Shown piece by piece: positions 1 to 64,000 of a DNA stretch of 64,000 nucleotides. The stretch is from Candidatus Pelagibacter communis. Its GTDB lineage: Bacteria > Pseudomonadota > Alphaproteobacteria > Pelagibacterales > Pelagibacteraceae. Numbering within the stretch: position 1 is the stretch's first letter; every line of letters begins with the position of its first letter. The notes under the pieces were generated by a model. The model was not told the origin of the DNA, did no database searches, and saw only the letters and a program-made list of their open reading frames with translations. A program made the translations under genes and the position numbers. The stretch spans positions 1 to 64,000 of the forward strand of contig CVSD01000004.1 of the NCBI GenBank assembly GCA_001179885.1, in the 5' to 3' direction.

Positions 1-612
1 CGCCAGTGAATCTCCAATCATTTTATCCAACGCATTGTGTCTACCCACATCCTCTCTTAAAGATATTAAACTACCATCAGATGAGAATAATCCACTAGCA
101 TGGATACCACCAGTTTTTGCAAATTCAGATTGGTTTTTTCTGAGGGTCGATGGTGAATTAATTATTATTTCTTTGGATAATTTTGGATTTGATTTAGGAG
201 TTTTATCTTTTTTTATAATTTCTAAAGCATCAAGAGAGGATTTTCCACATACACCACAAGATGAGTTTGTTAAAAAATCTCTTTTAATTTTTGAAATATT
301 TACATTTTGAGAATTATTTAAAGTAACAAGAATTTTATTTTGAATGTTATATTGACCTACTTTATCACCAAAACTCTCTATATTTTCGATATCTTTTAAG
401 TTTTGAATAATTTGTTCGTTGAATAAAAATCCTTTAACTAAATCTTCATCATGTCCCGGAGTTCTCATTGTTATCGATAAACTTTGTGTTATCCATTTTT
501 CTTTATCTTTAAATTTTAATGAAATTTCCAAAGGTTCTTCAATAGAAATTAAATCTTCAATTTTTTCTAATTTTCCTTTTATAAATTTTGTAATTTTATA
601 TTTAGAATTCAT
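1..612 (-). CDS. fdhD: FdhD, formate dehydrogenase accessory sulfurtransferase (3' end cut by window)
   Basis: FdhD moves sulfur from a cysteine desulfurase to the molybdenum cofactor of formate dehydrogenase in the cytoplasm. The 204 visible residues start at an ATG (610-612) and run off the left edge. The CGVCGK cysteine motif that carries the persulfide is present. So are the TGGIHASGLF and REDVGRHNALDK segments typical of the family's C-terminal half. It lies 4 bp downstream of the HPP gene and is the last visible gene of a minus-strand run starting at 1627. With mobA-moeA diverging next door, this marks a formate dehydrogenase locus whose structural genes probably lie left of the window (inference). 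Confidence 0.93.
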   Translation of the reverse strand, partial: MNSKYKITKFIKGKLEKIEDLISIEEPLEISLKFKDKEKWITQSLSITMRTPGHDEDLVKGFLFNEQIIQNLKDIENIESFGDKVGQYNIQNKILVTLNNSQNVNISKIKRDFLTNSSCGVCGKSSLDALEIIKKDKTPKSNPKLSKEIIINSPSTLRKNQSEFAKTGGIHASGLFSSDGSLISLREDVGRHNALDKMIGDSLA

Positions 613-616
613 TTTA

Positions 617-1093
617 TTATTTTAAAGGATAGTTTTTTTTTAAGAGAAATTTATTAATAATTATTGCTAATAGTATAATTATAAAGCATCCCGAGATTAT
701 TGGGAAGAGTAGATAATCGTATGATACGCTACCAATGATAACCATTACAGGATTTCCACCTGCAGGAGGATGTACTACATTTAATAATATCATAAAAAAA
801 ATTCCTACACCGACAGCAATAGCTATATTGATGAATATTGGTAATGGTATTAAGTTTACAAAAAGAATTCCAACCAAAGTTGTCACTAAGTGTCCAAAAA
901 AAACATTACGTGGTTGAGCAAAAGGACTTTCCGGAAAGCCAAATAATAAAACCATTGATGATCCAAATGATCCAGCTAAAAATAAACCTAGGGCACTTTT
1001 GTAAGTAAGAACAGTCAACACGCCAATTGTAAATGCTGAAAAGAAACCAGCAATCAAAGCTTTTTTAAAAATTTCTTTATTTAACTTAATCAT
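617..1093 (-). CDS. HPP family integral membrane protein
   Basis: This 158-residue, almost entirely hydrophobic protein has about four to five membrane segments. It carries the family signature HPPAGGNP near residue 110 and a GHLV segment around residue 68. HPP proteins are small inner-membrane proteins; a plant member transports nitrite, and bacterial roles are mostly untested. The ATG at 1091-1093 shares one base with the TAA of the preceding 47-residue ORF. FdhD follows after 4 bp, so translation is probably coupled through the set. Placement next to fdhD suggests a link to formate or another small anion, but the substrate cannot be read from the sequence. Confidence 0.8.
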   Translation of the reverse strand: MIKLNKEIFKKALIAGFFSAFTIGVLTVLTYKSALGLFLAGSFGSSMVLLFGFPESPFAQPRNVFFGHLVTTLVGILFVNLIPLPIFINIAIAVGVGIFFMILLNVVHPPAGGNPVMVIIGSVSYDYLLFPIISGCFIIILLAIIINKFLLKKNYPLK

Positions 1094-1236
1094 TAATGTT
1101 TATCTTTAGATTCAAATAGATGTTTAAGATTTTTCTTAGATGAAAAAAAAAGACTTAAAAATATTAAACCAACAAATATTAGTCCAACAAATATTCTTAA
1201 ATATCCATTAAAAATTTGATCTATTAGCTCAATCAT
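1093..1236 (-). CDS. Small single-pass membrane protein, unknown function
   Basis: A 47-residue protein with a central hydrophobic stretch of about 20 residues (roughly 13-33, rich in F, L, I, V, G), followed by a basic tail (SSKKNLKH) and a charged, His-containing end. I start it at the ATG at 1234-1236, which overlaps the end of the IscU-like gene by 8 nt. A longer reading from 1305 would lie mostly inside that gene. Its stop overlaps the HPP start (TAATG). The conserved-looking operon position between an Fe-S scaffold and an HPP protein suggests a real gene. I do not recognise a family; a small accessory subunit or anchor is possible. Confidence 0.55.
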   Translation of the reverse strand: MIELIDQIFNGYLRIFVGLIFVGLIFLSLFFSSKKNLKHLFESKDKH

Positions 1237-1627
1237 TAATTGCTTTATTAACAGTTCGTAATGGAAGTAGTAAGCATTCTTTTCTTGATATATTTTTTTT
1301 ATCAAAAAGTTCTTTAAAACTTATCCATTTTTTTTCTAAAACAATTTTACTATTTTCAAAAATATTTTCACAACTGTTTATAAAATCTTTTACTTCATCT
1401 AGAGTTTTAGCTTTAATATTTCGTGATAGAAGACTTACTGATGCCTGACAATAAACGCAGGATTTACATTGATAACCCATATCTACAACTTTGTTATTTT
1501 CGACTATAAGGCTAATTTCCATTTCATCACCACAAATTGGGTTTTTGTTTTTAGATTTATGTGTGTGTTTATCGAGAATTTTATTGTTCTCTGTATTTGA
1601 TGCTATTTCTAAAATTCTTAAATCCAT
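1229..1627 (-). CDS. IscU/NifU-N-like iron-sulfur scaffold protein, divergent paralogue
   Basis: A 132-residue cytoplasmic protein of the IscU fold. NPICGD places Cys32 at the first ligand position. A cysteine-rich segment follows (Cys54, Cys57, Cys60, then QASVSLLS), corresponding to the second-ligand helix. Cys118 in RKECLLLP is the likely third ligand. Such proteins assemble Fe-S clusters. It differs clearly from the SufU encoded at 60403, having an extra C-x2-C-x2-C arrangement. It is the first gene of the minus-strand run ending in fdhD, and its ATG is 43 bp from divergent mobA. A dedicated role in loading the Fe-S-rich formate dehydrogenase is an inference from this location. Confidence 0.8.
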   Translation of the reverse strand: MDLRILEIASNTENNKILDKHTHKSKNKNPICGDEMEISLIVENNKVVDMGYQCKSCVYCQASVSLLSRNIKAKTLDEVKDFINSCENIFENSKIVLEKKWISFKELFDKKNISRKECLLLPLRTVNKAIND

Positions 1628-1670
1628 ATTATCTCTTTAAATCAAATATTAATGTTTTATATTTTCTTTA

Positions 1671-2279
1671 ATGGATCATAACAAGATTTTAGGCGTTGTA
1701 CTAGCAGGTGGTAAATCTCAGAGATTTGGCGAAGATAAATCACAAGTAAAGTTAAATGATAAATTATTAATAGACTATATTCTTTCGGAAATTATTGATC
1801 AATTCAATGAAATTTTAATTATTTCTAATAATCAAATTAAATTTAAGCACTCAACAAAGATATCAACAACAAAAGATATCATTGAAGGACTAGGACCCTT
1901 AGGTGGTATTTTGACTGCAATGAAATGGATAAAAAATAATAAAAAAGATTACAAATGGATATCAACATTTCCCTCAGACACACCTTTTTTTACAAAAAAT
2001 GAGTTAAAAATTTTTTATGAGAAGATTGATATTAAAAAAAATAAATTATTTTTTATTAAAAATAAAAATACGAGGCATAATATATTCGGACTTTGGTCTT
2101 TGGATCTGTTGGATAAACTAGAATCTGATCTTCAAAAAGGTGAGAGAAAAGTTGAACTTTGGGCAGATTCAGCAGACGTAAATATAATAAATATTGATTA
2201 TAAAGAAAAGGATCCCTTTTTTAATATCAATACTAGGGAAGATTTAGAAAAAGCATATAAGATGATAGAAAATGATTAG
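1671..2279 (+). CDS. mobA: MobA, molybdenum cofactor guanylyltransferase
   Basis: MobA transfers GMP from GTP to molybdopterin to give the guanine dinucleotide cofactor used by DMSO-reductase-family enzymes such as formate dehydrogenase. The 202-residue protein opens with the nucleotide-binding signature LAGGKSQRFGEDK (residues 11-23). It also has GLGPLGGI near residue 75 and the TFPSDTPFF segment holding the metal-binding Asp near residue 104. Length matches the family. The gene is 43 bp from the divergent IscU-like gene and overlaps moeA by 8 nt, forming a two-gene cofactor operon. Confidence 0.93.
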   Translation: MDHNKILGVVLAGGKSQRFGEDKSQVKLNDKLLIDYILSEIIDQFNEILIISNNQIKFKHSTKISTTKDIIEGLGPLGGILTAMKWIKNNKKDYKWISTFPSDTPFFTKNELKIFYEKIDIKKNKLFFIKNKNTRHNIFGLWSLDLLDKLESDLQKGERKVELWADSADVNIINIDYKEKDPFFNINTREDLEKAYKMIEND

Positions 2280-3525
2280 TTATAAAAACTCTATACAAAT
2301 ACTTAAAAAATCAAAAATCAAAATAAATGATGAAATTATAAAAATAAATAGTTGTATAAATAGAGTAACAGCAAATAATATTTTTTCAAAAGCTAACAAT
2401 CCTGCAGCTGATAATGCTGCTTTTGATGGGTTTGTGATTAATTCAAAAGATACAAGAAATTTGAATAAGAAAAAAAAAAGATTATTCAAAATTATTGGAA
2501 CAATCGCAGCAGGGGACAAAACAATTAATAAAAAATCTAAAAAGTTCCAAACTTATGAAATAATGACTGGCTCAATTATTCCAAAAGGTTTTGATACGAT
2601 TATACCAATAGAGCAAATAGTTTTTTATCCAAATAAAAAAAACCCTAAATATATTTTGGTTAATAAAAGAGTTAAGAAATATCAACATATTAGATTTAAA
2701 GGGTCTGATTATAAAAAAAATGATTTATTAATTAAAAAAGGCACTATTTTACTTCCAGCTCATATTTTAGCTTTAAGATCGTTAGGAATAGATTCTGTTA
2801 AAGTGAAGAAAAAACCCAATATATTATTTTTTTCAACAGGAAACGAAATATCAAATCAAAAAAAAATTCCTGATTGGAAAGTTAGGAATTCCAATAGTCA
2901 TTATATTAACTCATTGAGTGATAATTTTTTGTTTAATTTTATAAATGGTGGAACTTTAAAAGATAATCATCAATTTAAATTTGAAAAAGAAATTAAAAAG
3001 ATGTTTAGTTCAAAAGTTGATATTATTATTACTTCTGGAGCAGTATCAGCAGGTAAATTTGATTTTGTACCGAGTGTTGTAAAGAAACATAAGCTTTCGA
3101 ATTATTTTAAAGGTGTTTCTATTAGACCTGGTAAACCTATTTTATTTGCAAAATTTAAAAACAAACACAAAGCTATCTTCGGTCTTCCTGGAAATCCCAT
3201 TTCATCTGCTGCTTGTTTTAGATTTTTTGTTTATCCATATTTACAAAATCTTTTGGGAATTGATGAAGAAAAACCTTTTAAAGCAGTTTTAAAAAATAAA
3301 TTTATTAAGAAAATTAATTTTACAAGATTCGTCAAAAGCAAAATTAATACAACTAAAAATGGTAAAATTGAAACTGAAATATTAAAAGGTCAAGAGTCTT
3401 TTAGAATTCAATCATTCATAAAATCTAATATTTGGACGTTATTACCATCTGGTAAATCTAAATTTAAAAAAGGAGATATTGTCGAATGTTATCTTCCAAA
3501 TCATCCACAAAAAATTTTAATCTGA
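2272..3525 (+). CDS. moeA: MoeA, molybdopterin molybdenumtransferase
   Basis: MoeA inserts molybdate into adenylylated molybdopterin. The 417-residue protein shows the expected order: an N-terminal segment with the AAFDGF motif, MTGSIIPKGFDTIIP (about residue 100), FFSTGNEI (about 190), a SAGKFDFV segment (about 260), and RPGKPILF with FGLPGNPISS (about 285-310), ending in the beta-barrel domain IV. It starts at an ATG inside the end of mobA (8-nt overlap). Many lysines and asparagines reflect the AT-rich genome. Together with mobA it supplies cofactor to the molybdoenzyme implied by fdhD. Confidence 0.93.
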   Translation: MISYKNSIQILKKSKIKINDEIIKINSCINRVTANNIFSKANNPAADNAAFDGFVINSKDTRNLNKKKKRLFKIIGTIAAGDKTINKKSKKFQTYEIMTGSIIPKGFDTIIPIEQIVFYPNKKNPKYILVNKRVKKYQHIRFKGSDYKKNDLLIKKGTILLPAHILALRSLGIDSVKVKKKPNILFFSTGNEISNQKKIPDWKVRNSNSHYINSLSDNFLFNFINGGTLKDNHQFKFEKEIKKMFSSKVDIIITSGAVSAGKFDFVPSVVKKHKLSNYFKGVSIRPGKPILFAKFKNKHKAIFGLPGNPISSAACFRFFVYPYLQNLLGIDEEKPFKAVLKNKFIKKINFTRFVKSKINTTKNGKIETEILKGQESFRIQSFIKSNIWTLLPSGKSKFKKGDIVECYLPNHPQKILI

Positions 3526-3574
3526 AAAAGCTATTTTTGTTGTAGTTGAAACTAATTAGAATTAAATATCGAAT

Positions 3575-4480
3575 ATGGTTGAGCTTAAAAATGAAAAAAT
3601 AGCAGTTCCTGTTGTTTTGTTTGCTGGTATCCTATGGTCCTTTGGTCCCTTGGTTGTGAGATATATGAGTGATCCTCATATGGTACCTTGGCAATATATA
3701 TTTGGTAGAGGATTAACGATTTTTATAATTTTAAATCTTTATTTGTATTTTGAAGAAGGAATTAATTTTTACAAAAATTATAAAAAAGTCGGAAAATCTG
3801 GACTTGTTGGTGGAATAGGGCTTGGAATAGCAATGATTTCATTCATTTATTCAATAACCAATACTTCAGCAGCAATTACTCTTTTGTGTTTGGCCGCAAT
3901 GCCTTTTTTTACTGCTTTACTAGCTTTTTTATTTTTAAAGGAAAAGATTTCTTTAAATGTTTGGATATCAATTATTATTGCTACCATAGGGATTATTATA
4001 ATGGCTGTAGGAAATACAGAAAAAAACTCTTTGATAGGTTTTGTTTTTGGTATCACATCTTCTATAGGTTTTTCTATATTTTCAGTTACTTTAAGATGGA
4101 GAAAAGAAACTCCTAAATTTACAACTGTTGCTGTTGCTGGTCTATTTTGTTTTGTAATTGCTACTATAATGATTTTGGCTAAAGGTCAGCCATTTTTTGC
4201 AACAAGCTATAACAGCGCGATGTTTTCATTGCATGGTACATTAGTTTGTTTAGGACTTATTTTGTACTCTATAGGATCAAAAGCAATTCCCGCAGCTGAA
4301 TTAACCTTACTATCTTTAACAGAAGTAATAGGTGGAATTTTTTGGGTATGGTTACCATTATTTGGTATTAACGAAGTTCCTTCAACAAACACAATAGTTG
4401 GTGGATTTTTTCTTTTTGTTTCATTAATTTATTATAGTCTTATTATGCGATGGAATAAGAGATATATTGCTCTAAATTAA
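3575..4480 (+). CDS. EamA/DMT-superfamily transporter
   Basis: A 301-residue inner-membrane protein with about ten hydrophobic segments in two EamA repeats, the usual size for the drug/metabolite transporter superfamily. Typical family features are the FAGILWSFGPLVVRY start, the ITLLCLAAMPFFTALLAF helix, and the PAAELTLLSLTEVIGGIFW segment in repeat two. The substrate is not readable. Only 15 bp separate it from the creatinase gene and 1 bp separates that from the amidinotransferase. Co-transcription is likely, so uptake or export of a guanidino compound such as creatine is a reasonable inference, not a demonstration. Confidence 0.88.
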   Translation: MVELKNEKIAVPVVLFAGILWSFGPLVVRYMSDPHMVPWQYIFGRGLTIFIILNLYLYFEEGINFYKNYKKVGKSGLVGGIGLGIAMISFIYSITNTSAAITLLCLAAMPFFTALLAFLFLKEKISLNVWISIIIATIGIIIMAVGNTEKNSLIGFVFGITSSIGFSIFSVTLRWRKETPKFTTVAVAGLFCFVIATIMILAKGQPFFATSYNSAMFSLHGTLVCLGLILYSIGSKAIPAAELTLLSLTEVIGGIFWVWLPLFGINEVPSTNTIVGGFFLFVSLIYYSLIMRWNKRYIALN

Positions 4481-4495
4481 TTTCTAAATTATTTT

Positions 4496-5713
4496 ATGGA
4501 AAGACCTGATTTTTTTACATTAAAGAACGGTGAAAAAGTAAAACTTCCTTTTTCAAATAAAGAATACGATCAAAGGGTAAGTAAATTAAGATCTGTAATG
4601 GATAAAAATAATATTGATATGATTATTTTAACTTCAATGCACAATATTGCTTATTACACAGGTTTTATTTATTGTTCCTTTGGAAGACCTTACGGCTGTG
4701 TTATAACAAATAAGAAAATTTCAACTATCTCAGCTAATATAGACGCAAGTCAGCCTTGGCGAAGATCACACTGCGATAATATTATTTATACTGATTGGAA
4801 AAGAGATAATTTTTTAAAAGCTATAGTTTCAATTATAGGCAGAGATGATCCTCCAAAAAATATTGGAATTGAAAATGACCATGTAACTTTAGAGATGAGT
4901 GAAAAAATTCGCTCGATTTTTTCATTTTCAGTCTTTAGTGATATTTCAAAAGAACTTATGAAACTTAGAATGATAAAATCTGATGAGGAAATTAAAATAA
5001 TTAAAAATGGAGCAAGAATTGCTGATATAGGTGGCGAAGAAATAGTTAAAAATATTAAAGAAGGAGCAACAGAATTAGAAATTGCAATTAGTGGAAGAGA
5101 CAAGATGGAAAGAGAAATTGCAATTACTTATCCTGATGCTGAATATATGGATACTTGGGTATGGTTTCAGTCAGGAATAAATACTGATGGTGCTCACAAC
5201 CCAAAAACTAATCGTAAATTAGTAAATGGTGATATTTTATCTTTAAATACTTTTCCAATGATTTCAGGATATTACACAGCTCTTGAAAGAACTCTTTTTT
5301 TAAATTCTGTTGATAATCAATCTTTAAAAGCTTGGGAAGCAAATGTAAAAGTTCATAAAAGAGGATTAGAATTGATTAAACCAGGTGTTAAGTGTTCAGA
5401 TATTTGTAATGAGTTAAATGAACTGTTTGCTGAACTTGGATATTTACAATATAGAACTTTTGGTTATGGACATTCTTTTGGTGTCCTTTCACATTTTTAT
5501 GGAAGAGAAGCAGGTTTAGAACTTAGAGAGGATATTGATACGGTTTTAGAAGAAAATATGGTTGTCTCCATGGAACCAATGATTTTAATTCCTGAGGGTA
5601 AACCGGGTGCAGGTGGTTATAGGGAACACGATATTTTAGTTATTGGTAAAAATGGATCAGAAAATATTACTAAATTTCCATTTGGACCTGAACATAATAT
5701 AGTTAAGGGGTAA
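4496..5713 (+). CDS. Creatinase (creatine amidinohydrolase), M24 'pita-bread' fold
   Basis: Creatinase hydrolyses creatine to sarcosine and urea. This 405-residue protein resembles the Pseudomonas creatinase I recall along its full length, not just at the fold level. Shared segments include HNIAYYTGFIYCSFGRPY (49-66), SANIDASQPWRR (79-90), MDTWVWFQSGINTDGAHNP (218-236) and the C-terminal GAGGYREHDILV. His234 in DGAHNP corresponds to the catalytic His (232 in Pseudomonas). Related M24 proteins are Xaa-Pro peptidases, but the DTWxWFQSGINTDGAHNP stretch favours creatinase. Its ATG follows the transporter by 15 bp and its TAA precedes the amidinotransferase ATG by 1 bp. The product sarcosine could feed glycine and one-carbon metabolism (inference). 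Confidence 0.85.
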   Translation: MERPDFFTLKNGEKVKLPFSNKEYDQRVSKLRSVMDKNNIDMIILTSMHNIAYYTGFIYCSFGRPYGCVITNKKISTISANIDASQPWRRSHCDNIIYTDWKRDNFLKAIVSIIGRDDPPKNIGIENDHVTLEMSEKIRSIFSFSVFSDISKELMKLRMIKSDEEIKIIKNGARIADIGGEEIVKNIKEGATELEIAISGRDKMEREIAITYPDAEYMDTWVWFQSGINTDGAHNPKTNRKLVNGDILSLNTFPMISGYYTALERTLFLNSVDNQSLKAWEANVKVHKRGLELIKPGVKCSDICNELNELFAELGYLQYRTFGYGHSFGVLSHFYGREAGLELREDIDTVLEENMVVSMEPMILIPEGKPGAGGYREHDILVIGKNGSENITKFPFGPEHNIVKG

Positions 5714-5714
5714 A

Positions 5715-6830
5715 ATGAGTAAAAATAAAGTTATTGTAAATAGCTGGAATGAATGGGATCCACTTAAACATGTAATTGTTGGTAGAGCAGATGGAACTTG
5801 TATTCCTGCACCTGAACCTGCTCTTGACGCAAAAGTTCCAGAAGACTCTGATATGAGAGGAAAATTTGGCCCAAGAACTAAAGACACTGTTGATAAAGCA
5901 AATCAGCTTTTAGATGATTTTTCAAATATGTTAGTAAAAAGAGGCATAAAAGTAGATAGGCCATCACCTATTGATTTTAATCAAAAAACTTCAACACCAG
6001 ATTGGGAGTCAGAGACAATGTTCGGGTGTATGCCACCCAGAGATGTTCTGCTCACTGTTGGAAATGAAATTTTAGAAGCGACAATGAGTTATAGATGTCG
6101 TTGGTTTGAGTACCTATGTTATCGACCACTTTTACAAGATTATTATAATAATGACCCTAATATGAGGCATGAGTCCGCACCTAAACCTAGATTAACAGAT
6201 GCTGATTATCGAAAAGATTATTTATCTGACAAAATAGGGATTCAAAAAAGACTTAAATGGACTGAGGATAAATTTTTTGTAACAACTGAAGAGGAGCCAT
6301 TGTTTGATGCAGCTGATGTACTAAGATTTGGAAAAGATTTGGTGGTTCAACATGGTTTTACCACAAATTTAAAAGGTATAGATTGGTTGAAAAGACATTA
6401 CAAAGATCACAGAGTTCATGCAGTAAATTTTCCTGGCGATCCTTATCCAATTCATATTGATGCAACATTCACACCAATTAAAGAGGGTTTAATCATAAAC
6501 AATCCTCAGAGAAGATTACCACAAGAGCAAAGAAAACTATTTGAAAAAAATGGATGGGAAATAATTGACGCTGCTCAACCTGCTCACAATGAGCCGCCAG
6601 CACTATGTTATTCATCAGTTTGGCTTTCAATGAATGTTTTGGTTTTAGACCCTAAAACAGTCTGTGTAGAAAAAAGTGAAAAATATCAAGCAGAACAATT
6701 AGATAAATTAGGGATGGAGATAATTCCAGTAGATTTGAGAGATGCTTATGCTTTTGGTGGAGGTCTTCATTGTTGTACAGCAGATGTTTATAGAGAAGGG
6801 GAATTAAAAGATTATTTTCCTAAACAATAG
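5715..6830 (+). CDS. Arginine:glycine-type amidinotransferase
   Basis: Amidinotransferases of this family move the amidino group of arginine to an acceptor amine; with glycine this gives guanidinoacetate and ornithine. The 371-residue protein has the family start NSWNEWDPLKHVIVGRA (9-25). It also has the PPRDVLLTVGNEILEA segment (107-122), FDAAD (197-201), PIHIDATF with the catalytic His247, and GGGLHCCTADV with the nucleophile Cys353. The acceptor (glycine, lysine or another amine) cannot be told from sequence. It immediately follows the creatinase gene, so the operon handles guanidino compounds. Whether it builds guanidinoacetate or runs in reverse is open. Confidence 0.88.
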   Translation: MSKNKVIVNSWNEWDPLKHVIVGRADGTCIPAPEPALDAKVPEDSDMRGKFGPRTKDTVDKANQLLDDFSNMLVKRGIKVDRPSPIDFNQKTSTPDWESETMFGCMPPRDVLLTVGNEILEATMSYRCRWFEYLCYRPLLQDYYNNDPNMRHESAPKPRLTDADYRKDYLSDKIGIQKRLKWTEDKFFVTTEEEPLFDAADVLRFGKDLVVQHGFTTNLKGIDWLKRHYKDHRVHAVNFPGDPYPIHIDATFTPIKEGLIINNPQRRLPQEQRKLFEKNGWEIIDAAQPAHNEPPALCYSSVWLSMNVLVLDPKTVCVEKSEKYQAEQLDKLGMEIIPVDLRDAYAFGGGLHCCTADVYREGELKDYFPKQ

Positions 6831-6831
6831 A

Positions 6832-7059
6832 TTAACTTGGGTTTTGTTTTAAAAATTCAATATAACTTAAAACTTCATTAAATTTTTCATCTGGAATATC
6901 TTTATAAGACGAATTGAATTTAGTTTTTACACAAATTGCAACATGGGCATACGGATTTCTTCCTTTAGGATGATTTGGGTGATCTGGTAGTTGTCCTTCC
7001 AAATAATCGCCAGCTTCCTGAATAATTTTCCAGAGTTTACTTGCGTTTTCTTTGTTCAC
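6832..7059 (-). CDS. Small unknown protein at the left edge of an islet
   Basis: A 75-residue ORF read from a GTG at 7057-7059. It is soluble and slightly charged, with a conserved-looking core GRNPYAHVAICVKTKF followed by SSYKDIP and FNEVLSYIEFL. That last part reminds me of the C-terminal ORF6C-type module of phage antirepressors, but the resemblance is weak and unverified. A 60-bp copy of its 5' end lies at 9357-9416 in the same orientation, where the start codon is ATG. The ancestral gene therefore probably began with that ATG and was displaced by the intervening insertion. It converges on the amidinotransferase gene, 1 bp from its stop. Confidence 0.6.
   Translation of the reverse strand: MNKENASKLWKIIQEAGDYLEGQLPDHPNHPKGRNPYAHVAICVKTKFNSSYKDIPDEKFNEVLSYIEFLKQNPS
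6999..7058. repeat. Left copy of 60-bp direct repeat flanking the islet
   Basis: These 60 bases match 9357-9416 in the same orientation with a single difference (G at 7054, A at 9412). The repeat covers the first 20 codons of the small minus-strand ORF apart from the outermost base of its start codon. Flanking direct repeats with different DNA between them are typical of integration or of duplication by recombination. Confidence 0.9.
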
Positions 7060-7084
7060 ACACTCACTTTTCTTGTTTTATCTC

Positions 7085-7130
7085 TTTTGTATCTAGTTTG
7101 TATCTAGTTATCCTATAAAATCCTATAAAT
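7085..7130. repeat. Short tandem repeats at the left inner end of the islet
   Basis: Two perfect 11-bp units TTTGTATCTAG lie head to tail at 7086-7096 and 7097-7107. They are followed by two 10-bp units TCCTATAAA(A/T) at 7111-7120 and 7121-7130. The 18-mer TTTTGTATCTAGTTTGTA at 7085-7102 recurs exactly at 9216-9233, just beyond the membrane-protein operon. Such iterons near an element's ends could be recombinase binding sites, but no recombinase gene is present. Confidence 0.7.
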
Positions 7131-7159
7131 TATAACCAGTATCAATAGAGATTTTTTAA

Positions 7160-7723
7160 TTATTTAAATGTAGTCATCTTCAAATATTCTTCTAAGTTAT
7201 TCTTAATCCATTTGAGACGTTTATCTTTATTTGCCTGCAAATCCGAACGTCTCAATATTCCAACTAATCCATGAACAGATGCCCAAATATTGACTGCTTT
7301 TATCATAACATCTTTATCAGATGCATTGGGCATAAAATTTTTAACTCCTTGAATTACTCCATCAAAAGCTTCATCAAATAGAGCTTCTATATCGGGATAA
7401 AGAGATATATCTAAATCCGTATTCCCAAACATTAAATCGTAAATATATGGATACTTTAATCCAAATCTTATGTAATGAGCTCCGTAACCAGAAAAATTAT
7501 TGGTTAAATTTTTCTTGCCCTTATTTATTATTTCAAAACCTCTTCGAACCAACTCTGCTTTAAGATCATTTTTGTTTTTTAAATGTCTATAAAAAGCAGT
7601 ATTTGAAACTCTAGCTTTCTTAGCAACTTCTCGCATATTAACTTTTTCCCAAGACTCAGCGACACAAATATTCCATGCAACCTCAACGAGTTTTTCTTTT
7701 AGATTTTTTTTGTGATAGCTCAT
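7160..7723 (-). CDS. TetR/AcrR-family transcriptional regulator
   Basis: A 187-residue DNA-binding regulator. The N-terminal helix-turn-helix covers about residues 8-55, with NMREVAKKARVSNTAFYRHL as its core. The remainder is a helical ligand-binding domain ending in a WxSVHGLVGILRRSDLQ segment, as in TetR proteins with a WHG-type C-terminal domain. It is divergent from the ABA4-like gene. The spacer holds two palindromes of the same design (7732-7752 and 7767-7785), so it very likely controls both itself and the two membrane-protein genes. Its base composition is closer to the host's than that of the operon it faces. The ligand is unknown. Confidence 0.92.
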   Translation of the reverse strand: MSYHKKNLKEKLVEVAWNICVAESWEKVNMREVAKKARVSNTAFYRHLKNKNDLKAELVRRGFEIINKGKKNLTNNFSGYGAHYIRFGLKYPYIYDLMFGNTDLDISLYPDIEALFDEAFDGVIQGVKNFMPNASDKDVMIKAVNIWASVHGLVGILRRSDLQANKDKRLKWIKNNLEEYLKMTTFK

Positions 7724-7731
7724 ATCAAATT

Positions 7732-7752
7732 AATGTTTACAAAGTAAACATT
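7732..7752. promoter_or_regulatory. Primary operator-like palindrome for the TetR regulator
   Basis: A perfect inverted repeat: 9-bp arms AATGTTTAC and GTAAACATT around a 3-bp AAA centre. It starts 9 bp upstream of the tetR start codon. Size and symmetry fit a TetR dimer site; binding is inferred. Confidence 0.75.
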
Positions 7753-7766
7753 TTCCTATAGTAATC

Positions 7767-7785
7767 ATGTTATCTTAGTAAACAT
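7767..7785. promoter_or_regulatory. Second, imperfect operator-like palindrome
   Basis: ATGTTATC-TTA-GTAAACAT repeats the arm sequence and the 3-bp spacing of the site at 7732-7752, with two arm mismatches. Centre-to-centre distance is 34 bp, about three helical turns, so two dimers would sit on the same face of the DNA. It lies 39 bp upstream of the preferred start of the ABA4-like gene. Confidence 0.6.
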
Positions 7786-7824
7786 AATAACAGGATTTTA
7801 AATATAATGAAAGAAGGTTGGATC

Positions 7825-8373
7825 ATGAAGAAAAATTTGTATCTTAGCGCCGTTTGGTTGATCATAACACTTTTGGCAACTGGCTTAGTCCTGTATTTCT
7901 TGCGAAATTTCCTACCCAATGATCTTGAATCTTGGTTCTCCTATAGTGGACTTATTGCGATGATTGGCTGGGTGATCTTGATTTTTGGGCCACGACGTTG
8001 GCCGTTATTATCGATCTTGCCGGCGTATGTTTTCCCAGCAGTTCTATCGTTGGGTTACGTGATTTTGATACTGCGCCACTTCGGTCCCGCTGAAGGTGGT
8101 TACAATACACTAGCGGATGTAGCGAAATTATTATCCAACGATCATATTTTGCTAGCAGGTTGGGTGCACTATTTGGCGTTCGACCTTTTCATTGGTGCAT
8201 GGATTTCACGGCAATCAGATGATGCTGGTATTTCACGAGTAGTTCAGGCTCCGATCCTAGCCTCAACTTTCATGTTTGGCCCACTTGGGTTGCTCCTGTT
8301 CCTGATGTTATGGAAGGCCCGTAAACTGATACTAGATATCCCTCAATCGATAACAAAAGGAGCTGGACAATGA
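7825..8373 (+). CDS. ABA4-like (DUF4281-type) membrane protein
   Basis: A 182-residue membrane protein with about five hydrophobic segments. The stretch LLSNDHILLAGWVHYLAFDL and the following FIGAWISRQ match the ABA4-like family, whose plant member is needed for neoxanthin formation; bacterial functions are unknown. I prefer the ATG at 7825, which has AGAAGG about 9 bases upstream, over an in-frame ATG at 7807. Codons are much richer in G+C than in neighbouring genes, indicating transfer. It overlaps the next gene by 4 nt (ATGA) and faces tetR across two palindromes. A lipid- or carotenoid-related role is only a guess from the plant protein. Confidence 0.75.
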   Translation: MKKNLYLSAVWLIITLLATGLVLYFLRNFLPNDLESWFSYSGLIAMIGWVILIFGPRRWPLLSILPAYVFPAVLSLGYVILILRHFGPAEGGYNTLADVAKLLSNDHILLAGWVHYLAFDLFIGAWISRQSDDAGISRVVQAPILASTFMFGPLGLLLFLMLWKARKLILDIPQSITKGAGQ

Positions 8374-9176
8374 CGATACTGACACTATCACCAAAGGTTT
8401 CTGTGACTTCCCGTGTGGAGGATTTGCTCTGGCAGGGTGGTTTAATTATCATCGCGTTCTTGCCAGTCACGTTCCTGGTTTCACTTTATGATCCACGTCA
8501 GCTGAACGAAATAAATATTTGGTCGAAACCAATGAAGTTCTATGCGTCGGTTGGACTGCACATGATAACCATCGCCTTCATTGCACGTTTTATTGATTAC
8601 GATGTTCGGAGAAAATTTTCGGTTTATGTCCTGGGCTGGGTCCTGACATTCACTGCGATTTTTGAGTTGGCCTACCTTACTATGCAGGCTGCACGCGGAC
8701 GTCACTCGCACTGGAACTTCGAGACCACGTTCGAATCCTTGATGTACGCTGCAATGGGCATTGGAGCTGTCATATTGATTCTGATTCCTGTAGTAATCGG
8801 TCTGCTGGTTTACCGCTACCCTGTTCGTGAGATGCGTCAGGGTCTACGACTTGGTATTTTGTTAGGCATGATCCTCGGATTTTTCACAACTTTAATTGTC
8901 GCCGGTTATATGTCGCAAACATACGGCCACTGGGTCGGTGGAGTCAAAAGTGATGCCGATGGCTTGCCAATCGTCGGTTGGGTGCGTAGTGGTGGTGACC
9001 TACGTGTGCCTCACTTCTTCGCGACGCACTTGATGCAGATCATCCCTGTGATTGGATTTATCGCTGATCGTTTCTTCCAAAGACCAAGACTTATTGTTGT
9101 CATCGCATCTACTATAGGTGTAGGTATGGTCGCTTTCACATTCTTGCAGGCTTTAAGAGGTCAACCATTCATCTGA
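8370..9176 (+). CDS. Unknown polytopic membrane protein with conserved-looking His motifs
   Basis: A 268-residue protein with about seven hydrophobic segments. I do not recognise a named family. Distinct features are the WSKPMKFYASVGLHM segment (about 51-65), GRHSHWNFETTFES (about 110-123) between two helices, and GGDLRVPHFFATHLMQ (about 208-223). The His/Trp/Arg-rich patches at membrane borders could bind a metal, haem or an anionic substrate (inference). Its start overlaps the ABA4-like gene by 4 nt, so the two are co-translated. Base composition is well above that of the host genes (28 G/C in the 60 bases 8881-8940). Confidence 0.75.
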   Translation: MTILTLSPKVSVTSRVEDLLWQGGLIIIAFLPVTFLVSLYDPRQLNEINIWSKPMKFYASVGLHMITIAFIARFIDYDVRRKFSVYVLGWVLTFTAIFELAYLTMQAARGRHSHWNFETTFESLMYAAMGIGAVILILIPVVIGLLVYRYPVREMRQGLRLGILLGMILGFFTTLIVAGYMSQTYGHWVGGVKSDADGLPIVGWVRSGGDLRVPHFFATHLMQIIPVIGFIADRFFQRPRLIVVIASTIGVGMVAFTFLQALRGQPFI

Positions 9177-9356
9177 TCAGCAATTTGCTTTAAAAATAGT
9201 TATTTGATTTATCTTTTTTGTATCTAGTTTGTAATGTAGTTTTTTTATTAAATAGATGAGTCTTTAAGCGATTTACTTAATGTAAATTTTTGATTATCCG
9301 CATAAGTACTGTAGTTTGATGTAGCTTAATGTGGAATAATGTGTCCCTCTATTCCC
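9177..9356. other. Right-end spacer of the islet, no gene seen
   Basis: Noncoding as far as I can see. It contains the exact 18-bp repeat of 7085-7102 (at 9216-9233) and a small inverted repeat ATTTAC-TTAAT-GTAAAT at 9272-9288. G+C drops back to the host level right after the operon's stop codon. No tRNA T-loop or other RNA gene is evident. Confidence 0.6.
9216..9233. repeat. Right copy of 18-bp direct repeat
   Basis: TTTTGTATCTAGTTTGTA is identical to 7085-7102, in the same orientation. It sits 39 bp downstream of the stop codon of the second membrane gene. Confidence 0.8.
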
Positions 9357-9417
9357 CCAAATAATCGCCAGCTTCCTGAATAATTTTCCAGAGTTTACTT
9401 GCGTTTTCTTTATTCAT
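9349..9417 (-). pseudogene. Truncated copy of the small ORF at 6832-7059
   Basis: Read from an ATG (9415-9417), the repeat encodes 22 residues. The first 20 equal the N-terminus of the 75-residue protein; the frame then leaves the repeat and stops. It is best explained as the 5' stump of the ancestral gene, separated from its body by the islet. Confidence 0.7.
9357..9416. repeat. Right copy of 60-bp direct repeat flanking the islet
   Basis: This is 59/60 identical to 6999-7058 at a constant offset of 2358 bp. Outside the repeat the two copies diverge at once. Confidence 0.9.
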
Positions 9418-9458
9418 TTACTTTGAAATATTATATTGTTAACCTTAAATAGTAAATT

Positions 9459-9905
9459 ATGTCTAAAGTTTTTAAGTTAGGTATTACCGATAAAAATAAT
9501 AGTGAAATTAAGGAGGTAGCATCTATAGAAGTTTTAGCCAATAAAGGTGTAGTAGGAGATAGACACTTTGATGATTTTAATGATCCTTATTGCCAATTAT
9601 CTTTAATAGAATCAGAAAATATTGATTATTATAATTTTAAATATGGTTTAAATATTCCTTACATAAATTTTAGGAGAAATATAGTTACTAAAGGTATTAA
9701 GTTAAACGAATTAGTTGGAAAAAAAATTAAAGTTGGAGACGTTAGCATAGAAGGAATAGATTTATGCAGACCTTGTAGACATTTGACAGAAATGCTAGAT
9801 CAAGAAAATATTTTAAAAGAATTTTTAAGAAGGGGTGGTCTCAGATGTCAGATTTTATCTTCAGCAAAAATAAAAATTGGAGATCAAATTAAAATTATAG
9901 ATTGA
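9459..9905 (+). CDS. Stand-alone MOSC-domain protein
   Basis: A 148-residue protein made only of a MOSC (molybdenum cofactor sulfurase C-terminal) domain. Visible family features are GVVGDRHFDD (about 31-40), INFRRNIVTKGI (about 67-78), LVGKKIKVGDVSIEG, and the DLCRPCRHL cysteine segment around residue 105. The Cys in that segment is the usual sulfur or molybdenum-cofactor contact. MOSC proteins act in sulfur transfer or bind molybdenum cofactor; the partner is unknown. It lies about 5.9 kb from moeA and might belong to the same cofactor economy (inference). A start ATG at 9459 fits the domain start. Confidence 0.85.
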   Translation: MSKVFKLGITDKNNSEIKEVASIEVLANKGVVGDRHFDDFNDPYCQLSLIESENIDYYNFKYGLNIPYINFRRNIVTKGIKLNELVGKKIKVGDVSIEGIDLCRPCRHLTEMLDQENILKEFLRRGGLRCQILSSAKIKIGDQIKIID

Positions 9906-9910
9906 CTTCT

Positions 9911-10648
9911 TTAATTTTCTTTAGTTTTACTAACTTCAAATTTTTCTAAACCAGTAGAAATATTGTTTTCTATAGAATTTTCTTTTTCCTCAAATGATTT
10001 CAATCTTTCCAGTTCCTTTTGTCTTAGTCTTTGTTCTCTTAAATTTTCTCGATGTTCTTTTGCTTTTTGTTCCCTATCAAATTTTTCTTCCCATTCTTTT
10101 ATTTTTAAATATTCTAATTCTTTTTGTCTTTCTTCCTCTTCCTTAATTACTTTTAAGGCTCTCTCTCTTCGTCTCTTATCTTTTAATTCTAGATTTTTTT
10201 GCTCTTCTTCTCTAACTTTTAAATCAATATCTTTTCTATTTTGAGCCTCCTCTTTTAATTTAAGCTCTTTTTCTTTATTTCTTAATTCTTTTGCTATTTG
10301 GATAAGATCTTCATCCTTTTTAATTAAACGATCTGACTCTATTTTTTGGGTATTTTCTTTTAAATCAAGATCTTTTTCTTTCGTCCTTAACTCTTCTTCT
10401 TTTATTTTAATTTTATTACTTTCTTTTGAAAGTCTCTCTTCCCAAAATTTTAGATCTTTTCTTTCATTAGAAATTCTATTTTTTTCCTCTAATTTTTGTA
10501 ATTTAATTGATTTAATTTTTTCAAGTTCTTTATTTTTTTTATAATTATTGAATGCACTGCTAAGTGATTTAGTTGTAAACGTTGCAAATTTAGCTAAACC
10601 AACCTTTTTTTTTAAATTTTTTTTTTTAATTTTTTTTTTTTGCGGCAT
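9911..10648 (-). CDS. Highly charged coiled-coil protein, unknown function
   Basis: A 245-residue protein made almost wholly of K, E, R, L, D and N. After a very basic start (residues 2-15) and a short uncharged patch (LAKFATFTTKSLSSAF, about 18-33), one long predicted coiled coil runs to about residue 220. It contains repeating units such as KEKDLDLKEN, KEKELKLKEE and REEEQKNLELK, spaced about 11-14 residues apart. There is no signal peptide or membrane span. I do not recognise a family. Neighbours (MOSC protein convergent, MFS upstream) give no functional clue. Low complexity means similarity searches will be misleading. Confidence 0.65.
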   Translation of the reverse strand: MPQKKKIKKKNLKKKVGLAKFATFTTKSLSSAFNNYKKNKELEKIKSIKLQKLEEKNRISNERKDLKFWEERLSKESNKIKIKEEELRTKEKDLDLKENTQKIESDRLIKKDEDLIQIAKELRNKEKELKLKEEAQNRKDIDLKVREEEQKNLELKDKRRRERALKVIKEEEERQKELEYLKIKEWEEKFDREQKAKEHRENLREQRLRQKELERLKSFEEKENSIENNISTGLEKFEVSKTKEN

Positions 10649-10762
10649 TTTATTATTTTTTTATTTCACTAAAGAAAAAACTTTTTTTCAACAAAATTTT
10701 ATAAATAAATTTTTTAATCTGACTAAATTGGGTACAACCTGAAAGTGATTTTTTAAATAAGA

Positions 10763-12058
10763 TTATTGATTTGTTGTCTGTTCAGATATTTTTTCTGGCT
10801 CATCTATTGGCTCAGTGGTTGGATTTAATTCAATACCAGCAGGTGTAATAGTTTGTGGCATAGCAATAAACTGCGAGTCAGGATTATCCACTGTTTGCCT
10901 GACTTTCATTCTATAAATTCCAAAAATTCCTATTACAGAATGGAAAAAAAATAAAAATATAAAAAATCCATTAGGACCAACCAAGTCCATGAATATTGAA
11001 CATAAAAAAGGACCACTCATCGCACCCAATCCAAAAGCAAATTGAAGTCCTGCACCTGCGGCTACAAATTTATCTTTTGATATATAATCATTAGTGTGTG
11101 CTAAGATTAAAGAAAACATTGGCAAACTACAAAAAGAAAAAAGAATAAAAAATATATAAAACCATGTTTTACTTGTTGCAAGGCCTTCTGGTAAATACAT
11201 TTGTCTAGAAACAATTATTGCCACAATAGCAAATATTGCTGCACCAAATGTAGAATAAACAATAACTTTTCTTCTATCATAGATATCTGATAATTTTCCA
11301 ATAGGAAATTGTGCTACTGAACCTGAAGTGGCCAACAGAAAGGTCACAATTGAAATTTCTAATATTGAAAAGTTCATCGAAGTTGCATAAACAGCTAATA
11401 GTGTAAATAATGCTGATTGAATAGTTCCATAAAATAACGAGCTAACCATTCCAAATGGGGAAGCTTGATACAAATCTATTAAATTCATTGCTTGAATTCT
11501 TTTAAATGTCGGTGCTTTCTTTTTAGTTAACAATATTGGTATTAATGCTGCTGAGGTAATAACTGAAACTAAAATAAAAGGTTGAAAATTTTGTGGACTA
11601 CTAAAGTTAAGCAAAAACATACCTACACCCATAGATCCATACAGCACCACCATATAAATTGATAAAACACTTCCTCTATTTTTATTACTTGACCGGTCGT
11701 TTAACCAACTCTCTGCAACTGTATAAATACACACCATGCTTATTCCAGTTAAAACTCTCAATAAAAACCAAATAAATGGATGTATCAAAATAGAATGGAC
11801 TAAAATTACTAATGATGCCAATGAGGCAAAAGCAGCAAAAACTCTAATATGACCAACTCTTGAAATTATATTTGGAATTGTAGCTGCACCAATAAAATAT
11901 CCAACAAAATAACCAGACATCATAAAACCAGTTGCAGTCAAACTAAACTCCTCTTTAACAGCTCTTACACCTAGAAGAGATCCTTGAAAACCATAGGCCA
12001 TCATAATAAAACCCATACCCAAAAATAGTGCCCAAGAATTTTTTAAAACTTTATTCAT
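10763..12058 (-). CDS. MFS transporter
   Basis: A 431-residue inner-membrane protein with about twelve hydrophobic segments and a hydrophilic C-terminal tail of about 40 residues. Major facilitator features include AESWLNDRSSNKNRGSVLS (about 116-134, near the loop after helix 4) and the IGKLSDIYDRRKVIVYST loop after about helix 8. The pattern resembles YcaD-like members, but substrate and direction are unknown. It is transcribed alone, 58 bp downstream of the DMT gene on the same strand. Confidence 0.9.
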   Translation of the reverse strand: MNKVLKNSWALFLGMGFIMMAYGFQGSLLGVRAVKEEFSLTATGFMMSGYFVGYFIGAATIPNIISRVGHIRVFAAFASLASLVILVHSILIHPFIWFLLRVLTGISMVCIYTVAESWLNDRSSNKNRGSVLSIYMVVLYGSMGVGMFLLNFSSPQNFQPFILVSVITSAALIPILLTKKKAPTFKRIQAMNLIDLYQASPFGMVSSLFYGTIQSALFTLLAVYATSMNFSILEISIVTFLLATSGSVAQFPIGKLSDIYDRRKVIVYSTFGAAIFAIVAIIVSRQMYLPEGLATSKTWFYIFFILFSFCSLPMFSLILAHTNDYISKDKFVAAGAGLQFAFGLGAMSGPFLCSIFMDLVGPNGFFIFLFFFHSVIGIFGIYRMKVRQTVDNPDSQFIAMPQTITPAGIELNPTTEPIDEPEKISEQTTNQ

Positions 12059-12116
12059 AAAAATTGACGTAAGTATTCGCGATGTATTAATAAATCAAGA
12101 CTTAATTGTGACAAGC

Positions 12117-12977
12117 TTAAGAATTTTTAAGCTTCATAAATGAGTGGATTGCAATCGTAGCTATAATAATTGCTCCACCTTGTAGGGTTTCTATGCTTGG
12201 TTGTTCCTTAATTATCAACCAAACCCAGATTGGACCAATAATAGTTTCTAACAAGAAAAATAGGTTTACTTCAGCTGCTGGAATAAACCTTGGAGCTATA
12301 GTTACTAATACAAATGGTATTGCAACACACAGAATACACATCAAAGGTATTATTATTAAATCTTTGTCAATAAGCAAAAAACTTTCAATAAAAAATAAAG
12401 CAAAAGTAGCTACAAATAATTTACCAACAACAGCAGCAGGAACTAAATTTTTTGATTTAGCCGATCTTACAGTAATAGCGCCTACAGCCAAACCAAGTGC
12501 AGTGATGAACCCTAAAATATCCCCATAAAAATTACCTAATTTTAATGAATCAAAGAAAATATAAATTATAGCTAAAAAAGTAACTATTATTGAAATCCAT
12601 GTTTTTTTATCTGGGGGTTCTTTTAAAAATATTGCTCCAAGTATTGCTGATATCATTGGGGCAGTGGCAATCATAACAAGCGTATTAGCAACATTTGTAT
12701 TTTGAATTGAAAGTACAAAAGTAATATTTGTTAAACTAAATGTTCCAACATAAATAATCCCATGATAACCACTACTAAAAAGAATTCTAAAAAAATTTAA
12801 CTGATATATTACAAGCATTCCTAAGAAAACTGTGAAAAAAGGAATTATCCCTCTGTAAAAAACTAATCCCCATGTATCAACATTTGAAAGTCTTATAAAT
12901 AAAGAATCAGGTGTAATAAACATAACTGCTACAAAAGCCATTAAGGAACCTTTTTGTTGATCGGTCAGATTTTTCAT
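12117..12977 (-). CDS. EamA/DMT-superfamily transporter
   Basis: A 286-residue, ten-helix DMT transporter with two EamA repeats (repeat two includes FIPAAEVNLFFLLETIIGPIWVW). I start it at the ATG at 12975-12977, which overlaps the gshB stop as ATGA. A longer reading from a TTG at 12995 adds six residues that intrude into gshB. It ends the long minus-strand run from rpsF. Being coupled to gshB, it might move glutathione or a precursor, but no sequence feature demonstrates that. Confidence 0.87.
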   Translation of the reverse strand: MKNLTDQQKGSLMAFVAVMFITPDSLFIRLSNVDTWGLVFYRGIIPFFTVFLGMLVIYQLNFFRILFSSGYHGIIYVGTFSLTNITFVLSIQNTNVANTLVMIATAPMISAILGAIFLKEPPDKKTWISIIVTFLAIIYIFFDSLKLGNFYGDILGFITALGLAVGAITVRSAKSKNLVPAAVVGKLFVATFALFFIESFLLIDKDLIIIPLMCILCVAIPFVLVTIAPRFIPAAEVNLFFLLETIIGPIWVWLIIKEQPSIETLQGGAIIIATIAIHSFMKLKNS

Positions 12978-13900
12978 GCTTTTAATTCTTTCCAAAAAGT
13001 TTTCGCAAGATTAATTTTTGATAAATCATATAAAGTTTTTAATCCTGTTGGGGAAGTAACATTGATATCACCGTTAAGTTTTTGATCTATAAAATCTATT
13101 CCTGCAAAAAAAATATTTTCTTTTCTTAAGTCACTTGCTATTTTTTTTGATATTTTTTTTTCAGATATTGTAAGATTTGTAGTTATTGCTTTACCACCTT
13201 TGCTCATATTACTTAAATATGAGCCTTTTTTAGGAATCCTTGATATAGCGCCAGCAATTTTTCCATTGATTATGAACACTCTTTTGTCTCCATTACTTAT
13301 TTTAGGTAAAAATTTCTGACACATCATGAAGCCATACTTTTTAAGAAGTTTTTGGACTAATTTAAAATTAAATTTAGAGAATAAATGAATATCATTACCA
13401 CCAAAACTATGCACAGGTTTAAGAATTACTTTTTTGTTAGCTTTAAAAAAATTTTTGATTTCATTTAAATTTTGAGAAAAAATAGTATTAGGCATAAATT
13501 TTTGATATTTTGCTGAATAAAATTTTTCAGAAATATTTCTTATTGATGTTGGATTGTTTATAATTTTAACCTTATCCTTTATAGTATCCAATATGTAAGT
13601 TGTTGAAATATATTCAAGATTAAAAGGAGGGTCTTGTCTTATTAAAATAAATTTACATTTTAACAAATCTAATTTTTGTTTTCTTAATATTTTATAAATT
13701 TTTCTTTTATTATAATTAAATTTTATAAAAAATCCTTTAGCAATAACTTTTGAATTAATGATAGATATATCTTTAGGTTCATAATAGAATATTTTATAAT
13801 TTTTTTTTTGAATTTCATTTGCTAAAAAAATACTTGTGTCTGTTAAAGGATTAAGTTTTGATGGATTATTTCCTTGAATAGCAACAATTTTATTTATCAT
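12974..13900 (-). CDS. gshB: Glutathione synthetase, ATP-grasp
   Basis: It joins gamma-glutamylcysteine and glycine using ATP. The protein is about 308 residues from the ATG at 13898-13900; a GTG at 13909 is an alternative. It shows the GshB architecture: an N-terminal domain, an RQDPPFN segment, an ATP-grasp lysine region VILKPVHSFGGNDIHLF, and a late FFAGIDFI / INVTSPTG segment that normally closes the metal- and glycine-binding site. It overlaps the end of gshA by 11 nt. The loops are lysine-rich and somewhat diverged, but partner context makes the call firm. Confidence 0.9.
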   Translation of the reverse strand: MINKIVAIQGNNPSKLNPLTDTSIFLANEIQKKNYKIFYYEPKDISIINSKVIAKGFFIKFNYNKRKIYKILRKQKLDLLKCKFILIRQDPPFNLEYISTTYILDTIKDKVKIINNPTSIRNISEKFYSAKYQKFMPNTIFSQNLNEIKNFFKANKKVILKPVHSFGGNDIHLFSKFNFKLVQKLLKKYGFMMCQKFLPKISNGDKRVFIINGKIAGAISRIPKKGSYLSNMSKGGKAITTNLTISEKKISKKIASDLRKENIFFAGIDFIDQKLNGDINVTSPTGLKTLYDLSKINLAKTFWKELKA

Positions 13901-15185
13901 ATAGTTCACTTAAATTTTCATTTTTTGAAAATTTATTAATCATATGATCTGCGTTTGTCGTTTTATTATCAATTACTTTTTGCAAATGTCTTAAAAATAA
14001 AGTTTCATTTTTGTTACTTTTGTTAAGAACATCTCTATTTTCTAATCCTTTCTTAGATAAATCCAATAAAGTTGAAGCCCAATAAAGAAGATTTTTACCC
14101 ATCAATTCTGTATTAAACCCTTTTTTTGGAGCCTCAAGGTAAGCGTTAATAATTTTATCTTTATCCCATCTTGAAATTAAATCATAAACTTCATCTAAGT
14201 TTCCATATAACAAACCAATATTAAAAGCTGGACCAGCGCACAAACAATCCCAACCACATGTGTCCATAGATCTAAGTTCAATATATTTTTTTAATCTGTT
14301 TTCAGTAAATATTGTACTTAGATGGGTTGATAAGTCATTTTCATTGGGTAAACGATTATTAATTTCATCAACACTACCATTCATAAAATCTTTAAATCTA
14401 TATCTTTGTCCTGAAATATATCTCTCTTTTTCTTGAATAAACAAAATCTGAAAATTCATTACAAAATCTGCGTATTTTTCAAAATTTAAATCTTCTAAGA
14501 ATAATTTTGGCAAGCCACCTCGAGAAGTATTCTGCCATACTTTAGATCGATAAGATGAATAATTACTTTTTTTCTTTTCAACAATTGAAGAATTAGCAAA
14601 CAAAGCAATTGAAATAGGAACAATAGAATTTACAATTTTGAATTTTTTAACAAAGTCTTCTTCTGAACTGTAATCAATATTTAATTGAGTTCCACAAGTT
14701 CGATACATCATATCAAGACTCAATTCTCCTCCTAAAGGCATATCTTTTGTCATTAGTTTATATCTTTGCTTTGGATTATTTGGAATTTCATTAAGTTTTG
14801 ATATTGGATCAAAGCCTGAACTGACAATGCTTATATTAATTTTTTTTGTTACTTGTTTAAGTTCAAACAAATAATCTTGAGACTCAGCACAAGCTTCATG
14901 GATATTGTTTAACTTTTCTCCAGATAATTCAATTTGATTTCCAGGCTCAAGGGTAATATTTTTTTCACCTTTATTTAAACCAATTATATTATCTTTTTCT
15001 AAAATTGGATTCCAACCAAATTCTAACAAGGCTGAAAACATTTCTTTTACTTTTGTATAGTTTATTCGCTTATTATTTTTGTTATCAAATAAAAATTTTT
15101 CATGTTCAATTCCAATTTTAAAATCTTTTTGATTTTTAATTCCAGATTGAAAATATTTAATAATTTGTTCTTTGGTATTAATCAT
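13890..15185 (-). CDS. gshA: Glutamate-cysteine ligase (plant/alphaproteobacterial GCS2 type)
   Basis: It catalyses the first step of glutathione synthesis. The 431-residue protein fits the plant-like class: GIEHEKFLF near residue 24, LEPGNQIELSG near 77-87, DMMYRTCGTQLNIDYSS near 155-171, and RYRFKDFMNG near 261. It is translationally coupled to gshB downstream. About 29 bp separate it from the upstream HD-domain gene, so it is probably part of the same transcript as purF. Confidence 0.92.
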   Translation of the reverse strand: MINTKEQIIKYFQSGIKNQKDFKIGIEHEKFLFDNKNNKRINYTKVKEMFSALLEFGWNPILEKDNIIGLNKGEKNITLEPGNQIELSGEKLNNIHEACAESQDYLFELKQVTKKINISIVSSGFDPISKLNEIPNNPKQRYKLMTKDMPLGGELSLDMMYRTCGTQLNIDYSSEEDFVKKFKIVNSIVPISIALFANSSIVEKKKSNYSSYRSKVWQNTSRGGLPKLFLEDLNFEKYADFVMNFQILFIQEKERYISGQRYRFKDFMNGSVDEINNRLPNENDLSTHLSTIFTENRLKKYIELRSMDTCGWDCLCAGPAFNIGLLYGNLDEVYDLISRWDKDKIINAYLEAPKKGFNTELMGKNLLYWASTLLDLSKKGLENRDVLNKSNKNETLFLRHLQKVIDNKTTNADHMINKFSKNENLSELYDK

Positions 15186-15214
15186 AAGATCTAAATAATA
15201 CTTTTTTTTGTTAT

Positions 15215-15772
15215 TTAAAGTAAAGAGTAAGGTTTTCTTGAGAAAATTCTCTTTACCATCGGAGAAAAGTCTTCAAGTGTCATACTTTTATAATTTGGAT
15301 CAAATGATGCTTGATCCCATTTTTCACAAAAGTTAACAGCATCATTGTAGTATTCATGATCTTTATATTTATCTCTTTGATTTTTATTTTTACCTAAATG
15401 ATGAGCATAATAGTACATTTGAAATTCTCCATGTTTCTCTATTATCCAGTGGGTTTTTTTACTCACGTAGGGTTTCAAGACAGCTGCCGCATATTCTGAG
15501 TGATTTAAAGGAGCCAACTCATCACCTATATCATGTAATAAAGCTGCAACAACCATCTCCTCATCTGCTTTATCTTTATAAGCTCTTGTTGCTGTTTGAA
15601 GAGAATGCTCAAGTCTTGATACTTTATATCCTTCCAAGGTTGCCGTAAGACCTTTTATAAAATTCAAAATTCTATCAGCTGTTCCATTAATGTATTCTTG
15701 TTCATATTTATCTAGCAATAGATATTCATCTTTTGTGCCTGATTTCATTTCAGTAAAATTAACTGTTTTCAT
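15215..15772 (-). CDS. HD-domain protein, PhnZ/MIOX-like
   Basis: A 185-residue soluble protein with an HD-superfamily ligand set: His56 (EHSLQTATRA), His80-Asp81 (ALLHDIGDEL), a later His (108 or 114), His124/125 (YYAHHLG), and Asp153 in EKWDQASFD. The LLHDIGDEL and (K/R)WDxA motifs are those of PhnZ-type mixed-valent diiron oxygenases and related HD proteins often found near phosphonate or polyol catabolism. Ordinary phosphohydrolase activity is the alternative. Here it sits directly between purF (adjacent) and gshA, with no phosphonate genes in view. The substrate is unknown. Confidence 0.75.
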   Translation of the reverse strand: MKTVNFTEMKSGTKDEYLLLDKYEQEYINGTADRILNFIKGLTATLEGYKVSRLEHSLQTATRAYKDKADEEMVVAALLHDIGDELAPLNHSEYAAAVLKPYVSKKTHWIIEKHGEFQMYYYAHHLGKNKNQRDKYKDHEYYNDAVNFCEKWDQASFDPNYKSMTLEDFSPMVKRIFSRKPYSLL

Positions 15773-17254
15773 TTAATTATTTGAAGCAGTACTTAATAAA
15801 GATAGTTGAGTAATTTTATTATCACCAAGTTCATCAATTGGTTTTACTGGATAATCTCCCGTAAAATAATGATCAGTTAATTGAGGATAACTCTCGTTTC
15901 TTTTCTCAAACCCGATGGCTCTATACATTCCGTTTATTGATAAAAACTTTAAAGATTTTGCCCCTATATATTCACATATCTCATCATTGGTTTTATTTGC
16001 AGCTAACAATTCTTTTTTAGTCGGAGTATCCACTCCATAGAAATCAGGATATTTAATCTCTGGGCAGGCAATTTTTACATGAACTTCTTTTGCTCCAGCA
16101 TCATAAAGCATTTTTACAATTTTATAAGATGTAGTTCCTCTAACTAAAGAGTCGTCAATAAGAATTATCTTTTTATTTTTAATAGCTGATTGATTGGCAT
16201 TTAATTTTAATTTCACTCCTAAACTTCTGATTTTTTGACTAGGTTCAATAAAAGTTCTACCTACATAATGATTACGCACTAATCCAAGCTCAAAATTCAT
16301 GCCTAAATGTTGAGCAAAACCTAAGGCTGCTGCATTACCTGAGTCTGGAACTGGAACAATAATATCTGCATCGACATCATTTTCTTTAGCAAGCTCAGCT
16401 CCAAGACTTTTACGATGTTCATAGGCTGTTTTACCATCAAGAATACTGTCTGGTCTTGCAAAATATATATATTCAAAAACACAAGGTCTAACTTTTTTTT
16501 TTGGAAAAGGTTTAATACTTTCTAATTTATCATTTTCAATAAGCACAATCTCTCCATTCTCAACTTCTCTAATAAATTTTGCTCCAATTATATCTAAAGC
16601 ACATGTTTCTGATGCTAAAACATAACTATTTTTTAATTTTCCAATTACTAACGGTCTGATACCAAATGGATCTCTAACTCCAATTAATGATCTTTGAGTT
16701 AACATTACCAAAGCATAGCCACCTTGTATTTGAAATATAGCATCAACAATTTTGTCTATTGTTTTTATTCTTTTTGATTTTGCAATTAATTGGACAATTG
16801 TTTCAGTATCAGATGTTGTGTAGAAAATTGCACCATCTTCAACTAATTTTTTCCTTAAAGAAATTGAGTTAGTTAAATTTCCGTTATGAGCAACTCCGAT
16901 GCCACCAGCGTTTGTATCAGCAAAAAAAGGCTGAATGTTTCTCAAAGTATTTTCTCCTGTTGTACTATATCGATTATGTCCTATAGCATAGTCACCTTGA
17001 AGTTTTTTTAAAACTTTTTCTTTATTGAAATTGTCCCCAACAAGTCCAAATCTTTTTTCAGAAAAATATTGTTTTCCATCAAAAGTGACAATTCCACAAC
17101 CTTCTTGTCCTCGATGTTGAAGAGCATGAAGACCTAGCGCTGCTAGTGCTGAGGCATCTTTAGCATTACTAATACCAAATATGCCACATTCTTCTTTAAA
17201 TTTAGGATTAAAGGTCTTCAATTTTTTCTTTTGAATCTTGATATGTTTTTTCAT
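15773..17254 (-). CDS. purF: Amidophosphoribosyltransferase
   Basis: First committed enzyme of purine synthesis: PRPP plus glutamine gives phosphoribosylamine. The 493-residue protein has a 22-residue leader before Cys23 (ECGIFGIS), the N-terminal nucleophile expected after propeptide removal. It then has the Ntn glutaminase domain (ALQHRGQEGCGI) and a phosphoribosyltransferase domain with IILIDDSLVRGTT (about 363-375). It overlaps the upstream cvpA by 47 nt, a long overlap that places the leader inside cvpA's end. It directly abuts the HD-domain gene. purM-purN lie elsewhere in the window (34667-36258). Confidence 0.95.
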   Translation of the reverse strand: MKKHIKIQKKKLKTFNPKFKEECGIFGISNAKDASALAALGLHALQHRGQEGCGIVTFDGKQYFSEKRFGLVGDNFNKEKVLKKLQGDYAIGHNRYSTTGENTLRNIQPFFADTNAGGIGVAHNGNLTNSISLRKKLVEDGAIFYTTSDTETIVQLIAKSKRIKTIDKIVDAIFQIQGGYALVMLTQRSLIGVRDPFGIRPLVIGKLKNSYVLASETCALDIIGAKFIREVENGEIVLIENDKLESIKPFPKKKVRPCVFEYIYFARPDSILDGKTAYEHRKSLGAELAKENDVDADIIVPVPDSGNAAALGFAQHLGMNFELGLVRNHYVGRTFIEPSQKIRSLGVKLKLNANQSAIKNKKIILIDDSLVRGTTSYKIVKMLYDAGAKEVHVKIACPEIKYPDFYGVDTPTKKELLAANKTNDEICEYIGAKSLKFLSINGMYRAIGFEKRNESYPQLTDHYFTGDYPVKPIDELGDNKITQLSLLSTASNN

Positions 17255-17753
17255 TAGGAAATTCTTTTAATAAATAATTACTACCTTTTTCTAAATATGG
17301 AAAGACGAATGATCTATCTAAATTTATTGGCCATTTGTCATAATTATAGACTATATGGACTGCTGAAAATATACATATAGAGATAATATATGCTCTTAAA
17401 AATCCAAAAAAGAATCCAAATATTGTATCTAAACTGCCAAGACCAGTGTAATTGATTGCTTTGCTAATGCCTTTATTAATCATTAATACTAAAAATATCA
17501 CAACAACAAATATTGTTACTCCAAGACCAATATCAAGAACATATTCATTATCAATAATATCTTTGAAATAAGGCTTTATTTTTGGAAAAATTAATAAAGT
17601 AATTATGTAAGCTACTAACCATTTGGCCATTGAGAGAATACTTAAAACAAAACCTTTTTTATAACATTTAATCAGAGAAAGAATCGTAATTGCTAAATAA
17701 AATAGATCAATAATTGAAGTAGCTTTATAAAAACTTACAAAGACATCTTGCAT
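17208..17753 (-). CDS. cvpA: CvpA family membrane protein
   Basis: A 181-residue inner-membrane protein with four hydrophobic segments (about 12-30, 38-58, 75-95 and 110-135) and a soluble C-terminal tail, as in CvpA. The signature GSLDTIFGFFFGFLRAY lies around residue 105. CvpA proteins occur next to purF in many proteobacteria and affect envelope homeostasis and, in E. coli, colicin V production. The ATG follows the RND exporter stop immediately (17753/17754), and purF overlaps its end by 47 nt. Confidence 0.88.
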   Translation of the reverse strand: MQDVFVSFYKATSIIDLFYLAITILSLIKCYKKGFVLSILSMAKWLVAYIITLLIFPKIKPYFKDIIDNEYVLDIGLGVTIFVVVIFLVLMINKGISKAINYTGLGSLDTIFGFFFGFLRAYIISICIFSAVHIVYNYDKWPINLDRSFVFPYLEKGSNYLLKEFPNEKTYQDSKEKIEDL

Positions 17754-20138
17754 TTAAAAATTTTTAAATGGTTTTATTATTAATAATAAAGAAGGTAGTA
17801 ATGTTAAAACTGAAATCATTGCAAGTAACATTGCCAGACCCGTGAAAATACCAAAATAAATTGTAGGTATAAATTTTGATAAAACTAATATTGAAAAACC
17901 AAATACAATTGTAATAGAAGTATTTAAAATAGCTTTACCAACTGTTGAGTGACATAATTTAAGAGTTTTATTATAATCTTTTGTATTAGAATACTCTTCT
18001 CTAAATCTATAGATATAATGAATACTATTATCTACCGCAATTCCTATTGTTATTGCAGCTATAGTAATTGTCATCATGTCTAATGGAATACCTATTAAGC
18101 CAATTACACCTAGAATAAAAAAAGCAGCAATAAAATTTGGAACTACACCAATTAAAGATAGCTTTACATTTTTAAAAAGTATTAAAAACATTCCGAATAT
18201 ACCAAGCATTACCAAACCTAAAGTTAAAATTTGTGATTTAAAAAGACTTTGTAAAAGGTTATTGAATAAAATTAAAACACCGGCTAGTTTAAAATCATTT
18301 TCATCTAGGCCTAATTTATTTTTTAGATCATAATTTATCTTTTTAATTAAGTCATTTCTTCTTAAATTTTCTTGTGAGTCTATTATTCTTAAATTTATCC
18401 TTGCTTCATTATCTTCTATAGAAATATAAGGATCAATTATTTCTGTTTTTATACTTTTGGGTATTTTTGAGTAAAGAACTCCCATTTCCAATGTTCCCAA
18501 AGGTTTGTTGTTATTGAGCATAGTTGCGACATCAATAATAGATGAAAATGACAAAACCTTTCCAACTTGAGGTAAATTATCAAGATAATTATGTACCGAG
18601 GAAATTCTATCAATTTTATCTTTGGTAAACCAATATTTATCATCATTTTGATTTTCTTCATCACCCCAATCTTCAAATTCATCATCTGTTTCTTGAATTT
18701 CTTTTTTTGGAAATTTTAAAATTACCTCGAGAGGTGTAGTTCCACCTAATTTTTCATCTATAAGTTTCATGCCTTTATAAATTTCAGTTTTTTTACTAAA
18801 ATAATTTATAAAACTATTTTCGACTTCAAGACGACTTATACCAATCAAACTAATAATGATTATAAAAATTGTGACTGTATAAATTATTTTATGATTGTTT
18901 TGAGATATATTCGCAAGAAAAGACGTAATTTTTGAATCATTATATTCGTTTAATGAAATATTTTCTTTTGGAACAAAATTTATTAAGGAAGGAAGTAAAG
19001 TGAAAGTGATTATGAATGATGTTATTAAGCCTAAGGTCATCATCCATCCAAAATCAATAATTGGTTTAATTTCACTAAAAATTAATGATAGAAAAGCAAT
19101 TATCGTTGTCAAAGCAGTATATAAAATTGGCCAAAACATTTTACTTGTTGTTAAAGTTAACAATTCTACAATTTTTTTGTTCGGATAATATTGCTTCATT
19201 TGTAAAAATCTTGTGCTCATATGGATATTCATTGCCATTGTTAAAATTAACATTAAAGCAATAAAATTTGAGGAAATCACAGTAACTTTCCATCCCAACA
19301 AACCCAACAATCCTGTCATTATTATTACTGAAAAAAAACAACTACTAATAGGAACTATAATCCAGATTAATTTTCTAAAAACAAACCATAAAGTTGCAAT
19401 GATAAATAATAAAACACCTATACCAAATACTATGATATCACTTTTAATAAATGACATCATATCATCAGCTATCATGGGTATTCCACCTAGATGGATCTTT
19501 CCAACATCCTCATAACTTTTAATTACATCTCTAATTTCATTTATATTTTGATGATTTTGTTTTTTTATAAAATCCTTTAAATTTTCAATTTCTTTTTTTG
19601 ATTTAACTGAAACATCTTTAAGTTCTTTTGTCTTTTTTATATTAATTATTATACCACTGGTTTTACCATCTTCACTAATAACAAAGTTTCTAAATACAGG
19701 GCTACTCAAAATTTCATCAAATCCTCTTTCTCTATCAATTTCGTCATCTTTAAGAGTTTTAAAATTTTGTAGTCTTTCTTGCAAAGGTGCATCAGAGCTG
19801 TTTAATAGTGGAATATCTAAAAGTGTAATTACGCTATGAACCCAGTCTAGACTTTGTATCTTATATTTTAAACTTAAAAGATTATTAATAGAAGAATCAG
19901 AAATCATTCCATCATTAGGAGTATAAGTTAAGATTAAAAATTCTTTTGAACCGTATCGATTTGTTATTTCTTGCAAATATTTTAAATCAGGATCACCTTC
20001 AATAAGTAAAGTTTCTGATGAAGCATCAAGTTTAAAATCTTTTGAATAATAACCAAAAGTTAATAATATAATTAGTAGAGCTATAAAAATAGACTTTGGG
20101 TTTTTAAGAATGATATTTTGATAAATTTGGGTGAACAT
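17754..20138 (-). CDS. RND-superfamily (MMPL/patched-like) exporter
   Basis: A 794-residue membrane protein with the two-fold RND layout: one N-terminal helix, a large periplasmic loop, five or six helices, then a repeat of loop plus helices. The second loop has a very acidic patch (DDEFEDWGDEENQNDD, about 483-498). Helix segments such as ITIAAITIGIAVDNSIHYIYRF are typical of the sterol-sensing-domain-like exporters annotated as predicted exporters of the RND superfamily. The cargo may be hydrophobic or lipid-like, but this is not readable. It lies between dnaB and cvpA, a slot that holds alr/radA in many alphaproteobacteria. Confidence 0.85.
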   Translation of the reverse strand: MFTQIYQNIILKNPKSIFIALLIILLTFGYYSKDFKLDASSETLLIEGDPDLKYLQEITNRYGSKEFLILTYTPNDGMISDSSINNLLSLKYKIQSLDWVHSVITLLDIPLLNSSDAPLQERLQNFKTLKDDEIDRERGFDEILSSPVFRNFVISEDGKTSGIIINIKKTKELKDVSVKSKKEIENLKDFIKKQNHQNINEIRDVIKSYEDVGKIHLGGIPMIADDMMSFIKSDIIVFGIGVLLFIIATLWFVFRKLIWIIVPISSCFFSVIIMTGLLGLLGWKVTVISSNFIALMLILTMAMNIHMSTRFLQMKQYYPNKKIVELLTLTTSKMFWPILYTALTTIIAFLSLIFSEIKPIIDFGWMMTLGLITSFIITFTLLPSLINFVPKENISLNEYNDSKITSFLANISQNNHKIIYTVTIFIIIISLIGISRLEVENSFINYFSKKTEIYKGMKLIDEKLGGTTPLEVILKFPKKEIQETDDEFEDWGDEENQNDDKYWFTKDKIDRISSVHNYLDNLPQVGKVLSFSSIIDVATMLNNNKPLGTLEMGVLYSKIPKSIKTEIIDPYISIEDNEARINLRIIDSQENLRRNDLIKKINYDLKNKLGLDENDFKLAGVLILFNNLLQSLFKSQILTLGLVMLGIFGMFLILFKNVKLSLIGVVPNFIAAFFILGVIGLIGIPLDMMTITIAAITIGIAVDNSIHYIYRFREEYSNTKDYNKTLKLCHSTVGKAILNTSITIVFGFSILVLSKFIPTIYFGIFTGLAMLLAMISVLTLLPSLLLIIKPFKNF

Positions 20139-20159
20139 TTAACCCTTTTATATTGGAAA

Positions 20160-21578
20160 TTAGACGTTTTGAGTATCTTTAAATTTAGTAAACATAGCCT
20201 CAAACTCCAGCATAATATTTCCTGTTGGTCCATGTCTTTGTTTACTAATAATTATTTCCGCTAAATTTGAGACCTCATTCATTTTTGCTTGCCATTCAGC
20301 ATGTTCTACTGTCGCTGGTCTTGGCTCTTTTCTTTCTAAATAATATGCCTCTCTATAAACAAACATAACAACATCTGCATCTTGTTCAATTGAACCCGAC
20401 TCTCTTAAATCAGATAGTTGAGGTTTTTTATCATCTCTTTGTTCAACAGCTCTGGAAAGTTGTGAAAGTGCTACAACTGGCACACCTAACTCTTTAGCAA
20501 TAGCTTTCAAACCTTGTGTAATTTCTGAAATCTCTTGAACTCTTCCATCTTTATTGTTAAATGTTCCTTTCATCAGCTGAATATAATCAACCACAATCAT
20601 ATCTAGACCAAATAGTCTCTTAATTCTTCTTGCTCTATTACTCATTGCAGCAATGCTTATCGCTGGTGTTTCATCTATATACAGAGGTAGTTCTGAAATG
20701 TTTTTTGAGGTTTCAATAAATTTATCAAATTGTTCATCAGAGATTTTACCTCTTCTTATGTCATTTGATTTAATTCTTGATTGTTCAGCAAGTATTCTAG
20801 TTGAAAGTTGTTCTGAAGACATTTCTAAAGAAAAAAATGCTATAGACGATTTTTTTCCTTTTTCTTGTAATTTTTGAGCAGCATTAAATGCTATATTTGT
20901 TGCTAAAGCAGTTTTTCCCATGGATGGTCTTCCTGCAATAATAATCAAGTCTGATTGATGAAGTCCACCAAGTCTGTCATCTAAATCTCTAAGTCCAGTT
21001 GGAACTCCAACAATTCCTTCATCATTTTTATAAGCTGCTGATGCCATTTCAATTGTTTGCTTCATTGCATCATCAAACTTAATTAATGAAGAATTAAAAG
21101 AGCCTTTTTCTGCTAAATCAAATAATAATCTTTCTGATTTTTCAATAATATTTTGACCATTTGTATTTAGATCATTTAATTTTGCTGTATCAATAGTTTG
21201 TTCAGAAATTTTTATTAATTCTCTTCTAACAAACATGTCATATATAATCTTAGAATATTCAGTTGCTTGTCTTGTAGATGTAGAAAATTTTGTAATTTTA
21301 ACCAAATATTCTGGAACATTTAATTCATCTTTTTCATTTTCAAAATAATTTTTCAATGTAATGGGATTAGCTAACATTCCTTTATAAATTAAATTTTCGA
21401 TTGCCTCAAAAATTTTTTGGTGCATTGGATCATAAAAATTATTACATGATATAATTGTATTTATTTCATCAAAAATTTCATTTGTAACAAGAATTGATCC
21501 TATTACAGCTTGTTCAGCTTCAATATTATTAGGCAATTCTTTAAATTTATCTTTTACAAGTGTGAGATTATTTTCCAT
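20160..21578 (-). CDS. dnaB: Replicative DNA helicase DnaB
   Basis: The hexameric 5'-3' replication-fork helicase. The 472-residue protein has the N-terminal primase-interaction domain (NIEAEQAVIGSIL, about 17-29), a linker, and the RecA-like C-terminal domain with Walker A AGRPSMGKTALA (about 215-226), DMIVVDYIQLM (Walker B) and RESGSIEQDADVVMFVYRE. Length is standard. It follows rplI by about 70 bp in the conserved rpsF-rpsR-rplI-dnaB order. Confidence 0.96.
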   Translation of the reverse strand: MENNLTLVKDKFKELPNNIEAEQAVIGSILVTNEIFDEINTIISCNNFYDPMHQKIFEAIENLIYKGMLANPITLKNYFENEKDELNVPEYLVKITKFSTSTRQATEYSKIIYDMFVRRELIKISEQTIDTAKLNDLNTNGQNIIEKSERLLFDLAEKGSFNSSLIKFDDAMKQTIEMASAAYKNDEGIVGVPTGLRDLDDRLGGLHQSDLIIIAGRPSMGKTALATNIAFNAAQKLQEKGKKSSIAFFSLEMSSEQLSTRILAEQSRIKSNDIRRGKISDEQFDKFIETSKNISELPLYIDETPAISIAAMSNRARRIKRLFGLDMIVVDYIQLMKGTFNNKDGRVQEISEITQGLKAIAKELGVPVVALSQLSRAVEQRDDKKPQLSDLRESGSIEQDADVVMFVYREAYYLERKEPRPATVEHAEWQAKMNEVSNLAEIIISKQRHGPTGNIMLEFEAMFTKFKDTQNV

Positions 21579-21648
21579 TTTTTTTTAAATTTACATAAAG
21601 TAAAAGTTAAAGGAATTTAAAATATTTACTGGGGAAAAAATTGTATAA

Positions 21649-22107
21649 TTATTGAATTGTCTCAGCAGACTCAACTACAATATGTATTTCAGCATCAATT
21701 TCTGAATGTAGGGAAATTTTTACTCTAAATTTTCCAATTGACCTTATCTCTTTAATTGGCTGAATCATTGATGGAGTAATATCTAATTTTTCTTTTTCTT
21801 TAATAATTTTAGAAATTTCAGTTGGTTTAACAGAACCGTACAACTCTTTATTTTCAGTACTTAGTTTTTTAACCACAAACTCTTTTTTATTTAATTTTTC
21901 AGACATCTTTTTTGCCTCTAATTTTTTTTCATTATCTTTTTTCGAAAGTTGATTTTTAATTTTTTCTACTTCTTTAATGTTTTCTTTTGAGGCATATAAA
22001 GCTTTTTTATTAGCGATTAAAAAGTTTCTAGCAAAACCTCTTTTAACATCTATAATTTCACCTATAGATCCAATTCTTTTTAAATTTTCTAATAAAATAA
22101 CTTTCAT
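21649..22107 (-). CDS. rplI: Ribosomal protein L9
   Basis: Large-subunit protein with an N-terminal rRNA-binding domain (MKVILLENLKRIGSIGEIID and GFARNFLI), a long central charged helix (about 45-85), and a C-terminal domain ending in HSEIDAEIHIVV. Its 152 residues match the family. It starts 1 bp after the rpsR stop. Confidence 0.96.
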   Translation of the reverse strand: MKVILLENLKRIGSIGEIIDVKRGFARNFLIANKKALYASKENIKEVEKIKNQLSKKDNEKKLEAKKMSEKLNKKEFVVKKLSTENKELYGSVKPTEISKIIKEKEKLDITPSMIQPIKEIRSIGKFRVKISLHSEIDAEIHIVVESAETIQ

Positions 22108-22108
22108 T

Positions 22109-22381
22109 TTATAATAAAGCTAAATTTCTGGCTCTTTTTATTGATAGAGATAATTCTCTTTGTTTTTTTTGACTTACGTTAGTTATTCTTGATGGTAATA
22201 TTTTTCCATTTTCTGAAATGTATCGCTTAAGTAACTTTATATTTTTGTAGTCAATTTTGGGAGCTCCTTTTACTGATAATGGACAGCTTTTTTTAAATTT
22301 GTATTTATTGGGCTGAAATATGCTTAATTTCGCAAAATTGCTTTGTTTTCCTTTTTTATTTCCACTTTGTCTCTTAGGCAT
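22109..22381 (-). CDS. rpsR: Ribosomal protein S18
   Basis: A 90-residue small-subunit protein with the S18 core [20 protein letters not shown] followed by [28 protein letters not shown] (shown in two parts of the same domain). It pairs with S6 on the 30S platform. It sits 2 bp after rpsF and 1 bp before rplI, a classic trio. Confidence 0.96.
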
Positions 22382-22383
22382 AT

Positions 22384-22737
22384 TTAATTTTTAGTATTTT
22401 CTTTTTTTTCTATTTCATCTTTTTTTGAAAAAAAATTTGTTTCAAGATCAAATTCTTTAACTTTAACAGTTAAATATCTTAATAATTTTTTGTCTATAGC
22501 TTCATTTTTCTCTAATTCATCAATTACATTACCTTTTCCTCTGATTTTAAAATGTATGTAGCTTCCTTTTTTATTTTTTTTGATTAAGTATGAAAGATTT
22601 AATAGACCCCAGTTTTCTGTTTTAACTACTTCTCCATTATTTTTTTCAACAATTTTAGAATATTTTTCTGTTAATTGCTTAATTTCGCTTGGTGAAGTGT
22701 CTTGTCTTGCTATAATTGTATGCTCGTATAAATTCAT
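22384..22737 (-). CDS. rpsF: Ribosomal protein S6
   Basis: A 117-residue small-subunit protein. [13 protein letters not shown] opens the ferredoxin-like fold; [19 protein letters not shown] and the [20 protein letters not shown] region are typical, followed by a charged tail rich in K and E. It is the first gene of the long minus-strand run and divergent from fabD. Confidence 0.95.
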
Positions 22738-22769
22738 TTATGTTCTTTAATAAAATGTGAGGATATACT

Positions 22770-22798
22770 ATTATAAATCTTTAATATCAATAGCAAAA
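22770..22798 (-). promoter_or_regulatory. Candidate promoter for rpsF
   Basis: Read on the minus strand, TTTTGC (22798-22793) and TATAAT (22775-22770) are separated by 17 bp, giving a predicted start about 25 nt upstream of the rpsF ATG. The -10 is perfect and the -35 weak. It is predicted by eye only. Confidence 0.45.
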
Positions 22799-22823
22799 AG
22801 CACAAAAAAATAGGTTTTTTTAG

Positions 22824-23750
22824 ATGTTTTCAGTAATTTTTCCAGGACAAGGTTCCCAGACAATTGGAATGGGAAAAGAATTTTTTGAAAAATATAGTTT
22901 AGTAAAAGAATTATTTTCTATAGCTGATGAAACTTTAGGTATCTCTTTGTCAAAGATAATTCTTGAAGGTCCTAAAGAGGAATTGGATCTTACAATAAAT
23001 ACTCAGCCAGCAATTTTTTTAGTGAGCTATTCTATATTCCAGGTTATGAAAAAAGAGTTTAATATAGATCTTAATCAAGCAAAATATTTTGCTGGCCATT
23101 CATTAGGCGAATATTCAGCTTTATCATCTGCAAATTATTTAAATTTCTCAGATACAATTCAACTATTAAGAATAAGAGGAGAGTCCATGCAAAATGCAGT
23201 TTCTAAAGGACAGGGAGGCATGTTAGCTATATTGGGCTCTACGGTTGAAATTATAGAAACTATTTTAAAAGAAAATAAAAATAATTTTATAGTTGAAATT
23301 GCTAACGATAATTCAGAAGGCCAAATTGTATTAAGTGGGAAAAATGATGATTTAATAAAATTAGGTGAAATTTTAAAATCAAAAAGTATTAAGAATATTA
23401 AATTACCAGTAAGTGCCCCATTTCATTGTAAACTAATGAAAAAGGCAACCGATATAATGAAAAATGAAATTGAAAAAAAAAATTTTCAAGATTCTAAAAA
23501 TAAATTAATATCAAACGTTACTGCAAAAGAGATTTTGGATAAAGATGAATTGAAAAAATTATTAATTGATCAAATTGAAAGCAGGGTTAGATGGAGAGAA
23601 AGCGTTGTTAATATGATTCAACATGGTGTTAGTCATTTTATTGAAATAGGACCTGGAAAAGTGTTGTCAGGTCTTATTAAAAGAATTGATAAGAATGTAA
23701 AAATTAATTCAATTAATAGTGAGAGTGATATAGAAGAACTAAATATATGA
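22824..23750 (+). CDS. fabD: Malonyl-CoA:ACP transacylase
   Basis: Charges ACP with malonyl groups for fatty acid synthesis. The 308-residue protein has PGQGSQTIGMGKEF at its start, the GHSLGEYSAL active-site serine motif (about residue 92), and the distal SAPFHCKLM histidine. Its end overlaps fabG by 4 nt (ATGA). It is divergent from rpsF across about 86 bp. Confidence 0.95.
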   Translation: MFSVIFPGQGSQTIGMGKEFFEKYSLVKELFSIADETLGISLSKIILEGPKEELDLTINTQPAIFLVSYSIFQVMKKEFNIDLNQAKYFAGHSLGEYSALSSANYLNFSDTIQLLRIRGESMQNAVSKGQGGMLAILGSTVEIIETILKENKNNFIVEIANDNSEGQIVLSGKNDDLIKLGEILKSKSIKNIKLPVSAPFHCKLMKKATDIMKNEIEKKNFQDSKNKLISNVTAKEILDKDELKKLLIDQIESRVRWRESVVNMIQHGVSHFIEIGPGKVLSGLIKRIDKNVKINSINSESDIEELNI

Positions 23751-24484
23751 TTAATTTAAAAGATAAAAAAATTATAGTAACAGGTGCATCAGGTGGAATT
23801 GGTAATTCAATAGTTGAAAAACTAAATAATTGTGGAGCTAAAATATTAGCGACAGGAACTAAAATTGAAAAATTAGAGGAATTAAAATCAAAATATAATA
23901 ACACTGTTGTTTTAAAATTTGATATTTCTCAAAGTGAAAAGATCGAGGAATTTATTGAAAATGCAACCCAAGCACTTGGCGGTAATTTAGATTGTATTAT
24001 TAACAATGCTGGACTTACACAAGATAATTTAGCAATTCGAATGAGTTTGGACGAGTGGAAAAAAGTAATTGATATAAATCTAACCTCAACATTCTTATTG
24101 AGTAAATTTGCAATAAAAAAAATGTTAAAGAATAAGTCTGGTAAAATTATAAATATCACATCTGTAGTAGGTCATACAGGAAACTTGGGACAAGCTAATT
24201 ACACAGCATCTAAGGCTGGGATTGTTGCAATGTCAAAAAGTTTAGCATTAGAATATGCTAAAAAAAATATTAATATAAATTGTATTTCGCCTGGTTTTAT
24301 TAAAACCGCAATGACTAATAAAATAGATGAAAAGTTTAAGGAATTAATAGTGTCTAAAATACCCTCTGCGAGATTAGGAGAACCAGAAGATATTGCTAAT
24401 GCTGTTCTTTTTCTTGCCTCTAATCAATCAGATTACATTAATGGTGAAACAATACATGTTAATGGGGGCATGTATATGGCTTGA
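23747..24484 (+). CDS. fabG: 3-oxoacyl-ACP reductase
   Basis: A short-chain dehydrogenase that reduces beta-ketoacyl-ACP with NADPH. The 245-residue protein has VTGASGGIGNSI (about 10-21), the NNAG motif (about 85), the catalytic Ser in ITSVVGHTGN, and the YTASK motif (about 150). It ends with HVNGGMYMA as in FabG. It is coupled to fabD by an ATGA overlap and followed by acpP after 48 bp. Confidence 0.96.
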   Translation: MINLKDKKIIVTGASGGIGNSIVEKLNNCGAKILATGTKIEKLEELKSKYNNTVVLKFDISQSEKIEEFIENATQALGGNLDCIINNAGLTQDNLAIRMSLDEWKKVIDINLTSTFLLSKFAIKKMLKNKSGKIINITSVVGHTGNLGQANYTASKAGIVAMSKSLALEYAKKNININCISPGFIKTAMTNKIDEKFKELIVSKIPSARLGEPEDIANAVLFLASNQSDYINGETIHVNGGMYMA

Positions 24485-24532
24485 CAAAAGAAGTTTTTAA
24501 ACTATTAAGAATTTAAAACGTAAAGGATTAAT

Positions 24533-24772
24533 ATGTCAGAAGATGTTTCAAGCAAAGTAAAAAAAATAGTAGCTGATCACCTAGGTATCGATGAAGCGAA
24601 AGTCACCGAAGAGTCCAGTTTCATAGATGATTTAGGGGCTGATAGTTTAGACACAGTTGAATTAGTAATGGCTTTTGAAGAGGAATTTGGTTCTGAAATT
24701 TCTGATAGTGAAGCTGAGAAAATTTTAACAGTTGGTGATGCTGTAAAATTTATTGAAGGAAAAGCAAATTAA
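24533..24772 (+). CDS. acpP: Acyl carrier protein
   Basis: A 79-residue acidic four-helix protein. Ser38 in [13 protein letters not shown] is the phosphopantetheine attachment site. An AAAGGA ribosome-binding site lies just upstream. It is the carrier for the fabD/fabG products. Only 8 bp separate it from gmk, so the fabF that often follows acpP is not here. Confidence 0.97.
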
Positions 24773-24780
24773 TTTTTTTC

Positions 24781-25413
24781 ATGCCCATAGAGAATGATGG
24801 GGTAATGATTATTTTGTCATCTCCTTCTGGAGCAGGCAAAACTACTTTGGTAAATTTATTATCAGAATTAGATAATTTTCAAATTTCGATTTCACATACA
24901 ACTCGACAGCCAAGACTAAATGAAGTTCCTAACAAAGATTATTATTTTGTAGATGAAGCTGAATTTCAAAGATTGATCAAAAACCAAGAGTTTTTAGAAT
25001 ACGCAAAAGTTTTTAATAATTTTTATGGATCAACAAGAACCCCAGTAATTAATAATTTAAATAAAGGAAAAAATGTACTTTTTGATATTGATTGGCAAGG
25101 TGCTGATCAAATTAAAAATAAGAAGTTAGATTATAAATTGATTACCTTTTTTATTTTACCTCCAAGTAAAGAGGTATTGTTTGAAAGATTGACAAATAGA
25201 GATATGAAAGACAAATTGATAGTTGATGAAAGAATGAAACAATTTGATCGTGATGTGCTTCATTGGATAAATTATGATTATGTTGTTATAAACGATGATC
25301 TAAACAAATGTTTTCAAAAAATTCAAAGTTTGATAAATGCAGAAATTAAAGATGGTTCAAAAGATTATGATAAAGAATTTATTAGAAGCCATATTGAAAA
25401 ACTTTCTTCATAA
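24781..25413 (+). CDS. gmk: Guanylate kinase
   Basis: Phosphorylates GMP to GDP. The 210-residue protein has the P-loop [11 protein letters not shown] (about 13-23), ISHTTRQPR (about 38-46) and the [11 protein letters not shown] segment (about 100-110). The first nine residues before the core are short and charged; the ATG at 24781 has little room for an SD, so translation may be coupled to acpP. Its end overlaps the convergent rsmA by 6 nt. Confidence 0.95.
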
Positions 25414-26190
25414 TTTTTCATACTCTTTAGTAATCTGAAAATATATATCAGGCGATAAATTTTGGGGTCTTAAATTTAAATCAATTTCTAATTTATTTGC
25501 AATTTCTGTTTTACCATTAAATAGTTGATTAAATGGTTTTTTTAACATTTTTCTTCTTTGATTGAAAAAAATTCTAGTAACCGTTTCTAAGTTTTTAGGG
25601 TCTTTAAAATTATAGTAATCTTTTTTAGGTTTAAAAAATAATAAAGAACTATCGACTTTCGGTTTTGGGTAAAAACTATTAGGTTTAATATCACAGATTT
25701 TTTTAACATTTAATTTCCATTGAGTTAACACAGCCAATCTTCCATATTTAGCGGAATTAAAATTTGAAATAATTCTATCCGCAACTTCCTTTTGAAACAT
25801 CAGAATTAAACAATCAAACCAAAAGTTATTATCATCTAGATTTAAGATCCATTTACAAAGTATTTCCGTTGAAATATTGTAAGGAAGATTTCCAAATACA
25901 ATTAATTTTTCTTTAAAAATTTTTTTTTCATCAATATTTAACACATCATCATTAATAATTGTTACTTGTTCTTTGAATTTATTTTTTATGATAGATGTTA
26001 AATTTTCATCTTTTTCAATTAAAAAAACTTTTTTAGGATTATTTTTTAGAATAAAAGAAGTAAGATTTCCAGTTCCAGGACCTATCTCAAGAATTAATTT
26101 TTTTTCAATATTTGTTACTTGAATGATTTTTTCTAATATATTTTGATCAGTTAAAAAGTTCTGACCCAAACTTTTTTTTGCTTTAATCAC
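25408..26190 (-). CDS. rsmA: 16S rRNA (adenine1518/1519-N6)-dimethyltransferase
   Basis: Dimethylates two adenines in the 3'-terminal hairpin of 16S rRNA. The 260-residue protein starts at a GTG overlapping the pdxA stop (GTGA). It shows [11 protein letters not shown] (5-15), the SAM motif [10 protein letters not shown] (about 36-45), the NLPYNIS catalytic motif (about 98-104) and the [10 protein letters not shown] segment. It is the last gene of the LPS-assembly/pyridoxine run and converges on gmk. Confidence 0.95.
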
Positions 26191-27155
26191 TTTTGTTTAT
26201 CTAAAAAAGTTAGAGCTTTAATTAAACTTTTTGGATTCGACAGGTTTTTTCCAACCATTTTTTCATTTGGTCCATGATCAGGAGAAATCCTTATAAATGG
26301 GAGGCCCAAAGTAATATTTATAGCATCATACTCAAATAATGTTTTCATAGGTGTTAGCACTTGATCATGATACATGCCCATTATCACATCAAATTTTTTT
26401 CTATTTTTTTCTAAAAAAATTGTGTCCGCCGCAAAAGGTCCAGAGACTTTATAGTTAGAATTAGACAAATTTTTGATTGCAGGTTTGATAATTTTTTCAT
26501 CTTCATTAAATAAATTTATACTTTCACAATGTGGATTTAACCCCGTTATTGCAATTCTGGGTTTTTTTTTAAAATATTGTTTAAAAAAACCATCAATTAA
26601 TTGAACTTTTTCAAAAATTAATTTTTTATTAATTTTTTTAGCTACCATTTTTAGTGGTAAATGAGTTGTTAAAGGACAAACTGACAACTTGCTATTATAA
26701 ATCAACATAGCAAATTTTTTTGATTTAGTTTTATTTGCTAGAAATTCTGTCACCCCTAAAAATTTTTTTTTTAAAAAAAATTTTTTGGAAATAGGTCCAT
26801 TAATAAATTTGTTTGAAATATTTTTTTGTAATATCTTTAGAGCTAGATCAAATGATTTATAAATATAATCATTAGATTTTGTAGAAATTTTTTCAAATGC
26901 TTTTGATTGATTATAGTTAATATCAATCAAATTAATATAATGATTATCTAACCTTCCTTTTTTTAAATTTAAAAAATTTATTAATCTAATTTTTCTTTTT
27001 ATCTTAAATTTTTTCATTTGGAGTTTTGCCAGTTTAAGAGAAGCAATTAAGACAAGAGGACTTTTATACTTTTTAAAAGACAATGCTTTAAAATAGATTT
27101 CAAAAAAAATACTGTTAGGCTCACCTGCTACAATTATGATTGGCTTATAAGTCAT
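26187..27155 (-). CDS. pdxA: PdxA-family 4-phosphohydroxy-threonine dehydrogenase, diverged
   Basis: PdxA oxidises 4-phosphohydroxy-L-threonine in pyridoxal phosphate synthesis. The 322-residue protein keeps the metal histidines in TTHLPLK (His165) and SPDHG and the MYHDQ and NITLGLPFIR segments. Several usually conserved positions differ: GEPNSIFFEI replaces GEPAGIGPE; FLGVTEF (Val135) replaces TGHTE, losing a substrate-binding His; and NPHCESINLF replaces NPHAGEGG. Gene order (surA-pdxA-rsmA) supports orthology. It is either a lineage variant or an enzyme with altered substrate. It overlaps surA by 11 nt. Confidence 0.85.
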   Translation of the reverse strand: MTYKPIIIVAGEPNSIFFEIYFKALSFKKYKSPLVLIASLKLAKLQMKKFKIKRKIRLINFLNLKKGRLDNHYINLIDINYNQSKAFEKISTKSNDYIYKSFDLALKILQKNISNKFINGPISKKFFLKKKFLGVTEFLANKTKSKKFAMLIYNSKLSVCPLTTHLPLKMVAKKINKKLIFEKVQLIDGFFKQYFKKKPRIAITGLNPHCESINLFNEDEKIIKPAIKNLSNSNYKVSGPFAADTIFLEKNRKKFDVIMGMYHDQVLTPMKTLFEYDAINITLGLPFIRISPDHGPNEKMVGKNLSNPKSLIKALTFLDKQK

Positions 27156-28089
27156 CTAAAATTAAATCTTTTTTAACCTTATTAAAGTATATATTAGAAA
27201 ATTGATTGAGTTGTTCGTTAGTTTTATATCTAACTATTTCTTTAACTTTTTCATCTAAATTAAATTTGATTTCATATTCTTTTATATCTTCAATTTTTAT
27301 AATTAAAAAACCTTGTGAGGTTCTTATTGGTTTAGAAATTTCACCAATTTTTAGAGTTTTGATTATATTTTTAATGTTATCATTTAAGTTATCTTCCTTA
27401 ACCCATCCAATTAAACCTCCAAGAGAAGCAGTATCAGAGATACTATGAATTAAAGCTGCATTCTTAAATCCCGTTTGTTCTATATCAAAAATAATTTTTT
27501 CATATTTTTTTTCAAATTCAGATTTTTGAGTTATAGTAAAAACTATTTCTGAAAGCGATAACTCTCTTTGCATCTTTTTTTGTTTATTTTTTAATAAATT
27601 CTTTTTAATCTTTTCCTTATTAATATTTACTTTTGAACTAAATTTTTGAAAAATTATATCATTCCAAATTAATTCGATTGCAATCTTTTCTTTGGCAACT
27701 TTAAGGTTTAAATTATTATTATTAATATAATTTTCAAAATCATCTATTGAACTCAAGCCTTTTCGTGAATATCTATCTATAATAAATTTTAAAAGAAATT
27801 TATCTGCAACTTTAATCTCCTTGACATATTTCATTATTTCAATTTTCTTTATCTTATCTTTTGTAATTGAATTTTTTGCAATTTCTATTAATTCTTCTTC
27901 ATTCAAATTGTTAACTTCTGGATTAAATACTTTTAGAAATTTTATTTCTTCATAAACATCAATTGAAGTAATTATCTCATTATTAATCTTAAATAATATT
28001 TTGTTTTCTAAAGCTTCTAAATTTACAATATTAAAAAATATTAATACAAAAATTGTAACCAAAAGTTTTACTTTTTTGTAAATATTCAT
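27145..28089 (-). CDS. surA: SurA-like periplasmic peptidyl-prolyl isomerase/chaperone
   Basis: SurA escorts outer-membrane proteins through the periplasm. The protein is 314 residues from the ATG at 28087-28089, after the lptD stop; a TTG at 28104 would intrude into lptD. A signal peptide covers about 1-27 (hydrophobic LLVTIFVLIFFNIV, then an EALEN cleavage region). The SurA N-terminal domain follows, and one parvulin domain (about 185-275) includes DTASLGGLIGWV and IRTSQGFLIIKI. It is shorter than E. coli SurA, which has two parvulin domains. It lies between lptD and pdxA, as is common. Confidence 0.88.
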   Translation of the reverse strand: MNIYKKVKLLVTIFVLIFFNIVNLEALENKILFKINNEIITSIDVYEEIKFLKVFNPEVNNLNEEELIEIAKNSITKDKIKKIEIMKYVKEIKVADKFLLKFIIDRYSRKGLSSIDDFENYINNNNLNLKVAKEKIAIELIWNDIIFQKFSSKVNINKEKIKKNLLKNKQKKMQRELSLSEIVFTITQKSEFEKKYEKIIFDIEQTGFKNAALIHSISDTASLGGLIGWVKEDNLNDNIKNIIKTLKIGEISKPIRTSQGFLIIKIEDIKEYEIKFNLDEKVKEIVRYKTNEQLNQFSNIYFNKVKKDLILDDL

Positions 28090-28093
28090 AAAA

Positions 28094-30526
28094 TTAATTT
28101 GCAACTTTTTGCTCTATAGATGTAAGGGGAATTAGTGTAATACTTAACATGAAATCTTCTGTTGGCTCTAAGTCTCTATCATTGTAGTACGTTTTGTTAT
28201 ATTTAATACCCGCAACTAGGCAATCATTTTTGTATTCATAGATTAGATCGTAATATTCAGTTAGATTTATTTCTCTATTTTTTCTTGTTCTAAATGAAAT
28301 AAAATTTTGATCATCAAAATTAAACGTTGTTTTGTTTTCTAAAACATTTGAGCTTCCAATAGCTCCATTTTCCTCAATATAATTAAAAGTAGTTATAAAA
28401 TTATTTTTTGAAATTGTTGTACCTAAAGAATTATATTGTACTTGATTTAAGTTACTATCAACTGAAAATTCATAATCTAAACTTATATTATCGTTAAAAC
28501 TATTAGTTAATTTACCAAAATAATTAGAATTTGTTTGGTCTAGAGTACTGTTGGATGGGATTTCATTATTTGATTTTGTTCTTAGCACAGTCGCTAATTT
28601 AAATTCAAAATATTTATTTATATTATTTATTTTTTCTTTTTTATAATCTATTCCCAAGGTAAGATTTTCTCCTGACTCAAGAGTATCAATTAAACCGAGT
28701 CTATCTATATTAAATATGTTGTCGTTATTTATCCTTCTGTTTTCATCATTGTAATTTTTCATATTAGATGGATTAACCCTTAAAGATAATTTTGGATTTA
28801 TAAAGTTAATGTAATTTTCGTCTATTTTACTAAGAGGAAAACTTGATTGTATTTCAAATATATTCATAATTTTTGTATGAGGACTGGCATCATATTCAAT
28901 ATTATTTTTTCCTGCCGTGATGGTATTTTTTAGATAGTAATTAAAGTTATTTTTAAAACCATTATTTGAGATTAAATCAAAGCTTTGAATAGTAAAATTA
29001 TTAATCATTCTTGATCTAAGATTATTTGTATTTTTTAAAACATTATCTCCTTGAGATAAAAAGTTAAATGAACCAAAATCACTATTCTCAAAAAAAGCTT
29101 TGGAAAAATTATAATATGGTAAAACATATTGGTACCTATCACTATTAGTTTTGGATAAGTCTTCATATGAGGTAAATCCTGTATTTAAAGCAAATTCCTC
29201 ATGTTCTAAATTCAACTCTATTTCAGATGTTAAAGTATCAAAATTTTCAGGCTTAAGTTCAGTATCGACAATATTGTTATCAAAAATTTTTAAATAAGTA
29301 TCATTATTTACTTTTTGAATGGAAATATTCAATGAACTTTCTATAAAATTTTCAAAATCTAAATTTGAGTTGTATTTTGTGAACAAATGAAAAAGTGTAT
29401 TTTTTTCATTAGTTGTTTTGGATTTATATCCATCAGTAATATTGAAGTCAGTGATGAAAAATGAATTTTTATTTTGTTGTCTATACTCATTTTGTAGCAT
29501 TAAAATATTTTTTCCAAAGAAAGTTGGTTTAAATGTTAAATCTTTATTATCTGAAAGTATGTGAAAGTATGGTACTTGAAGTGAAGAACCTAAGATGTTT
29601 GAATTGTTAAAGTGCGGCACCAATAAACCTGACTGTCTTTTTACCGTTGGCCCAGGATGAAAAAATTTTGGAAAATAAATTATAGGTATATCGTAAACTT
29701 TTACTAAGGCATTATCATAATTTATTTGTTTTTTATCTTTATCATAAGTTACTTTATCAGCTTGAATAGACCATGGTGGACATTTATCACTTTTTTTACA
29801 ACTAGTAAAAATACCCTTGTTAATTGTTGTGATTCCATTTTTGCTAGATGAAGAAATTCCTTTAAATCTTGGATCATTATTTTCATTACCAAAAATATCT
29901 TTTTTAAGACTAATATCAATATCTTGAGCAATATAACTTTGATCATTTAAGTTAAATATTGCTGATTTAAAAAAGTATTTATCACTGAAAGGTTGGTTGT
30001 ATTTTGTATTAATAAAAATCTCTTCACCTTTTAAAATTTCATTTTCAATAGAGTAGCTAAATTTTTTTACTTCAAAAAGTGTTTGATTTTTTTCATCAAT
30101 TATTGTTGTGTTATTATTAGAGCTTATAATTTTTTCATTTCTTAAAATTAAAATATTGTCTGTCTTAAAATTATAATCTGAATATATCAAAGAATTTGAA
30201 TCTCCTTTAATCTCAATTTTTTCAATATCTTTGTAGTAAACTATATTCTCCGAGGATATTTTATATTCATTCTTCCTATCATTAATCGTTATGTTTCCAT
30301 TTGCTTTAAGAATATTTTTTGTCTTGTCATATTCAAATTGATCGGCATTTATTGTTACTCCGTCATTTGTTGAAATTTGACCTCTTTTTTTTCCTATTAT
30401 CTTATTTCCATTTTCAAGAATTTCTATTTGAGTTATGTCAAAGTTTAGTTGATCATCACTAAATGTAGTGGATGAGATTAAATTACTTATAAGTATTATG
30501 ATTAGAATTGATATTTTATTTTGCAT
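28094..30526 (-). CDS. lptD: LptD, LPS-assembly outer-membrane protein
   Basis: The beta-barrel that inserts lipopolysaccharide into the outer leaflet. The 810-residue protein has a signal peptide (about 1-23) and an N-terminal OstA/jellyroll region (about 30-200). A plug-entry segment includes PIIYFPKFFHPGPTVKRQSG (about 285-304) and two cysteine pairs (TSCKKSDKCPP near 255). A long barrel follows, with alternating aromatic strands. Only part of the usual disulfide pattern is evident. It follows lptG with an 11-nt overlap. Confidence 0.92.
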   Translation of the reverse strand: MQNKISILIIILISNLISSTTFSDDQLNFDITQIEILENGNKIIGKKRGQISTNDGVTINADQFEYDKTKNILKANGNITINDRKNEYKISSENIVYYKDIEKIEIKGDSNSLIYSDYNFKTDNILILRNEKIISSNNNTTIIDEKNQTLFEVKKFSYSIENEILKGEEIFINTKYNQPFSDKYFFKSAIFNLNDQSYIAQDIDISLKKDIFGNENNDPRFKGISSSSKNGITTINKGIFTSCKKSDKCPPWSIQADKVTYDKDKKQINYDNALVKVYDIPIIYFPKFFHPGPTVKRQSGLLVPHFNNSNILGSSLQVPYFHILSDNKDLTFKPTFFGKNILMLQNEYRQQNKNSFFITDFNITDGYKSKTTNEKNTLFHLFTKYNSNLDFENFIESSLNISIQKVNNDTYLKIFDNNIVDTELKPENFDTLTSEIELNLEHEEFALNTGFTSYEDLSKTNSDRYQYVLPYYNFSKAFFENSDFGSFNFLSQGDNVLKNTNNLRSRMINNFTIQSFDLISNNGFKNNFNYYLKNTITAGKNNIEYDASPHTKIMNIFEIQSSFPLSKIDENYINFINPKLSLRVNPSNMKNYNDENRRINNDNIFNIDRLGLIDTLESGENLTLGIDYKKEKINNINKYFEFKLATVLRTKSNNEIPSNSTLDQTNSNYFGKLTNSFNDNISLDYEFSVDSNLNQVQYNSLGTTISKNNFITTFNYIEENGAIGSSNVLENKTTFNFDDQNFISFRTRKNREINLTEYYDLIYEYKNDCLVAGIKYNKTYYNDRDLEPTEDFMLSITLIPLTSIEQKVAN

Positions 30527-31589
30527 TTATATTTCTCATAAAAATCAAATTAATTAATGTAAAAATTAACAGAGGTATTAAAATTGAGGTATTTACGTTT
30601 ATCTTCTCAGAAGTTCCCAGTATTAAGAAGAAATTATTAATATAATAAATTATCACTGATAAAAAAAGACCTATTATTATTTTTAAATTTTTATTTTTAA
30701 AACTTTTCGTGTTCATCATAATTATTCCAGAAAATATAAACATTAAACAAAAATAAAATGGAAAGGTGATTAATTTTAATAATTGAAGGTCTATTTCAGT
30801 TAATGAATAATTTAGTTTTTTATAGTTTTTTCTCATTTCAATTAATTCAAAAAAGGAAAGAGAAGACATGTTTGAGAATAAACTTTGTATTATTTTATAG
30901 TCAAAATTTGTATTGAATTTAAGTTCATCTTCAATTTTTCTGTTATTTTGGACATAAATTTCAGCATTTTTAATAATCCATTCTTTATTTGTAATATCAA
31001 TTTTTTTTCCTTTAATATTTCTGATTATTTCATAATTTTTATCAAATTCAGAAATGTAAGCATCTAAAAGTTCGTTTTGATTAACTTTACCTGCATTAAT
31101 CATTAAAGTTTTTTCGTTAAATATATCTTTAATCCAAAGTCCGTTGTTTGTGATTACAGCAAGATATTTATTGTCTTCAGTATAATTAGATTTTAAGCCT
31201 AAATATAAATTTTTTAAGTTTGATGACAGATTATAAAAAATAGTGATTATCAAAATACCTATCAAAAAAGTTGCAAAAGTTACTATAGAAAAAATTTTTG
31301 AATTTTTAAGACCTGAATATTTAAATATATTCATTTCATTATTGGAAAATAAATTATTAAAAAAAAATTGAGTTGATATTAAAATTATAAATGGAAACAT
31401 TTCGAAGACAAAAATTGGAGTATTTATTAAAGACAGATAAAGAGGAAAAAAAGTATCAACTTCACTTTTTTTAAAAAATTCTAACTCAGAAAGTAAGTTA
31501 AGAACAAATATTAAACAAAAAAATACTAAAAAAACATTCAACAACGAAGTTAAATAATTTCTAATCAAAAATTGTGTATATGTTTTCAT
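30516..31589 (-). CDS. lptG: LptG, LPS export permease
   Basis: A 357-residue inner-membrane subunit of the LptB2FG transporter. Three N-terminal helices, a periplasmic beta-jellyroll (about 125-265, including NNGLWIKD) and three C-terminal helices match the YjgP/YjgQ fold. It starts 1 bp after lptF and overlaps lptD. The second position in the pair and the NNGLW segment favour LptG over LptF. Confidence 0.88.
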   Translation of the reverse strand: MKTYTQFLIRNYLTSLLNVFLVFFCLIFVLNLLSELEFFKKSEVDTFFPLYLSLINTPIFVFEMFPFIILISTQFFFNNLFSNNEMNIFKYSGLKNSKIFSIVTFATFLIGILIITIFYNLSSNLKNLYLGLKSNYTEDNKYLAVITNNGLWIKDIFNEKTLMINAGKVNQNELLDAYISEFDKNYEIIRNIKGKKIDITNKEWIIKNAEIYVQNNRKIEDELKFNTNFDYKIIQSLFSNMSSLSFFELIEMRKNYKKLNYSLTEIDLQLLKLITFPFYFCLMFIFSGIIMMNTKSFKNKNLKIIIGLFLSVIIYYINNFFLILGTSEKINVNTSILIPLLIFTLINLIFMRNINAK

Positions 31590-31590
31590 A

Positions 31591-32721
31591 TTAATATCTT
31601 GAGACTCTAAATTTGAAAAAATATATTAAATAAAGTATTGCAATTAAGAATACCGGAAATAAAAAAAATTTAATATTTTCAAAAAAATTTTCTTTAATAA
31701 GTCTTATTGTCATTTCTGAGGTGATTATTGTGATCAATCCAACCAAAAAAATTAAAATTTGATACCTTGAATAGTTTGAATTTTCTTTTGATTTAAAAAT
31801 TAATAATAAAGAAATTAATATTAAAACAGGAATATACATTGGTATAATAATTCTTTTATAAAGCTCTTTCAAAATATTATCAATATTATCTAATCTACAG
31901 TTTTCAATTTCAAAAGTATTGGCAAAATTAAAAAATTTCAGGTTCACTAAATTATGATAACATTTGACAAGATCTAATGTTGCAACTTCTTGTGTTTTTT
32001 TATAAGTAGTTGTATTATCATCAAAGTTGCTCAAGTTAAAATCTGTTTTTGAAAATTTAAAACTAGTTATTTTACCGTCATTCACACTTATAGTTTCACC
32101 TGAGTCTAGCTCAAGGAATTGATTATTTCCAATTTTTTTAAAACTACCTTTTTTTGCATAAGTAACTTGAAAATTATTACCTGATCCTTTTTTAAGATAT
32201 ATTTCCTCTAAATTTCCATTTTTATCTTTTGAGTTGCTATAAATAGTTAAATTTTTTACAGCGTCATTAAAAATTCTTGGTTTAATGAAACCTTCTAGAT
32301 AATTCACTGTTGAAGTTCTTAGAAAAGATCTAGCTAAATCTTGAGTTTTGGGAACAACTAATACTGTAAGAAACATTTGAAATAACATAATTAGAAATGA
32401 AAATTTTATAAAAAAATTTATTAATTCAATTTTATTTATTCCAAAATTCCAAAAAATAATTAATTCATTTTTTAATTCATACTTTGCAATAATGTATAAA
32501 AAGCTAAAAAATAAAACGAAGGGAATAAGTTTTGTTATTATTTTTGGAAAATTTAATAAGGAAAAATTTAAATAAACTAAATAATCTCTTCCACCCTCAA
32601 CGATTATATCTAGGAAATTTACTGCTTGAAATACCCAAATAATTATACCAAGGGAAAAAAGAGTTAAGAGAAAAAATACCAAACAATCTGATAATAATTT
32701 CCTAAATAATATTTTTTTCAT
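31591..32721 (-). CDS. lptF: LptF, LPS export permease
   Basis: A 376-residue partner of LptG with the same layout: helices at about 12-35, 50-75 and 95-125, a periplasmic jellyroll (about 130-265), and C-terminal helices from about 285. It is the first gene of the minus-strand envelope run lptF-lptG-lptD-surA-pdxA-rsmA. Its ATG (32719-32721) faces pepA across about 83 bp. Confidence 0.88.
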   Translation of the reverse strand: MKKILFRKLLSDCLVFFLLTLFSLGIIIWVFQAVNFLDIIVEGGRDYLVYLNFSLLNFPKIITKLIPFVLFFSFLYIIAKYELKNELIIFWNFGINKIELINFFIKFSFLIMLFQMFLTVLVVPKTQDLARSFLRTSTVNYLEGFIKPRIFNDAVKNLTIYSNSKDKNGNLEEIYLKKGSGNNFQVTYAKKGSFKKIGNNQFLELDSGETISVNDGKITSFKFSKTDFNLSNFDDNTTTYKKTQEVATLDLVKCYHNLVNLKFFNFANTFEIENCRLDNIDNILKELYKRIIIPMYIPVLILISLLLIFKSKENSNYSRYQILIFLVGLITIITSEMTIRLIKENFFENIKFFLFPVFLIAILYLIYFFKFRVSRY

Positions 32722-32804
32722 TGAAATCTATCAAAATTATACTTATATATTTTCAACTATTAGTTTACAATTTAAATACAACCCAAAGTACATATATATT
32801 TGAA

Positions 32805-34274
32805 ATGTCAATAAAAATAAGGTTAAAAAACAGTTTAAACGAAAAAAAAGTAAAAAATCACGTTTTTTTTACCAATCAAGATTTTAAGATTAATGGTTTG
32901 AGCAAACTGCCTATATTCAAAATATCCAATATTGTAAATAAGACTATTAACTCAAATAGAATAGATAAAAAAAACTTCTTATCATTCAATATTAACCCTT
33001 CTCAAAAAATAATATTAATTAAAATTGAGAATAATCAATCTTCTATCGATGTTGAGAAAATTGGTGCAGATTTCTACAGCTATTTAAAATCTAATTCATT
33101 TTTGAAATCAACATTTTATGAAATCAATATAAGAAATACTAATTCAAATAATCAATATTTTTTTGATGAATTTATTCATGGTCTAGAGTTAAAGTCTTAT
33201 GAATTCAATAAATATAAATCTCAAAAAGAAAATAAAATATTTGAAATAGATGTTATTAATAAAAGTAAATCTTTTAAATTAAATAAAAATAAGAGATTTG
33301 GGTCTTTAATTGAGGGAATTAATTATACAAAAGATCTTGTTTCTGAGCCTGGGAACATCTTACATCCAGATGAATATGCAAAAAGACTCTTAAAACTAAA
33401 AAAATTTGGTTTAAAAGTAGATGTTTATAATAAAGCAAAATTAAAGAAACTTGGAATGAATGCATTACTAGGAGTTGGCCAAGGAAGTATTAGAGGATCA
33501 TATTTAGTAACATTAGAATGGCGTGGAAATAAATCTAAAAAAAACCCATTAGCTTTTGTAGGGAAGGGAGTATGTTTTGACACTGGAGGTATTTCTCTAA
33601 AACCAGCAAAATTTATGGAAGATATGACTTATGACATGGCAGGTTCAGCAGTTGTGGTGGGACTAATGAAAAATCTTGCATTAAGAAAAGCAAAAATAAA
33701 TGCTGTTGGTGTAGTTGGCTTAGTAGAAAATATGCCAGGAGGTAATGCACAAAGACCAGGTGATATTGTTAAATCTTATAGTGGCAAAACAATAGAAGTT
33801 TTAAATACAGATGCTGAAGGTAGATTAGTTTTAGCAGATGCTCTTACCTTTACTGAACAAAAATTTAAACCAGAGTTTATTGTTGATCTAGCAACATTGA
33901 CTGGTGCAATTATTGTTTCTTTAGGTTCTGAATATGCAGGTTTATTTTCTAACAATGATAAATTATCTAAGCAACTTTTAGATTCAGGTCAAAAAGTTGA
34001 GGAAAAAGTTTGGAGAATGCCTCTCCATAAAAATTATGACAAACTAATAAATTCTAAAAATGCTGATATGCAAAATATAAACTATGTTGGTGGAGCAGGT
34101 TCAACTACTGCTGCTCAGTTTTTACAGAGATTCATTTTAAAAAAAACACCATGGGCTCATCTTGATATAGCTGGGATGGCTTTTTCAAAGTATGGAGGAG
34201 CATTAAATTCTGGTGGCGCTACTGGATTTGGAGTGAGATTATTAAATAAACTAATAGAGGATCATTATGAGTAA
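32805..34274 (+). CDS. pepA: Leucyl aminopeptidase (M17)
   Basis: A cytosolic two-metal aminopeptidase of about 489 residues from the ATG at 32805. A reading from a TTG at 32721 adds 28 residues with no similarity to the family and touches the lptF start, so I reject it. The M17 signatures are present: GKGVCFDTGGISLKPAKFM (metal/catalytic Lys), the DMAGSAVV segment, and VLNTDAEGRLVLADAL. The N-terminal domain is AT-biased and poorly conserved. It overlaps ndk by 8 nt. Confidence 0.93.
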   Translation: MSIKIRLKNSLNEKKVKNHVFFTNQDFKINGLSKLPIFKISNIVNKTINSNRIDKKNFLSFNINPSQKIILIKIENNQSSIDVEKIGADFYSYLKSNSFLKSTFYEINIRNTNSNNQYFFDEFIHGLELKSYEFNKYKSQKENKIFEIDVINKSKSFKLNKNKRFGSLIEGINYTKDLVSEPGNILHPDEYAKRLLKLKKFGLKVDVYNKAKLKKLGMNALLGVGQGSIRGSYLVTLEWRGNKSKKNPLAFVGKGVCFDTGGISLKPAKFMEDMTYDMAGSAVVVGLMKNLALRKAKINAVGVVGLVENMPGGNAQRPGDIVKSYSGKTIEVLNTDAEGRLVLADALTFTEQKFKPEFIVDLATLTGAIIVSLGSEYAGLFSNNDKLSKQLLDSGQKVEEKVWRMPLHKNYDKLINSKNADMQNINYVGGAGSTTAAQFLQRFILKKTPWAHLDIAGMAFSKYGGALNSGGATGFGVRLLNKLIEDHYE

Positions 34275-34677
34275 CGCAGAGCAAACATTATCAATTATAA
34301 AACCAGATGCAGTAGAAAGAAATTTAGAAAATGAAATTAAACAAATGTTTAAAGATACTGGCTTTAAGATCGTAAAAGAAAAAAAAATACAAATAGAAAA
34401 ATCAGAAGCTGAGCTTTTTTATAAAGTTCATGAGACCAAACCATTTTATAATGATTTATGTTCATATCTTTCGTCAGGTCCAATAGTAGTAATGATACTT
34501 GAAAAAGAAAATGCAGTACTAGGAAATAGGGAGCTAATGGGAGCGACCAATCCTCAAGAAGCAAAAGAAGGCACTATTAGAAAAAAGTTTGGTATTTCAA
34601 TTGATAAAAATTCTGTTCATGGCTCAGATAGTGTTGAAAATGCTAAAATTGAAATAGATTTCTTTTTTAAAGATTAG
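34267..34677 (+). CDS. ndk: Nucleoside diphosphate kinase
   Basis: Balances NTP pools through a phosphohistidine intermediate. The 136-residue protein has TLSIIKPDAVERN (8-20), RELMGATNPQEA (about 86-97) and GSDSVENAKIEI with the catalytic His just before it (SVHGSDS). Length is typical. It overlaps pepA (8 nt) and the convergent purN (11 nt). Confidence 0.96.
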   Translation: MSNAEQTLSIIKPDAVERNLENEIKQMFKDTGFKIVKEKKIQIEKSEAELFYKVHETKPFYNDLCSYLSSGPIVVMILEKENAVLGNRELMGATNPQEAKEGTIRKKFGISIDKNSVHGSDSVENAKIEIDFFFKD

Positions 34678-35239
34678 TTAATATTTTCTTTAAAGCTTTT
34701 GGATACAATCTATGTTCCTGCTTTAATACTTTCCTTTTTAAAGAAACTGGATTATCTTTTTTTGAAACTCTTACTTTTTTTTGTAAAATTATTTTACCTG
34801 CATCTAATTTAGAATTTACATAATGGACTGTACAACCTGAAAATTTTTCCTTATTTTTAATTACACGTTCATGAGTATTTAAACCTTTGTATTTTGGTAA
34901 TAAAGAGGGATGAATATTCAAAATTTTACCTCTAAATTTTTTAATAAAATTTTTTGATAAAATTTTCATAAAACCTGCAAGGCATACTAAATCAATCTCA
35001 TTTATCTTTAATTCTCTAAGAATAATTTTTTCTGTGACTGACTTATTTCTAAAATTGTAAGTTTTCTTTTTTATATTAAACAATTTTGCAAATCTAAGAC
35101 CTTTTGCTTTGGTATTACTTGAGATAACTAGATTAATTTTTATAGGAGAATTTTTTAATAAAGAAAATTTTATAAGATTTTTAAGATTACTTCCTGTGCC
35201 TGATATAAAAACTGCAGTTTTTACTTTTTTTAAGACCAA
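34667..35239 (-). CDS. purN: Phosphoribosylglycinamide formyltransferase 1
   Basis: Third step of purine synthesis, using 10-formyl-THF. The 190-residue protein has FISGTGSNLKNLI (about 11-23), the CLAGFMKIL segment, the catalytic NIHPSLLPKYKG, and TVHYVNSKLDAG with the catalytic Asp. No in-frame ATG or GTG precedes the core; the TTG at 35237-35239, inside the end of purM, is the likely start. It converges on ndk with an 11-nt overlap. Confidence 0.93.
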   Translation of the reverse strand: MVLKKVKTAVFISGTGSNLKNLIKFSLLKNSPIKINLVISSNTKAKGLRFAKLFNIKKKTYNFRNKSVTEKIILRELKINEIDLVCLAGFMKILSKNFIKKFRGKILNIHPSLLPKYKGLNTHERVIKNKEKFSGCTVHYVNSKLDAGKIILQKKVRVSKKDNPVSLKRKVLKQEHRLYPKALKKILTNL

Positions 35240-36258
35240 TTGATTTTACCATTGAATTTTAATCTATTTTTTCGTTTAGATATTTTTCCAATGACATAGG
35301 GTTTGTAATTTTTTGAAAAATATCTACTTATCTTACTCAAATTTTTGGGGTTAACTATTAAACAAAATCCGACTCCACAATTAAATGTTCTTAACATTTC
35401 ATTATCATTAACATTATTATTTTTAAGCCATCTAAAAATTTTTGAAATTCTAATTTTTTTTAAATCAATTTCCGCACAAAATTTTTCAGGAATTACTCTT
35501 TTAATATTGTCTGGCAAGCCACCCCCAGTAATATTTGCACATCCATTAATTAAATTTTTTCTAATTAAACTCAATATTTCTTTAACATAAATTTTAGTTG
35601 GTTTAATTAATTCCTTTTTTAAGAAAGTGTTTTTATTTATATTAATCTTATTTTTCTTAATTATATTTCTTACTAAGGAATATCCATTAGAATGAAGACC
35701 ACTTGATGGAATAGCTAAAATTAGATCATTTTCTTTGATTTTATTTTTATTTAAAATTTTTTTTTCATCAACTATACCGACTGCAAATCCAGCTATATCA
35801 AATTTCCCCTTTTCATATGTCCCTGGCATTTCAGCAGTTTCGCCCCCAACTAAATTGCAATTAGATATATTGCAACCTTTTACGATACCTCTAATAATAG
35901 ATTTAAGTTTAGGTAAATTAATTTTGTTGATTGATATATAATCTAAAAATAGAAGTGGGGTTGCACCTTGTACAATTAAATCATTAACACTCATTGCAAC
36001 TAAATCAATTCCAATAGTATCATGTTTGTTAATAAGGTTTGCGATTTCAATCTTAGTTCCTACGCCATCAGTACATGCAACAATTTTAGGTCTTTTTACA
36101 TTCTTTGGTAAATTTGATATTGAGCCAAAACCACCAATATTATTAAACTTTTTTTTGCCTCTTTTTTTTGTTGTTGTAGATGATATGAATTTAATAAATT
36201 TATCAGCAGCATCAATATCAACTCCACTTTTTTTATATGTAAATGAATTTTTATTCAT
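35230..36258 (-). CDS. purM: Phosphoribosylformylglycinamidine cyclo-ligase (AIR synthetase)
   Basis: Fifth step of purine synthesis. The 342-residue protein begins FTYKKSGVDIDAADKF and has the GGFGSI segment, CTDGVGTKIEIA (about 61-72), the NLVGGETAEMPGTY motif (about 135-148) and FNCGVGFCLIV late. It is followed by purN with a 10-nt overlap. The ATG is only 11 bp from the divergent DUF2066 gene. Confidence 0.95.
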   Translation of the reverse strand: MNKNSFTYKKSGVDIDAADKFIKFISSTTTKKRGKKKFNNIGGFGSISNLPKNVKRPKIVACTDGVGTKIEIANLINKHDTIGIDLVAMSVNDLIVQGATPLLFLDYISINKINLPKLKSIIRGIVKGCNISNCNLVGGETAEMPGTYEKGKFDIAGFAVGIVDEKKILNKNKIKENDLILAIPSSGLHSNGYSLVRNIIKKNKININKNTFLKKELIKPTKIYVKEILSLIRKNLINGCANITGGGLPDNIKRVIPEKFCAEIDLKKIRISKIFRWLKNNNVNDNEMLRTFNCGVGFCLIVNPKNLSKISRYFSKNYKPYVIGKISKRKNRLKFNGKINWS

Positions 36259-36269
36259 TATTATAAGGC

Positions 36270-37346
36270 ATGATAATTAGATTTAAAAAATATTTAAAAA
36301 ACTTATATATTTTTTTTGTATTTCTATCCCTAACTTTATTTTTTTTTTCCACAGATAAAACTGACGCAAAATCTTTTAGTGTTGATAATATTGAAATTTC
36401 CAAGCCTTTCGAAATTAATTTTGATAAAAATAAGGTTATTGACAAAGGTTTCAAAAAAGCCTTTTCAGAGTTGATTTTTACAATAACAGTTTCATCGGAT
36501 CATAAGGTAATTAAAAATACAAAATTAAATGAAATTAAAGGGATGATTGAATCTTTTTCAATTAAAGAGGAAAAATTTATTGATGAGGTTTATTATGTAA
36601 ATTTGGGAGTTTCTTTTAACAAAAAAAAAATTTTTAAGTATTTGGAGAATAAGAATATTTTTCCATCAATACCACAAAGAAAAAAATTTTTATTTATTCC
36701 CATCATAATTGATGAAGATAAAGAAAATTTGTTAGTATTTTCAGAAAATGAATTATCTAACGAATGGAATAAATCAAATAAAAGTCATCATCTTATAGAT
36801 TATGTTTTACCAGCCGAAGATCTTGAAGACTTTAATTTAATAAAAAAAAATTATGATTTAATTGAACAGTATGATTTTAAAGAAATAATAAATAAATATA
36901 ATTTAAATGACTCAATTATTTCTTTAATTTTTAGAAATAAAAAAAATATAAGAATTTTATCCAGGATAACTGTTAATGATAATGTAGTTTTAAAAAATTT
37001 GTCATTTTCTGATATAGATTTTGATAACTTAGAAAAAAGAAATGAATTAATTGATAATCTAAAAATTATATATGAAGATTATTGGAAAAATTTTAATAAA
37101 ATCAATACATCTATTAAATTACCCATTTATATAAAGGTTAAAGGTGATAATAATCTTAAAGTTTCAAATTTTGAAAAAACTTTGAGTAATATTAATTTAA
37201 TTTATGACTATTTTATCTTGAAATTCGATAAAAATTTTATTTTTTATCAAATTATTTTTAATGGTACACCAAATAATTTTTTAAAATTTATGAAAAAGAA
37301 TAATTTTAATTTAAATACCCAAAATAAAATATGGGTCTTAAAATGA
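36270..37346 (+). CDS. DUF2066-type periplasmic/exported protein
   Basis: A 358-residue protein with an N-terminal hydrophobic segment (about 11-28, IYFFVFLSLTLFFF) acting as a signal or anchor. The following region (IDKGFKKAFSELIF; SIKEEKFIDEVYYVNLGVSF) matches the DUF2066 pattern, a domain found before hdaA in many alphaproteobacteria. The function is unknown. It overlaps hdaA by 4 nt (ATGA). Only 11 bp separate it from divergent purM, so its promoter must lie inside purM. Confidence 0.7.
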   Translation: MIIRFKKYLKNLYIFFVFLSLTLFFFSTDKTDAKSFSVDNIEISKPFEINFDKNKVIDKGFKKAFSELIFTITVSSDHKVIKNTKLNEIKGMIESFSIKEEKFIDEVYYVNLGVSFNKKKIFKYLENKNIFPSIPQRKKFLFIPIIIDEDKENLLVFSENELSNEWNKSNKSHHLIDYVLPAEDLEDFNLIKKNYDLIEQYDFKEIINKYNLNDSIISLIFRNKKNIRILSRITVNDNVVLKNLSFSDIDFDNLEKRNELIDNLKIIYEDYWKNFNKINTSIKLPIYIKVKGDNNLKVSNFEKTLSNINLIYDYFILKFDKNFIFYQIIFNGTPNNFLKFMKKNNFNLNTQNKIWVLK

Positions 37347-38005
37347 AAGATTTAAACCAAGAAATAATTAAGTTTGATTATGATCAAAATTTTAAAGATG
37401 ACGATTTTTATGTTTCCAAAAGTAATAAACATATCTTTGATTTTCTAATTAATTGGCCAAAATGGGAAAAAAATTTTCTAAATATAAGTGGAGAGAATTT
37501 CTCTGGAAAAACACATTTAGTTAATATTTTCTTAAAAAAATTTAAAGGAATCAAAATTGAATCAAATTTACTCAATAATGATGATTTAAAAAAGATTAAG
37601 GTTTATCAAAATATAGTTCTTGAGAATTTAAATGAGGATATAGATGAAAACTTGCTTTTTACTTTTCTTAATATAATTGAGCAAGACAATAAGTATTTGA
37701 TCATAACATCCAAAAAACCAATTGTAGAATTAGATTTTAATTTGAACGATTTAAAATCGAGATCAAAAAACTTTCTTTTACAAAGTATAGAAAAACCTGA
37801 TGATGAACTAATATTTGCTTTAATTTTAAAAAATTTGTCTGATCGTCAAATATCTTTAGATAAAAAATTAATTGAATTTATAATTAAAAGAATTGATAGA
37901 TCATATGGAAAAATAATTGATTTTATATATAAGATTGATGAAGTGAGTTTAAAAAAAAAAAAATCTATTGATTTTAAAATAATCAAGGAAGTTTTGGGGG
38001 AATAG
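37343..38005 (+). CDS. hdaA: HdaA-like DnaA-related regulator (RIDA)
   Basis: A 220-residue protein with DnaA-type AAA+ elements: an N-terminal clamp-binding-like stretch, the P-loop SGENFSGKTHLVN, VLENLNED in the Walker B position, and a sensor region LKSRSKNFLLQSI, followed by the lid (LSDRQISLDKKLIEFIIKRIDRSYGKI). It lacks the DnaA DNA-binding domain. HdaA promotes ATP hydrolysis on DnaA with the sliding clamp. I choose the ATG at 37343, which overlaps the previous stop as ATGA, over one at 37331. aspS starts immediately after its stop. Confidence 0.85.
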   Translation: MKDLNQEIIKFDYDQNFKDDDFYVSKSNKHIFDFLINWPKWEKNFLNISGENFSGKTHLVNIFLKKFKGIKIESNLLNNDDLKKIKVYQNIVLENLNEDIDENLLFTFLNIIEQDNKYLIITSKKPIVELDFNLNDLKSRSKNFLLQSIEKPDDELIFALILKNLSDRQISLDKKLIEFIIKRIDRSYGKIIDFIYKIDEVSLKKKKSIDFKIIKEVLGE

Positions 38006-39790
38006 TTGAATAAATATAGAAGCCATACATGCAATGATTTAAGAAAAAATGATGTAGGTAACAAAGTTTTGATATCGGGCTGGATAAATAAGAAACGCGA
38101 TCATGGAAATTTATTATTTATTGACTTAAGAGATAATTATGGAATTACTCAATGCATTATAGAGAAAGAAAATAAAAACTTTATTAATTTGGAAAAAATT
38201 CAACTCGAAACAGTTATCCAAATTGAAGGTTTAGTAGTTGATAGGTCAAAAGAAACAATAAATAAAGATATCGATAGCGGGGAAATTGAAGTTTCAATTA
38301 AAAATTTTAAAGTTTTAGGTGCTTGTAAAGAATTGCCTATGCCTGTTTTTAGTGATCAAGAATATGCTGAGGAGATAAGATTAAAGTATAGATTTTTAGA
38401 TTTAAGAAGAAAAAAAATACATGAAAATATGATTTTAAGATCCAATGTCATTTCATTCATAAGAAGTGAGATGAATAAATTAGGTTTTTTAGAATTTCAA
38501 ACTCCAATATTAACTTCCTCAAGTCCCGAAGGAGCAAGAGATTTTTTAGTTCCAAGCAGATTAAATCCTGGAAAATTTTATGCTTTACCCCAAGCACCTC
38601 AACAATTCAAACAATTAATAATGGTCTCTGGTTTTGATAAATATTTTCAAATAGCCCCATGTTTCAGAGATGAGGATGCGCGTGCTGACCGTAGTCCAGG
38701 TGAATTTTATCAATTAGATTTAGAAATGTCATTTGTTGAACAAGAAGATGTGTTTAATGTAGTAGAACAATTATTAGTCAATACATTTAAAAAATTTTCT
38801 AAACAAAAACTGATGTTAGAAAAATTTCCTAAAATTTCATATGCTGATGCACTTTTAAAGTATGGGACTGATAAACCAGATTTAAGAAACCCACTGATTA
38901 TTAATGACATAACAGAAATTTTTTCTAGAGAAGATGTGTCTTTTGAAATATTTAAAAAACTCGTAAAATCAGGTTCTAAAGCTAGATGCATTGTCACTAA
39001 AAATACAAAAGATAAGCCTAGAAGTTTTTTTGATAATATTGATAAATGGGCAAAAAATGAGGGAGGATCAGGTTTAGCTTATTTTACAATTGAAGAAGGT
39101 AAAGAGATTTCGGCCAAAGGACCTATAGGAAAATTTTTTTCGTCAGACTCACTAAATGAAATGATGAAAATAACAGGAGCTGAAGTAGGAGATAGTGTCT
39201 TTTTGGCTTGTGGCAAACAACAAGAATTGGAAAGAATTACATCTTTGGCAAGGGATAAAATCGCTAAGGATTTAAATCTTATCGATGAAAATATTTTTGC
39301 ATTTTGTTGGATCGTTGATTATCCAATGTTTGAAATAGATGAGCAAACGAAAAAGATCGGTTTTAGTCACAATCCTTTTTCTATGCCTCAAGGAGATATA
39401 GATAAAATTGATTTTAAAAATCCTTTGAATATATTGGCTTATCAGTACGATATTGTATGTAACGGAATTGAACTTTCGTCTGGAGCCATAAGAAATCATA
39501 TTCCAGAATTAATGTATAAGCTATTCTCTATTGCTGGTTACGATAAAAAACAAGTTGATGAAAAATTTAGTGGGATGATAAATGCATTAAGTTATGGTGC
39601 ACCTCCACACGGTGGTATTGCTCCTGGAATAGATAGAATTGTTATGCTTTTAGCAAACGAGAAAAATATAAGAGAAGTAACTATGTTTCCGATGAATCAA
39701 AATGCCCAGGATTTAATGATGAATGCCCCGTCAATTGTAGATGAAAATCAACTTAGAGAATTAAATTTAACTTTAAAACTAAAAAAATAG
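38006..39790 (+). CDS. aspS: Aspartyl-tRNA synthetase (bacterial type)
   Basis: A 594-residue class II synthetase. The TTG start at 38006 gives MNKYRSHTCNDLRKNDVG, matching the family N-terminus, with a GGGGGAA ribosome-binding stretch upstream. It has an OB-fold anticodon domain (SGWINKKRDHGNLLFIDLRD), motif 2 around CFRDEDARADRSPGEFYQLD, a GAD insertion domain (about 290-420) and motif 3 GAPPHGGIAPGIDRIVML. Length fits bacterial AspRS. It directly follows hdaA and abuts the convergent NrdJ-like gene by 1 bp. Confidence 0.96.
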   Translation: MNKYRSHTCNDLRKNDVGNKVLISGWINKKRDHGNLLFIDLRDNYGITQCIIEKENKNFINLEKIQLETVIQIEGLVVDRSKETINKDIDSGEIEVSIKNFKVLGACKELPMPVFSDQEYAEEIRLKYRFLDLRRKKIHENMILRSNVISFIRSEMNKLGFLEFQTPILTSSSPEGARDFLVPSRLNPGKFYALPQAPQQFKQLIMVSGFDKYFQIAPCFRDEDARADRSPGEFYQLDLEMSFVEQEDVFNVVEQLLVNTFKKFSKQKLMLEKFPKISYADALLKYGTDKPDLRNPLIINDITEIFSREDVSFEIFKKLVKSGSKARCIVTKNTKDKPRSFFDNIDKWAKNEGGSGLAYFTIEEGKEISAKGPIGKFFSSDSLNEMMKITGAEVGDSVFLACGKQQELERITSLARDKIAKDLNLIDENIFAFCWIVDYPMFEIDEQTKKIGFSHNPFSMPQGDIDKIDFKNPLNILAYQYDIVCNGIELSSGAIRNHIPELMYKLFSIAGYDKKQVDEKFSGMINALSYGAPPHGGIAPGIDRIVMLLANEKNIREVTMFPMNQNAQDLMMNAPSIVDENQLRELNLTLKLKK

Positions 39791-39791
39791 T

Positions 39792-40616
39792 CTATTTTTT
39801 TCCTTTAAGACTTATTTTAACATCAGATAAATCTACTAAATTCTTTTTATAATTGTTTCTTACAAATCCTTTACTTGTTATATCCTTCACTATTTTTAAT
39901 AATTGACTTTGACCATCTAAATTTTGTTCATCTAAATTAGTTTTTTCAGTTGACCCAATAGCAGGCGTGTGAGCTAAATCTTCTCTATTTTGATAAGAAA
40001 TTGCTAGTTCCCTAAATATATAATCCAATATTGAAGAAGCGCTGAGAATTCTATCATTCCCATAAACTTTTCCTGAAGGTTCAAATTTTGTGCCGACAAA
40101 TGCACTTATAAATTCATCTAAAGGTACTCCATATTGTAATCCCAATGAAACTGCAATTGCAAAGTTATTCATTAGAGCTTTTACTAATTCTCCTTCTTTA
40201 CTGGTATCAATAAAAATTTCTCCAATTTTTCCATCCTCATATTCACCCGTATGTAAATAAACTTTATGATCTCCAATAGTTGCCTTTTGAATATAACCTT
40301 TTCTTCTATCTGGCATACTGAATCTTTTTCCAGCTTTCTCCGTGTTATTATCTTTTGATTTAATTAATTTCTCTAAATTTTTAGAGGATGTTTCTTTATT
40401 ATCTGGTAAAAGATCAAATTTTTTATTTTCAACAACTTTTTTATTATTTGGATCAAGACTTTTAGTTTTTCTATTATCTAATTTAACATCTAATACTTCG
40501 AAACTTCCATCATCTCTTTTTTCAAGATTTTTAAGTTCAGTTTCATTTATATCTTCCAAGTAATGATTTACTTTAAAAGTACATGTGTAATATGTTTCAA
40601 CTAAATATTTTGCCAT
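39792..40616 (-). CDS. Stand-alone protein like the C-terminal part of class II ribonucleotide reductase (NrdJ)
   Basis: A 274-residue protein. The block from about residue 103 ([21 protein letters not shown] in outline, then [55 protein letters not shown]) closely matches the end of B12-dependent NrdJ, just before its cysteine tail. The N-terminal stretch [14 protein letters not shown] also has a counterpart there. The catalytic barrel is absent. Only one Cys (residue 12) is present, so no redox CxxC tail remains. It is a complete ORF with its own ATG and spacer, not a visible fragment of a longer frame. A regulatory or nucleotide-binding role is possible; the function is unknown. Confidence 0.78.
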
Positions 40617-40732
40617 TTAACCCCAATTTTTTTAAAATTAATTTGAATAATGAATCAATTAATTTATATACAAAAACAAATTTTAGTCTAATTTAAATTA
40701 TACAATTTAAAATTGAAAAACTTAAATTTTTT

Positions 40733-41092
40733 ATGTTGACACTTTTTAAAAAAATTTTCACTTGGTGGAATCAAGATACACTTGGAACAAAAATTAAAAC
40801 AATTTTATCTGGAAAATTTGTTGGAAAAGATCATTTAGGCAACAAATATTATGAGAGTAAAAGTGGAAAAAGATGGGTTATTTATGCAGAGGAAGTTGAT
40901 GCATCAAAGATACCCGTAGAGTGGTATTCATGGATTCATTTTACACCGAATAAAATTGAAAAAAATCATGATCTTAAAAAATATGATTGGCAGAAACCTC
41001 ATCAATCAAATTTAACAGGTACGGAGTTAGCTTATTATCCAAATAAAAAAAGAGATGCTATTAAAAAAAAATACAAAACTTGGAAAAATTAG
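40733..41092 (+). CDS. NDUFA12/B17.2-like complex I accessory subunit
   Basis: A 119-residue protein whose core (GTKIKTILSGKFVGKDHLGN, then KYYESKSGKRWVIY and PVEWYSWIHF) matches the NDUFA12 family. This is a supernumerary subunit of respiratory complex I shared by alphaproteobacteria and mitochondria. Its presence supports an alphaproteobacterial origin of the window. It is preceded by a 116-bp AT-rich spacer shared with the divergent NrdJ-like gene and overlaps the DUF2155 gene by 38 nt. Confidence 0.93.
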   Translation: MLTLFKKIFTWWNQDTLGTKIKTILSGKFVGKDHLGNKYYESKSGKRWVIYAEEVDASKIPVEWYSWIHFTPNKIEKNHDLKKYDWQKPHQSNLTGTELAYYPNKKRDAIKKKYKTWKN

Positions 41093-41456
41093 TTTAGGTT
41101 TATTATTTCCTGTTTTATTTTTATTTAATTCCTTTGAATTAAAAGCAAATGAAAATTTAGAGGGAAGTTTTACTAATATAAAAATTTTAGATAAAATTTC
41201 TTCAAAAAATTTTTTGTTAAAACTAGAGAATGGTCAGGATATAAAATATAAAGATCTTTTAATTAAAAGCTTGAAATGTAAAAATTCAGAGTTTGACGAC
41301 AATCCAGAAATTACCGCATATATTCAAGTAAGAGATTTAACAAGTAAAAACAAAAATGATGTTTTTGTTTTTAATGGATGGATGTTTTCCTCAAGCCCTT
41401 CAATAGCACCCTTTGATCATCCAGTTTATGATATATGGTTAGTTAGTTGTTATTAA
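41055..41456 (+). CDS. DUF2155-type exported protein
   Basis: A 133-residue protein with a signal peptide (about 1-31; LGLLFPVLFLFNSF followed by ELKANE). The C-terminal block VFNGWMFSSSPSIAPFDHPVYD and the two Cys residues (KSLKCKN and VSCY) are typical of DUF2155 proteins, which accompany the NDUFA12 gene in many alphaproteobacteria. A periplasmic location is predicted; the function is unknown. It starts inside the end of the NDUFA12 gene (38-nt overlap) and overlaps the convergent accC by 4 nt. Confidence 0.87.
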   Translation: MLLKKNTKLGKISLGLLFPVLFLFNSFELKANENLEGSFTNIKILDKISSKNFLLKLENGQDIKYKDLLIKSLKCKNSEFDDNPEITAYIQVRDLTSKNKNDVFVFNGWMFSSSPSIAPFDHPVYDIWLVSCY

Positions 41457-42790
41457 ATTATTTTTTCATTATCAAGCCAGCTAACATTAAAATCTGAATT
41501 GATAAATTTTTTGTGATTTAAAAGTTTTTTGTGTAATGGAATAGTTGTGGTAATACCCTCAATTACAAACTCATCTAAAGATCTATTCATTCTTTGAATA
41601 GCTTCAACTCTATTCCGTCCATGACATATAAGTTTACAAACCATACTGTCATAATATGGGGTCACTTTATAACCCTGAAATATTGCACCATCTACTCTAG
41701 TTCTAAAACCAGAGGGTTGGTGACACATGCCTATAGTTCCTGGTGATGGTTGGAAATTTTTACTTGCATCCTCTGCGTTTATTCTGCATTCAATAGCGTG
41801 GCCTCTTGGATTGATATCAGACTGTTTTAAAGCTGTTTCGCCTGTAAAAGCAATATGAATTTGTTCTTTAATGATATCAATACCTGTTACCATTTCAGAT
41901 ACTGGGTGTTCAACTTGAACTCTTGTATTCATTTCTAAGAAATAAAATTTTCCATCCTCATAAATAAATTCTACAGTTCCAGCACCTTCGTAACCAATTT
42001 TACTAACCATATTTACAGTTTTATTAAAAAGATTTTTTCTTATTTCATCAGTTAATACAGGACTTGGTGTTTCTTCGATTAATTTTTGATGTCTTCTTTG
42101 AACTGAACAATCTCTCTCATGTAAATGAACAGTTCTATTTTTACCTGATAAAATTTGAACTTCTATATGTCTCGGGTTTTGAAAAAATTTTTCAATATAC
42201 ACCTCATCATTACCAAAATATTTTTGCGCCTCTGACTTTGCTGTTGAAAAAAGTTTTTCAAAATCTTCTTCTTTATGGACAATCTTCATTCCTTTTCCGC
42301 CTCCACCTCCTGAAGCTTTTATTAGAACCGGAAAACTAATTTTTTTACATAGTTTCTTCGCTTCTTTAATATCTTTTACACCACCTTCTGAACCTTCAAT
42401 TACAGGTAATCCATTTTCTTGAGCAATTTTTTTTGCTTGAATTTTGTCACCCATCATTTTTATATGTTTTGATGATGCACCGATAAATTTAATTTTGTTT
42501 TCCTCTAATATTTTAGCAAAGTTTGCATTTTCAGATAAAAATCCATAACCAGGGTGAACAGCTTCCGCTCCAGTTAAATCAACCGCTGATAATAACGCTG
42601 GAATATTTAAATAGCTATTTGCTGGTTGATGTGATCCTATGCAAACACTTTCATCTGCTAAACGAACGTGCATGCTGTCTCTGTCAACATCCGAATGTAC
42701 TGCAACAGTAGAAATTCCCCACTCTTTACAAGCTCTAATTACTCGTACAGCGATTTCTCCTCGATTTGCGATTAAAATTTTTTTGAACAT
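41453..42790 (-). CDS. accC: Biotin carboxylase subunit of acetyl-CoA carboxylase
   Basis: Carboxylates biotin on AccB using ATP and bicarbonate. The 445-residue protein begins MFKKILIANRGEIAVRVIRA. It has the ATP-grasp glycine loop KASGGGGGKGMKIV (about 159-172), the catalytic EMNTRVQVEHPVSEMVTG, and ATGRDSM-like C-terminal features. It shares one base with accB (TAATG) and is translationally coupled to it. Confidence 0.96.
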   Translation of the reverse strand: MFKKILIANRGEIAVRVIRACKEWGISTVAVHSDVDRDSMHVRLADESVCIGSHQPANSYLNIPALLSAVDLTGAEAVHPGYGFLSENANFAKILEENKIKFIGASSKHIKMMGDKIQAKKIAQENGLPVIEGSEGGVKDIKEAKKLCKKISFPVLIKASGGGGGKGMKIVHKEEDFEKLFSTAKSEAQKYFGNDEVYIEKFFQNPRHIEVQILSGKNRTVHLHERDCSVQRRHQKLIEETPSPVLTDEIRKNLFNKTVNMVSKIGYEGAGTVEFIYEDGKFYFLEMNTRVQVEHPVSEMVTGIDIIKEQIHIAFTGETALKQSDINPRGHAIECRINAEDASKNFQPSPGTIGMCHQPSGFRTRVDGAIFQGYKVTPYYDSMVCKLICHGRNRVEAIQRMNRSLDEFVIEGITTTIPLHKKLLNHKKFINSDFNVSWLDNEKII

Positions 42791-43221
42791 TAATCTAAAA
42801 CAACTAAAACTTGACCAAATTCAACTGGTTGACCGTCCGAAACAAGTATTTGTTTTACAACACCGTCTGAGGTTGAAGGAACGTGATTCATTGTTTTCAT
42901 AGCTTCAACAATCATAATAGTATCACCTTTTTTAATTTTTTTTCCAACTTCTACAAATTTTTTAGCTCCTGGTTCTGGAGCATGATACGCAGTGCCAATT
43001 ATTGGCGAAGTAACTTCAATGCCCGAACTAATATTAGATGATACTTTAGGATCATCAACTTGAGCAGATTTATTTTGAATTGGTATTGTTCGATTATTTA
43101 TAGAAACATTATTTTTAGAAACTTTAATTTTGGTATCCTTTTCTGTGTATTCTAGTTCAGTTAGATTAAATTCATCTAAACAATCTGTTAATTCTTTTAT
43201 AATTTTTTTATCAATTTTCAT
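42790..43221 (-). CDS. accB: Biotin carboxyl carrier protein
   Basis: A 143-residue acetyl-CoA carboxylase carrier. The C-terminal biotinyl domain has Lys109 in VEAMKTMNHV, the biotinylation site, after a GTAYHAPEPGAKKFVEVG hairpin. The N-terminal 65 residues form a helix plus a linker that is short and polar rather than Pro/Ala-rich. It overlaps aroQ (ATGA) and accC (TAATG). Confidence 0.95.
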   Translation of the reverse strand: MKIDKKIIKELTDCLDEFNLTELEYTEKDTKIKVSKNNVSINNRTIPIQNKSAQVDDPKVSSNISSGIEVTSPIIGTAYHAPEPGAKKFVEVGKKIKKGDTIMIVEAMKTMNHVPSTSDGVVKQILVSDGQPVEFGQVLVVLD

Positions 43222-43658
43222 TTTTTTAGTAGGTTTTGCATAGAAATTATGGCTAAAATATAACCTTCAGAACCTAATCCGAATATTCCACCTGTAACAA
43301 TATCACTTATAAGAGATTTTTGTCTAAATTCTTCCCTTTTATATATATTTGATATGTGTAATTCAATTATTGGCTTCTTAAATAAGCTTAATGCATCTCT
43401 TATTGCAACCGAAGTATGTGTAAACGCAGCAGCATTAATTACTATACCGTCAAAATTTTTTCTGGCATCTTGAATAATATTTACTATTTCCCCTTCGATA
43501 TTAGATTGAGTAAAATTAACCTTCAAACCTAGTTCTTTTGATTTTCTTAAACAGTTTTCTTTTAACTCATCAAATGTAATTGATCCATATTGTGATTGTT
43601 CTCTTTCACCTAATAGATTAAGATTAGGACCATTAATAATAATTATTTTATTATTCAT
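43218..43658 (-). CDS. aroQ: 3-dehydroquinate dehydratase, type II
   Basis: A shikimate pathway enzyme of 146 residues. It has IINGPNLNLLGEREQSQYG (about 5-23, catalytic Tyr), VINAAAFTHTSVAIRDAL (about 71-88), and the HISNIYKREEFR segment with the catalytic His. It is the first gene of the aroQ-accB-accC operon. Only 16 bp separate its ATG from the divergent thiS ATG. Confidence 0.96.
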   Translation of the reverse strand: MNNKIIIINGPNLNLLGEREQSQYGSITFDELKENCLRKSKELGLKVNFTQSNIEGEIVNIIQDARKNFDGIVINAAAFTHTSVAIRDALSLFKKPIIELHISNIYKREEFRQKSLISDIVTGGIFGLGSEGYILAIISMQNLLKK

Positions 43659-43674
43659 CCAGCTCTTATATACG

Positions 43675-43893
43675 ATGAAAAAAGTAAAAAAAATAAAAAT
43701 TAAAGTAAATGGTAAAGTTAAAACTTTGCAATATAGAACTAAGTTGAGTAAACTTGTTGAAAATTTAAATATACCAATAAAAAAAGTAGCAATAGAAGTA
43801 AATCAAGAGATAGCAGATAAAAAAAAGTTAAATAAAATAATATTAAAAAATAATGATAAAATTGAAATAGTTCATTTTATTGGAGGTGGTTAA
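43675..43893 (+). CDS. thiS: ThiS sulfur carrier protein
   Basis: A 72-residue ubiquitin-fold protein ending in FIGGG, the C-terminal Gly-Gly that carries thiocarboxylate sulfur for thiazole synthesis. The lysine-rich N-terminus (KKVKKIKIKVNGK) is unusual but fits the first beta strand. The codons for its last glycines also form a strong ribosome-binding site for thiG. Sulfur reaches ThiS through ThiF/cysteine desulfurase, not seen here. Confidence 0.9.
   Translation: MKKVKKIKIKVNGKVKTLQYRTKLSKLVENLNIPIKKVAIEVNQEIADKKKLNKIILKNNDKIEIVHFIGGG
43882..43889 (+). promoter_or_regulatory. Shine-Dalgarno sequence for thiG embedded in thiS
   Basis: GGAGGTGG, coding for the C-terminal glycines of ThiS, lies 5 bases upstream of the TTG at 43895. 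It decides the thiG start in favour of that TTG rather than the TTG at 43880. Confidence 0.75.
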
Positions 43894-43894
43894 T

Positions 43895-44668
43895 TTGAAT
43901 AAAGATAAATTTAAAGTTGCAAACAAATCATTTAAATCAAGATTGATTGTAGGAACAGGAAAATATAACAATATGTCTCAGTGCGCTAAAGCAATTAAGC
44001 TTTCAGGCGCAGATATCGTTACAGTGGCAGTAAGAAGAGTAAATATAAATGATAAAAGAAAACCCTTATTGATGGATTTTATAGATCCAAAAAAAATAAC
44101 TTATTTACCTAACACCGCTGGATGCTTTAATTCCGAAGAAGCATTAAGAACTTTACGATTAGCTAGAGAAATTGGAGGCTGGAAATTAGTTAAGCTGGAA
44201 GTTTTAGGAGATAAAAAAAATTTGTTTCCTGAAATGATTGAAACTCTTAAATCAACTGAAATTTTATCAAAAGAAGGATTTGAAGTAATGGTTTATTGCA
44301 ATGATGATCCATTAATGGCGAAGAGATTAGAAAATGCTGGTGCATGTGCGATTATGCCTTTAGCAGCACCAATTGGTTCAGGATTAGGTATTCAAAATAA
44401 AATTAATATTAAAATAATTAGAAAACAAACAAAATTACCATTAATTATTGATGCAGGACTCGGTCAAGCATCTGACGCAACGATTGCTATGGAACTTGGT
44501 TGTGATGGTGTTTTAGTAAATACCGCTATTGCAAAAGCTAAAAAACCATTTGATATGGCTTTAGCTTTCAAAAATGCAGTTATAGCAGGTAGACAATCAT
44601 ATCTTTCAGGTAGAATTGAAAAAACATTAATGGGAAATGCATCATCTCCAAAAAAAGGAACTATTTAG
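43895..44668 (+). CDS. thiG: Thiazole synthase
   Basis: Forms the thiazole phosphate of thiamine from deoxyxylulose phosphate, dehydroglycine and ThiS thiocarboxylate. The protein is about 257 residues from the TTG at 43895, giving MNKDKFKVANKSFKSRLIVG. Family features are the GTGKYNN segment, TVAVRRVN (about 50), the KLEVLGD lysine region (about 100) and PLAAPIGSGLGIQN (about 160). A TIM-barrel fold is expected. It overlaps the convergent RNase E/G gene by 8 nt. Confidence 0.95.
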   Translation: MNKDKFKVANKSFKSRLIVGTGKYNNMSQCAKAIKLSGADIVTVAVRRVNINDKRKPLLMDFIDPKKITYLPNTAGCFNSEEALRTLRLAREIGGWKLVKLEVLGDKKNLFPEMIETLKSTEILSKEGFEVMVYCNDDPLMAKRLENAGACAIMPLAAPIGSGLGIQNKINIKIIRKQTKLPLIIDAGLGQASDATIAMELGCDGVLVNTAIAKAKKPFDMALAFKNAVIAGRQSYLSGRIEKTLMGNASSPKKGTI

Positions 44669-46439
44669 CTTTTTTGTAGAATTTTTTTTTTCTAAAAGTT
44701 TTTTTCTTAAATTTTTTCTTATCTTTTAATTCAATAATATTATTATTTGTTTTTTGCAGTTCAAGATTCTTTAGTTTTTCGAAATGCTCAATTAGTTCTA
44801 TAGTTTTTTTTGATTTATTTTTTACATCAATAATATATTCTGGGATGATCAAACTATTATCTGAAATAATATCTATTTTTAATTTATTTTTTTTTTCAAA
44901 ATAAGTTAGATCTTCAATAAAGTTTTCCTTTAGGAAATCTGAAATTTTTTTGCAAACTTTTAAATCGACGAATTTTGCTTTATTAAGAACTGCTTTTAAT
45001 TCAACTAATTTAAGAATTTTAAGTGCAAATGACTCATCAGTTAAATTTATTTTCCATTTTACCGCACTTTCTCTAAGTCTTTGTCTAGACATCTCCAATA
45101 GCCCAAAATTTGATATTCTTCCAATTTGAATTCTAGCTCTATCAGGTCTGCATTTTTCTTTTAACCTTCTTTCAACTAATTTTCGATTTCCGAAGCTTAA
45201 CATATCGATAAAATCAATGATAATTAATCCAGATAGATCTCTAATTTTTATTTGTCTAGCAATCTCGTCAGCAGCTTCTAAATTTGTATCGAGAGCAGTA
45301 CTTTCGACATTTTTTTGTTTAATTGAGCTCCCAGAATTAACATCAATTGAAACTAAAGCTTCAGTAGGATTTATAACTAAATACCCACCTGAATTTAATT
45401 TTATTTCAGATTCAAAAATTTGATTTAATTTTTGCTCTATGCTTTCCTCAATGAATAAAGGTTTCTTTCCTCTATATTTCTTTATTTTCTTAACGTGTGA
45501 AGGCATCATCATTTTCATAAAATTTTGTGCTTTTTTGTACCCCTCATTGCCTTCGACTATTATATTTTTAGTATTTTCATCATACATATCTCTTAAAGTT
45601 CTTTTAATTATTTCACTTTCTTGATGTATTAGTGATGGAGCTATAGATCCAAGAGCATTATCTTTTATTTGATTCCAGTTATTTATTAGAGTAGTTAAAT
45701 CATGATTAATTTCATTTTTTGTCTTATTGCTACCTGCTGTTCTAACTATTAAACCCATTTCTTTTGGAATTTCGATTTCATTTAAAATAGATCTTATTTT
45801 TTTTCTGTCTGCAGGATTAAATATTTTTCTGGAAATTCCTCCACCCTTTGAAGTATTAGGCATTAAAACTATATACTTACCAGCAATTGATATAAAAGTA
45901 CTTAGTGCAGCACCTTTTTGTCCACGTTCATCTTTTATTACTTGAACTAATATAACTTGATTAGGTTTAATAACTTCTTGTATTTTGTATTTTTTAAATC
46001 TGAATTTGTTTTCAGATTTTTTTTCTTTTTCAGTTTCTAAATTTTCTTTTTCTTCTGCAGCTTTTTTTTCAATTGGATCTTCAGTTTCTAATTTTCCCTC
46101 TGCTAAATTTTCTTCTTCTTTAGCTTCGACTTTCTTTGATAACTCTTCTCTTACTCTTTCTTCCTCTTGTTTAATTATTTCTAGGTCGCTTTTTGGTATT
46201 TGATAGTAATCAGACTGAATATCATTAAATGACAAAAATCCATGTCTTTCTCTACCAAAATCTACAAAAGCAGCTTGTAAAGATGGTTCGATACGACTTA
46301 CTTTACCCAAGTAAATATTATTTTTAATAAGGTTATTCTTTAAACCTTCATACTCATAGTCTTCAATATTATCACCTGACTTGAGTACAACTCTAATTTC
46401 ATTCGGATGCGATGCATCAATATATAAATTTTTTTCCAT
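44661..46439 (-). CDS. Ribonuclease E/G family endoribonuclease without Zn-link
   Basis: Processes rRNA and degrades mRNA. The 592-residue protein has an S1 domain (about 35-60 and 150-185) interrupted by a charged Glu/Lys-rich insert (about 85-150), as in other alphaproteobacterial RNase E. It keeps the catalytic acidic motifs ALVSIDVNSGS and LIIIDFIDML. It then shows FGLLEMSRQRLRESAVKW, where other members carry CPxCxGTG; no Cys pair follows, so the Zn-link is missing. It ends in a lysine-rich tail. The degradosome scaffold region of E. coli RNase E is absent. It converges on thiG. Confidence 0.9.
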   Translation of the reverse strand: MEKNLYIDASHPNEIRVVLKSGDNIEDYEYEGLKNNLIKNNIYLGKVSRIEPSLQAAFVDFGRERHGFLSFNDIQSDYYQIPKSDLEIIKQEEERVREELSKKVEAKEEENLAEGKLETEDPIEKKAAEEKENLETEKEKKSENKFRFKKYKIQEVIKPNQVILVQVIKDERGQKGAALSTFISIAGKYIVLMPNTSKGGGISRKIFNPADRKKIRSILNEIEIPKEMGLIVRTAGSNKTKNEINHDLTTLINNWNQIKDNALGSIAPSLIHQESEIIKRTLRDMYDENTKNIIVEGNEGYKKAQNFMKMMMPSHVKKIKKYRGKKPLFIEESIEQKLNQIFESEIKLNSGGYLVINPTEALVSIDVNSGSSIKQKNVESTALDTNLEAADEIARQIKIRDLSGLIIIDFIDMLSFGNRKLVERRLKEKCRPDRARIQIGRISNFGLLEMSRQRLRESAVKWKINLTDESFALKILKLVELKAVLNKAKFVDLKVCKKISDFLKENFIEDLTYFEKKNKLKIDIISDNSLIIPEYIIDVKNKSKKTIELIEHFEKLKNLELQKTNNNIIELKDKKKFKKKTFRKKKFYKKAK

Positions 46440-46518
46440 AAAGTGTTTTTTGATTGTTTCATAAATAATTAAAAATTTTGTTTATATTCTTATGCCTTAT
46501 CTTTAACAAATTCCGATA

Positions 46519-46524
46519 TATAAT
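46519..46524 (+). promoter_or_regulatory. Candidate -10 element for the PBP1A gene
   Basis: A perfect TATAAT lies 9 bp upstream of the PBP1A ATG, so transcription would start only a few bases before it. No good -35 is visible at the usual distance. Confidence 0.35.
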
Positions 46525-46533
46525 GGAAACAAA

Positions 46534-48870
46534 ATGAATAGAATAATTAAAAATATATTTATTGGTTTTCTTAGTTTTTCATTAATATCCCTGATTCTTA
46601 TTCTGGGTATTTTGTGGAATTTTTCAAATAATATACCTGATTATAAATTTTTAAAGAGTTATAAACCACCAGTCTCAAGTAAAGTCTATTCTGGAAATGG
46701 AGACCTTGTTGCTGATTTTTCAAAAGAAAAAAGAATTTTTGTTCCATATAGTTCAATACCTCAAAATGTAATCAATTCATTTTTATCAGCTGAGGATAAA
46801 AATTTCTTTTCACATCCTGGAGTAGATGCCAAAGGAGTTTTAAGAGCAGTTATTAACAACATTAAAAATATTTTGACTTCAAAAAGATTAGAAGGTGCAT
46901 CAACAATTACACAACAAGTAGCAAAAAACTTTTTGTTAACTAATGAAGTAAGTTTAAATAGAAAAATAAAAGAGGCAATTTTAGCTTTCAGAATTGAAAG
47001 AGCATTATCTAAGGAGAGAATATTAGAATTATATTTGAACCAAATTTATCTTGGAAGTGGCGCTTATGGTGTAGCTGCAGCTAGTTTAGAATATTTTGAC
47101 AAATCTATTAAAGAACTGGCTTATGAAGAAGCAGCTTTATTAGCTGCATTACCAAAAGCACCAAGTAGATATAATCCATATAGAGATATTGATTTAGCTA
47201 AATTTAGAAGAAATTTAGTCTTAAAAAATTTATTTGATAATAATTTCATAACTAATGATGAATATAAAATTTTAAAAAAAAAAAGCATAGAACTAAAAAA
47301 AAATAAAAGAGTTTTTTTAGAAGATTCTCAATATTATATTGAAGATGTTAGAAAAAATATAATTGAAATTCTTTCTTATGAAAAAGTTTACAATCAAGGT
47401 TTTAACATTAATACTCCAATAAATTTAGAACTTCAAAAAATAGCAACTGATTCTCTTAGAAATGGATTAATTGAATACGATAAAAGAAAAGGTTGGCGAG
47501 GGCCACTTCTTAATAAGAACTACTCAAAAAAATGGTATAAAGGTTTAGAAAAATATAATTTAGAAAAATCTATAAATTGGAAAATTGCTATTATAACCAA
47601 AATTTCTAAATTTTCTTCAGAAATTGAAACCGAAGATAAAGTTAAAGGTGTAATTGATTATAGCGATATTTCTTGGACCAAAAAAGAATTTGATGAATTA
47701 TTAAAAGAAGGCGATGTAGTTTACGTTGAAGAAATTAAAAATAATAGATTTAGTTTAAAACAAATTCCAAAAATCAATGGAGGAATAGTTGTAATGGACC
47801 CATACACCGGGAGAGTTATGGCTTTAAGTGGAGGATTTAGTTTTAAAAATAGTGAGTTTAACAGAGCATCTCAGGCGTTACGTCAACCAGGTTCCGCGTT
47901 TAAACCTTTTGTTTATGCACTTGCTCTTGAAAACAACTACACACCATCTTCATTAGTTTTAGATGCCCCGTTAGTTTTAGATCAAGGCTCAGATCTAAAG
48001 ATGTGGAAACCTGAAAATTACGGAAAAAAATTTTATGGACCTTCAACTTTGAGAGTTGGATTAGAAAAATCAAGAAACCTCATGACAGTAAGGATCGCTC
48101 AAAACTTAGGTGTTGATAAAGTTGCAAATTTTTCAAAAGATTTAGGTATTTATGAAAATCCTGAAGAACTATTATCAATTTCTCTTGGATCTGCAGAAAC
48201 TACATTACTAAAATTAACTTCAGCATATTCAGCTTTTATCAATGGAGGAAAACTAGTTTCACCGATTTTGATTGATCGTGTTCAAGATAGTGAGGGAAAT
48301 ACTATTCTAAATAATGAAAAAAGGGCTTGTTTCAATTGTGATCAAATATCTTTTTTAGGAAAAGATTATCCTAAAATAAAGAATGATTACAAACAGATAT
48401 TTTCTGCTCAGACTGCATACCAAATTACTTCTTTATTAGAGGGAGTAGTAAAAAGAGGAACTGGAAAAAAATTGAGAGATCTGAATCTTAATTTAGCTGG
48501 TAAAACAGGAACTACAAATAAGAATACAGACGCATGGTTTATAGGATTCACATCTAATTATGTAATTGGAGTTTATGTGGGTATGGATAATCCACAGCCA
48601 TTAGGAAAATTTGAGACAGGTTCCAAAACTGCTCTACCTATTTTTAAAAATTTTGTAAAAAAAGCAATTAAAAAATCTGACGCAAGACCTTTTAAAGTTG
48701 CTGATGGCATTACTATGATGGTAATCGATCCATCAACAGGACAAAAAGCAAAATTTACTTCAAAAAATACTATACTTGAGGCTTACAAAAGTAAGAATGT
48801 TGTTAACGGTGAAATATTATATTCAAATAATAATAGATTAGATATGAATAATATATTAAAGTTTTATTAA
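46534..48870 (+). CDS. mrcA: Penicillin-binding protein 1A (bifunctional)
   Basis: A 778-residue peptidoglycan synthase anchored by one N-terminal helix (about 8-30). The glycosyltransferase domain has FLSAEDKNFFSHPGVD (catalytic Glu), the ASTITQQVAKNFLL motif and RKIKEAILAFRIER. The transpeptidase domain has RQPGSAFKPF (SxxK), KSRN (SxN position) and LAGKTGTTNKNTDAWFIG (KTG). Its TAA shares a base with the prfB ATG. Divergent RNase E/G lies 94 bp upstream. Confidence 0.96.
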   Translation: MNRIIKNIFIGFLSFSLISLILILGILWNFSNNIPDYKFLKSYKPPVSSKVYSGNGDLVADFSKEKRIFVPYSSIPQNVINSFLSAEDKNFFSHPGVDAKGVLRAVINNIKNILTSKRLEGASTITQQVAKNFLLTNEVSLNRKIKEAILAFRIERALSKERILELYLNQIYLGSGAYGVAAASLEYFDKSIKELAYEEAALLAALPKAPSRYNPYRDIDLAKFRRNLVLKNLFDNNFITNDEYKILKKKSIELKKNKRVFLEDSQYYIEDVRKNIIEILSYEKVYNQGFNINTPINLELQKIATDSLRNGLIEYDKRKGWRGPLLNKNYSKKWYKGLEKYNLEKSINWKIAIITKISKFSSEIETEDKVKGVIDYSDISWTKKEFDELLKEGDVVYVEEIKNNRFSLKQIPKINGGIVVMDPYTGRVMALSGGFSFKNSEFNRASQALRQPGSAFKPFVYALALENNYTPSSLVLDAPLVLDQGSDLKMWKPENYGKKFYGPSTLRVGLEKSRNLMTVRIAQNLGVDKVANFSKDLGIYENPEELLSISLGSAETTLLKLTSAYSAFINGGKLVSPILIDRVQDSEGNTILNNEKRACFNCDQISFLGKDYPKIKNDYKQIFSAQTAYQITSLLEGVVKRGTGKKLRDLNLNLAGKTGTTNKNTDAWFIGFTSNYVIGVYVGMDNPQPLGKFETGSKTALPIFKNFVKKAIKKSDARPFKVADGITMMVIDPSTGQKAKFTSKNTILEAYKSKNVVNGEILYSNNNRLDMNNILKFY

Positions 48871-49965
48871 TGGACTACAAATATATAGATTTTAAAAAAG
48901 AAATAGAAAAGATAAATCAAAGAGTTAAGGAGTATCTTTGATAAAAACGAAATCTATTTAAAATTGGAAAATTACAACAAAAGTATGCTTGAAGCCAATT
49001 TTTGGCAAGATAAATCAAATTCAACAAAAATTTTGAAAGAGAAAAAATTATTTGAAAACTTGATAAATTCTTACGAAAATTCATTAAATAAATTAAATGA
49101 TTTAGATGATTTAAATAAACTTGCTGTTGAAGAAAATAATATCAATATACAAAATGAAATTTTCGAAAATATAAAAGATCTTAGGAAAATTGTTAAAAAA
49201 AACGAAATTAAATGTTTTTTATCAAATGAGACAGACTCATTTAATTGTTATATAGAAATTCATGCTGGAGCAGGGGGCACTGAAAGTCAAGATTGGGCAG
49301 ACATGCTAAGAAGAATGTATTTAAAATGGTCTGATAACAAAAAGTTTAAATCAGTTTTAATCAGTGAACATAAAGGAGATGAAGCTGGAATTAAATCCTC
49401 AACTATCAAAATTGAAGGTGATTATGTTTTTGGTTGGTTAAAAAAAGAGTCTGGAATCCATAGATTAGTTAGAATATCGCCATTTGACTCTGGAGCTAGA
49501 CGTCATACTAGCTTTGCTAGTATTTGGGTTTATCCAGTTATTGATGAAAATATTAATATTGAAATTCTTGATAAAGATTTAAGAATTGATACTTATCGAT
49601 CAAGTGGAGCAGGTGGCCAACATGTTAATACTACAGATAGTGCAGTAAGAATTACACACCTTCCCTCAAAAATAGTAGTTCAATGTCAAAATGAAAGATC
49701 TCAACATAAAAACAAAGAAACATGCATGAATATGTTAAAAGCAAGACTTTATGATTTTGAAATAAAAAAAAAAGAAAAAGAAAGTGAAAATACAGAGTCT
49801 TCAAAATCCGAAATTGGCTGGGGACATCAAATAAGATCTTATGTTTTACAACCATATCAATTAGTAAAAGACAATAGAACAAGTTTTGAAAGCACAAGTC
49901 CATCTAAAGTTTTAGATGGTGAGATTGATGATTTTTTAGAACAATCTTTATATCAAATTAAATGA
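48870..49965 (+). CDS. prfB: Peptide chain release factor 2, made by programmed +1 frameshift
   Basis: Recognises UGA and UAA stop codons. The ATG at 48870 opens a 23-codon frame ending at an in-frame TGA (48939-48941). After a +1 shift on CTT (48936-48938, skipping T48939) the frame continues to 49965. The joined product is 364 residues, the normal RF2 length. The main frame has the SSGAGGQHVNTTDSAVRITH block with the GGQ motif and the domain-2 helices around residue 200. Read without the shift, the main frame would lack a conventional start and its first helix. It overlaps mrcA (1 nt) and the AsmA-like gene (4 nt). Confidence 0.95.
48927..48941 (+). promoter_or_regulatory. RF2 autoregulatory frameshift signal
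   Basis: AAGGAG-TAT-CTT-TGA: a Shine-Dalgarno-like hexamer, three bases, the slippery CTT and the UGA recognised by RF2 itself, with the same spacing as E. coli prfB. Low RF2 favours the shift. Confidence 0.93.
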
Positions 49966-52148
49966 AAGTAATATTAAAATTTACAATAGTTCTATTTTTT
50001 TTTTTAATAGTTTCAGTTTCTTATTTAAGTTTATTTGGAATCGAGACGGATAGATTTAACAATCAAATATTAAGTAAAATAAAAAAAACTGATGAAAAAA
50101 TTGATATTGAATTAAAAAAAATTAGATTAGTTTTAGATCCATTTAGATTTAAATTAAACATTAAAACAGTTGGATCTAAACTAAAAAAACAAAACAAAAT
50201 AATTGAACTCGAGAATATAAAAACTCAAATATCCATAAAATCAATAATTACAAATCAATTTTCAATCGAAAATTTAGAAATTTCGACAAAATCTTTAGAG
50301 ATTAAAAATTTGATATCATTTATAAGAACTTTTGAAAATTCACCTGAATTATTTATATTAGAAAAAACCATTAATAAAGGATACTTAATAGCAGATATAA
50401 AATTGGAATTTGATACTAACGGAAAAATTAAAAATAATTATAAAATTAATGGATTTATCAAAGATACAAAATTATCTATTTTAAAGAGATACAATATTCA
50501 AAAGTTTAATTTAATTTTTGAATATCAAAAAGATAATCTATATTTAAGTGACATTTCTTTTTTACTAAATGATTTAAATTTTTTGTCCAAGAAAATTCTG
50601 TTGAAAAAAAATAACAACAATTATCTAATCGAAGGAAATCTTAATCATAAATTAATTAATGTTGATCAAAAAAATTTAGATTTATTTATTAAGCCTATTT
50701 TTCCTAAATTAAATATAAAAACAATCAAATTCAGCTCTGACAGTTCTTTCTTGATAGAAATAAGTAAAAAATTTGATTTAAATAATTTTGAAATTAAATC
50801 GGAAGTGTTGATCGATGAATTTTCAACAATTAATGATTATGACTTAAAAGATATTTTTCCAAATATAAAAAAAGAAATTTTGTTTTTGAACAACAAATTA
50901 TCAATAAATTATAAAAAAAATTATTTTAATATAATTGGAAAAGGAGATGTTTTACTTCAAGATAAAAATGATAATTTAGAATTCTCTATAAATAAAAAAG
51001 ATGATGTTTTGAACTTTAAAAGTTCTTTGAAAATAAAAGATAACCCTTTTTTAATAGATTTTCTTAATTATAAAAAAAATAAAAAAAAAGAAACATTTAT
51101 TCAGTATGAAGGAAAACAAAATATAAATAATGAAACTTTGATTAAGAAATTTTCTTTGAATGAAGGTAAAAATAAAATTGAATTAAAGAATATAATATTT
51201 AATAAAAAATTTAAAATTATAAAATTAGATTCAGTAAAGTTAGACTATATTGATAAAGATAATCAAAAAAACTTAATAAATCTTAATAGAAAAAAAAATT
51301 TATATCATCTAAAAGGCTCTTACTTTAATGCAAACAAACTGATTAATGATTTATTATTTGATGAAAATAAAAATTCAAAAATTTTAAATATAAATAGTAG
51401 AATATTAATAGATATAAATAAAATTCAATTAGATAATGAATATTATTTATCAAGCTTTACTGGAGATATTTTTTATAAAAACAAAGAAGTTGTTAAAGCT
51501 AATTTGAATGGGATTTTTTCAGATAATAAAAAATTAAAATTCACAGTCAATACTAATGAAGATAATAAAATTACTACATTATTTGTTGATAAAGCAGAGC
51601 CAATAGTTCGTAGATATAAATTTATAAAAGGTTTTGATGAAGGATCGCTTGACTTTTATAGTACAAAAAAATTTGACGAATCTATTTCACAATTAAAAAT
51701 TTATGACTTTAAACTCAAAGAGTTACCTGCATTAACAAAAATTTTAACTTTAGCATCATTACAAGGAATTGCTGATATTTTATCAGGAGAAGGAATTCGT
51801 TTTGATGAATTTGAAATGAATTTTAAAAATAAAGGTAATTTAATGACTATCGATGAAATTTATGCAATTGGTCCAGCAATTTCTATTCTTATGGAGGGTT
51901 ATGTTGAAAAAAACAAACTTATAAGTTTAAGAGGAACATTGGTTCCTGCTACAACGATAAATAAGTTTATTGGATCTTTACCAGTCTTGGGTAAAATATT
52001 AGTAGGTTCAAAAACTGGTGAAGGCGTGTTCGGTGTAAGTTTTAAAATTAAAGGTCCACCTAAAAAATTAGAAACATCCGTAAATCCAATTAAAACATTA
52101 ACTCCGAGATTTATAACAAGAACTTTAGAAAAAATTAAGAAAAACTAA
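49962..52148 (+). CDS. AsmA-like/DUF3971-type envelope protein
   Basis: A 728-residue protein with one N-terminal membrane anchor (about 7-27, TIVLFFFLIVSVSYLSLFG), then a very long beta-rich, Asn/Lys-rich periplasmic region. The only well-conserved part is the C-terminus (about 585-700): LPALTKILTLASLQGIADIL, GEGIRFDEFE, IDEIYAIGPAISILMEGYV and NKFIGSLPVLGKIL. This matches the AsmA-like C-terminal domain of YhdP/AsmA proteins, which bridge the periplasm and move phospholipids to the outer membrane. It is coupled to prfB by ATGA and overlaps tyrS by 4 nt. Confidence 0.82.
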   Translation: MKVILKFTIVLFFFLIVSVSYLSLFGIETDRFNNQILSKIKKTDEKIDIELKKIRLVLDPFRFKLNIKTVGSKLKKQNKIIELENIKTQISIKSIITNQFSIENLEISTKSLEIKNLISFIRTFENSPELFILEKTINKGYLIADIKLEFDTNGKIKNNYKINGFIKDTKLSILKRYNIQKFNLIFEYQKDNLYLSDISFLLNDLNFLSKKILLKKNNNNYLIEGNLNHKLINVDQKNLDLFIKPIFPKLNIKTIKFSSDSSFLIEISKKFDLNNFEIKSEVLIDEFSTINDYDLKDIFPNIKKEILFLNNKLSINYKKNYFNIIGKGDVLLQDKNDNLEFSINKKDDVLNFKSSLKIKDNPFLIDFLNYKKNKKKETFIQYEGKQNINNETLIKKFSLNEGKNKIELKNIIFNKKFKIIKLDSVKLDYIDKDNQKNLINLNRKKNLYHLKGSYFNANKLINDLLFDENKNSKILNINSRILIDINKIQLDNEYYLSSFTGDIFYKNKEVVKANLNGIFSDNKKLKFTVNTNEDNKITTLFVDKAEPIVRRYKFIKGFDEGSLDFYSTKKFDESISQLKIYDFKLKELPALTKILTLASLQGIADILSGEGIRFDEFEMNFKNKGNLMTIDEIYAIGPAISILMEGYVEKNKLISLRGTLVPATTINKFIGSLPVLGKILVGSKTGEGVFGVSFKIKGPPKKLETSVNPIKTLTPRFITRTLEKIKKN

Positions 52149-53374
52149 TTTAACTCCATTTTAATATGCCTTTTTTTTCCAACTGAGAGTTTTAAATAAT
52201 CATTATGGAAAAGTTCATTTGTAATAATCAATTTTTCATTTGATATAATTTTATCATTAAGTTTAATAGCATTCCCTTTAATTAATCTTCTGATTTCACT
52301 TTTTGATTTTTCTAATTTAGATAAAATCACTAAATCAATAATTGTAATTTTATCATTAATATCTTTTTTTTTAATTTTAATTGAGGGTAAATTGGAGCCA
52401 AGTGAAGTACCTGAAAAAGCTTCTTTGGCAGCTTGTTCTGAATTTTGTGCAGCTTTTTTACCGTGAAGCATAGCAGTCGTTTCATTTGCTAACTTAATTT
52501 TAAGTTGATTAATATTAGAGTCTTTTATTTTTTCTATCTCTTCAGTATTTAAATCTGTAAACATCTTTAAAAATTTAATTACATCTCTATCATCAACATT
52601 CCTCCAGAACTGCCAATAGTCATAAGATGATAATAATTTCTCATCCAACCAAACTGCACCTGTTTCTGTTTTACCCATTTTAGCTCCTGAAGCTAATGTA
52701 ATCAAAGGAGTAGTTAACCCGTAAGCTTGATTTCCTGAATATCTCTTAATTAGCTCAGTTCCATTTACGATGTTACCCCATTGATCTGAACCTCCAATTT
52801 GTAAAGAACAATTTTTTTTTTTATTTAATTCTAAAAAATCATAAGCTTGCAAAATCATATAATTAAACTCCATATAACTCAAAGATTGCTCTCTATCCAA
52901 TCTAGTTTTAACACTTTCAAAAGTAAGCATTTTGTTAATTGTAAAATGCTTTCCAATATCCCTTAAAAAGGAAATATAATTTAAATCTTTGAGCCAAGAA
53001 TAGTTATTTACAAAAATGGGTTTCGTTTTTTGGTTATTGTTGTCTAAAAATTTTTTTAAAATTTTTTCAATACTTTTGATATTTTTATCTATTTCTTTTT
53101 CAGTTAGTATCTTTCTTGTTTTATCTTTTCCTGAGGGGTCTCCAATTCTAGTAGTACCCCCACCTAATAACACTATTGGTCTGTGTCCATGTTTTTGAAG
53201 AAGTCTTAAACACATAATTTGAAGTAAGCTCCCAACATGTAGGCTTTCAGCAGTACAATCAAAACCAATATACCCCTTAATTTTTTCTTTATTAAGCAAA
53301 TCAGATAATTCTTCTTCGCTTGTACATTGATAGAAATAACCTCTATCTTTAAATTCTTTTAAAAATTTATTCAT
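52145..53374 (-). CDS. tyrS: Tyrosyl-tRNA synthetase
   Basis: A 409-residue class I synthetase. It has GFDCTAESLHVGSLLQIM (HIGH-like HVGS, about 38-55), GGSDQWGNIVNG (about 190-201), KMGKTETG as the KMSKS equivalent (about 228), and a C-terminal S4 RNA-binding domain (about 345-405). It is single-gene, converging on the AsmA-like gene (4-nt overlap) and divergent from anmK across 47 bp. Confidence 0.96.
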   Translation of the reverse strand: MNKFLKEFKDRGYFYQCTSEEELSDLLNKEKIKGYIGFDCTAESLHVGSLLQIMCLRLLQKHGHRPIVLLGGGTTRIGDPSGKDKTRKILTEKEIDKNIKSIEKILKKFLDNNNQKTKPIFVNNYSWLKDLNYISFLRDIGKHFTINKMLTFESVKTRLDREQSLSYMEFNYMILQAYDFLELNKKKNCSLQIGGSDQWGNIVNGTELIKRYSGNQAYGLTTPLITLASGAKMGKTETGAVWLDEKLLSSYDYWQFWRNVDDRDVIKFLKMFTDLNTEEIEKIKDSNINQLKIKLANETTAMLHGKKAAQNSEQAAKEAFSGTSLGSNLPSIKIKKKDINDKITIIDLVILSKLEKSKSEIRRLIKGNAIKLNDKIISNEKLIITNELFHNDYLKLSVGKKRHIKMELN

Positions 53375-53421
53375 AAGTCTATAGTTTCACAATATACATT
53401 ATTTATTAAAAAAAAATAAGA

Positions 53422-54552
53422 ATGGGAAAGATTTACACAGCATTAGGCTTGATGAGCGGAACATCTGGAGATGGAGTGGATGCTTCAATAATAAGTTCAG
53501 ATGGAATTGATCAATATAGTGAAATTTTAAATAAATATTTCAAATATGATCAAAAAATATATGAAAATCTTCATAATTTAAGAGATAAAATCATGAAATT
53601 CAATGATCTTAAAAAAAATGAGAATGAGATTAATGTTCTAGAGAGAGAAATAACATTATTTCATGCAAAAATTGTAAATGAAATTCTAGATTTAATTGAT
53701 AAAAAAATTGATTTTATAGGCTTTCATGGTCAAACTATTTATCATAATCCATCAGAAAAAATCTCAAAACAATTAGGAGATGGTAATTTACTATCTCAAC
53801 TAACAAAAAAAACTGTAATTTATAATTTTAGACAAAATGATATTAAAAACGGTGGAGAGGGAGCTCCATTAACTCCAGTATTTCACAGATTAATTGTCAA
53901 ACAAAAAAAAATAGAATTGCCTACCTGTATCTTAAATATTGGTGGTATTGCAAATATTACTGCAATAGAGGAATACAATATAAATAATTTATTAAGCAGA
54001 GATTTAGGACCAGGAAATTGTTTAATTGATGAATGGATAAGAAATAACTCAAAAGGTAAATTTGATAATAATGGAGAAATTGCAAAAAGTGGTAAAACAA
54101 ATGAATTAATCTTAAATCAGGCTTTAGATAATTTTGATAATATAACTAATCAAAATACTTTATCTTTTGATACTAAAGATTTTAGTTTAAGTTTTGTTAG
54201 AGGCTTAAGTCTAGAAGATGGGACTGCTACATTGACTGATTTCACTGGAAGAATAATTGGAGCAAGACTTTTAAGCTTTTTATCCAAACCACCAGAAGAT
54301 AAATTATGGAAAGTTTTAGTTTGTGGAGGAGGTCGAAAAAATAATACTTTATTGAAAGTGATTAAAAACACAGTGCAAAAATATCTAGTAATTCATTCTA
54401 TCGATGATTATGGAATTGATGGAGACTATGTAGAGGCTCAAGCATTTGCTTATCTTGCAATCAGATCTTTTCTAGGATCACCTATTACTTTTCCTCTGAC
54501 AACTGGGTGCAAAGATTCTTGCACTGGTGGCGTGATAGTAGAAAACTTTTAA
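53422..54552 (+). CDS. anmK: Anhydro-N-acetylmuramic acid kinase
   Basis: Phosphorylates and opens 1,6-anhydroMurNAc during peptidoglycan recycling. The 376-residue protein has the ATP-binding GLMSGTSGDGVDAS (about 9-22), FHGQTIYHNP (about 110), LNIGGIANITAI and RDLGPGNCLIDEWI (about 193-206), and the late VCGGGRKNNTLL. Its end overlaps the convergent hydrolase gene by 4 nt. With PBP1A nearby it belongs to cell-wall metabolism, though not to the same transcript. Confidence 0.95.
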   Translation: MGKIYTALGLMSGTSGDGVDASIISSDGIDQYSEILNKYFKYDQKIYENLHNLRDKIMKFNDLKKNENEINVLEREITLFHAKIVNEILDLIDKKIDFIGFHGQTIYHNPSEKISKQLGDGNLLSQLTKKTVIYNFRQNDIKNGGEGAPLTPVFHRLIVKQKKIELPTCILNIGGIANITAIEEYNINNLLSRDLGPGNCLIDEWIRNNSKGKFDNNGEIAKSGKTNELILNQALDNFDNITNQNTLSFDTKDFSLSFVRGLSLEDGTATLTDFTGRIIGARLLSFLSKPPEDKLWKVLVCGGGRKNNTLLKVIKNTVQKYLVIHSIDDYGIDGDYVEAQAFAYLAIRSFLGSPITFPLTTGCKDSCTGGVIVENF

Positions 54553-55205
54553 TAAAGAGCAGTTTCTTTTTTAATATATTTATCTAAATATTTTTTTAAA
54601 TTATTTTCAGATTTTGAAAAAAAATGATTTGCATCCGCAACTGACTGAAATTCAACTTTAATTCCTTTTTGTGCACTTAATCTTTTATTTAATTCATTAA
54701 TATATTGGACAGGCACTAATTCATCTTTTTTTCCATAAATTATAAGACCGGAAGTTGGACAAGGTGACAAAAAAGAAAAATCATAAACATTTGGTTGAGG
54801 TGAAATTGCGATAAATCTGTTTATTTCAGGTCGTCTCATTAATAATTGCATTGCTATTAAAGATCCAAATGAAAATCCAGAAACCCAACATTGAGAATTA
54901 TCAAAATTTTCTCTTTCTAACCAATCTAAAGCTGCTGCAGCATCAGCCAACTCACCTTGACCATTGTCAAATTCACCATCACTTTTACCAACACCTCTAA
55001 AATTTACACGACAAACTGAAAAATCATTTTCCATGAAAGTATGAAAAGTTTCTACGACAATTTTATTATTCATTGTGCCTCCATACTGTGGATGTGGTTG
55101 TAAAATTAAAACTATTGGTGAGGTATTCTTTTTACTTTTATAATATCTTGCCTCGAGTCTTCCTGCGGGTCCTGGAATAAAAACTTCTAATATTTTGTTA
55201 TCCAT
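54549..55205 (-). CDS. Alpha/beta hydrolase, DUF/dienelactone-hydrolase-like
   Basis: A 218-residue soluble enzyme with the alpha/beta-hydrolase pattern: VLILQPHPQYGGTMNNKI (oxyanion region), FRGVGKSDGEFDNGQGE (about 68-84), the nucleophile elbow VSGFSFGSLIA (Ser about residue 111), a later Asp (KKDELVP) and DANHFFS with the catalytic His. Family members are hydrolases of unknown substrate found widely in alphaproteobacteria. It is transcribed toward anmK, and its start faces the iscR regulatory region 132 bp away. Confidence 0.87.
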   Translation of the reverse strand: MDNKILEVFIPGPAGRLEARYYKSKKNTSPIVLILQPHPQYGGTMNNKIVVETFHTFMENDFSVCRVNFRGVGKSDGEFDNGQGELADAAAALDWLERENFDNSQCWVSGFSFGSLIAMQLLMRRPEINRFIAISPQPNVYDFSFLSPCPTSGLIIYGKKDELVPVQYINELNKRLSAQKGIKVEFQSVADANHFFSKSENNLKKYLDKYIKKETALY

Positions 55206-55286
55206 AATTGTTATTGATTATTATTCTCAAAAAAAATTACATTTATCATAACTGCGTGACAAAATGTTAGTCTTTTTTTAACCATG

Positions 55287-55311
55287 ATACTTGACTATTT
55301 TAGTCAGGTTT
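55287..55311 (+). promoter_or_regulatory. Type 1 IscR-binding site
   Basis: The 25 bases match the E. coli type 1 IscR consensus ATASYYGACTRWWWYAGTCRRSTAT at all but one position (T for A next to the end). The site contains the palindrome GACTA-N3-TAGTC and overlaps the -35 of the iscR-suf promoter, which implies autorepression by holo-IscR. Confidence 0.85.
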
Positions 55312-55318
55312 ATATATA
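55291..55318 (+). promoter_or_regulatory. Promoter of the iscR-suf operon
   Basis: TTGACT (55291-55296) and TATATA (55313-55318) are 16 bp apart; the predicted start is about 12-15 bp before the iscR ATG. The -35 lies within the IscR box. An AAGGA ribosome site follows at 55331-55335. Confidence 0.7.
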
Positions 55319-55337
55319 CCCAGTAAAATAAAGGATT

Positions 55338-55763
55338 ATGAAACTTACATCTAAAGGTAGATATGCTGTGATGGCTTTAGTAGATCTGGCAAGATTTGAT
55401 AATATTAACCCAGTTTCTTTAAGAGATATTTCCTTAAGACAGGGTATTTCTCTGGATTTTTTAGAACAAATTTTTTCCAAATTAAGAAAAAATGAAATAG
55501 TTCAAAGCGTTAGAGGCACTCAAGGCGGCTATATTTTAAATAAAAAAGCCAAAGAAATCAAACTTACAAATATTTTTGATGCAGTAGATGAAAAAGTAAA
55601 AACTGTTCAATGTAAGAAAGAATCTAAAAAAGGATGTAATGGAAAATCAACAAAGTGTCTTACTCATAATCTTTGGGATGAATTAGAAAACCATATAAAT
55701 AATTTTTTTAAGGAAAAAAGTTTAGAAGATTTAGTTAAAGATAATAATGAAAGAAGAATTTAA
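55338..55763 (+). CDS. iscR: IscR, Rrf2-family [2Fe-2S] regulator
   Basis: Senses Fe-S status and represses the suf operon when loaded. The 141-residue protein has the winged-helix start [38 protein letters not shown] and the [10 protein letters not shown] wing. The cluster ligands Cys92, Cys100, Cys107 and His110 (KCLTHNLW) are present. Spacing between the first cysteines is 8 rather than 6 as in E. coli. Its own promoter carries a near-perfect IscR box. sufB starts just after, so regulation covers the whole operon to at least sufA. Confidence 0.95.
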
Positions 55764-55764
55764 A

Positions 55765-57207
55765 ATGGATACAAGAGAAAAAGAAATAGAAAATTTAAAA
55801 GATTATAAATACGGTTTCACTACAGACATAGAAAACATTAAAGCACCCAAAGGTCTAAATGAAGAAGTGATTAAGTTTATTTCTAAAATTAAAAAAGAAC
55901 CAAAATGGATGTTGGATTTTAGATTAAAAGCTTTTGAAAGATTTAAATTATTAAAAGAACCTAATTGGCAAAAACCAAAATATCCAAAAATTGATTATCA
56001 AGATTTATATTATTATTCTGCTCCTAAAAGTATGAAAGATAAACCTAAAAGCCTTGATGAATTAGATCCAAAACTTTTAGAAACTTATAAAAAACTTGGA
56101 ATTCCATTACAAGAGCAAGCTCGTTTGAATGGTATTGCAGTTGATGCAGTTTTTGACTCTGTGTCAGTTGCAACAACATTTAAGGAAGAGCTAACAAAAC
56201 AGGGAATAATTTTTTGTTCAATGTCTGAAGCGATTCAAAAACATCCAGAACTTGTAAAAAAATATTTAGGAACTGTAATTCCAACTACAGATCATTTTTT
56301 TGCTACATTAAATTCCGCAGTATTTACTGATGGATCATTTGTTTACATTCCTGAGGGCGTGAGATGTCCAATGGAACTCTCTACATATTTTAGAATTAAT
56401 GCATCTGAGACAGGACAATTTGAAAGAACACTTATTATAGCTGATAAAGGAAGTTATGTGAGTTACCTTGAAGGGTGTACAGCACCAATGAGAGATGAAA
56501 ATCAATTGCATGCTGCAAATGTAGAATTGATTGCCTTAGATGATGCAGAAATAAAATATTCAACAGTTCAAAATTGGTATCCAGGAGATGAAAATGGAAA
56601 AGGTGGAATTTATAATTTCGTAACAAAAAGAGGTTTGTGCAAAGGAAAAAATTCTAAAATTTCATGGACACAAGTAGAAACTGGTTCTGCTATAACTTGG
56701 AAGTATCCAAGCTGTATTCTTAAAGGTGATAATTCAGTTGGAGAGTTTTATTCAATAGCAATAACAAATAATTACCAAAAAGCTGATACTGGAACAAAAA
56801 TGATTCATTTGGGAAAAAATACTAAAAGTAAAATTATTTCTAAAGGTATAAGTGCTGGATTTTCTGACATGACTTACAGAGGTTTAGTAGATATTAATTC
56901 AAAAGCTAAAAATTCTAGTAACTATACACAATGTGATTCCTTGTTAATGGGAAATAAATGTGGTGCACACACAGTCCCATATATTAAAAATAAAAATTTT
57001 GATTCAAATATTGCACACGAAGCTACAACATCTAAGATTAGCGAAGAACAATTGCATTATTGTCAACAAAGAGGACTTAATCCTGAGGAAGCTGTAGGAT
57101 TAATTGTTAATGGTTTTTGTAAAGAGGTACTACAACAATTACCAATGGAGTTTGCTGTCGAAGCCCAGAAACTTGTAGGCATTAGCTTAGAAGGGAGTGT
57201 TGGTTAA
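55765..57207 (+). CDS. sufB: SufB, Fe-S cluster scaffold subunit
   Basis: Core scaffold of the SufBCD complex. The protein is about 480 residues from the ATG at 55765; an ATG at 55747 inside the end of iscR is the alternative. It has the N-terminal [17 protein letters not shown], the [20 protein letters not shown] segment, ASYVEGCTAP-like [10 protein letters not shown] (Cys), and the C-terminal [20 protein letters not shown] with Glu/His/Cys residues of the cluster site. It shares a base with sufC (TAATG). Confidence 0.96.
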
Positions 57208-57941
57208 TGCTTAAAATAAGTAATTTAAATGCCAATGTTGAGAACAAATCGATTTTAAAGGGTTTTTCATTGAATATAAATCCTGGCGAAGTTCATGCAA
57301 TTATGGGTCCAAACGGATCAGGAAAAAGCACATTATCTAATATTCTTTCAGGGAAAAAGGGCTACGAGGTGACAGGTGAAATCTTATTTGAAAATAAAAA
57401 TTTATTTGATCTTGAGACTGAAGAAAGAGCCCACAAAGGAATATTTTTAGCTTTCCAATATCCATTGGAAATTCCAGGTGTAAATACAAACATATTTTTA
57501 AAAACATCTTTAAATGCAATTAGAAAAGCAAGAGGTGAAAAAGAATTAGATGCGATCGAATTTTTAAAACTTGTTAAAGAAAAAGCTAAAGAATTAAAAT
57601 TTGATGAAGAAAAACTAAATAGACAATTAAATGTTGGATTTTCAGGTGGAGAAAAAAAGAAAAATGAAATTCTGCAAATGTCTATGTTAGCCCCAAAATT
57701 ATCTATTTTAGATGAGACAGACTCAGGCCTAGACATAGATGCGCTTAAAATAGTTGCAGATGGAGTTAATACTTTAAGAAATAAGGATAATTCCTTTTTA
57801 ATAATAACCCATTATCAAAGATTATTAGATTACATTAAACCTGATTTTGTTCATGTTTTAATAAATGGAAAGATAATAAGATCTGGTGGTCCAGAGTTAG
57901 CAATCGAATTAGAAAAAAAAGGATACGAAAGTTTTAATTAA
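57207..57941 (+). CDS. sufC: SufC, Fe-S assembly ATPase
   Basis: ABC-type ATPase of SufBCD. The 244-residue protein has Walker A IMGPNGSGKSTLSNIL (about 32-47), the Q-loop FLAFQYPLEIPG, the signature VGFSGGEKKKNEILQM (about 147-162) and Walker B ILDETDSGLD. There are no membrane segments. The start overlaps sufB by one base, and sufD begins right after its stop. Confidence 0.97.
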   Translation: MLKISNLNANVENKSILKGFSLNINPGEVHAIMGPNGSGKSTLSNILSGKKGYEVTGEILFENKNLFDLETEERAHKGIFLAFQYPLEIPGVNTNIFLKTSLNAIRKARGEKELDAIEFLKLVKEKAKELKFDEEKLNRQLNVGFSGGEKKKNEILQMSMLAPKLSILDETDSGLDIDALKIVADGVNTLRNKDNSFLIITHYQRLLDYIKPDFVHVLINGKIIRSGGPELAIELEKKGYESFN

Positions 57942-59189
57942 ATGAGTGAGCAATTACAGTCAGACTTTGATAAATTAGTAAAAACTTCAAAATTTTCTAA
58001 CGAAGAAATTAAGTTTAAAAAAAATTTTTTGAATAATTTCATTAAAAATGGTTTTCCAAATAGAAAGCAAGAAGATTGGAAGTTTTTAGATATTAGTCAG
58101 ATTATAAAAAAGAATATTAGCGATTTAAGTTTTTTCAATGATTATTCACAATCAAATAGAATTGATCCGTCTATTTTAGTTGATGGTTTGGAGCATAACA
58201 AGATTATGTTTATAAATGGAAAAATTGAACAAATAGATTTTAACCTCGAAGACCAAAATAAAATTGAAATAATTGATGAAACTAAAAAAGATATATCATT
58301 TGATTATGAAAATTCACTAATTGATTTGAATAGTGCATTTATTGATAAAGTTTTTAAAATTATAATCAAAAAAAATTATTCTTTAAAGAAACCTTTAATA
58401 ATTTATCATTCAACTAGTGATAAAATAAAGTCAACTAATATAAATTTGAGATTAGATTTTGAATTAGGTGAAAATAGTTGTTTAAAGCTTATTGATTATT
58501 TTTCTAATACCACAACGAAAAACTTAATTAATATTTTTTATAACTTCAATTTAGAAAAAGACTCAATCCTTAAAAACTATAAAATTGATAAATTTATAAA
58601 TAATAATTTGAAATACTCTTTTAACAATATTGAACAGGGTAATAACAGTGTTTCAGAAACATTTATATTATCTTCTGGTTCAGATTATTTTAAAAATGAG
58701 GTTAACTGTAATTTAAATGGTGAGTATTCATCAGCATTTGTAAATGGTATTTTTTCCTTAAATGAAAATCGACAACATGAAATTAGAACTACAATCAATC
58801 ATTTAGTGGAAAATACGAAAAGTTATCAGCTTATTAAAAGTGTTCTTGGAAAAAATTCAAAATCTGCATATCAAGGAAGAATATTTGTAAATTCAAAAGC
58901 TCAAAAAACTGATGGATATCAATTGAGTAAAGCAATACTGCTCGATGAAACATCAGAGTTTAATGCAAAACCAGAATTAGAAATTTATGCTGATGATGTA
59001 AAATGTTCTCACGGATCAGCATCTGGTAGCTTAGATGAAAATTCAATTTTTTACTTAATGTCTCGTGGTTTGAATTATCAACAGTCAAAAGAACTTTTGA
59101 TCAATGGGTTTTTAATGGATGTTGTTGAAAAGATTACAGACGTAGAAATAAAAAACTTAATTACAAATATTATTGGATTAAAACAATGA
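57942..59189 (+). CDS. sufD: SufD, Fe-S assembly subunit
   Basis: The 415-residue SufB paralogue in SufBCD. The N-terminal half is strongly AT-drifted and only weakly conserved. The C-terminal core (RTTINHLVENTKSYQLIKSV, YQGRIFVNSKAQKTDGYQLS, KPELEIYADDVKCSHGSASG) is clear and holds the conserved His in CSHGS. It is coupled to sufS by ATGA. Confidence 0.94.
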   Translation: MSEQLQSDFDKLVKTSKFSNEEIKFKKNFLNNFIKNGFPNRKQEDWKFLDISQIIKKNISDLSFFNDYSQSNRIDPSILVDGLEHNKIMFINGKIEQIDFNLEDQNKIEIIDETKKDISFDYENSLIDLNSAFIDKVFKIIIKKNYSLKKPLIIYHSTSDKIKSTNINLRLDFELGENSCLKLIDYFSNTTTKNLINIFYNFNLEKDSILKNYKIDKFINNNLKYSFNNIEQGNNSVSETFILSSGSDYFKNEVNCNLNGEYSSAFVNGIFSLNENRQHEIRTTINHLVENTKSYQLIKSVLGKNSKSAYQGRIFVNSKAQKTDGYQLSKAILLDETSEFNAKPELEIYADDVKCSHGSASGSLDENSIFYLMSRGLNYQQSKELLINGFLMDVVEKITDVEIKNLITNIIGLKQ

Positions 59190-60406
59190 ACATAAATAAC
59201 ATTAGAAAAGAGTTTCCGATTTTTGATGAAAAAATTCAGAATAATGATTTAGTTTACCTAGATAGCGCTAACTCTTCTCAAAAACCTAAGGTTGTACTAG
59301 ATAAAATAAATGATTTTTATTCTAAACAGTTTTCAAATGTAGGCAGAAGCGTACATTATTTAGCTGTTGCAGCTACTAATTTGTATGAAAATACAAGGAC
59401 CTCTGTACAAAAATATATAAATGCGAAAGATAAAAATGAAATTGTATTTACCAAAGGTGCTACAGAAGCTTTAAATTTGGTAGCTAATACACTAGGTCAA
59501 GCAATTTTGGAGCCGAATGACGAAATTTTAATTACAGAGCTGGAGCATCATTCAAACTATGTTCCGTGGCATTTTTTAAGAAAATCTAAAAATATTAAAA
59601 TAAAATTTGCTGAGATTAATAAAGACGGAGATATCCCAATTGAAAATATAGAAAAAGAAATTACAGATAAAACTAAAGTAATAGCAATAACTCATTTATC
59701 TAATGTCACTGGTGCAGTTTTACCAATCAAAGAGATAACCCAATTAGCACATTCTAAGGGTATAGTCGTTGTAGTAGATGGATGTCAGGGAGGACCACAT
59801 TTAAAATTAGATATGCAAGATCTAGATTGTGATTTTTATGCAATATCATGTCACAAAATGTATGGCCCGACAGGACTTGGAGTTTTGTATGGAAAAAAGA
59901 AGTGGTTAGAGCAACTTCCACCATATCAAGGAGGTGGAGGAATGATAAATGAAGTTAAAAAAGATAGAATTTCTTATGGTGAACTTCCAAATAAGTACGA
60001 AGCTGGAACAATGGCTACAGCTCAAGTCATCGCGTTTGATCAATCAATAAAATTTTTAGAAAGTATCGGAATTGAAAATATAATTAAACATGAAAAAGAA
60101 TTAATAGAATACGGCCAAGAAATTTTAAAAAAAAATAATTCTGTGAAACTAATTGGAAATCCAAAAGAGCGAGGTGGAGTTCTATCTTTTACGGTAGAAG
60201 GGGTTCATCCACATGACATCGCAACTATTCTGGATGAAACTGGAGTTGCTATTAGAGCGGGTCATCATTGTTGTCAAATACTTCATGACAAATTAGGTAT
60301 ACCCGCAAGCGCGCGAGCATCATTAGGAGTTTATAACACCAAAGATGATTTAGATAAGTTAAATGAAGGTATTAATAATTGTAAAAAAATTTTTGATTTA
60401 AAATGA
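59186..60406 (+). CDS. sufS: SufS, cysteine desulfurase
   Basis: A PLP enzyme supplying sulfur. The 406-residue protein begins IRKEFPIFDEKI. It has TKGATEALNLVA (about 91-102), ELEHHSNYVPW (about 119-129), the DGCQGGPH segment, AISCHKMYGPTGLGVLYG with the PLP lysine (about residue 226), and RAGHHCCQ with the catalytic cysteine near 365. It is group II type, which normally works with a U-type or E-type acceptor; sufU follows with an ATGA overlap and no sufE is present. Confidence 0.96.
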   Translation: MNINNIRKEFPIFDEKIQNNDLVYLDSANSSQKPKVVLDKINDFYSKQFSNVGRSVHYLAVAATNLYENTRTSVQKYINAKDKNEIVFTKGATEALNLVANTLGQAILEPNDEILITELEHHSNYVPWHFLRKSKNIKIKFAEINKDGDIPIENIEKEITDKTKVIAITHLSNVTGAVLPIKEITQLAHSKGIVVVVDGCQGGPHLKLDMQDLDCDFYAISCHKMYGPTGLGVLYGKKKWLEQLPPYQGGGGMINEVKKDRISYGELPNKYEAGTMATAQVIAFDQSIKFLESIGIENIIKHEKELIEYGQEILKKNNSVKLIGNPKERGGVLSFTVEGVHPHDIATILDETGVAIRAGHHCCQILHDKLGIPASARASLGVYNTKDDLDKLNEGINNCKKIFDLK

Positions 60407-60867
60407 ACTTAAAAGAATTATATCAAGAAATTATTTTAGAGCACGGAAAAAACCCTAGAAACTTAAGGAAGACAGAAAACTTTAATAAAGATGCAAAAGG
60501 TAATAATCCATTATGCGGAGATAATGTGCACGTATATCTAAAACTAAATGACCAAAGAAAAGTAGAGGATATTTCATTTGAAGGAAGTGGATGTGCAATA
60601 TCTATGGCATCAGCCTCTATAATGACAGATCTCATTAAAGGAAAAAGTGATAATGAAGCAAAAGAAATTATTGAAGATTTTTTAGGAATGATAAAAGAAA
60701 ATCCTGATCTTAAAAATAATATTTTAAAAGAGGATGATAAAACAAAATTGATGTGTCTTTCAGGAGTTAAACAATATCCAATGAGAGTAAAATGTGCAAC
60801 TTTATCATGGCATACTTTGGTTTCAGCAATGGAAAACGATGGAAAACAAGTAAGTACTGAGGATTAA
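60403..60867 (+). CDS. sufU: SufU-type scaffold/sulfur acceptor
   Basis: A 154-residue IscU-fold protein with Cys38 (NPLCGD), Cys64 (EGSGCAIS), Cys118 and Cys131 (MRVKCATLSWHTL). The insert between the second and third ligand regions is the SufU hallmark. It accepts sulfur from SufS. It is distinct from the IscU-like paralogue at 1229-1627. It starts inside sufS (ATGA) and is followed by sufT after 5 bp. Confidence 0.93.
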   Translation: MNLKELYQEIILEHGKNPRNLRKTENFNKDAKGNNPLCGDNVHVYLKLNDQRKVEDISFEGSGCAISMASASIMTDLIKGKSDNEAKEIIEDFLGMIKENPDLKNNILKEDDKTKLMCLSGVKQYPMRVKCATLSWHTLVSAMENDGKQVSTED

Positions 60868-60872
60868 AATTT

Positions 60873-61169
60873 ATGGAAATTAAGAATAAAATAATTGAAG
60901 AAATAAGAAAAATTTATGATCCAGAACTACCTGTGAATATTTATGAGCTTGGTTTAATTTATGATATAAAAGTTATTGGAAGAAAAGCAGAAATTAAAAT
61001 GACTTTAACAACACCAAACTGTCCTGTAGCGGAAAGTTTACCTAAAGAAGTAAAAGAGGGAGCTATGCAAGTAGAGGAAATTGATGATGTTGATTTACAG
61101 CTTGTTTGGGACCCACCTTGGACAAAAGACATGATGTCTGATGCCGCAAAATTGGAGCTTAACTTATAA
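60873..61169 (+). CDS. sufT: SufT/MIP18-family Fe-S assembly factor
   Basis: A 98-residue DUF59-type protein with YDPELPVNIYELGLIYDI (about 15-32), TTPNCPVAESLP with the conserved Cys (about 50), and VDLQLVWDPPW (about 74-84). Members help mature Fe-S proteins after SufBCD. It shares one base with the following A-type carrier gene (TAATG). Confidence 0.93.
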   Translation: MEIKNKIIEEIRKIYDPELPVNIYELGLIYDIKVIGRKAEIKMTLTTPNCPVAESLPKEVKEGAMQVEEIDDVDLQLVWDPPWTKDMMSDAAKLELNL

Positions 61170-61504
61170 TGAATCCTATAATTAAATTAAGTGATAATGC
61201 AGCAAAGAGAATTAAAGAAATAATGTCTAGTGCTGAAAAAGATGCTTTAGGTGTTAGAGTTTCTGTTAAGTCGGGGGGATGTGCGGGCATGTCTTATGTC
61301 ATGGAGTATTCAAAAAAGCTTAATCCAAATGACGAAGTTATAGAAGATAAAGGAGTTAAGGTATTTATAGACTCTGCAGCAGTAATGTATTTACTAGGAA
61401 CAGAAATGGATTATAAAAAAGAGGATTTTTCATCGACTTTTGTATTCAATAATCCTAATGAAACAGAGCGTTGTGGGTGCGGTGAGTCCTTTAAAATAAG
61501 CTAA
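61169..61504 (+). CDS. sufA: A-type Fe-S carrier (SufA/IscA/HesB)
   Basis: A 111-residue carrier with SVKSGGCAGMSYVMEY (first Cys about residue 36) and the C-terminal CGCGESF pair. It fits the A-type family in length and motif spacing. It is the last recognised gene of the suf operon. Confidence 0.93.
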   Translation: MNPIIKLSDNAAKRIKEIMSSAEKDALGVRVSVKSGGCAGMSYVMEYSKKLNPNDEVIEDKGVKVFIDSAAVMYLLGTEMDYKKEDFSSTFVFNNPNETERCGCGESFKIS

Positions 61505-61537
61505 AATTAATAGTATCACGTAAGTTGCATAGCAGTA

Positions 61538-61566
61538 TTGCGTAAAATGCATAACTAGTGTATAAT
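61538..61566 (+). promoter_or_regulatory. Promoter for a small ORF downstream of suf
   Basis: TTGCGT (61538-61543), a 17-bp spacer and a perfect TATAAT (61561-61566) precede the ATG at 61573 by only 6 bp, so the transcript is probably leaderless. A loose inverted repeat (AGTTGCAT ... ATGCATAACT) surrounds the -35 and may be an operator. Confidence 0.6.
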
Positions 61567-61572
61567 ACTCAT

Positions 61573-61743
61573 ATGAATAAGTTTGAATTTAAAAATCTTG
61601 TTAAAGGCTTAAAAGATTCTTTAAAAGAAAAAGCTTTTTTTAAAAATCTACGTAAGGAAGTCGAAACTGGGGCTAATGGCACACAGGATTACGTATTAAA
61701 AAAAGGCGTTAATAAAGATTCAATTGCTACAACTAAACAGTAA
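61573..61743 (+). CDS. Small basic protein, unknown function
   Basis: A 56-residue ORF from the ATG at 61573, which is preferred over a GTG at 61558 that would lie upstream of the likely transcription start. It is lysine-rich and amphipathic (NKFEFKNLVKGLKDSLKEKA in its first half), with no membrane span and no cysteines. I do not recognise a family. A strong promoter immediately upstream and the absence of any overlapping gene argue that it is real. It converges on glnA, 6 bp away. Confidence 0.55.
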   Translation: MNKFEFKNLVKGLKDSLKEKAFFKNLRKEVETGANGTQDYVLKKGVNKDSIATTKQ

Positions 61744-61749
61744 TTAGTA

Positions 61750-63156
61750 TTAGCTACTGTAATACATCTCAAACTCTACAGGATGAGGTGCGTGTTCGAA
61801 CTTATGAATTTCCTCAAACTTAAGTGCAATATAAGCATCTATTTGATCATCTGTAAATACACCGCCCTGAGTTAAGAATTCTCTATCTTTATCTAAACTT
61901 TCCATCGCTTCTCTTAATGATCCACAAACAGTAGGAATAGACTTAACTTCTTCTGGAGGTAATTCATATAAATCTTTATCAAAAGACTCGCCTGGATGAA
62001 TTTTATTTTTAATTCCATCTAAACCTGCCATTAACATAGCTGCAAAAGTTAAATATGGATTCCCAGATGCATCTGGAAATCTAATTTCACATCTTGCACC
62101 TTTTTTACTCAAAGTAATTGGGATTCGGCATGAAGCTGATCTATTTCTAGCTGAGTAAGCTAAAAGAACTGGAGCTTCAAATCCTGGAATCAATCTTTTG
62201 TAACTATTTGTTGTTGAGTTTGAAAATGCATTAATCGCTTTTGCATGTTTTAAAATTCCACCAATATAATGTAATGCTGTTTCAGACAATCCTGCATAAG
62301 CATCTCCAGAAAATACAGGAGTATCACCTTTCCATATTGATTGGTGAATATGCATTCCAGATCCATTATCACCAGCAACAGGTTTAGGCATGAACGTAGC
62401 TGTTTTTCCAAATGAATGAGTTACCATCTGTACAACATATTTGTAAAGTTGAACGTTATCTGCTTGGCTTACTAATGTACCAAAATACATTCCAAGCTCA
62501 TGCTGACTTGGTGCTACTTCATGATGGTGCTTTTCAACTTTGATACCAACTTCTTTTAAATTTTTTAAATATTCACCTCGCATATCTTGTTCACTATCAA
62601 CTGGTGGTACTGGAAAATAACCACCTTTAATTGGAGGTCTATGACCCATATTACCATTTTCATATTCTTTACCTGAATTATATGGACCTTCTTTACTATC
62701 AATTTTAAATCCACATTCATTCATATCATTTTTGATTCTTACATCATCAAAAACAAAAAATTCTGGCTCTGGTCCAAAAAATGCTTTATCACCAACTCCT
62801 GACGCTTTTAAATATTCTTCAGCTTTTTTAGCAACACCTCTTGGGTCTCTTTCATAAGGAGTTTTCTTGATAGCATCTAAAATATCACAAAATAGAACGA
62901 CAGTACTATGAGATGTAAAAGGATCTAAAAAAAATCTTGATAAATCAGGTTTTAAAATCATATCTGACTCATTAATAGCTTTCCATCCAGCAATTGATGA
63001 GCCATCAAAAAACACACCTTCGTTCAGCATACCATCATCAACCGCAGTGGCATCCATAGTTAAGTGTTGAAGTTTACCTCTTGGATCAGTAAATCTTAAA
63101 TCAACGAATTCAGCTTCTTTATCTTTAATAAATTTTAAAACGCCATTTGCACTCAT
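61750..63156 (-). CDS. glnA: Glutamine synthetase type I
   Basis: ATP-dependent ammonia assimilation. The 468-residue protein is a GSI-beta dodecamer subunit. It has FDGSSIAGW (about 50-58), [13 protein letters not shown] (about 128-140), [12 protein letters not shown] (about 263-274), [18 protein letters not shown] (about 313-330), the [10 protein letters not shown] arginines and DLYELPPEE with the adenylylation tyrosine near 396. It uses AGGAG before the ATG. No glnB is next to it. Its spacer of 139 bp with ybaK carries divergent promoters. Confidence 0.97.
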
Positions 63157-63295
63157 TTAATCTCCTATGTAATTCCGTGGTTGTAGTATCAAAAAAAGAC
63201 TGATAAATAATGCTCTTTTAATTAATAACACCTATGCAATTTTCACATAAGTGTGTATTTTGTGAGATAAATAACCAACAATTTTAAGTTGAAAC

Positions 63296-63775
63296 ATGTC
63301 TTTATTAGAAAAAGAGCCAGTTAAAAGAGTTGATAAATTTTTAAAAGAATTTGATGCTAATTTAAACATTATTTCATTAGACACATCGGCTAGAACAGCT
63401 ATGGAAGCGGCTTCATCATTAAAATGTGAAGTAGGAGCTATAGTTAAAAGCTTACTTTTTAAAACAGAAAATTCATTTACTTTATTTTTAGTTGCTGGAG
63501 ATAAAAAAGCATCACTAAATAAGATAAAAAAAAGTTTGAATATAAAAGATGCCTCAATGGCTTCAGCAGATGAAGTTAAAAATTTAACAGGATTTACTAT
63601 TGGGGGAGTTTCACCAATAGGACATATAAATAAAGTCAATGTCTACATTGATAAATCACTTAAAAGGTTTAATGATTTATATGCAGCAGCAGGACATCCC
63701 AATTGTGTTTTTAAGATTGATTTTTTAAAACTGCAAAAAATTACAAACGGTTTAATTAACGATATCACTGAATGA
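63296..63775 (+). CDS. YbaK/ProX-type aminoacyl-tRNA deacylase
   Basis: A 159-residue editing-domain protein. It has EVGAIVKSLLFKTENSF with the conserved Lys (about 42-58), the AGDKKASL segment, TIGGVSPIGHINKV (about 102-115) and AAGHPNCVFKI near the end. This pattern fits freestanding YbaK-like deacylases that clear misacylated tRNA, usually Cys- or Ala-tRNA(Pro); the exact specificity is not clear. It overlaps the next gene by 4 nt (ATGA). Confidence 0.88.
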   Translation: MSLLEKEPVKRVDKFLKEFDANLNIISLDTSARTAMEAASSLKCEVGAIVKSLLFKTENSFTLFLVAGDKKASLNKIKKSLNIKDASMASADEVKNLTGFTIGGVSPIGHINKVNVYIDKSLKRFNDLYAAAGHPNCVFKIDFLKLQKITNGLINDITE

Positions 63776-64000
63776 GACAACCAAAAATATTAGATTATTT
63801 ATTACTTACATTATTGGCACTAATTTGGGCTTCTGCTTTTTTCAATATAAAGATAGCAACTTATTCTTATGGGCCAGTTACAATAGCTTTTTTAAGAGTT
63901 TTTTTTGGAGCAATTCCAGTTTTGTTACTTTGTTATTATAAAAATATTAAAATAGAAGCTTTTTCAAAAGATTGGCATTGGTTTGCAATGATAGGATTTA
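63772..64000 (+). CDS. EamA/DMT-superfamily transporter, N-terminal part (cut by window end)
   Basis: The first 76 residues are visible, from the ATG overlapping the ybaK stop. LLLTLLALIWASAFFNIKIA and the TIAFLRVFFGAIPVLLLC segment are the first two helices of an EamA repeat, with the WASAF and R-x3-G features common to the family. It is the third DMT transporter in the window. Confidence 0.85.
   Translation, partial: MRQPKILDYLLLTLLALIWASAFFNIKIATYSYGPVTIAFLRVFFGAIPVLLLCYYKNIKIEAFSKDWHWFAMIGF

Follow-up and report, generated by a model that had tools for sequence, protein, structure and literature searches.

A putative guanidino-compound cassette and its proteins

The window (the whole 64,000-nucleotide stretch of DNA analysed here, with a GC content of 27%) comes from a member of SAR11 (Pelagibacteraceae), the group to which the 80 best named creatinase loci all belong, the closest at 96% identity. 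Its own assembly is 55% complete, so gene absences there mean little. Three ORFs on the plus strand form the cassette: a DMT/EamA-family transporter (3575..4480, 301 aa), a protein of the creatinase (creatine amidinohydrolase) family (4496..5713, 405 aa) and a protein of the arginine:glycine amidinotransferase family, AGAT1 (5715..6830, 371 aa). In the ORF list they are separated by 15 bp and then by 1 bp, a spacing from which we infer that they are co-transcribed. The sequence-only reading had proposed the same gene names and tight packing, and the ORF positions and the Pfam and PDB matches bear it out. A TetR-family gene (7160..7723, minus strand; Pfam TetR_N, 8e-07) converges on the cassette and marks its boundary. 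It grouped with no gene of the other compared loci, a TetR gene was the second gene downstream in none of the 80 loci, and we found no evidence that it regulates the cassette. Predicted promoters were at background level (21 found against 19.9 expected), and the promoter/terminator scan was uninformative about the cassette. Neither the window nor eight related loci gave an Rfam match at the gathering score, which speaks against riboswitch control of the cassette.

The creatinase ORF contains the Pfam domains Creatinase_N and Peptidase_M24. In a phmmer search against the PDB it was, over its full length, nearer to solved creatinases (1chm, 8e-159; 7yto, 2e-155; 1kp0, 2e-148) than to prolidases or aminopeptidases, the next match being a prolidase at 2e-29. 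On this gap (2e-148 versus 2e-29) we reject a generic M24 peptidase. The active-site positions of creatinase, which we take to be Phe62, Arg64, His232, Glu262, His324, Arg335, Glu358 and His376, are spanned by seven motifs, all of them present in the window protein. As written, the seven occur in 105, 105, 104, 105, 93, 104 and 105 of 105 homologue rows (104 distinct), and homologues missing a written motif still hold the key residue (YGRESG, YYIALERT, SIEPM and similar). The sequence-only reading had reckoned with a creatinase-like protein that was really a peptidase; the matches to creatinases (8e-159, against 2e-29 for prolidase) and the motifs speak against this, and the window protein is predicted to cleave creatine to sarcosine and urea.

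The sole Pfam match of the amidinotransferase ORF is ADI, barely above the cut-off. Against the PDB, phmmer ranked human arginine:glycine amidinotransferase first (1jdx, 8e-87), followed by SxtG (1e-64) and HsvA (8e-59). The catalytic residues, given in the accessible source text as Asp254, His303 and Cys407 of the human enzyme, correspond to the motifs FDAAD, HIDATF and GGGLHC, all present in the window protein; among 123 homologue rows (108 distinct), the Asp motif is found in 122, the His motif in 123 and a relaxed Cys motif in 120. The 300-flap, however, reads DPYPI, with Tyr and Ile where human AGAT has Asn300 and Met302, and the string DPYPIHIDATF recurs in 121 of the 127 amidinotransferase loci scanned. 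The flaps given in the accessible part of PMC4887976 are DPNPM for human AGAT, DIFPS for CyrA and DMHPM for AmtA. Since CyrA, a true Arg:Gly enzyme according to that part of the source, likewise lacks Asn300 and Met302, these residues are not required for AGAT membership; position 300 of the flap is aromatic in CyrA, as it is in the window enzyme. Since two flap positions known to influence the choice of substrate differ from human AGAT, the window enzyme may nevertheless have an acceptor other than glycine. Taken as a whole, it shares catalytic motifs and overall match with human GATM and cyanobacterial CyrA and AoaA, but differs from them in its flap and in a gene setting that looks catabolic rather than devoted to creatine or toxin synthesis. 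Amidinotransferases 55-56% identical were also seen in Photobacterium and Streptomyces plasmid records, which are unannotated and were read for gene order and flap.

The transporter belongs to the DMT superfamily, its EamA domain scoring 69 bits against a Pfam cut-off of 28.2 (6e-19). DMT-family proteins are often exporters; from its company here, we propose that this one may carry a guanidino compound.

Conservation of the cassette

Of the 411 relatives of the creatinase found in genome_contigs, the best 80 were compared for their gene neighbourhoods. In every one the DMT gene immediately precedes the creatinase; the amidinotransferase immediately follows it in 78, with one unlabelled ORF between them in the other two. 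The arrangement is not accidental. These loci are not independent, being the closest of the 411, all from SAR11 and 87-96% identical to the window. After the amidinotransferase comes a threonine-aldolase-like gene in 31 of the 80, while in five the ORF list stops there. The copy that was scanned matches Pfam Beta_elim_lyase, and its nearest NCBIfam model is a GntG-family PLP aldolase, with a score well under the model cut-off.

Whole genomes place the creatinase in a different light. Among 61 of them (the window's own and 60 relatives), the amidinotransferase is present in 50 and the creatinase in 13. All 13 creatinase genomes also have the amidinotransferase; the two genes adjoin in 12 and lie on separate contigs in G039. 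Conversely, 17 genomes of the genus have the amidinotransferase without a creatinase, and in 15 of these the DMT gene still stands beside it. Of the two exceptions, G004 holds just a 75% identical paralogue without a DMT gene and G011 is interrupted by a contig end. The creatinase is thus an optional member, set inside a DMT-amidinotransferase pair that is also found without it. The sequence-only reading had called the combination of transporter, creatinase and amidinotransferase metabolically odd; the three do occur together, but the oddity is softened once the creatinase is seen as optional. Across 386 genomes of the class, at the cut-offs used, the amidinotransferase was found in 10, the creatinase in 45 and both in 8. 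Outside SAR11, five genomes have both. They adjoin, divergently, in G421, which belongs to another family; in G121, G332, G347 and G407 they lie on different contigs.

For trees of the DMT protein and AGAT, 10 loci were removed as duplicates or shorter versions from genomes that were represented already, leaving 101, of which 60 were used: all 15 creatinase-negative loci and 45 of the 86 positive ones (35 of the 45 chosen at random). The cassette DMT proteins fall into two clades that track whether a creatinase is present (agreement in 56 of 60 rows; Fisher p 4e-9). With just two independent pairs on supported branches when the amidinotransferase tree is used, this is only suggestive.

A second SAR11 operon and the likely direction of the reaction

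The best clue to the direction of the amidinotransferase comes from a second operon, which encodes one or more DMT transporters, a 2OG-Fe(II) oxygenase, a luciferase-like monooxygenase, a TPP enzyme, an AA_synth protein, a hydrolase and an aldehyde dehydrogenase. Its oxygenase is present in 141 of 399 genus genomes. We examined 63 copies of the operon, 60 hand-picked across the identity range together with L054, L271 and L272. At one and the same place, 15 copies carry a ureohydrolase and nine a paralogue of the amidinotransferase; 39 have neither (two of these, L312 and L358, are cut by the contig start) and none has both. All 15 ureohydrolases share 92-100% identity with the L271 protein, which finds its best PDB match in 3-guanidinopropionase (2e-44, against 2e-32 for agmatinase) and its nearest NCBIfam model, under the cut-off, in agmatinase. 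In all 15 of these copies the ureohydrolase points away from the operon; the paralogue runs along it in nine of nine. The paralogues are 74-76% identical to the window's amidinotransferase, and all nine have the window's flap; seven of the nine carriers also have the main amidinotransferase, which was not found in G591 and G685.

Whichever enzyme is present, it adjoins a DMT gene (24 of 24 copies). One transporter type, DMTo, occurs in 20 of the 24 copies with either enzyme and in three of the 39 with neither, one of the three being L312 (Fisher p 1e-9, ignoring relatedness). On the DMTo tree the two enzymes are interleaved, the hydrolase-bearing L271 and L304 sitting with the amidinotransferase-bearing L305 and L311, and the mixture recurs in a second transporter clade (L363 versus L343, L350 and L351). 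A relatedness-aware test found five pairs on supported branches, with a mean of 3.5 in the expected direction and 0.0 in the other (median and sign-test p 0.125); the mutual exclusion of ureohydrolase and paralogue taken alone gives p = 0.10.

Ureohydrolases run in the direction of breakdown. If one kind of transporter is served in some copies by a one-way hydrolase of guanidino acids and in others by an amidinotransferase, the simplest reading is that the two enzymes take the amidino group off one and the same imported substance. Stripping guanidino acids of this group would be the job shared with 3-guanidinopropionase and guanidinobutyrase ureohydrolases, but those hydrolyse their substrate to urea, whereas the amidinotransferase would transfer the group to ornithine. 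Given 74-76% identity between the paralogue and the window's enzyme, and their common flap, the reading may be extended to the window, where the creatinase would be the partner hydrolase and both enzymes are kept. The interchange evidence is the paralogue's and not the window gene's own, which counts against that extension. The opposite orientations of ureohydrolase and paralogue, the agmatinase model as the nearest in NCBIfam and the small number of independent pairs (p 0.125; p = 0.10 for mutual exclusion) likewise weigh against the catabolic reading.

Metabolic setting and interpretation

Urease was looked for in 16 genomes. None was found in G012, G341 and G255, the single-contig genus genomes with the cassette, so creatine-derived urea in such cells is probably lost. 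Urease alpha was present, in a 570-aa ORF, in G022 (of the window's genus), G421 and G347, and three f2 genomes gave only short urease matches above the family cut-off in 440-aa ORFs. Like the creatine catabolism of Pseudomonas, that of SAR11 would use creatinase (EC 3.5.3.3), recognized by family, full-length match and active-site motifs; it differs in its coupling to an amidinotransferase and a DMT transporter, and in that no urease was found in the three single-contig genomes. Argininosuccinate synthase (argG) is above cut-off in 15 of the 16 genomes, and the amidinotransferase is therefore not needed as the sole source of arginine; in the remaining one, G022 (90% complete), the match is weak, of the kind that other genomes show beside a real one. 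Of the two genomic checks that the sequence-only reading had named, urease thus came out negative in the three cassette-bearing genomes, while candidates for sarcosine oxidation are plentiful. Eight genus members have 7 to 12 GCV_T matches each, the window's partial assembly has 4 and f2 genomes have 7 or 8, against 2 in each of the two g5 genomes, which have no amidinotransferase. Many of these ORFs are 780-1015 aa long and so agree in length with dimethylglycine/sarcosine dehydrogenases or with sarcosine oxidase alpha. They are candidates placed by size, and one, in L050, was run through family libraries.

Glycine is the second thread. PGDH (SerA) was above the curated cut-off in none of 39 genomes of the window's genus, many of them incomplete; within the order it reached the cut-off only in G152 and G415, both g5, and in G039, and a shorter PGDH-like protein under the cut-off occurs in 21 of 24 f2 genomes and in G020 and G023 of the genus. 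According to the accessible text of PMC10030771, subclade I isolates lack a complete serABC and depend on external glycine or serine, and some I/II genomes do have serABC. The g5 pair, with SerA and without the amidinotransferase, fits a link to glycine. G039, G421, G347, G332 and G407, however, combine SerA with both amidinotransferase and creatinase, so auxotrophy is not required and the link is not strict; glycine auxotrophy as the single driver is partly consistent with the data, but these genomes are counterexamples. A second ureohydrolase that seemed correlated with the creatinase was also considered as a creatine-related arginase. In G012 it proved to be an agmatinase above the NCBIfam cut-off, beside 1,9-bis(guanidino)-5-aza-nonane synthase, and the idea was dropped in view of this polyamine setting.

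On balance, and with moderate confidence, we favour the view that the cassette serves marine SAR11 in the catabolic scavenging of guanidino acids, with the amidinotransferase running towards arginine. The DMT protein would import creatine or a similar guanidino acid, for instance guanidinoacetate. The creatinase, as its family and active site suggest, would convert creatine to sarcosine and urea, and the sarcosine could be oxidized to glycine by enzymes encoded elsewhere in the genome, for which the GCV_T-bearing proteins are candidates. The amidinotransferase would take the guanidino acid that the creatinase leaves, most likely guanidinoacetate, and with ornithine convert it to glycine and arginine. 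The amidino nitrogen would thereby be kept as arginine, where cells without urease would otherwise lose it as urea. Both branches would finish at glycine, which cultured subclade I SAR11 require externally, and the threonine-aldolase-like gene that is often next could be another source of it. The interchange of paralogue and ureohydrolase favours the direction towards arginine. The catabolic character is supported by the conservation of the cassette, by the DMT gene staying beside the amidinotransferase without a creatinase, by the reversibility of the related AmtA (as given in the accessible part of PMC4887976), by the finding of no urease in G012, G341 and G255, by argG in 15 of 16 genomes and by the dependence of subclade I isolates on glycine. 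Catabolism with a reversed amidinotransferase was among the explanations offered by the sequence-only reading; it agrees with the evidence and is favoured by the second operon, while its direction and substrates are our deduction.

An unlikely but credible variant keeps this logic and changes the substrate of the amidinotransferase, and perhaps of the transporter, to guanidinopropionate, taurocyamine or another marine phosphagen. The flap, unlike both human DPNPM and CyrA DIFPS, the closeness of the interchanged ureohydrolase to 3-guanidinopropionase in the PDB and the two DMT clades that go with creatinase presence in 56 of 60 rows all point this way. The catalytic residues and the nearest solved relative, however, are those of the glycine enzyme, and the DMT concordance comes down to few independent changes (the two pairs on supported branches). 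Glycine-shuttled arginine breakdown, in which arginine and glycine would give guanidinoacetate and ornithine and a creatinase-family enzyme would then split guanidinoacetate to glycine and urea, the two jointly replacing arginase, appears improbable. The two genes are 1 bp apart, and the forward reaction (arginine + glycine to guanidinoacetate + ornithine) is the one assayed for AoaA in the accessible source text; but with the amidinotransferase in 50 and the creatinase in 13 of 61 genomes, most relatives could not close such a shunt, urease was not found in the three single-contig genomes, the creatinase motifs agree with enzymes acting on creatine, and the paralogue replaces a guanidino-acid hydrolase in the second operon. 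Least probable is mere linkage, the insertion of creatine catabolism (DMT and creatinase) beside an unrelated biosynthetic amidinotransferase: the latter is the commoner gene, the creatinase of G039 lies on another contig and outside SAR11 the genes adjoin in one of five genomes having both, but gene order is the same in all 80 nearest SAR11 loci (best 80 of 411), and G421, from another family, again has the two genes adjoining, divergently.

Creatine use by SAR11 has already been predicted in print, and the novel part is the proposed role of the amidinotransferase. In the accessible text of Thompson et al. (PMC3686209), a SAR11 creatinase cluster is reported and conversion of creatine to glycine proposed; that of PMC11366302 predicts creatine use in the AEGEAN169 clade. 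With these predictions, which concern use of creatine and glycine betaine, ours shares a creatinase feeding sarcosine and glycine in ocean bacteria. The main texts make no mention of an amidinotransferase, however, and their creatinase cluster may or may not be the window's gene. Among the matches listed, we found no open-access paper describing a SAR11 amidinotransferase. More broadly, and tentatively, SAR11 amidinotransferases might be breakdown enzymes that bank the amidino group of the guanidino acids they scavenge, those of the animal phosphagen family among them, as arginine rather than lose it as urea, with a transporter plus one amidino-stripping enzyme (creatinase, ureohydrolase or amidinotransferase) forming a mix-and-match module; we regard this as possible, if somewhat doubtful. 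Few heterotrophic groups of the ocean are as abundant as SAR11. If the catabolic reading is true, creatine and guanidinoacetate from animals and plankton would supply the glycine and arginine needs of SAR11, and a familiar biosynthetic enzyme would gain a role in breakdown. The reading further opens to test the question why urease-less cells retain a creatinase that produces urea.

A recurring SAR11 operon and the amidinotransferase paralogue

A second operon recurs in SAR11 (positions 6422-16163 of locus L271, 3168-13821 of L272 and 1-8879 of L054) and encodes a DMT transporter, a 2OG-Fe(II) oxygenase, a luciferase-like monooxygenase, a TPP enzyme closest to sulfoacetaldehyde acetyltransferase/acetolactate synthase, an AA_synth protein, a hydrolase and an aldehyde dehydrogenase. 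The front gene is a putative guanidino-acid hydrolase or an amidinotransferase in 24 of the 63 copies examined. The L272 copy also contains a homologue of the 209-aa SAM methyltransferase that, in genome G004, stands on one side of an amidinotransferase paralogue, with an 801-aa DAO/GCV_T protein on the other (L050, 8304-12471).

Other settings of the amidinotransferase, and the genes beyond the cassette

In G212, an amidinotransferase (61% identical) is the first gene of a run (L104, 8283-15839) that includes EutA-like and EutB-like members, both below cut-off, and a cyclodeaminase that resembles EutC and scores above a cut-off; an M24 hydrolase also belongs to the run, which looks like one for ectoine use. 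In G332, which lies outside SAR11, the amidinotransferase is followed by the serine/glycine synthesis genes serC (NCBIfam, over cut-off) and serA (over the PGDH cut-off; L102, 2780-6645). Downstream of the window's cassette, the TetR-family gene lies beside genes for an ABA4-like membrane protein and a 268-aa protein (7807-9176), and none of the three grouped with any gene of the other loci compared.

Urease and guanidino-polyamine genes within the genus

A urease alpha gene was found in one of the nine genus genomes tested, G022 (L273, 8382-13218), where its neighbours, judged by eye, look like a complete urease cluster. In G012, the genes for agmatinase and 1,9-bis(guanidino)-5-aza-nonane synthase stand in a row with that for a decarboxylase (L270, 6524-9643), and the pathway predicted from this row is a SAR11 guanidino-polyamine pathway.
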